Positions 1 through 20,679 of a stretch of DNA of 20,679 bases are shown here, piece after piece; the stretch's first letter is position 1; each line of letters opens with the position of its first letter. Origin of the DNA: a virus; the IMG/VR virus record IMGVR_UViG_3300023198_000372, positions 1-20,679 of that record; one strand, 5' to 3'. The notes under the pieces were generated by a model. That model was not told the DNA's origin and did no database searches. It was given only the letters and a program-made list of their open reading frames with translations. Both the position numbers and the translations under genes were made by a program.

Positions 1-125
1 AGTCTCAAGGTATGAGCTCTGCTAATAAATTCCCAGGGTACGAAATCTGGATGAAGGATCGTTGCGATGTATTCATTGAGGATTTATCTAGAACTGTGTT
101 AATTGAAGAAATTCCACAATTCTAA
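1..125 (+). CDS. C-terminal end of probable major capsid protein (partial)
   Basis: The window opens inside a reading frame (codons begin at base 3) that runs 40 residues to a TAA at 123-125. The visible end contains FPGYEIWMKDRCDVFIEDL and finishes RTVLIEEIPQF. The next gene belongs to a conserved crAss-like family that I recall lying just after the HK97-fold major capsid gene, and a terminator-like hairpin follows, as expected for a highly expressed capsid gene. The assignment therefore rests on position; 40 residues are too few to prove a fold. It could instead be another head protein. Confidence 0.4.
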   Translation, partial: SQGMSSANKFPGYEIWMKDRCDVFIEDLSRTVLIEEIPQF

Positions 126-137
126 ATTATATATATG

Positions 138-172
138 CCTACCGCACATAGTGCACTAGAGTAGGTCTTTTT
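138..172 (+). terminator. Terminator-like hairpin after the capsid gene
   Basis: CCTAC (138-142) pairs with GTAGG (161-165). Inside it GCAC (144-147) pairs with GTGC (151-154) around a 3-base loop. The stem is followed by CTTTTT at 167-172. Position 13 bases after the stop and the T run suggest an intrinsic terminator. The stem has an unpaired internal segment, so it may be leaky. Confidence 0.5.
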
Positions 173-174
173 CA

Positions 175-225
175 GAGAAGTGTCCCCTCACATCCCTGTC
201 CCTCCTCAGAGGGGACATTCTTCTC
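175..225 (+). other. Large stem-loop in the intergenic leader
   Basis: TGTCCCCTC (181-189) pairs perfectly with GAGGGGACA (209-217). GAGAAG (175-180) pairs with CTTCTC (220-225) after a two-base bulge, giving about 15 base pairs. The 19-base loop (190-208) is pyrimidine-rich. There is no T run after it, so it is not a classic terminator. It could be an RNA-processing or stability element, a protein-binding site, or part of a 5' leader. Confidence 0.55.
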
Positions 226-233
226 AGAAACAC

Positions 234-276
234 AGAGTGATGAATTAAGTTTCTACCCATTCAATTGGATCACTCT
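234..276 (+). other. Third stem-loop in the intergenic leader
   Basis: AGAGTGAT (234-241) pairs perfectly with ATCACTCT (269-276), and AATT (243-246) can pair with AATT (263-266) inside. No T run follows. It lies 42 bases before the next start codon, in the presumed 5' untranslated region of the 322-residue gene. Confidence 0.45.
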
Positions 277-318
277 ACAAATAAAATAAACCAATAACTT
301 ATTTAATTAAACTACATT

Positions 319-1287
319 ATGGGTAAAATAGGAAAAATCTCTACGATTAAAAGAGAATATAATAGCTCTCAATTGCAGACAATGGACAGTAACCTTGCGC
401 AACGAGGAATGAGTAGAATTCCTGGTACAGGAGTGTTTAAGTATCCCTATAAAGAATTAGATGGTAAATACAGAACAGGATTAGACCCTACTGCTGGATA
501 TATCCAACGAATTCAAGATCCAACAGAAAAAGAGTTGGAAATTGAACGTGTAACTAATCTTCGTGATAAGCTTCAATCTGCTTTAGGAGATGTTGATTTA
601 GGACCACGAGCTAAGTTCTGGAACTATGGACTATCTACTGGAACAGATGATTCATTACATGTAAAGCCTGTAAAGCTTTTAGATGGCGATAACTTCTATG
701 ATTTATCACAACCATTTCAAGAATTATCTTTTGCATGGTTAAGAGTACATCCAACTATTGCATCAAGCTATCAAGCTTGGGAGCGAGGAGAATTTCCTGC
801 AGATACACAATTTTATGTTGTTAACGATGATATCGAAAGCGCAATTGTGTACAAGAAAAAACAATTGATTAATCAAGCAATCATTAAGTTTGATTCTATG
901 AGTCCTGAAAAGAAACGTAAAGTTGCAAGACTTCTAGGACTTCCGATTAGTAATGAAACAAAAGAGGAAGTTGTTTATAATCAAGTAGATAGCATGTTAA
1001 AAGAATCAGAAGTTAGATCTGGTAATTTCAAAGGATTAAATCCAGTTGAAGTATTCAATCGATTTGCTGACATGAAAGAAAGTTTACTCCATATTAAAGA
1101 TTTAGTTAAACAAGCAGTTACTCACTCCATCTACAGGATTAAACCTAGCGGAAGAGTTTACGAAGGTGAACTTGAGATAGCGACAGATGAAGAAGAATTG
1201 GTTAAGTTTCTAGCTAACGAAGATAACCAAGATGAGTTACTAACCTTAGAAGGAAAGTTAAAAACTAAAAAACTAGCTGCGATATAA
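319..1287 (+). CDS. Conserved crAss-like structural protein next to the capsid gene
   Basis: This 322-residue soluble protein is predicted to be largely helical, with no signal peptide or membrane segment. Recognisable blocks are a basic N-terminus, GLDPTAGYIQRIQDP around residues 54-68, a Trp- and Pro-containing centre with FAWLRVHPTIASSYQAWERG, then KKRKVARLLGLP and a Lys-rich tail. I recognise the pattern as a family conserved downstream of the major capsid gene in crAss-like phages, but I know no proven function. A head-assembly or capsid-associated role is inferred from position. The ATG at 319 is the first in frame and follows an A/T-rich leader without Shine-Dalgarno sequence. The next gene follows after 28 bases. 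Confidence 0.75.
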   Translation: MGKIGKISTIKREYNSSQLQTMDSNLAQRGMSRIPGTGVFKYPYKELDGKYRTGLDPTAGYIQRIQDPTEKELEIERVTNLRDKLQSALGDVDLGPRAKFWNYGLSTGTDDSLHVKPVKLLDGDNFYDLSQPFQELSFAWLRVHPTIASSYQAWERGEFPADTQFYVVNDDIESAIVYKKKQLINQAIIKFDSMSPEKKRKVARLLGLPISNETKEEVVYNQVDSMLKESEVRSGNFKGLNPVEVFNRFADMKESLLHIKDLVKQAVTHSIYRIKPSGRVYEGELEIATDEEELVKFLANEDNQDELLTLEGKLKTKKLAAI

Positions 1288-1315
1288 TGAGTTAGTTTTC
1301 TAAATATAATTAAAC

Positions 1316-2047
1316 ATGATATCAGTAGATAGTTTATTGTATAAAATAGATCAACGACTAAATAAGCTATCAACTAACGAGCATCAACAAATTCAACTGG
1401 AAGACAAAATCCTAGCCTTGAATGAGGCTCAGATTAAGTTGATAAAACAAAAGGTTGATGGCTTTAGTGTACCAAGTAAGTTGGGAATGGATTCCTTTAA
1501 AAAAAGGTATGAAGATTTACAAAATCTAGTTATAGGTTACAATCACCAACCTCTACCTCTTACACTATCTAATTCAGAACTAAATCAATGGGATGCTAAT
1601 ATAACAGTGTTGTCACCAAAATACATGTTTTATGTAGACAGCTATGTTACAGCAGATAAAGGAAAGTGTAAAGATCGAAAAGTTTGGATTAACAAAGATC
1701 TTGCAAAGCATGGAGACTTAGCTTTATTACTTAATAATGAGCACTATAAGCCAAGTTTCGAATATCAAGAAACTATAATCACTTTAAGTTCTGATAAGAT
1801 GAGTGTTTACACTGATGGAACATTCACTCCTACTTCCCTAAATTTAATGTACATGAGATACCCTGTATATATTAATAAAACAGGATATATTATGTTAGAT
1901 GGTTCACCCTCCATTAATCAAGATTGCGAACTAGAAACATATTTAGAAGATGAGCTTCTAGATTTAACAGTTCAAAATCTTGCAATGTACACAGAAAATG
2001 CAGCTGCAGTACAAAGTGCTCAGTTCAGAATACAAACAAACGAATAA
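1316..2047 (+). CDS. Conserved structural protein with N-terminal coiled coil
   Basis: This is a 243-residue protein. Residues about 8-47 (heptad-like Leu/Ile pattern around QRLNKL and ILALNEAQIKLIKQK) look like a coiled coil. The remainder is mixed beta, with Asp/Tyr-rich segments, and ends in a helix rich in Ala, Gln and Asn (LTVQNLAMYTENAAAVQ). Position between a capsid-associated gene and a 384-residue virion-like protein suggests a head, connector or ring-type component. The C-terminal helix resembles that of adaptor-like proteins in crAss-like phages, but this is only an impression. It shares the operon with its neighbours and has no own promoter that I can see. Confidence 0.65.
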   Translation: MISVDSLLYKIDQRLNKLSTNEHQQIQLEDKILALNEAQIKLIKQKVDGFSVPSKLGMDSFKKRYEDLQNLVIGYNHQPLPLTLSNSELNQWDANITVLSPKYMFYVDSYVTADKGKCKDRKVWINKDLAKHGDLALLLNNEHYKPSFEYQETIITLSSDKMSVYTDGTFTPTSLNLMYMRYPVYINKTGYIMLDGSPSINQDCELETYLEDELLDLTVQNLAMYTENAAAVQSAQFRIQTNE

Positions 2048-2069
2048 TAACCCCTTAAAATAAATTAAA

Positions 2070-3224
2070 ATGGCGGATTTTTCATTAACCACATTATTTG
2101 TGGTTCCAGTAGGTCAGACAACATGGCCTAGCTCTGGTTCAACTCAGGACTTAACTCCTGGAGAAGTAGGATTTTTTGGTCCTGATTACACAACACTTGA
2201 TCCAAACGATGGTGATCTTGACGGAGGAGCGTATTTCTATGTTGCACAAGGTAGACAAAACACTTATCTTCAAGGATCTAAAAGATCTGGTAAGATAGCT
2301 GTTAAAAACAGTAACGCTCCTAGTTACACAGACAATATCACAGAGCTTTACTCTATTAGAGGTTGTGCAACAGCACTTAACCAAGTGACAGAAGTAGATG
2401 GTTGGAATGTAACTTGTGGTGAGATTGTAACTTTAACATTACGTGCTCACTCTTCTTACATTGACACTCTTTATTTCAATGGATTCACTCGTTCAGTTAC
2501 TGTAAACGCACCTTGTTGCGATTGTGGAGCTGATCCATGTGAAACTGTTGATGTACCAGCATTGATTGATTCTATGATTGCTAAACTAGAGCAAAGTGCT
2601 CCTGGAAACAATCCAGACAACATTAGCTTTAACAGTTTCTACACATTCAGTAGAGTAGGTAATAATGAAAATGCAAAACTAGTAATTACAGGTAAACCAT
2701 TAACTAAATATGGACAACCTTGTGATGTAGCAGCATTTCCATTTGAGTATGACAAAATGCGTTTCAGTACTTTTGTATATTCAGGACCTGCAACCACTGC
2801 AGACTTTATTGTAGCTGACAATTGTAACATTGTAGCAAATGCTTTAGTAGTTCAAGAGTCTTCTTATCCACGAGGAACTTCTGACGAAATTAAGCAACTA
2901 GAAAAGAATTTCTATAGCTATCAAGCAGGTTACTTAAAGCACTTGTTCCGTATGAACGGATTCAACCAAAACTTTGAATCTTATGTTACAGATGGTGTTA
3001 TCTATGATACCTACTACATCAAGTTCAACGAGTATGACAGGTCAGCTTACCAGTGGGGAGACTATGTAATGCAAGATCAAACAGTAATTATTGCTGTTCC
3101 AACAGGAACTACTCTTTCTAACGATATACTAGAAGGATTAATTCAAGATGAGGACGGTGTAGAATATGGTGGTAGTTGTCCAACAACATCAACTACATCA
3201 TCAACTACTTCTCAACTTCCTTAA
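2070..3224 (+). CDS. Virion structural protein, possibly auxiliary capsid, with Thr/Ser tail
   Basis: This 384-residue protein is beta-rich in composition. A Cys cluster CCDCGADPC spans residues 149-157 and may bind metal or cap a domain boundary, separating an N-terminal half (1-148) from a C-terminal half. The extreme C-terminus after a Cys-Pro is a Thr/Ser run (PTTSTTSSTTSQLP), related to the Thr tracts of genes farther on. Being third after the probable capsid gene and closed by a strong terminator suggests an abundant virion protein, for example an auxiliary capsid or head-fibre-type protein. I cannot match it to a specific reference gene. The ATG at 2070 follows AAATTAAA without Shine-Dalgarno sequence. 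Confidence 0.7.
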   Translation: MADFSLTTLFVVPVGQTTWPSSGSTQDLTPGEVGFFGPDYTTLDPNDGDLDGGAYFYVAQGRQNTYLQGSKRSGKIAVKNSNAPSYTDNITELYSIRGCATALNQVTEVDGWNVTCGEIVTLTLRAHSSYIDTLYFNGFTRSVTVNAPCCDCGADPCETVDVPALIDSMIAKLEQSAPGNNPDNISFNSFYTFSRVGNNENAKLVITGKPLTKYGQPCDVAAFPFEYDKMRFSTFVYSGPATTADFIVADNCNIVANALVVQESSYPRGTSDEIKQLEKNFYSYQAGYLKHLFRMNGFNQNFESYVTDGVIYDTYYIKFNEYDRSAYQWGDYVMQDQTVIIAVPTGTTLSNDILEGLIQDEDGVEYGGSCPTTSTTSSTTSQLP

Positions 3225-3258
3225 TGGCAGTAAGTAAGTAAAATAATTAATATAACCT

Positions 3259-3306
3259 ATACCAGAGGTGAGAGGATAAAAACTCATATCCTCTGGTATT
3301 TTTTTT
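3259..3306 (+). terminator. Strong intrinsic terminator closing the capsid-side genes
   Basis: ATACCAGAGG (3259-3268) pairs perfectly with CCTCTGGTAT (3290-3299). TGAG (3269-3272) can also pair with CTCA (3283-3286). Eight Ts follow at 3299-3306. It is placed 34 bases after the stop of the 384-residue gene and only 10 bases before the next ATG. Confidence 0.9.
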
Positions 3307-3316
3307 AAACAGCATT

Positions 3317-3874
3317 ATGGCAGTAACGATATTGGACTTTATTGTACCACCAACATATAACGTAAACCTTCTTGCAGTTACAGATGCGTCTATTTACGTA
3401 GGTGGTGTTCCTACATTAGGAACGCTTTATATAACTCCTCCTGGATTTGATGAAGTTGATGTTGCATTTACACCAGAAGAGACAAACATCTATGGATCTA
3501 ATAATTTAGAAATAACTGAGCCAGACTGTAGAGAACCTTTACCAGACGGTATATATCGTATTAAATACCGAATCAGCTCACCAGTAATTGCTGAGGTGAC
3601 TAAAAGTGTATTGCGTGTAGATAAACTACAGGAGAAGTTCGACAATGCATTCTTACATCTAGATTTAATGGAGTGTGATGGTGCTCTCACTACACAAAAT
3701 AGTGTTAACCTCAACACAATAAACTTTTTCATACAAGGAGCTATTGCTGCAGCAAATAATTGTGCAGAAAAAGAAGCTCTAAAATTATACGACCAAGCAA
3801 ATAAAATGCTTGATAGATTTATGAAATGTGGATGTGGTTGTTCAGGAAACAACTATGTTATAAACTTTAAGTAA
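3317..3874 (+). CDS. Conserved Bacteroidota-phage protein, unknown function
   Basis: This 185-residue protein has two parts. Residues 1 to about 95 are beta-rich, with the motif LPDGIYRIKYRIS typical of a small beta-sandwich. Residues from about 100 on are helical (KLQEKFDNAFLHLDLMEC, then FFIQGAIAAANNC and EKEALKLYDQANKMLDRF) and end in a Cys-rich CGCGCSG. I recognise this two-part layout from many Bacteroidota phages and prophages, where it sits near small Cys proteins and holins, but no function is established to my knowledge. A structural or assembly role is inferred. The start codon lies 10 bases after a terminator, so expression probably needs read-through or processing. The next gene begins one base after the stop. 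Confidence 0.7.
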   Translation: MAVTILDFIVPPTYNVNLLAVTDASIYVGGVPTLGTLYITPPGFDEVDVAFTPEETNIYGSNNLEITEPDCREPLPDGIYRIKYRISSPVIAEVTKSVLRVDKLQEKFDNAFLHLDLMECDGALTTQNSVNLNTINFFIQGAIAAANNCAEKEALKLYDQANKMLDRFMKCGCGCSGNNYVINFK

Positions 3875-3875
3875 C

Positions 3876-3980
3876 ATGGCCCAGTGTGCAAATTGTGGTG
3901 CAAAGGTGGGATGTGGATGTCAGCTAAAAGCTGGTCTATGTGCCTATTGTCACGGTAAATTAAACAAAAACAAGAAGTAA
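3876..3980 (+). CDS. 34-residue zinc-knuckle-like Cys protein
   Basis: The reading frame ATG 3876 to TAA 3978-3980 gives 34 residues beginning MAQCANCGAKVGCGCQL. Cysteines lie at 4, 7, 13, 15, 22 and 25, followed by His26, in a CxxC...CxC...CxxCH pattern consistent with binding one or two zinc ions. The tail is Lys/Asn-rich. It starts one base after the previous stop, and the next ATG starts one base after its own stop. This tight spacing and the strong Cys pattern argue that it is real. Similar tiny Cys proteins accompany the preceding gene family in other Bacteroidota phages, as I recall. Function unknown; nucleic-acid or protein binding is possible. Confidence 0.75.
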   Translation: MAQCANCGAKVGCGCQLKAGLCAYCHGKLNKNKK

Positions 3981-3981
3981 A

Positions 3982-4392
3982 ATGCTAGGACCTAAAACAA
4001 CATGTTGTAAAGAGGGTGGGGATATTCAAGATTTACTCAAAAGAATAGACTGTAAGTTAGCAGAGCTAGGTAATGACCTATACAACAATGTTGTATTTAT
4101 GTTGAATAGACCGGTGTATGCTAACAAGATTATACAAATTCTCACATACAAGCGCATCCTAACATCTAAATACTACAACATAGAGTATGCAAGTAAGTAT
4201 ACAGTTGAAGATATTGCTAGTAAGGTGATTAGATTAACTGCAGGATGTGTAAGGAGATGTCCTGAGATACCACCTGTCTGTGAAACTACTACTACAACAA
4301 GTACTACAGAGAATCCTTACAATTGTACATTTGAAGTGGACATTGTTTGTATACCAACAACAACTACCACTACTAGTACGATACCAGTATAA
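3982..4392 (+). CDS. Small helical protein with Thr-rich C-terminal extension
   Basis: This is a 136-residue protein. Residues about 14-90 are helical with the block QILTYKRILTSKYYN and a Cys pair at each end (CC near the N-terminus, AGCVRRC near residue 90), a pattern I recognise from other Bacteroidota phage virion regions. It is followed by two Thr tracts: one after CE (bases 4285-4308) and one before the C-terminus (bases 4357-4380), separated by a short Cys segment. The protein ends TTSTIPV, nearly the same ending as the 46-residue protein encoded at 5502. Function unknown; it may be a virion or tail-fibre-associated component. Confidence 0.65.
   Translation: MLGPKTTCCKEGGDIQDLLKRIDCKLAELGNDLYNNVVFMLNRPVYANKIIQILTYKRILTSKYYNIEYASKYTVEDIASKVIRLTAGCVRRCPEIPPVCETTTTTSTTENPYNCTFEVDIVCIPTTTTTTSTIPV
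4357..4380 (+). repeat. Thr-codon tract at the C-terminus of the 136-residue protein
   Basis: Mixed ACA/ACT/ACC/ACG codons, with one AGT, encode TTTTTTST just before IPV and the stop. A sister tract lies at 4285-4308. No more than three identical Thr codons stand in a row in either tract. Confidence 0.8.
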
Positions 4393-4426
4393 AATAAAAA
4401 ATAATCTCTACTAAAACATATATATA

Positions 4427-5500
4427 ATGTCAAACACTTGCACAAATTGTTACAACGGATGTGCTGAAATTACTTCAGACAAGTGCGTAAAATATACAGG
4501 AGTAGATATTCCTGAATTAGGAATACAGAGTGGTGACACTCTACTTCATGTAGAGCAAAAGATCATGGAGTTTTTAACTAGTACATTAAATGGAACAGGG
4601 ATCTTTCCAGAAATTCCATCTAATGTTATTTGTGATCTAGTTCAGGCAAATCTACCACTAACTGGTCCACTAACATTAAATGACTATTTAACTGGAGTTA
4701 TAGAAACTTTATGTGATTTAGAAAATAGAATACTTGGACTTGAAAATCAAAACCCAAACAGATTATATGATGTAGACTGTTTAACTCCTACATCAAACAC
4801 AGATACTCACGAAGTTCTTCAAAGTGTAATATACAAAGTGTGTACACTTGCTCAGCAGTTAACTGACTTTGTAACATATGTAGATGCTACGTACGTAAAG
4901 ATATCAGATATTAATACGTACATCCAAAACTATCTAGATACACAACCAACTGAAAACCTTATAAGCAACCGTATGGTTCCTAATGCTGTTGTTGCATATA
5001 CAGGATCTTTAACAAACTTTGATATTACTGGAGCTGGTTTAGGAAATTGGGACAGAATATTCTTGTGTAATGGTCAAAATGGAACTCCAGACTTAAGAGG
5101 TAGAGTGCTTGTTGGAGCAAATTCAGGAATGGGTGGAGGACCACTTGATGCTGCAGTGAATCCAGCAATACTTGGAAATCCTACATATGCACTCGGATCT
5201 ACACATGGAACAAATAGTGTTGTTCTTACTCAAGGTCAGATTCCTTCTCATACGCACACATCAACTGTTTCAACAGAGCCAGACCACACGCATGATTTTT
5301 CAAATAATCTAATTGGACGTGGTACAGGAGGAGGTGATGCTCTCACTAATCAAGACAACATTTCAAGTAATGACTACACTGAGACTGATCCAGCTGGAGA
5401 ACACACTCACACTGTAACAATTGGTAACACTGGTGGTGGATTAGGACACCAGAACTACCAACCAGGTCGAGGTATTTATTACATAGTTTATAAACCTTAA
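4427..5500 (+). CDS. Tail-collar / short tail fibre protein (T4 gp12-like C-terminus)
   Basis: This is a 357-residue protein. The N-terminus is Cys-rich (CTNCYNGC). Two segments resemble each other: CVKYTGVDIPELGIQSGDTL with a following helix (about 20-55) and CLTPTSNTDTHEVLQSVIYK (about 123-145). They look like repeated fibre-base modules. The C-terminal half is a classic phage collar domain: DLRGRVLVGA at 222-231, then three HTH pairs (residues 275-277, 287-289, 326-328), and a Gly-rich end with YQPGRGIYYIVYKP. In T4 gp12 such His residues bind metal in a knitted trimer that contacts the host surface. A role as a receptor-binding fibre or collar on the virion is likely. It has no poly-Thr tract of its own. 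Confidence 0.85.
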   Translation: MSNTCTNCYNGCAEITSDKCVKYTGVDIPELGIQSGDTLLHVEQKIMEFLTSTLNGTGIFPEIPSNVICDLVQANLPLTGPLTLNDYLTGVIETLCDLENRILGLENQNPNRLYDVDCLTPTSNTDTHEVLQSVIYKVCTLAQQLTDFVTYVDATYVKISDINTYIQNYLDTQPTENLISNRMVPNAVVAYTGSLTNFDITGAGLGNWDRIFLCNGQNGTPDLRGRVLVGANSGMGGGPLDAAVNPAILGNPTYALGSTHGTNSVVLTQGQIPSHTHTSTVSTEPDHTHDFSNNLIGRGTGGGDALTNQDNISSNDYTETDPAGEHTHTVTIGNTGGGLGHQNYQPGRGIYYIVYKP

Positions 5501-5501
5501 T

Positions 5502-5642
5502 ATGGAAAACGCATTTTTACCCGTAAACCCTGATTGTGACAATGTAGTGCTAAACTGGCCCTGTGGCTGTAGAACTACATATGTTAGAGGTGTTTCTAGT
5601 GGGAATATTTGCACAGATATAACAACAACAATCCCAGTATAA
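5502..5642 (+). CDS. 46-residue Cys-rich protein with TTTIPV tail
   Basis: The frame from ATG 5502 (one base after the preceding stop) to TAA 5640-5642 gives 46 residues. Cysteines are at 12, 21, 23 and 37 (WPCGCRTTYVRG in the centre). The C-terminus TDITTTIPV echoes TSTIPV of the 136-residue protein; the last nine bases including the stop, CCAGTATAA, are the same in both genes. One base separates it from the next ATG. I do not recognise a family. The Cys spacing and shared tail support a real small protein rather than a spacer. Confidence 0.6.
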   Translation: MENAFLPVNPDCDNVVLNWPCGCRTTYVRGVSSGNICTDITTTIPV

Positions 5643-5643
5643 C

Positions 5644-5877
5644 ATGGCATTTTTAGATATATTTAAAGACGAAAATGATGTTAACGAGAAAAACGTTATA
5701 GGATTTATATCATTTACAGTAATGGTTACGTTTGCTATTGTAGACCTAGTCACTGGATATTTTGGTAAAGATCTCATCATCCAAGAGTTTATATATAACT
5801 CATTTGTAATAGTAACATTAGGATCTTTTGGCATTGCAAGCTTAGAAAAAGGACTAGGAAGAAAAGAAACAAAATAA
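5644..5877 (+). CDS. Holin-like small membrane protein
   Basis: This 77-residue protein has two hydrophobic segments: about 17-40 (VIGFISFTVMVTFAIVDLVTGYF) and about 50-67 (IYNSFVIVTLGSFGIASLE). A charged N-terminus (KDENDVNEKN) and a Lys/Arg-rich C-terminus (GLGRKETK) flank them. Size, two membrane spans and charged tail fit small phage holins, and similar proteins in Bacteroidota phages are commonly labelled holins. It would sit in the host inner membrane and time lysis. No endolysin lies nearby in this window, so the role is inferred. A virion-associated or superinfection-related membrane protein is an alternative. Confidence 0.6.
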   Translation: MAFLDIFKDENDVNEKNVIGFISFTVMVTFAIVDLVTGYFGKDLIIQEFIYNSFVIVTLGSFGIASLEKGLGRKETK

Positions 5878-5896
5878 TAAATAGCTACTTAAAAAG

Positions 5897-6085
5897 ATGT
5901 ATTATAAAATAGAAATAACACTCGTATCTCTTATGTTATTATTGGGAAATGAAATACTAGGAACATTAGTAGCATTAACTACATTAATATACTATGGATC
6001 CATGCTAAAGATTAATGTTATAGATACACGTTATGATGGTAGCTGGATTAAATACTTTAAGTCGTTCCTCACTCGTAAATCATGA
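5897..6085 (+). CDS. Small membrane protein, unknown function
   Basis: This is a 62-residue protein. Residues about 5-38 (ITLVSLMLLLGNEILGTLVALTTLIYY) form one long or two short hydrophobic segments, followed by a basic tail (WIKYFKSFLTRKS). Next to the holin-like gene, it may be a second lysis membrane protein such as an antiholin or pinholin. Its TGA stop overlaps the next start in ATGA (6082-6085), implying translational coupling to the first of the tandem beta-domain genes. It is the only gene in the window that ends in TGA. Confidence 0.55.
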   Translation: MYYKIEITLVSLMLLLGNEILGTLVALTTLIYYGSMLKINVIDTRYDGSWIKYFKSFLTRKS

Positions 6086-6336
6086 CAGTAGAAATAACAC
6101 TAACTACAGCTGGAGCTGATGCTACATTGTTTGATTTGTATTCAGATATTGATGGATTCACCACACCATTTGAAACAGATGTACCTGTAGCGTCTCTATT
6201 AGCAGGATATAGCTCAGCATTGGTTCCTGACTTTACAACTATTGTAAGGGTACAGGCTAAAGGAGACTGTGTTAACTATATAGATATTGAGTGTACAGAA
6301 CCAACAACCACCACTACAACAACCATAATATTATAA
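6082..6336 (+). CDS. Small beta-domain protein A with C-terminal poly-Thr tail
   Basis: This 84-residue protein has residues 1 to about 72 as one beta-rich domain. Its pattern, shared with the next two genes, is EIT.TT.G....F.LYSD.DGFT..F...V....L.AGY......P..TT.VRV...G.C..Y.DI. A Thr7 tract (bases 6304-6324) and IIL follow, then the stop. The predicted fold is an Ig-like beta-sandwich, inferred from alternation and length. There is no signal peptide. The family is one I associate with Bacteroidota phages, often beside Thr tracts; function is unknown and virion decoration is a reasonable guess. It starts by ATGA overlap with the preceding gene. Confidence 0.7.
   Translation: MTVEITLTTAGADATLFDLYSDIDGFTTPFETDVPVASLLAGYSSALVPDFTTIVRVQAKGDCVNYIDIECTEPTTTTTTTIIL
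6304..6324 (+). repeat. Thr-codon tract at the end of protein A
   Basis: Seven mixed ACA/ACC/ACT codons are followed by IIL and TAA. The segment ACCACTACAACAAC recurs in the Thr tracts near 6816 and 16986. The tract ends 16 bases before the next ATG. Confidence 0.85.
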
Positions 6337-6340
6337 TAGC

Positions 6341-6595
6341 ATGACGGGAGTAATAGAGGTAACAACAATTGGAACAGACGCTGATAACTTTTATTTATTC
6401 TCAGATGTCAATGGTTTTACATCAGCATTTGCTGTAGGTGTAAGTGCTGCTGAATTAGCGGCTGGCTATGCAACAGATCAAATACCTAACGGAACAACAA
6501 TTGTTAGGGTGTTATCAGATGGCCCATGTAACAGTTATATCGACATAGCAATTACTACCAAAACAACCACAACCACAACAACAATAGTAGTGTAA
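6341..6595 (+). CDS. Small beta-domain protein B with C-terminal poly-Thr tail
   Basis: This 84-residue protein is the same length as its upstream neighbour and aligns to it end to end (VTT.GTDA, SDVNGFT, AGYAT, TTIVRV, YIDI). After the domain comes TTKTTTTTTT followed by IVV. The ATG at 6341 is four bases past the upstream stop (TAA then an in-frame TAG), and the downstream ATG is one base past this stop. The divergence from protein A with conserved length argues for an old duplication kept by selection. It is probably a virion-surface or fibre accessory domain; function unproven. Confidence 0.7.
   Translation: MTGVIEVTTIGTDADNFYLFSDVNGFTSAFAVGVSAAELAAGYATDQIPNGTTIVRVLSDGPCNSYIDIAITTKTTTTTTTIVV
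6554..6583 (+). repeat. Thr-codon tract at the end of protein B
   Basis: ACT ACC AAA is followed by seven alternating ACA/ACC Thr codons, which encode TTKTTTTTTT. The tract ends 13 bases before the start codon of the next gene. Confidence 0.85.
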
Positions 6596-6596
6596 T

Positions 6597-7529
6597 ATGA
6601 TAAGCATAGAAATAACAATAACAGAAACCACAGCTGGACCATTTAATCTGTATTCAAATGCAGACTCATTCTTAGTTCCTTTTGAGACAAGTGTTCCTGC
6701 TTCAAGTCTTATTTCTGGATACACTACATCTGCTCCAGATGGGACAACTTATGTAAGAGTGTTGTCTACAGGAGATTGTAAAAACTATGTAGATGCAGTT
6801 CTTCCATGTAGCATCACCACTACAACAACAACTACTGCTGTTGAAACTGTTGCTATTAACTGGGAACTAATTACAGGAGAACCTGATAACATCGGATTTG
6901 TAAATCTTAAAATATTTATAAATGGAATTGAGCAAGTTAATGCAACTATTTCTGATGGAAACCTTGTTGAGTCTGGTGTAATAAATGTAGTGCCAGGAGC
7001 ACTCATGACTGCAACAATGGTTAATAGCAATCTTGGTATATGGAACTTTGGAAACAAGATATTAAAAGACTTAGTTCTATATCAACCACAAGATAACTGT
7101 TTTAGTTGCCCAAACAGCTTAGAGACATCAATGGATTCAGCATTATTTATAATTGCTAACACTGACTTTATATTCCAAGGAGATGTCAATGATCCAACAG
7201 CCCCACCAACAACCACAACAACATCAACCTTACCTCCTACAACCACAACAACTACTACTGCTGGAGCTATTGCTTGGCCAATCACTGCGGAGTATCTTGA
7301 TAATCCAGCGGTAGCTTGTTCAGATACTACATACATATCAGTAGTTTATGTTGAGAATGACATATGGCAACTAGGAGATGTAGTGTATACAGATGCTGCT
7401 AAAACTATACCTTATGTACCCACCCCTGGTGGAGACCGATTCTTTCACGTAGATACTGGTGGAGTTGGTATTGCTATAAGTGTAAGAGAGGATGGCACTG
7501 GTATTATCAAGGGTGCAGTAAGTTGCTAA
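6597..7529 (+). CDS. Multi-domain Thr-linked protein with beta-domain copy C
   Basis: This 310-residue protein is built of modules joined by Thr tracts. Residues 1-73 are the third copy of the tandem domain (PFNLYSNADSFLVPFET, GDCKNYVDA). A Thr7 linker (bases 6816-6836) follows. Residues about 84-200 are a second beta-rich domain (VAINWELITGEP, IFINGIEQVNA, CFSCPNS). Two more Thr linkers at bases 7209-7259 are split by STLPP. The last module (about 222-310) carries GDVVYTDAAKTIP and ends in a Cys; it resembles a module in the muzzle protein. The layout fits a fibre or decoration protein displaying several small adhesin-like domains. It is the last gene before two terminator hairpins. No catalytic motif is visible. 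Confidence 0.7.
   Translation: MISIEITITETTAGPFNLYSNADSFLVPFETSVPASSLISGYTTSAPDGTTYVRVLSTGDCKNYVDAVLPCSITTTTTTTAVETVAINWELITGEPDNIGFVNLKIFINGIEQVNATISDGNLVESGVINVVPGALMTATMVNSNLGIWNFGNKILKDLVLYQPQDNCFSCPNSLETSMDSALFIIANTDFIFQGDVNDPTAPPTTTTTSTLPPTTTTTTTAGAIAWPITAEYLDNPAVACSDTTYISVVYVENDIWQLGDVVYTDAAKTIPYVPTPGGDRFFHVDTGGVGIAISVREDGTGIIKGAVSC
6816..6836 (+). repeat. Thr-codon tract, first linker of the 310-residue protein
   Basis: Seven ACC/ACT/ACA codons join beta-domain copy C to the second domain. It shares the 14-base segment ACCACTACAACAAC with the tracts near 6310 and 16986. Confidence 0.85.
7209..7259 (+). repeat. Double Thr-codon tract in the 310-residue protein
   Basis: Two runs of Thr codons (7209-7223 and 7239-7259) flank STLPP. 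They separate the central domain from the C-terminal module carrying GDVVYTD. Confidence 0.85.
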
Positions 7530-7535
7530 AGAATA

Positions 7536-7567
7536 AAAATCTTGTTTTGTTGGTTTTACAAGATTTT
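7536..7567 (+). other. AT-rich hairpin after the accessory cassette
   Basis: AAAATCTTGT (7536-7545) pairs perfectly with ACAAGATTTT (7558-7567) around a 12-base loop. The A run before and T run within the stem give it the form of a weak two-way terminator. It directly abuts the stronger hairpin downstream. Confidence 0.55.
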
Positions 7568-7601
7568 CTCCTAGGGTTATAATATAGCCCTGGGAGTTTT
7601 T
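7568..7601 (+). terminator. Intrinsic terminator ending the accessory cassette
   Basis: Bases 7568-7580 (CTCCTAGGGTTAT) pair with 7584-7596 (ATAGCCCTGGGAG), about 13 pairs including two G-T wobbles, with a 3-base loop. TTTTT follows at 7597-7601. It separates the accessory cassette from the metallophosphoesterase operon. Confidence 0.9.
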
Positions 7602-7649
7602 ATTTATAATGAAATTAATTATAAAGAATAACCTCCCTTAGTGAATTTA

Positions 7650-7682
7650 TTTGTAATTTCCAAAATATTTTCCCTATCTTTA
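7650..7682 (+). promoter_or_regulatory. Possible Bacteroidota-type promoter
   Basis: TTTG (7650-7653) is followed 21 bases later by TATCTTTA (7675-7682). This is close to the known Bacteroidota -33 TTTG and -7 TAnnTTTG pattern, with one mismatch at the final base. A second near-match, TATTTTG, lies at 7686-7692. The site sits after a terminator and 28 bases before the next ATG, where a new transcript would be expected. The motif is short and AT-rich, so chance is possible. Confidence 0.35.
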
Positions 7683-7710
7683 CCATATTTTGCAACTAAA
7701 TAACTACTAG

Positions 7711-8946
7711 ATGTCTTATAATCCACAATTACTAAATGAACTACAGTCATTACTCAGCTGGAAAAAAAGTAAAAAGTTTTATGCTGAAAAGCTTCAAATA
7801 ACTGAAGATGAGGTGAATGAACTAATAGCAGAAATTAAGAAGAAGGACGATGATGAGGATACAAATTTTGCAAAAATGTACGATGGTAACTTTGAATGTG
7901 TTAAAAAAGTTAGCAATGATAAGGGAACTATTGAAAGTACAATAACTCTAGACTTTGAACCAAAGAATGACATAGAGCTTGCTAAGCTACATAAGATAGA
8001 CTTAGAGAAATATGTTATAACAAACTACTGGTCTAAGGTGCTTCCTAGTGGGAAGTTTACATCTTCAGTGTTCTCACGAAGAAAGAGTCCTAAAGACTAC
8101 ACACCAGAAGACTTTAGTAAGTTTTTAGAAAACTATAAATCAAACTACATTCCGATTCCTTTACCAGAAAGAAACAGTAATAAGTCTGTTACAGATATTG
8201 AGTTGTCTCTTTCTGACTATCACTTAGCAAAACAATATGTTGATGATGATAATGATCCCTCTGTTAGAGCAAGAAGATTCTTCACTGTAGCAGAGAACTT
8301 AATCTCTAAGGTTAAAAGTGTGTATGATATAAATAAAGTGGTATTTCCAATATCAAATGATTTCTTTCATACAGACAACTATCAGAACTCAACTACTAGC
8401 GGAACACCTCAAGATACTATTTTAGATTATGCCTCTGAATACGAGCTTGGCTTTGCCATTCTTGCAGACACTATAAAGATGCTAAAAGCTAACTCTAGAG
8501 AAGTGGAGGTTATATTAGTTCAGGGGAACCACGATAGAACTAAATCATTCTATCTAGCCCATGCACTAGACATATTCTTTAAACAAGAAGAAAGCATAAA
8601 GTTTATTAGAGAACATAGTGTTGTAAAAGGCACAATGGTTGGTGAAACTTTTATTGGTTACCATCATGGCAATTGTAAGATAGATCAGCTACCACTTCTA
8701 TTTGCTACACATCCAAAATACTCAGAGATGTTTGGTAAAGCTAAATATAGAGAAGTGCATACAGGTGATAAACATCACTATATGGCTAAAGAGATGAAAG
8801 GAGTTAGAATACAACAAATGCCTAGCTTGTCTGGAACAGACAGATGGCATAAAGATAATAACTTTGTACATAGCGTACGAGCTGCCTTAGCTTTAGTGTA
8901 TGATTCCAAAATGGGCAAGGTGGCTGAATTTGAAGAAAGAATATAA
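7711..8946 (+). CDS. Calcineurin-like metallophosphoesterase
   Basis: This 411-residue protein has an N-terminus (about 6-45) that looks like a small helix-turn-helix (SKKFYAEKLQITEDEVNELI) with a charged stretch after it. The phosphoesterase domain starts near 165 and shows motifs in order: D169-Y-H171, N216-D217-x-x-H220, G272-N273-H274-D275, H318/H319 in GYHHGN, and G352-D-K-H355-H356 after H350. These are the residues that bind two metals in calcineurin-like enzymes, though the usual GHxH reads GDKH here. Family members cut phosphodiester bonds, including DNA ends (SbcD-like) and cyclic nucleotides; the substrate is unknown. It leads the connector and muzzle operon with a 2-base gap to the next gene, suggesting a role in late assembly, DNA packaging or injection. 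Confidence 0.85.
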   Translation: MSYNPQLLNELQSLLSWKKSKKFYAEKLQITEDEVNELIAEIKKKDDDEDTNFAKMYDGNFECVKKVSNDKGTIESTITLDFEPKNDIELAKLHKIDLEKYVITNYWSKVLPSGKFTSSVFSRRKSPKDYTPEDFSKFLENYKSNYIPIPLPERNSNKSVTDIELSLSDYHLAKQYVDDDNDPSVRARRFFTVAENLISKVKSVYDINKVVFPISNDFFHTDNYQNSTTSGTPQDTILDYASEYELGFAILADTIKMLKANSREVEVILVQGNHDRTKSFYLAHALDIFFKQEESIKFIREHSVVKGTMVGETFIGYHHGNCKIDQLPLLFATHPKYSEMFGKAKYREVHTGDKHHYMAKEMKGVRIQQMPSLSGTDRWHKDNNFVHSVRAALALVYDSKMGKVAEFEERI

Positions 8947-8948
8947 TT

Positions 8949-9674
8949 ATGGCAACATTAAGAAAATTGGTTTCAGATGTTCGATCAACTCATAAGATCA
9001 TATCAACTGATGCACTTATTACCGACAGAGCTATTGCTTCTGAGGTTAGAAATAATGCGATAATGTTGATTAAAAGAGAAACCAATTTACGAAAACTTTG
9101 GGCTAGCGACACTCTGTTTACTACCATTCCTTGTCTAGAGATGGTAGAAGTTCCTATTTCTGAGTGTTGTGAATATGCTGATCCCTGCACTGTAGCAAGA
9201 ACAAAATATAAGCTTCCTAGAATATCTGAAGGTAACTACCAATATGTAATTCAAGGAGTGTATTCAATTAATGCAATGGGAGGTAAAGGAACTAAACTAA
9301 AAGAAATAACAGTAAATAGATACTTAAATTTACTTAAGCTTCCAGTAGTTAAAAAAGAAAGTTATTTCTGGATATCTAATGGATATTTATATGTAAGCAA
9401 CGCTTTATTAAAATCAATAAGAGTGGCTGCACTATTTGAAGAAGATGTTCCTAGCAATATAATGTATCCAGACTGTGATTGTGGTACAGCATACACTTTA
9501 GATGACTACTGCAAAAATCCACTAGATAAAGAGTTTTCTCTACCAGGATATTTAGAACAACAAGTATTGGCGCTTACATCTCAAAAACTTTTATCTACAT
9601 ACTTCCAGATTAAAACTGACATGAGTAACGAAGGTATAGATGGACAAGCAATCAATGCTCAACCAACAAACTAA
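8949..9674 (+). CDS. Connector/ring-type virion protein of crAss-like phages
   Basis: This is a 241-residue protein. An N-terminal helical part (about 1-55, with RNNAIMLIKRETNLRKLW) is followed by a beta-rich part with paired cysteines (PISECCEYADPC about 69-80, then PDCDCG near 176-180), and a C-terminal helix (LEQQVLALTSQKLLSTYFQIK). I recognise this arrangement as a conserved crAss-like protein upstream of the HU/IHF-like and muzzle genes. Structural work on PhicrAss001 describes several ring proteins between portal and muzzle, and this is a candidate for one of them, but I cannot say which. It starts two bases after the phosphoesterase stop. Confidence 0.65.
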   Translation: MATLRKLVSDVRSTHKIISTDALITDRAIASEVRNNAIMLIKRETNLRKLWASDTLFTTIPCLEMVEVPISECCEYADPCTVARTKYKLPRISEGNYQYVIQGVYSINAMGGKGTKLKEITVNRYLNLLKLPVVKKESYFWISNGYLYVSNALLKSIRVAALFEEDVPSNIMYPDCDCGTAYTLDDYCKNPLDKEFSLPGYLEQQVLALTSQKLLSTYFQIKTDMSNEGIDGQAINAQPTN

Positions 9675-9681
9675 ATAACAA

Positions 9682-10161
9682 ATGCCTAGAGTTTCAGTAG
9701 ATTGGAGAAGCGCAAGCAAAGACAACTACAATAATTTCTGTAAAAAACATCCATTAATTAAGTTAAGCTTTGAGGAATGGAAAGGTATTCTTTATGAGTT
9801 TAATGATGGTATCAAACATCACATACTAGAAACTGGTGAGAAAGTAAAGTTACCTTGTGGATTCGGAGAGTTCTCTATAAATAAAAAGAAAAGAAGAAAG
9901 ATAAAGGGAGTAGATGGAAAAGAGTTTGTAAACCTTCCCGTTGATTGGAAAAGAACCAAAGAGAGAGGTAAGATTATTTACAACTTTAATTACCATTCAG
10001 ACGGTTATTTTTTTGGTTGGGTATGGTTTAAAGAAACAGCTAGATTCAGAAACTCTGATGTCTGGTTCTTCAAACCTTCAAGAGCTACCTCTAGACTGCT
10101 ATCACATTATATAAAAACCGAAGAAAAGTACCAACACATGTATAACGAATGGATCAAATAA
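9682..10161 (+). CDS. HU/IHF-like protein of the crAss virion block
   Basis: This is a 159-residue, strongly basic protein. Two helices (about 12-52, including FEEWKGILYEFNDGIKHHIL) lead into LPCGFGEFSINKKKRR (about 57-72), which resembles the GFG-x-F turn and basic arm of HU/IHF proteins. A Trp- and Tyr-rich region follows (NLPVDWKRTKERG, YFFGWVWFKE) and then a helical tail. crAss-like phages are known to carry HU/IHF-family genes near the tail genes. A role in bending or binding DNA, or as a structural protein that borrowed the fold, is possible. It is longer than HU (about 90 residues), so the C-terminal 80 residues are an addition. Gaps are 7 bases before and 3 bases after. Confidence 0.55.
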   Translation: MPRVSVDWRSASKDNYNNFCKKHPLIKLSFEEWKGILYEFNDGIKHHILETGEKVKLPCGFGEFSINKKKRRKIKGVDGKEFVNLPVDWKRTKERGKIIYNFNYHSDGYFFGWVWFKETARFRNSDVWFFKPSRATSRLLSHYIKTEEKYQHMYNEWIK

Positions 10162-10164
10162 GAT

Positions 10165-11133
10165 ATGTCATATTACTATAAATATAATTTTGTTTCACCA
10201 GAACCAATTTATGCAACTGTAAAAGAAGAGCTGAAAAGTTACTTTGATACAGGAGCAGTAGATGATTTATTGTTTCCCACTTACTTAGACAAGTGTCTTA
10301 GAAAGTTAGGGAGAACTACCTATGTTATTAGTGAGCAAGTACTCTTTGTAGAAGATTTTGAAGCAAGACTTCCTGATAACTTTTATGCAGTTAGAGAGGC
10401 TTGGATGTGTGCAGAGATCCCTGGCAACCCTTACCCATCTGCATCATCATTTTATTCTCAAGCAGCTAACGCAACAACTATTCAAGTTAGTCCTCTAACT
10501 ATAGGAGGAACTCCTTGCAACAATCCTGGTTGCCAACATCCAAGTTGTGATGGTACTTGTATGCCTGAACTAGTTCAAGCAGTATACAAAACAAATAATG
10601 AAATTGCTAGATCATACAGACATAACTACTTACTTAAGCCAGGAAATATTTCTGCTAGAAGTCAGTGTGATTTTAAATATAGACAAGATTGGAACAATTA
10701 TCTTCCTCCAGTTCATGAATTTACACCAGGATCAGCTTCATACGATTCTTTTGACATTAGAGACAATAAGTTTGTAACTAACTTTAGAAATGGTGTAGTT
10801 CATTTAATGTTTTATGCTACAGAGTATGATGATATAGGAAATCAGTTAGTTCCTGACAATTTTAGAATAGCAGAGTATGTTGAAGCATTTATCAAATACA
10901 AAGTGTTTGAAGTGCTTACTAACCAAACAAATGACGAAACATTTAATCAACTTCAACAAAAGTTGGCCTACTACAAACAGCTTCATGATGAAGCATTTAT
11001 TATGGCTAACATTGAAATCAAGAAGCAAACTCCTTGGGAGAAGCAACGTAGAGTGAAGAAAGATTTAAATAGGTTCAACATGTATGAGCTTCCAAATCGT
11101 ACATATAGATACGGTAGAAGACGTAACAATTAA
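10165..11133 (+). CDS. Tail-tubular / adaptor-like ring protein
   Basis: This is a 322-residue protein. The N-terminal helical part (about 12-55, VKEELKSYFDTGAVDDLLFPTYLDKCLRKLG) matches the start of adaptor and gatekeeper proteins that sit under the portal. A Cys cluster with NPGCQHPSCDGTC (about 115-131) is a probable metal-binding insert. The C-terminal part has long helices (FRIAEYVEAFIKYKVFEVL, then QLQQKLAYYKQLHDEAF) and ends in a very Arg/Lys-rich tail. crAss-like phages carry a P22-type tail-tubular protein next to the muzzle or stabilization gene, which fits this position. It probably forms a ring of the tail barrel. Confidence 0.7.
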   Translation: MSYYYKYNFVSPEPIYATVKEELKSYFDTGAVDDLLFPTYLDKCLRKLGRTTYVISEQVLFVEDFEARLPDNFYAVREAWMCAEIPGNPYPSASSFYSQAANATTIQVSPLTIGGTPCNNPGCQHPSCDGTCMPELVQAVYKTNNEIARSYRHNYLLKPGNISARSQCDFKYRQDWNNYLPPVHEFTPGSASYDSFDIRDNKFVTNFRNGVVHLMFYATEYDDIGNQLVPDNFRIAEYVEAFIKYKVFEVLTNQTNDETFNQLQQKLAYYKQLHDEAFIMANIEIKKQTPWEKQRRVKKDLNRFNMYELPNRTYRYGRRRNN

Positions 11134-11138
11134 GAGCT

Positions 11139-14100
11139 ATGGCTAAACAGAAAGATAATAAAAATACTTCTGCTAAAGCAAGTGACATAAGGCTGGAGGT
11201 GGGTTATGCAAGGACAGGACTCAACTTAGATAGTTCAATCAATCAAGTTGGTCCTGGGAGAGTTACCTATGCTTTAAATGCTGCTGTAGAAAACTTTGAT
11301 GGTAGTGCTGTAACCTATCAAAATGAGTTAGGTAACGAGCTATGTCTAGTCTTTCCTACAGGATACAAACTTATTGGTTCTCATTTTATTCCTGAGAAAC
11401 GTAAGGACATATTCTTTTTAGTCAACCCAAATACTGGAGGTAGTGAGATTGGATACATGGACAATAATGATTGTCAGTATCACACTCTTATTAATGCAGA
11501 CTGTCTTAACTTTAGTACAGATCACCCTATTCCTAAAGTTGTACATAGAATTACAAACTGTACAACAGAAATCTATTGGACAGATGGATTTAACTCTCGT
11601 AGATATTTAGACATTGAAAACATTCCCTATAAACTAATAGCAGGAACACCTAGCTGTGATCCTGTATATGGTGATGAGGTGGACTGTAATCAACTTAAGT
11701 TACAGCCAAACTTTAGTATTCCTGAGATAACAATATTAGATGTAACCTCATCAGGTAACCTCACTGCAGGGACATATCAGTTTGCTGTACAATATGCAGA
11801 TGCTGGAGGTAATGAGCTTACATCATACTACTCTGTTACAAATCCACTACCTATTGCTGACGAGTTTATTACATCAGTTAATTTTAATTATAACGTAGGG
11901 AAGTCAATTGTTTTTAATGTAACAAACTTAGACCTAACAGGACAGTTTCAGTATTTCAATGTAGCTGTAATAAAAACAATAAACAATGCATCATCAGTAG
12001 AACTTGTTGGCACATACAACATAGAGCAGGCAACAGAACAAGTAACATATTCAGGAGCAGACGAAACAGCAATTAGACTATCTATCTCTGACATCTTTGA
12101 GAAGTTTCCATATTATGATATAGCTCAAGATGTAACTGCTGTACAAGATGTTATTGTTTGGGACAATCTTACGTCTATTGATAGAATCAACTATCAGTCT
12201 ATTGCAAGTCAAATAATACTCGGTTGGGAGAGTTATAGAATTCCACCAGATGAAAACTATGCAGATGAGTTAAATGCTGCAAACTTGCGTGGATACATGC
12301 GTGATGAGGTGTACGCATTTGAAATTGTGTTTCTATTAAGAAACGGTAAGCAAACAGATGGTTTCCATATTCCAGGTAGAGCTATAAATAACAATGAATC
12401 ATACCCGGATGTACCAGATACAAATAGTGATTTTATTGGAGAACCTGATTATCACGTAGGTGATGTAGGATATAAATCTTATTGGAAGGTGTATAACACA
12501 GCAAGTGTAACATCTAATTCACCTGAATATATATCAGCTGATAATTACAAAGGTCCATACCAATATGGAGAATTTGCCTATTGGGAATCAACAGAAGAAT
12601 ATCCATGTAATAAAGATGTTTGGAGTGAGCTTGCTGGACAACCAATCAGACACCACAAGTTTCCTGATGTTCTAGTTAGTCCAATTATGGATAGTACAGA
12701 TATTCCATATAGTGGTGGATCTATTGTTCCACAACTAAAAGACAGTGCTGTATTTCCTATTGGAGTAAGAATAGATAACAATCAGGTGAATGCTGTTATA
12801 GGAACATCTAATCTAACAGAAGAACAGAAAGACGATATTGTTGGATTTAAGATTGTTAGAGGAGACAGAGGTACCAACAGGTCTATTGTTGCAAAAGGTA
12901 TGCTTAGAAACGTTAATAAGTATACTAGAGACGAAGAGGAGTACTACTATCCAAACTATCCATATAACGATCTTGGTGATGATCCATTTATTCTAGACTC
13001 AAATAATGCATGGAATGATGAATCAGAACCTTGGTTGATTACACTTCCTGCTGAGGATAACACTGAGCCCGGTACATACGAATACAAAAGTGCTATAAAT
13101 GGTAAGATTTCTACAGCTCCTATTCAACCTGGAGAAACAGTAGAGATATGCTCATTACAAAGACCAACATCAATATTGGGGAATAAGATGTTAATTGGTC
13201 CAGGTAATTACAATGTTTGGAAGTTCTCTACAAAAGCTTGTGCAGGATATAGAGCAAGATGGGATGATCCATTTACAGATGATAATAGCTCTACACAAGC
13301 AAAAAGTAGCTGGGTGGAGGGATATAGTTGTTTATGTTTTTTCTACGGTATTCTTGATTATGCAAGAGTAAATCCTGGAGTTATACCAACAGCAACAGAG
13401 TTAGCATCTACACCATGTGTTTGTTGCTCTGATGTAATTAAAGTTTTACAAGAACCTGTCCAAATGCCTATTGGACAAATCACTTCAACAAAAAAAAGTA
13501 GAAGATCTAAACTTGGTTGTAATGTAAGCATCCCACTAAAACCACTATCTGAACAAGCAAATACAGATATTACATACAGACAGATATTCAACTCACCAGA
13601 AACATCATTTGGACAACCTTTCTTAGGAAGTGTTCTTAAGATGGAGAGTGTTATGTTTGGTGCTGGTAAGGGTCACTTTGTAGAAGTGAAAGACAATGCT
13701 AAGTATAAGCTTTTATCAAAAGAAGCACAGATAGATGCACTTAATAGCGCAAGAGATATAGCAAACATCACAGACTTTAATGCTGGTGTAATGTTTACAG
13801 TGTATCAGTCCTATCTAACAATATACATAAATGGCATCACTAGAAAGAATTATGCAATGTCTTTCAACTCTAGAGCTAGCTATGACTACTCTCTACCTAT
13901 AGACAACAATACCTCTGGAGGAATCAAGCAAAGAGAGATTGACTTCTCTAGATACCTTATTCCTGGTGTACAATCTTTGTCTGGTGATGAGCGACCTGTA
14001 AACAACTGGAACAGAGAGAGTTCTGTATTTATCAAAACAAAAGAAGAACGTGAGAACGGAACAACAATTGATCCTTTTCTTTTTCCTAGTAGTACACCAA

Positions 14101-17100
14101 GTCTAACAAACACATCAGGTGACCCTTACATCACTGATGATTCTAGGTTTACTATAAGTGATGTTGGTTCTTGCGGATCTCCTGAAGAAGAGAAAGATTT
14201 GTCAGTGGTTTCCTACTATGCGTCAATGAAAAACATTGTTCTTAATCAGTGGGGTCAAATCTATTCATATAAAACAATCGATACAGGATACCAAGCAATA
14301 CGTGGTGAATCCGGTACATCTATTGTATTTGGAGGAGATATATTCATTTCTAAGTTTGCATACAAAACAAAACTTCCATTCTTTATAGACAACAGAGTGG
14401 GAGCTCCCGATGATAGTGATATATTCTATGATGAGATTGGTAATGTTGGATTCCCAAAATACTGGCACTCATCACGTTCTATACTTCAAGACTACTTTGG
14501 TGCACCAAATGATGTAATTATGAAAAACCTCATTTCATATAAGGCACACAACTTTGACTGTCCTAGTGATCCATCATCTATACCACCAGAAACTGGAGGC
14601 TCAGCTAGAACATTCTATGATGGGTATTTCTATTTGTTTGCATACGGTGTTCCTAGTTTCTATTGTGAGAGTACATATAATGTTGATCTACGTCAAGCAT
14701 TTAATAATAAAGAAGGAGACTTCTGGCCTCATGTAAGCTCTAGTATTCCTGATGATTGGGTACAAGAAAGTAATGTTCCTATTGCTCAAGACAATACATA
14801 TTATTACAATGTAACATTCTCTAAGCAAAACAAAGAGAACGTATTCTCACATCTTCCTCCTGATTGGGAAGAAGACTTGTGCTTTACATACTATCCATTT
14901 AGAGCTATATATTCTGATGCAGCAACAACAAATGCTGACAATAGAATAAACAACTGGCTAATCTACAGAGCACTATCTTATCACGACTTCCCTCAAAACT
15001 ATGGAAACCTAGTGTCATTAGATGGTATTCAGAACAAAGCAATTCTTGCTAGATTTGAGAATAAGTCATTATTGTATAACAACCTATTAACTATTGATAC
15101 AAGCAATCCTCAAGCTGCTTATGTTGGTAATCCTAGACTGTTTGATGCAGCACCTCCAATTGACTTTGCTGAAACAGATTTAGGATATGTAGGAACTCAA
15201 CATAAGTTCTTATTAAAGATTCCTCAAGGTCAGGTTACAGTTGATGCTAAAAGAGGACAAGTGTTCTTGATTGCAGGTACAAAAGCTGTTGATTTAACAG
15301 GATTTGCTTCAGGAGTTAATAAGTTTATGAGAAATCACCTACCGTTTGAAATATTGAGATACTTCAATACAGTAGATATTGACAACCACTTCAATAGTGT
15401 GGGACTTCATGGTGTGTATGATAGTAAGTTTGAAAGACTTGTTCTTACAAAACTTGACTACATCCCACTTAGTGAGGATGTAAAATACAACGAAGAAGAA
15501 CAATACTTCTACATTATAGATACAGGAGATATTGAAAGAAGAGTGTACCTACAAGATCAAAACTATTTCTGTAACAAGTCGTGGACTATGTCTTTTGACT
15601 TTAACACAAACAGTTGGATATCGTTCCATACTTATTTACCAAACTTTTACATAGGGGAAAATACATTCTTCTATTCTGGTGTAAACAGTTGTTGTGAAGA
15701 TGGTCTTGATTTTGAAGTGTTAGTAGGAGAGCTACAACCTGTAGTTCCTGAAACTACATCATCAACAACAACCATCCCATCAAAAACAACTGACACTACC
15801 ACCACTACATTAGATTGTGAGTTATCAGGAGGCACATTTGACGAAACAAGTTGTGAGCTGGAAGGAACTGCTATCATCACTGTACCTACACCAACTACCA
15901 CTACAATATGTCAAAGAAGTGTGGTTAACACATTTGGATTGTTTGAAGGATATCAGATTGTTGGAGATCCTGCTGTAATCACTACAGGAAGTGCAGAAGA
16001 TGCTTGTGCTGCAAGTAACTTTGTACCACTTGTTATAAACCCAGAAGACCCAACAGCTAGTGTTCTTGCAATCACATTCCAAGCGCAAGGAACTACATTA
16101 ACGCCAGGGGAATTATTATATTATGGAACAGGTACAGATTGTACATTTGTTCCAGATGGATGGTACTACACTACAAGCACAGCAGCAGATAATCAAGTGT
16201 TCCAAGTGGTTAGTGGCGTTATTCAACAATTGTATGATTGTGAGTGTGTTGTAACAACAACAAGCACCACTACAGTGGCTCCATATATAAATGAATGTTG
16301 CTCTATGATAATAGATGTAAAGAATGACACAATAAAGTCATTAAACATTGGTGAGAGTGAAGTTACGCTACCAATTCCTGGATACACTACAGGTGTAGGA
16401 ATTGCCATCACATCTAGCAAACTATGGTCACTAGACACTGCTATCGATGAATGGGATATTACATTAAATCCATTTACAGCAACATTTAATAGATCAATAG
16501 CTCTTCCTGGAGGATTTACTACATCATCTGGAATTGCTGCCTTAAACAACACTACACTTATTGCTGTAGATGATTCAGCATCTCCAGAAGAAATAGTTGA
16601 GTTGGACATCACCACCCTTACAGCTAGTAGCACAACACAATTTACACTACAAGCAAACAGGGTGGCAACAAGTAATCCGCTATACACAACTGATGGAAAG
16701 CTTATTATTATTAATCGAGACAGTGTATTATTCGATTTCTACATGTCTCAATATGACTATGCAACAGGTACACTAGAAGAAGATGTAAACATAGGAAGTG
16801 TATATGGTGTTGTATTGTTTGAATGTGACTGTGTAATCTGGGTAGTCACTGCAGCTTCAGATATATACTACGTATCTCCTGATGCAACACATACACTAAT
16901 CCCATCAGTTAACTTGGGAGAAAACATTACAAGTGGATCTCAGATAGTATCTTGTATTGGTAAGAGTTTAACTAGCCCTACTACCACCACTACAACAACT
17001 TCTGGATTAACCACTACGACAACAACAACCTTGTGTGGAACTTGTAACGAGTATCAAGTGAGTGGACCAACAGCAATCTATTATAATGACTGCTACGGAA

Positions 17101-17198
17101 TTCAACAAACACTTGTTGTTCCTTCTGGACAAACAGAAAATGTTTGCTCATGTTCAGCAATTCCAGGAGCAACGTTAATTGGACCATGTACACCATAA
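11139..17198 (+). CDS. Giant tail muzzle (stabilization) protein with Thr-linked domain array
   Basis: This is a 2019-residue protein. Residues 1 to about 1530 form the core: GLNLDSSINQVGPGRVTYALNA near the start is the hallmark of crAss-like stabilization proteins, called the muzzle in PhicrAss001, which close the distal tail. The core ends near NKSWTMSFDFNTNSWISFH and ENTFFYSG. An appended array then follows: Thr linkers at residues 1539-1557 and 1586-1589, a YYG/Cys module (about 1592-1702), a Thr linker (1706-1712), a beta-propeller-like region (about 1713-1945), two Thr7 runs (1948-1964) and a terminal Cys module (CNEYQVSG...) to 2019. Core residues are probably structural; the array probably varies and may bind receptors or glycans. 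The core C-terminal module known from related muzzles seems to lie in the next gene. Confidence 0.85.
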   Translation: MAKQKDNKNTSAKASDIRLEVGYARTGLNLDSSINQVGPGRVTYALNAAVENFDGSAVTYQNELGNELCLVFPTGYKLIGSHFIPEKRKDIFFLVNPNTGGSEIGYMDNNDCQYHTLINADCLNFSTDHPIPKVVHRITNCTTEIYWTDGFNSRRYLDIENIPYKLIAGTPSCDPVYGDEVDCNQLKLQPNFSIPEITILDVTSSGNLTAGTYQFAVQYADAGGNELTSYYSVTNPLPIADEFITSVNFNYNVGKSIVFNVTNLDLTGQFQYFNVAVIKTINNASSVELVGTYNIEQATEQVTYSGADETAIRLSISDIFEKFPYYDIAQDVTAVQDVIVWDNLTSIDRINYQSIASQIILGWESYRIPPDENYADELNAANLRGYMRDEVYAFEIVFLLRNGKQTDGFHIPGRAINNNESYPDVPDTNSDFIGEPDYHVGDVGYKSYWKVYNTASVTSNSPEYISADNYKGPYQYGEFAYWESTEEYPCNKDVWSELAGQPIRHHKFPDVLVSPIMDSTDIPYSGGSIVPQLKDSAVFPIGVRIDNNQVNAVIGTSNLTEEQKDDIVGFKIVRGDRGTNRSIVAKGMLRNVNKYTRDEEEYYYPNYPYNDLGDDPFILDSNNAWNDESEPWLITLPAEDNTEPGTYEYKSAINGKISTAPIQPGETVEICSLQRPTSILGNKMLIGPGNYNVWKFSTKACAGYRARWDDPFTDDNSSTQAKSSWVEGYSCLCFFYGILDYARVNPGVIPTATELASTPCVCCSDVIKVLQEPVQMPIGQITSTKKSRRSKLGCNVSIPLKPLSEQANTDITYRQIFNSPETSFGQPFLGSVLKMESVMFGAGKGHFVEVKDNAKYKLLSKEAQIDALNSARDIANITDFNAGVMFTVYQSYLTIYINGITRKNYAMSFNSRASYDYSLPIDNNTSGGIKQREIDFSRYLIPGVQSLSGDERPVNNWNRESSVFIKTKEERENGTTIDPFLFPSSTPSLTNTSGDPYITDDSRFTISDVGSCGSPEEEKDLSVVSYYASMKNIVLNQWGQIYSYKTIDTGYQAIRGESGTSIVFGGDIFISKFAYKTKLPFFIDNRVGAPDDSDIFYDEIGNVGFPKYWHSSRSILQDYFGAPNDVIMKNLISYKAHNFDCPSDPSSIPPETGGSARTFYDGYFYLFAYGVPSFYCESTYNVDLRQAFNNKEGDFWPHVSSSIPDDWVQESNVPIAQDNTYYYNVTFSKQNKENVFSHLPPDWEEDLCFTYYPFRAIYSDAATTNADNRINNWLIYRALSYHDFPQNYGNLVSLDGIQNKAILARFENKSLLYNNLLTIDTSNPQAAYVGNPRLFDAAPPIDFAETDLGYVGTQHKFLLKIPQGQVTVDAKRGQVFLIAGTKAVDLTGFASGVNKFMRNHLPFEILRYFNTVDIDNHFNSVGLHGVYDSKFERLVLTKLDYIPLSEDVKYNEEEQYFYIIDTGDIERRVYLQDQNYFCNKSWTMSFDFNTNSWISFHTYLPNFYIGENTFFYSGVNSCCEDGLDFEVLVGELQPVVPETTSSTTTIPSKTTDTTTTTLDCELSGGTFDETSCELEGTAIITVPTPTTTTICQRSVVNTFGLFEGYQIVGDPAVITTGSAEDACAASNFVPLVINPEDPTASVLAITFQAQGTTLTPGELLYYGTGTDCTFVPDGWYYTTSTAADNQVFQVVSGVIQQLYDCECVVTTTSTTTVAPYINECCSMIIDVKNDTIKSLNIGESEVTLPIPGYTTGVGIAITSSKLWSLDTAIDEWDITLNPFTATFNRSIALPGGFTTSSGIAALNNTTLIAVDDSASPEEIVELDITTLTASSTTQFTLQANRVATSNPLYTTDGKLIIINRDSVLFDFYMSQYDYATGTLEEDVNIGSVYGVVLFECDCVIWVVTAASDIYYVSPDATHTLIPSVNLGENITSGSQIVSCIGKSLTSPTTTTTTTSGLTTTTTTTLCGTCNEYQVSGPTAIYYNDCYGIQQTLVVPSGQTENVCSCSAIPGATLIGPCTP
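15753..15809 (+). repeat. Thr-codon tract joining muzzle core to the appended array
   Basis: This Thr-rich stretch, with Ser, Lys and Asp interruptions (TTSSTTTIPSKTTDTTTTT), starts the appended array of the muzzle at residue 1539. A short further tract lies at 15894-15905. Confidence 0.8.
16254..16274 (+). repeat. Thr-codon tract before the propeller-like domain
   Basis: ACA ACA ACA AGC ACC ACT ACA encodes TTTSTTT after a Cys-containing module end. It separates the YYG/Cys module from the propeller-like region of the muzzle. Confidence 0.8.
16980..17030 (+). repeat. Double Thr7 tract before the muzzle terminal module
   Basis: Two runs of seven Thr codons (16980-17000 and 17010-17030) flank SGL. 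Codons are mixed, and at most three identical ones stand in a row. The segment ACCACTACAACAAC is shared with tracts in the accessory cassette about 10 kb upstream. Confidence 0.9.
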
Positions 17199-17208
17199 CA
17201 TAGTAAGA

Positions 17209-18081
17209 ATGGCAAATAAAAAGACTATATCAATAAAACTAACATCATCTGGCTCAGGTGCTGGGCCTTTTGATATACTAGATTCGTCAGGCAATGTTAT
17301 AAAGTCTGATGTATCAAAAGAGAGTTTAATTCTAGGAACTACGTTCGTATTAGATGAAAATGAGCTAATTATAAAGATTATTTCAAAAGGAAATTGTAAC
17401 TTTGAGAAAACTGTTGCTCTATCAAGTATTCCAAATAAGGATTGGGTGAATGCTAAATATGTTGAAGGTACAACAGGATGTTTGTGGTCACACTTAACAA
17501 ACAAGCAAGTGTACAACTACTTCTATGGAAACATACAGCCATATATATTAGAGTATCCTTTCTCGTACAAATATCAAGATGAGATATTACAGAATGTAAA
17601 AGACTACACTAAGGCATATAAATATCTTCCAAATGGTGCAGGAGCTTTTGATTCTAACACTAGAGTGGAAGTGGATAATGAATGGTTCAACAAAGCTGTT
17701 TTATATAACGGACAACAGTCTACGGGTGTGTTAGAACTTGTTGCTAAGCCTCAAAACAATATGGCAGCATACATGCAATACCCCATATTAAATACTGACA
17801 GTAAAGTGATTACATTCACCAAAAGTGATAACTTTTATCAGTATAACACATTCTGGGCTCTACAGAAAAATGATGAAGCACCACTCTTTAACAGCTCATG
17901 TGAATCATTATCTATAGATAAGGTGGTGAATCAAAATAATATGGACTATGGTTCAAGAGGATTTAAAAAATCACCTCTTAGAGCAAAAGATTTAAAGGTG
18001 AGACACATACTAGACAATAAGTCAACTGTACACTTAGTAAGTCAGTTTGTTGTAACACCAGCACAAATATCATATAAGTAA
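17209..18081 (+). CDS. Beta-domain copy D fused to a detached muzzle-type C-terminal module
   Basis: The chosen start is ATG 17209 (MANKKTISIKL), ten bases after the muzzle stop, giving 290 residues. An upstream in-frame ATG at 17179 would overlap the muzzle gene and adds HHN-rich residues unlike the domain. Residues about 6-72 resemble the tandem beta-domains upstream (GAGPFDIL, V..ESL..GT, GNCNF). The rest carries YKYQDEILQNVKDYTKAYKY, WFNKAVLYNGQQSTG, KSDNFYQYNTFW and LKVRHILDNKSTVHLVSQF. From memory these belong to the last part of crAss-like muzzle proteins, so I infer a split muzzle gene. It would assemble with the muzzle at the tail tip. If related muzzles lack this part, it is simply a conserved tail protein. 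Confidence 0.65.
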   Translation: MANKKTISIKLTSSGSGAGPFDILDSSGNVIKSDVSKESLILGTTFVLDENELIIKIISKGNCNFEKTVALSSIPNKDWVNAKYVEGTTGCLWSHLTNKQVYNYFYGNIQPYILEYPFSYKYQDEILQNVKDYTKAYKYLPNGAGAFDSNTRVEVDNEWFNKAVLYNGQQSTGVLELVAKPQNNMAAYMQYPILNTDSKVITFTKSDNFYQYNTFWALQKNDEAPLFNSSCESLSIDKVVNQNNMDYGSRGFKKSPLRAKDLKVRHILDNKSTVHLVSQFVVTPAQISYK

Positions 18082-18089
18082 TAATAACA

Positions 18090-20679
18090 ATGGCACTAAC
18101 CGCAGCTAAAGCAAAGAAAATACTAGAGGATGGTTTCATCCAAGGTAAAGCTCTTACAGAGAAACAGAAGAAGTTCTTTGGGGCTATTGCTGGTGGTGCT
18201 ACGCCATTGAAAAAACTTAACGGTGGTTGGTTAGACAAGTTTCAAGATGGTGGAGATGTTAGCTTTGATAGTGTTCAAAGAGCTGTTAGAAATGTAGAAA
18301 GTTTAGATGGTAAGTTAATGTGGAATCCTGAGTCCACTGCTACTGGTTTATATGGACAACGTTTTAGTGAAATAAAAAGTGAATACCCAGGAACAAGAAA
18401 AGAGTTTGCACAAGATACAATTGCCCAAAAAGACTTCTTTAAAAATAGATTCTTTGAAGGATTACCTGCTACACAAACTACACCACTGTCAAAGGATGCA
18501 AATGATCTATACAATGAGTATTCATCACAGATTCCTGGATTTGACTATTCAAAAGAAGACATAGCTGTTCTATCAAACTTTTTAGGAAGACAGGGAACAA
18601 GAAAGTATTTAGGCAACCATATAAGAGACAAAAAGTCTCTAGAAGAAGCTCTTCCTAATATATACGGACCAGATGCAAAACAAAGAAACAAAACTCCAGA
18701 TCAATATTTAAACCAAGCTAGAGAATATTATAAAGAGGGTGGTTGGTTAGATAAATATCAAAATGGTGGAGAACTTAATCAAAAATATATTGATTCTACC
18801 TTTAATGCTAATGTGGATAAACGTTGGGTACAAAGACTTTATGAAAAAAACCCAGAGTTTTATTTAGAAGGACAAACAAAACCTTCAACACATTATATGG
18901 AATCTGGTGATGGTTACGTTTATCCTAGAGTGATGGAAGGTGTTGATGGAGAATTAAAAGAAGTATCTAGAGAAGAAGGAAGATCACAAGGTATTAAGTT
19001 TCCTAATGATGAAATAGCTCAATGGTTTGCTAAGAACTACAAGAAGGGAACAAATGTATTGAAAGAATATCAAATGGGAGGAAGTCTTCCAGGAGCTACA
19101 GGAATGATGTATGCACGTACGTCTGGGTTAGAACCTAAGAAAGCTCAGGACGGAACAGTAGAATATGGTACACCTGAGTATGAAGCTGCATATAGAGAAG
19201 GTAGATTTGCTGATGTACCTAATCAACTAGATGAAGTAGTTATAAATAGTGGTGTAGATTATAATAAAGATATTTATTATGACACTCTAACAGATCAAGA
19301 AAAAGATCTTTATCACAACGATTTTAGCCCAATAGGAAATGCTGTAAGAAGAAAAGCTTACACTAAAAGAGGTCTTGCAGAAGATGCTTTAGCTATACCA
19401 GGGCAACTTTTACAAGGAGCAGGAGAAGCAATGCAAATGCCACAATCAGCAATGGTTGAAGGTATAGAAGCTATACGTGGTAATGAATATGATTTTGCTA
19501 ATAGTTTACCTGGAAGCGGTAAACAGAGAGCACCATCTGAAACGATGGGATTTGAAACTACAGATGATATGTCTTGGTATAATCCAAAAGTGATGTCAAA
19601 TTTTGCAATGGATATGTTTGCAGACCCATCAAACATTGTTGGAGCAGGTGTAGCTGATGATGTATTAAAGCTAGGTTTAAAACAAGGATTAAAAAAGGCA
19701 GCAGTAAGTAATGTAGACAATATAAAGAATATAGGTAAAAATGTGAAAGAAATACAACAAATACCTAATTCCATTAGGTCTTTTGTAGCTTCTAAAGTTT
19801 TAGATAATGCTAAAGTTAATCCAAAACAATTAAAAAATTTATATAACAATAGAATATTAGATGAACAATTAATTGCACCTAATGTACAAAGTAAAGGGAT
19901 TACTGATCTTCCTGATGCTGTTGTAACACCAGACCAAAACTTTTTAAATATAGGTGGTAGAATGTATTATAATAGTCAATCAAATCTTGGTGCTAGATTA
20001 ATTGATAACACAAAAAATTTTATACCTAAAGTAACAGACTCTAGATCAACTATTAAGTATAAAAATAAAATGAATAAGTTATATGATATAAACGAAAATG
20101 CTCCTAGTTTATATGATGGACAATACTTTAAACATAACTTTACTTCACAACCCATTGATGATTTTATTATCCATAACGATAGGGGAAATATAAATGATCA
20201 AATGAAAACAAGCCTCAACCAAAGGACATGGTGGCAGAAATCTACACCATATAGAGGCATGGCGCCAGCATCACCTTTATCTAGAGATGTATTTGGTAGA
20301 CATCTTTATGCACGACAATCTGCATTAGAAGCTAGTATAGGAAGACCTTTAAATACTAATAGGGAGCTTATTGGTGACGTAGTTAGGGAAGGAAAATTAG
20401 ACAGGAATAATATAACAATTACACCTACTAAAGAATCAGACCTATATAACATTGAAGGTCTTGAACAATTAACTATGAATCCAGTTACTGGTGTACTTGA
20501 AAGAGGTATTTTTACAAATTCACCAACAAGAAAAATTACAAACACTATTGAAGGTATTGATCCTTTAAAAACAAAAGAACAATTTAGAACAGACATATTA
20601 CAGCTTGATTCTATAAAAAATCTGAAAGACCAAGCAAAAAAAGGAAATTTAAAGTCCCACTTAAAAATGCTAGCAGAAA
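18090..20679 (+). CDS. Large internal virion (cargo-type) protein, 3' end outside window
   Basis: From ATG 18090 the frame stays open for 863 codons to the window edge. The first 360 residues hold a recurring short motif: GGWLDKFQDGG at 45-55, GGWLDKYQNGG at 217-227, KEYQMGG at 325-331 and KKAQDG at 350-355. A hydrophobic and Ala/Gly-rich stretch follows (IPGQLLQGAGEAMQMPQSA about 436-454, and MFADPSNIVGAGVADDVL about 510-527), then a long Lys/Asn-rich region. The position directly after the muzzle genes and the large size match the cargo proteins packed in the tail and capsid of PhicrAss001 that are thought to be ejected into the host. No enzyme motif is visible in the part present. Confidence 0.7.
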   Translation, partial: MALTAAKAKKILEDGFIQGKALTEKQKKFFGAIAGGATPLKKLNGGWLDKFQDGGDVSFDSVQRAVRNVESLDGKLMWNPESTATGLYGQRFSEIKSEYPGTRKEFAQDTIAQKDFFKNRFFEGLPATQTTPLSKDANDLYNEYSSQIPGFDYSKEDIAVLSNFLGRQGTRKYLGNHIRDKKSLEEALPNIYGPDAKQRNKTPDQYLNQAREYYKEGGWLDKYQNGGELNQKYIDSTFNANVDKRWVQRLYEKNPEFYLEGQTKPSTHYMESGDGYVYPRVMEGVDGELKEVSREEGRSQGIKFPNDEIAQWFAKNYKKGTNVLKEYQMGGSLPGATGMMYARTSGLEPKKAQDGTVEYGTPEYEAAYREGRFADVPNQLDEVVINSGVDYNKDIYYDTLTDQEKDLYHNDFSPIGNAVRRKAYTKRGLAEDALAIPGQLLQGAGEAMQMPQSAMVEGIEAIRGNEYDFANSLPGSGKQRAPSETMGFETTDDMSWYNPKVMSNFAMDMFADPSNIVGAGVADDVLKLGLKQGLKKAAVSNVDNIKNIGKNVKEIQQIPNSIRSFVASKVLDNAKVNPKQLKNLYNNRILDEQLIAPNVQSKGITDLPDAVVTPDQNFLNIGGRMYYNSQSNLGARLIDNTKNFIPKVTDSRSTIKYKNKMNKLYDINENAPSLYDGQYFKHNFTSQPIDDFIIHNDRGNINDQMKTSLNQRTWWQKSTPYRGMAPASPLSRDVFGRHLYARQSALEASIGRPLNTNRELIGDVVREGKLDRNNITITPTKESDLYNIEGLEQLTMNPVTGVLERGIFTNSPTRKITNTIEGIDPLKTKEQFRTDILQLDSIKNLKDQAKKGNLKSHLKMLAE
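18222..18254 (+). repeat. Motif copy 1 (GGWLDKFQDGG) in the cargo-type protein
   Basis: Encodes residues 45-55. It is nearly identical to the second copy at 18738-18770: Phe51 is replaced by Tyr and Asp53 by Asn. Confidence 0.75.
18738..18770 (+). repeat. Motif copy 2 (GGWLDKYQNGG) in the cargo-type protein
   Basis: Encodes residues 217-227, 172 codons after copy 1. Shorter relatives follow at 19062-19082 (KEYQMGG) and 19137-19154 (KKAQDG). Confidence 0.75.

Follow-up and report, generated by a model that had tools for sequence, protein, structure and literature searches.

The muzzle of crAss-like phages is described as a single-chain protein that is conserved throughout the order and forms a hexameric gate at the tail tip, with IG1, IG2 and crass-fold domains. 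In crAss001, gp44 (PDB 7QOK/7QOL; PF25731) is one chain of 1371 aa. The virion protein of Flavobacterium phage Fpv1 (1783 aa; phrog_15100) and the 1654-aa muzzle of Leptolyngbya phage Lbo-JY46 are each encoded by a single gene. Podoviruses possess beta-propeller tail nozzles of the T7 gp12 type (Pan3, Pam1, Pa223, SU10), which are mostly smaller and single-chain. To our knowledge, a split of the kind described here is not known in podovirus nozzles.

Division of the muzzle between two genes

The stretch of DNA analyzed here (the window), a viral fragment of 20.7 kb, appears to carry a crAss-like tail-gene block; the parts of the divided muzzle and the three small genes at 6082–7529 lie on its plus strand. 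The gene of P1 (11139–17198) encodes a protein of 2019 aa and ends with a TAA stop codon at 17196–17198. P1 matched the Pfam profile PF25731 (Crassvirus muzzle protein) with an E-value of 3.9e-33 and 115 bits (cut-off 27). In PHROGs, it matched phrog_37948 (E 8e-110) and the start of phrog_15100 (positions 12–416; E 1.1e-29). The genes preceding P1 matched PHROG virion structural families, one of them weakly. After a gap of 10 bp (17199–17208), which differs in length and frame among relatives, the gene of P2 (17209–18081; 290 aa) begins with an ATG at 17209 in a frame other than that of P1. Positions 1588–1781 of the 1783 positions of phrog_15100 corresponded to P2 residues 90–288 (E 4.5e-14). 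Thus, opposite ends of one single-gene family were matched by P1 and P2, in order. A Pfam search with P2 alone gave no match, the muzzle C-terminus being recognized only in PHROGs. The gene at 18090, downstream of P2, matched nothing in PHROGs or Pfam, and PDB sequence searches using P1, a part of P1, and P2 returned zero matches.

The original prediction had the muzzle core of P1 run to about residue 1530 and then turn into Thr-linked domains and a stop. This description proved correct, with the core ending at residue 1519. Alignment to single-gene muzzles placed the last conserved core strand, FFYSGVNSCC, at residues 1510–1519 (15666–15695), and its end is named cut point Y. The strand closes with Cys1518 (15690–15692) and Cys1519 (15693–15695), and is followed by a Thr-linked accessory tail of about 500 aa (residues 1520–2019; 15696–17195) at a place where single-gene muzzles have no tail. 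The next gene had been predicted to carry the end of the muzzle, which held for P2 residues 90–288. It did not hold for residues 1–84 (17209–17460), which were delimited by profile search, show a confident compact predicted fold and represent a separate accessory domain (N-domain). Right behind Cys91 (17479–17481; CLWSHL) begins the C-module (residues 92–290; 17482–18078), which is under strong purifying selection and which homology identifies as the closing segment of the muzzle in the ancestor.

P1 and P2 were compared with the single-gene muzzles of Lbo-JY46, Fpv1, csAssE-Sib, Cellulophaga phage phi17:2 and crAss001. In all five, the end of the P1 core is followed directly by the P2 module in the same chain, so that, as the proposed alignment to gp44 and other muzzles had been meant to reveal, single-gene muzzles do contain the module encoded from 17209. 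P2 aligned to the muzzle C-termini of Lbo-JY46 (E 6e-22), Fpv1 (6e-18) and csAssE-Sib (2e-13), and by only part of its length to that of phi17:2 (E 2e-5); the similarity sets in at residue 90–92 of P2. The Lbo-JY46 protein gave the top-scoring named-phage alignment for P1 and P2 alike, and differs from them in being one gene. The Fpv1 protein also holds both halves in order, but in one gene and, unlike P1/P2, without the accessory array and without junction cysteines. Gp44 is the counterpart of the P1 core and the P2 C-module together. A C-module profile aligned to about residues 1236–1304 of gp44 (E 2e-5), and the join lies within EFYAFKDGKMWEQ, which starts at residue 1229, at the DG turn (about 1235/1236). 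Judged by profile boundaries, core and module are joined by 0–7 residues in uncut loci, with locus L145 as the sole exception. Where gp44 makes a short turn, the window has a tail of 500 aa, then a gene boundary and then a domain of 84 aa. Core and C-terminal segment, which the PF25731 muzzle holds in one polypeptide, were found on separate polypeptides in the window and in 116 further distinct loci; P1/P2 is therefore a two-chain muzzle variant and not a canonical single-chain member.

Breadth, age and recurrence of the cuts

Scans of IMG/VR together with named phages yielded 235 loci with 153 distinct C-modules; a query derived from Lbo-JY46 retrieved no viral contig, and an alignment of seven members offered no usable stretch. 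The 153 distinct loci comprised 94 with cut Y (window included), 23 with cuts X and Y, 21 single-gene muzzles, 10 with cut X only and 5 that were incomplete or unclassed. Cut Y was thus present in 117 of 153. Where both ends are present, P2 almost always follows P1 immediately. Among cut-Y loci, the distance from the P1 stop to the P2 start ranged from -14 to +29 bp and all three frames occurred; therefore, neither a base error nor recoding explains the split.

In a phylogeny built from conserved muzzle segments, cut Y has a single origin, one change accounting for it, and its clade has an SH-aLRT support of 100%; every other branch has either single-gene muzzles or cut X alone. A single gene is indicated as the ancestral state and the split as derived, because gp44 and the Pa223, Pan3 and Pam1 nozzles are single-chain with the module C-terminal and because muzzles outside the clade are uncut at this site. 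The module is thus not an old independent gene that relatives always encode separately, which would have spoken against the original prediction. Its central claim, that accessory domains at the join turned one ancestral gene into two, is supported by the single-gene outgroups and the phrog_15100 matches. The split is old and common to the whole clade, neither recent nor particular to this phage. No cultured member was found for the phages with a split muzzle. Among 84,980 bacterial and archaeal genomes, a pattern search with P2 found no relative and hence no pointer to a host. The literature searched, which included few subscription journals, contained no report of a divided muzzle.

The second cut, X, is located about 65 residues upstream of cut Y, and loci with both cuts have three-gene muzzles. 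Cut X recurs: depending on the sampling, it requires 5–9 changes, in the clade of the window and in a distant one, on a tree with poorly resolved parts, and some of these changes may be losses. Three-gene muzzles were seen in L024, L030, L039, L040, L048, L050, L053 and others, the middle gene (279–586 aa) comprising the last core strands and an accessory tail. The distant lineage with cut X only (L133, L136, L137, L138, L142, L145, L151) has upstream pieces with tails of 70–620 aa, and its downstream piece is often rich in cysteine at the very start (MNCTC... or MACNC...). Gaps of 2–2.5 kb separate the cut-X pieces in L139 (about 2839–5388) and L140 (about 5707–7638). A muzzle break at a third position was found in one locus only (L029, 7167–7366; 803 + 875 aa), which may represent either a further split or an error.

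Accessory domains, folding and cysteines at the cut

In each of the 116 other cut loci, accessory sequence flanks the cut on both sides. The P1 tail measures 22–640 aa in the Y clade. Pfam recognized PKD, Ig or Fib_succ_major domains in a few X- or Y-cut tails (Fib_succ_major in 3 of 53 scanned) and named no domain in the P1 tail of the window. Tail turnover estimated by BLAST was inflated by the Thr-rich linkers, and no inference was drawn from it. Upstream pieces of L024, L042, L057, L064, L097 and L142 contain LYNWHAVND-like stretches and/or SVRLIKN-like ends; these segments, resembling Fib_succ_major, would occupy the new free C-terminus. Within the P1 tail of the window, repeated strand-rich motifs at 16299–16829 (about residues 1721–1897) have by eye the look of a small beta-propeller and gave no Pfam match. 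Poly-Thr linkers occur inside or at the end of several genes at 2070–7529, a hint that Thr-linked display modules form a set spread over the genome.

Profile searches showed homology between the P2 N-domain and the N-terminal part of small stand-alone genes that lie upstream in the same genome, namely those at 6082–6336 (E 4e-6), 6341–6595 (E 3e-3) and 6597–7529 (E 2e-7). In L144 and L227, P1 and P2 are separated by a complete member of this gene family, and in L111 by another small ORF. L145, of the X lineage, carries a 77-aa insert at the Y turn and is uncut there. An order in which insertion came before a gene boundary from the accessory family fits L145, L144, L227 and the kinship of the N-domain. 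The split had been ascribed to insertion of the domain array or a new start; the array indeed lies exactly at the cut, and, as a refinement, the downstream gene has its own start codon together with an accessory-family N-terminal domain.

The C-module is under strong purifying selection: in informative close pairs, dN was 0.006–0.047 versus a dS of 0.14–0.67 (dN/dS about 0.04–0.2). The N-domain evolved faster than the C-module in most pairs. When P2 was modeled alone with AlphaFold2, the N-domain was confident and the C-module mostly was not, its blocks having a pLDDT of 28–71; this low confidence may partly come from a shallow alignment. A fold search with this lone model, poor in its C-module part, gave nothing significant. 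In an AlphaFold2 model covering the C-terminal part of a single-gene (fused) homologue, the C-module adjoined the core and had a pLDDT of 63–88 over most of its length. The best Foldseek matches of this model were both crAss001 muzzle entries (E 7e-13), and superposition on gp44 1026–1370 gave a Z of 11.3 with a high rmsd of 9 Å. The model also matched the podovirus nozzles of SU10, Pa223, Pan3 and Pam1, the match reaching the C-terminal end in the last three. Its junction had a pLDDT under 50 (318–345); the reading of the join as a hairpin therefore rests on sequence.

Cysteines at the positions of P1 Cys1518 and P2 Cys91 were both present in 109 of 118 scored cut-Y loci and both missing in nine (G or S in P1, S in P2), with zero mismatched loci; in joint presence or absence, all 118 agreed. 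Since the nine loci form one clade, they represent one coupled change, counted once. In L148, the neighboring P1 cysteine is lost and the Cys1518/Cys91 pair is kept, which picks out the first P1 cysteine as the partner of Cys91. The Y-site turn of single-chain homologues is without the cysteine pair. Phage assembly occurs in the reducing cytoplasm, which counts against a disulfide. The simplest reading of the paired cysteines would be a disulfide across the cut ends, a specific testable proposal. In the crAss001 tail, inter-protein disulfides serve as a stabilizer (PMC10172136).

Proposed assembly of the divided muzzle and alternatives

P1 and P2 are probably two chains of one muzzle subunit, with the C-module supplied in trans and a proposed disulfide in most members. 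Accessory domains would have entered the ancestral muzzle beta-propeller at a tight turn close to its end (about 1235/1236 in gp44). The small Thr-linked genes of the phage itself would also have supplied a gene boundary, i.e., a stop followed by a start and an N-terminal domain, which cut the gene. Next to the cut P1 strand, the C-module would complete the end of the fold, and the two chains likely close one propeller. The two halves would reassemble in this way, as the original prediction presumed. In most members, a Cys1518–Cys91 disulfide, formed outside the reducing cytoplasm, would replace the lost peptide link. The presumed gain is two free ends at the tail-tip surface for swapping surface-binding domains, with channel and gate left intact.

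A sequencing or assembly error at 17196–17209 in an intact gene, for which the original prediction had asked that reads be checked, can be dismissed with near certainty, as the same cut with its flanking accessory sequence is repeated in the other 116 loci. That one protein is still made, through programmed frameshifting, stop read-through, RNA splicing or a split intein, is suggested by the use of introns, inteins and recoded stops in crAss-like phages (PMC7886860). It is nonetheless highly improbable. A frameshift or read-through pair was rejected since the frame relation and the gap at the junction are not fixed among relatives, and the ATG of P2 stands just behind, or overlapping, the P1 stop. 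For an intron, Rfam gave no match, and for an intein, Pfam detected no match in P1, P2 or the tails and no halves at the P1/P2 ends. P2 might instead be independent, its C-module serving in a new role such as a separate tail or adhesion component while the fold of P1 is not completed. Its own start and its fast-evolving N-domain, akin to small display genes, would suit such a protein, but P1 would be left without a closing segment, P2 has kept its place right behind P1 in almost every locus where both ends are present, the C-module is strongly constrained with a poor lone predicted fold, and the cysteines at both cut ends change together. We regard this role as unlikely.

A further alternative concerns the bond itself. 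The cysteines could have another role, e.g., in a metal site or in an intra-chain or neighboring-subunit bond, with the cut ends held by the fold alone, and there is an appreciable chance that they do. P1 has two adjacent cysteines, the nine loci without the pair are still split, so the bond is not essential, and the correlated loss is a single event. On the other hand, both positions flank the missing turn exactly and are never mismatched, and it is the second P1 cysteine that L148 lost while the pair remained. The two-chain subunit with its C-module in trans remains the preferred reading.

Beyond the original prediction, the analysis showed how old and widespread the split is, that a second cut recurs, that the P2 N-domain has kin among small accessory genes and that the cysteines at the cut ends are paired. 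In a large environmental clade, the muzzle is made as two or three chains, against the single-chain description, and annotation pipelines will therefore miss or misname its end. The locus is a naturally occurring example in which a tight turn of a closed fold has been cut and, apparently, replaced by a disulfide; an insert without a cut is a plausible intermediate. The muzzle, once one chain, is cut at a tight turn that took in putative surface domains, and the cysteine pairing suggests that the ends are bonded again. There is an even chance that the virion beta-propeller gate consists of two or three polypeptides in which a disulfide between chains takes the place of the cut turn, that it evolved as a platform whose freed ends receive modular surface-binding domains, and that the second cut arose repeatedly in separate crAss-like lineages. 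The cut sites look like places for swapping surface domains at the tail tip and are a candidate host-range determinant.
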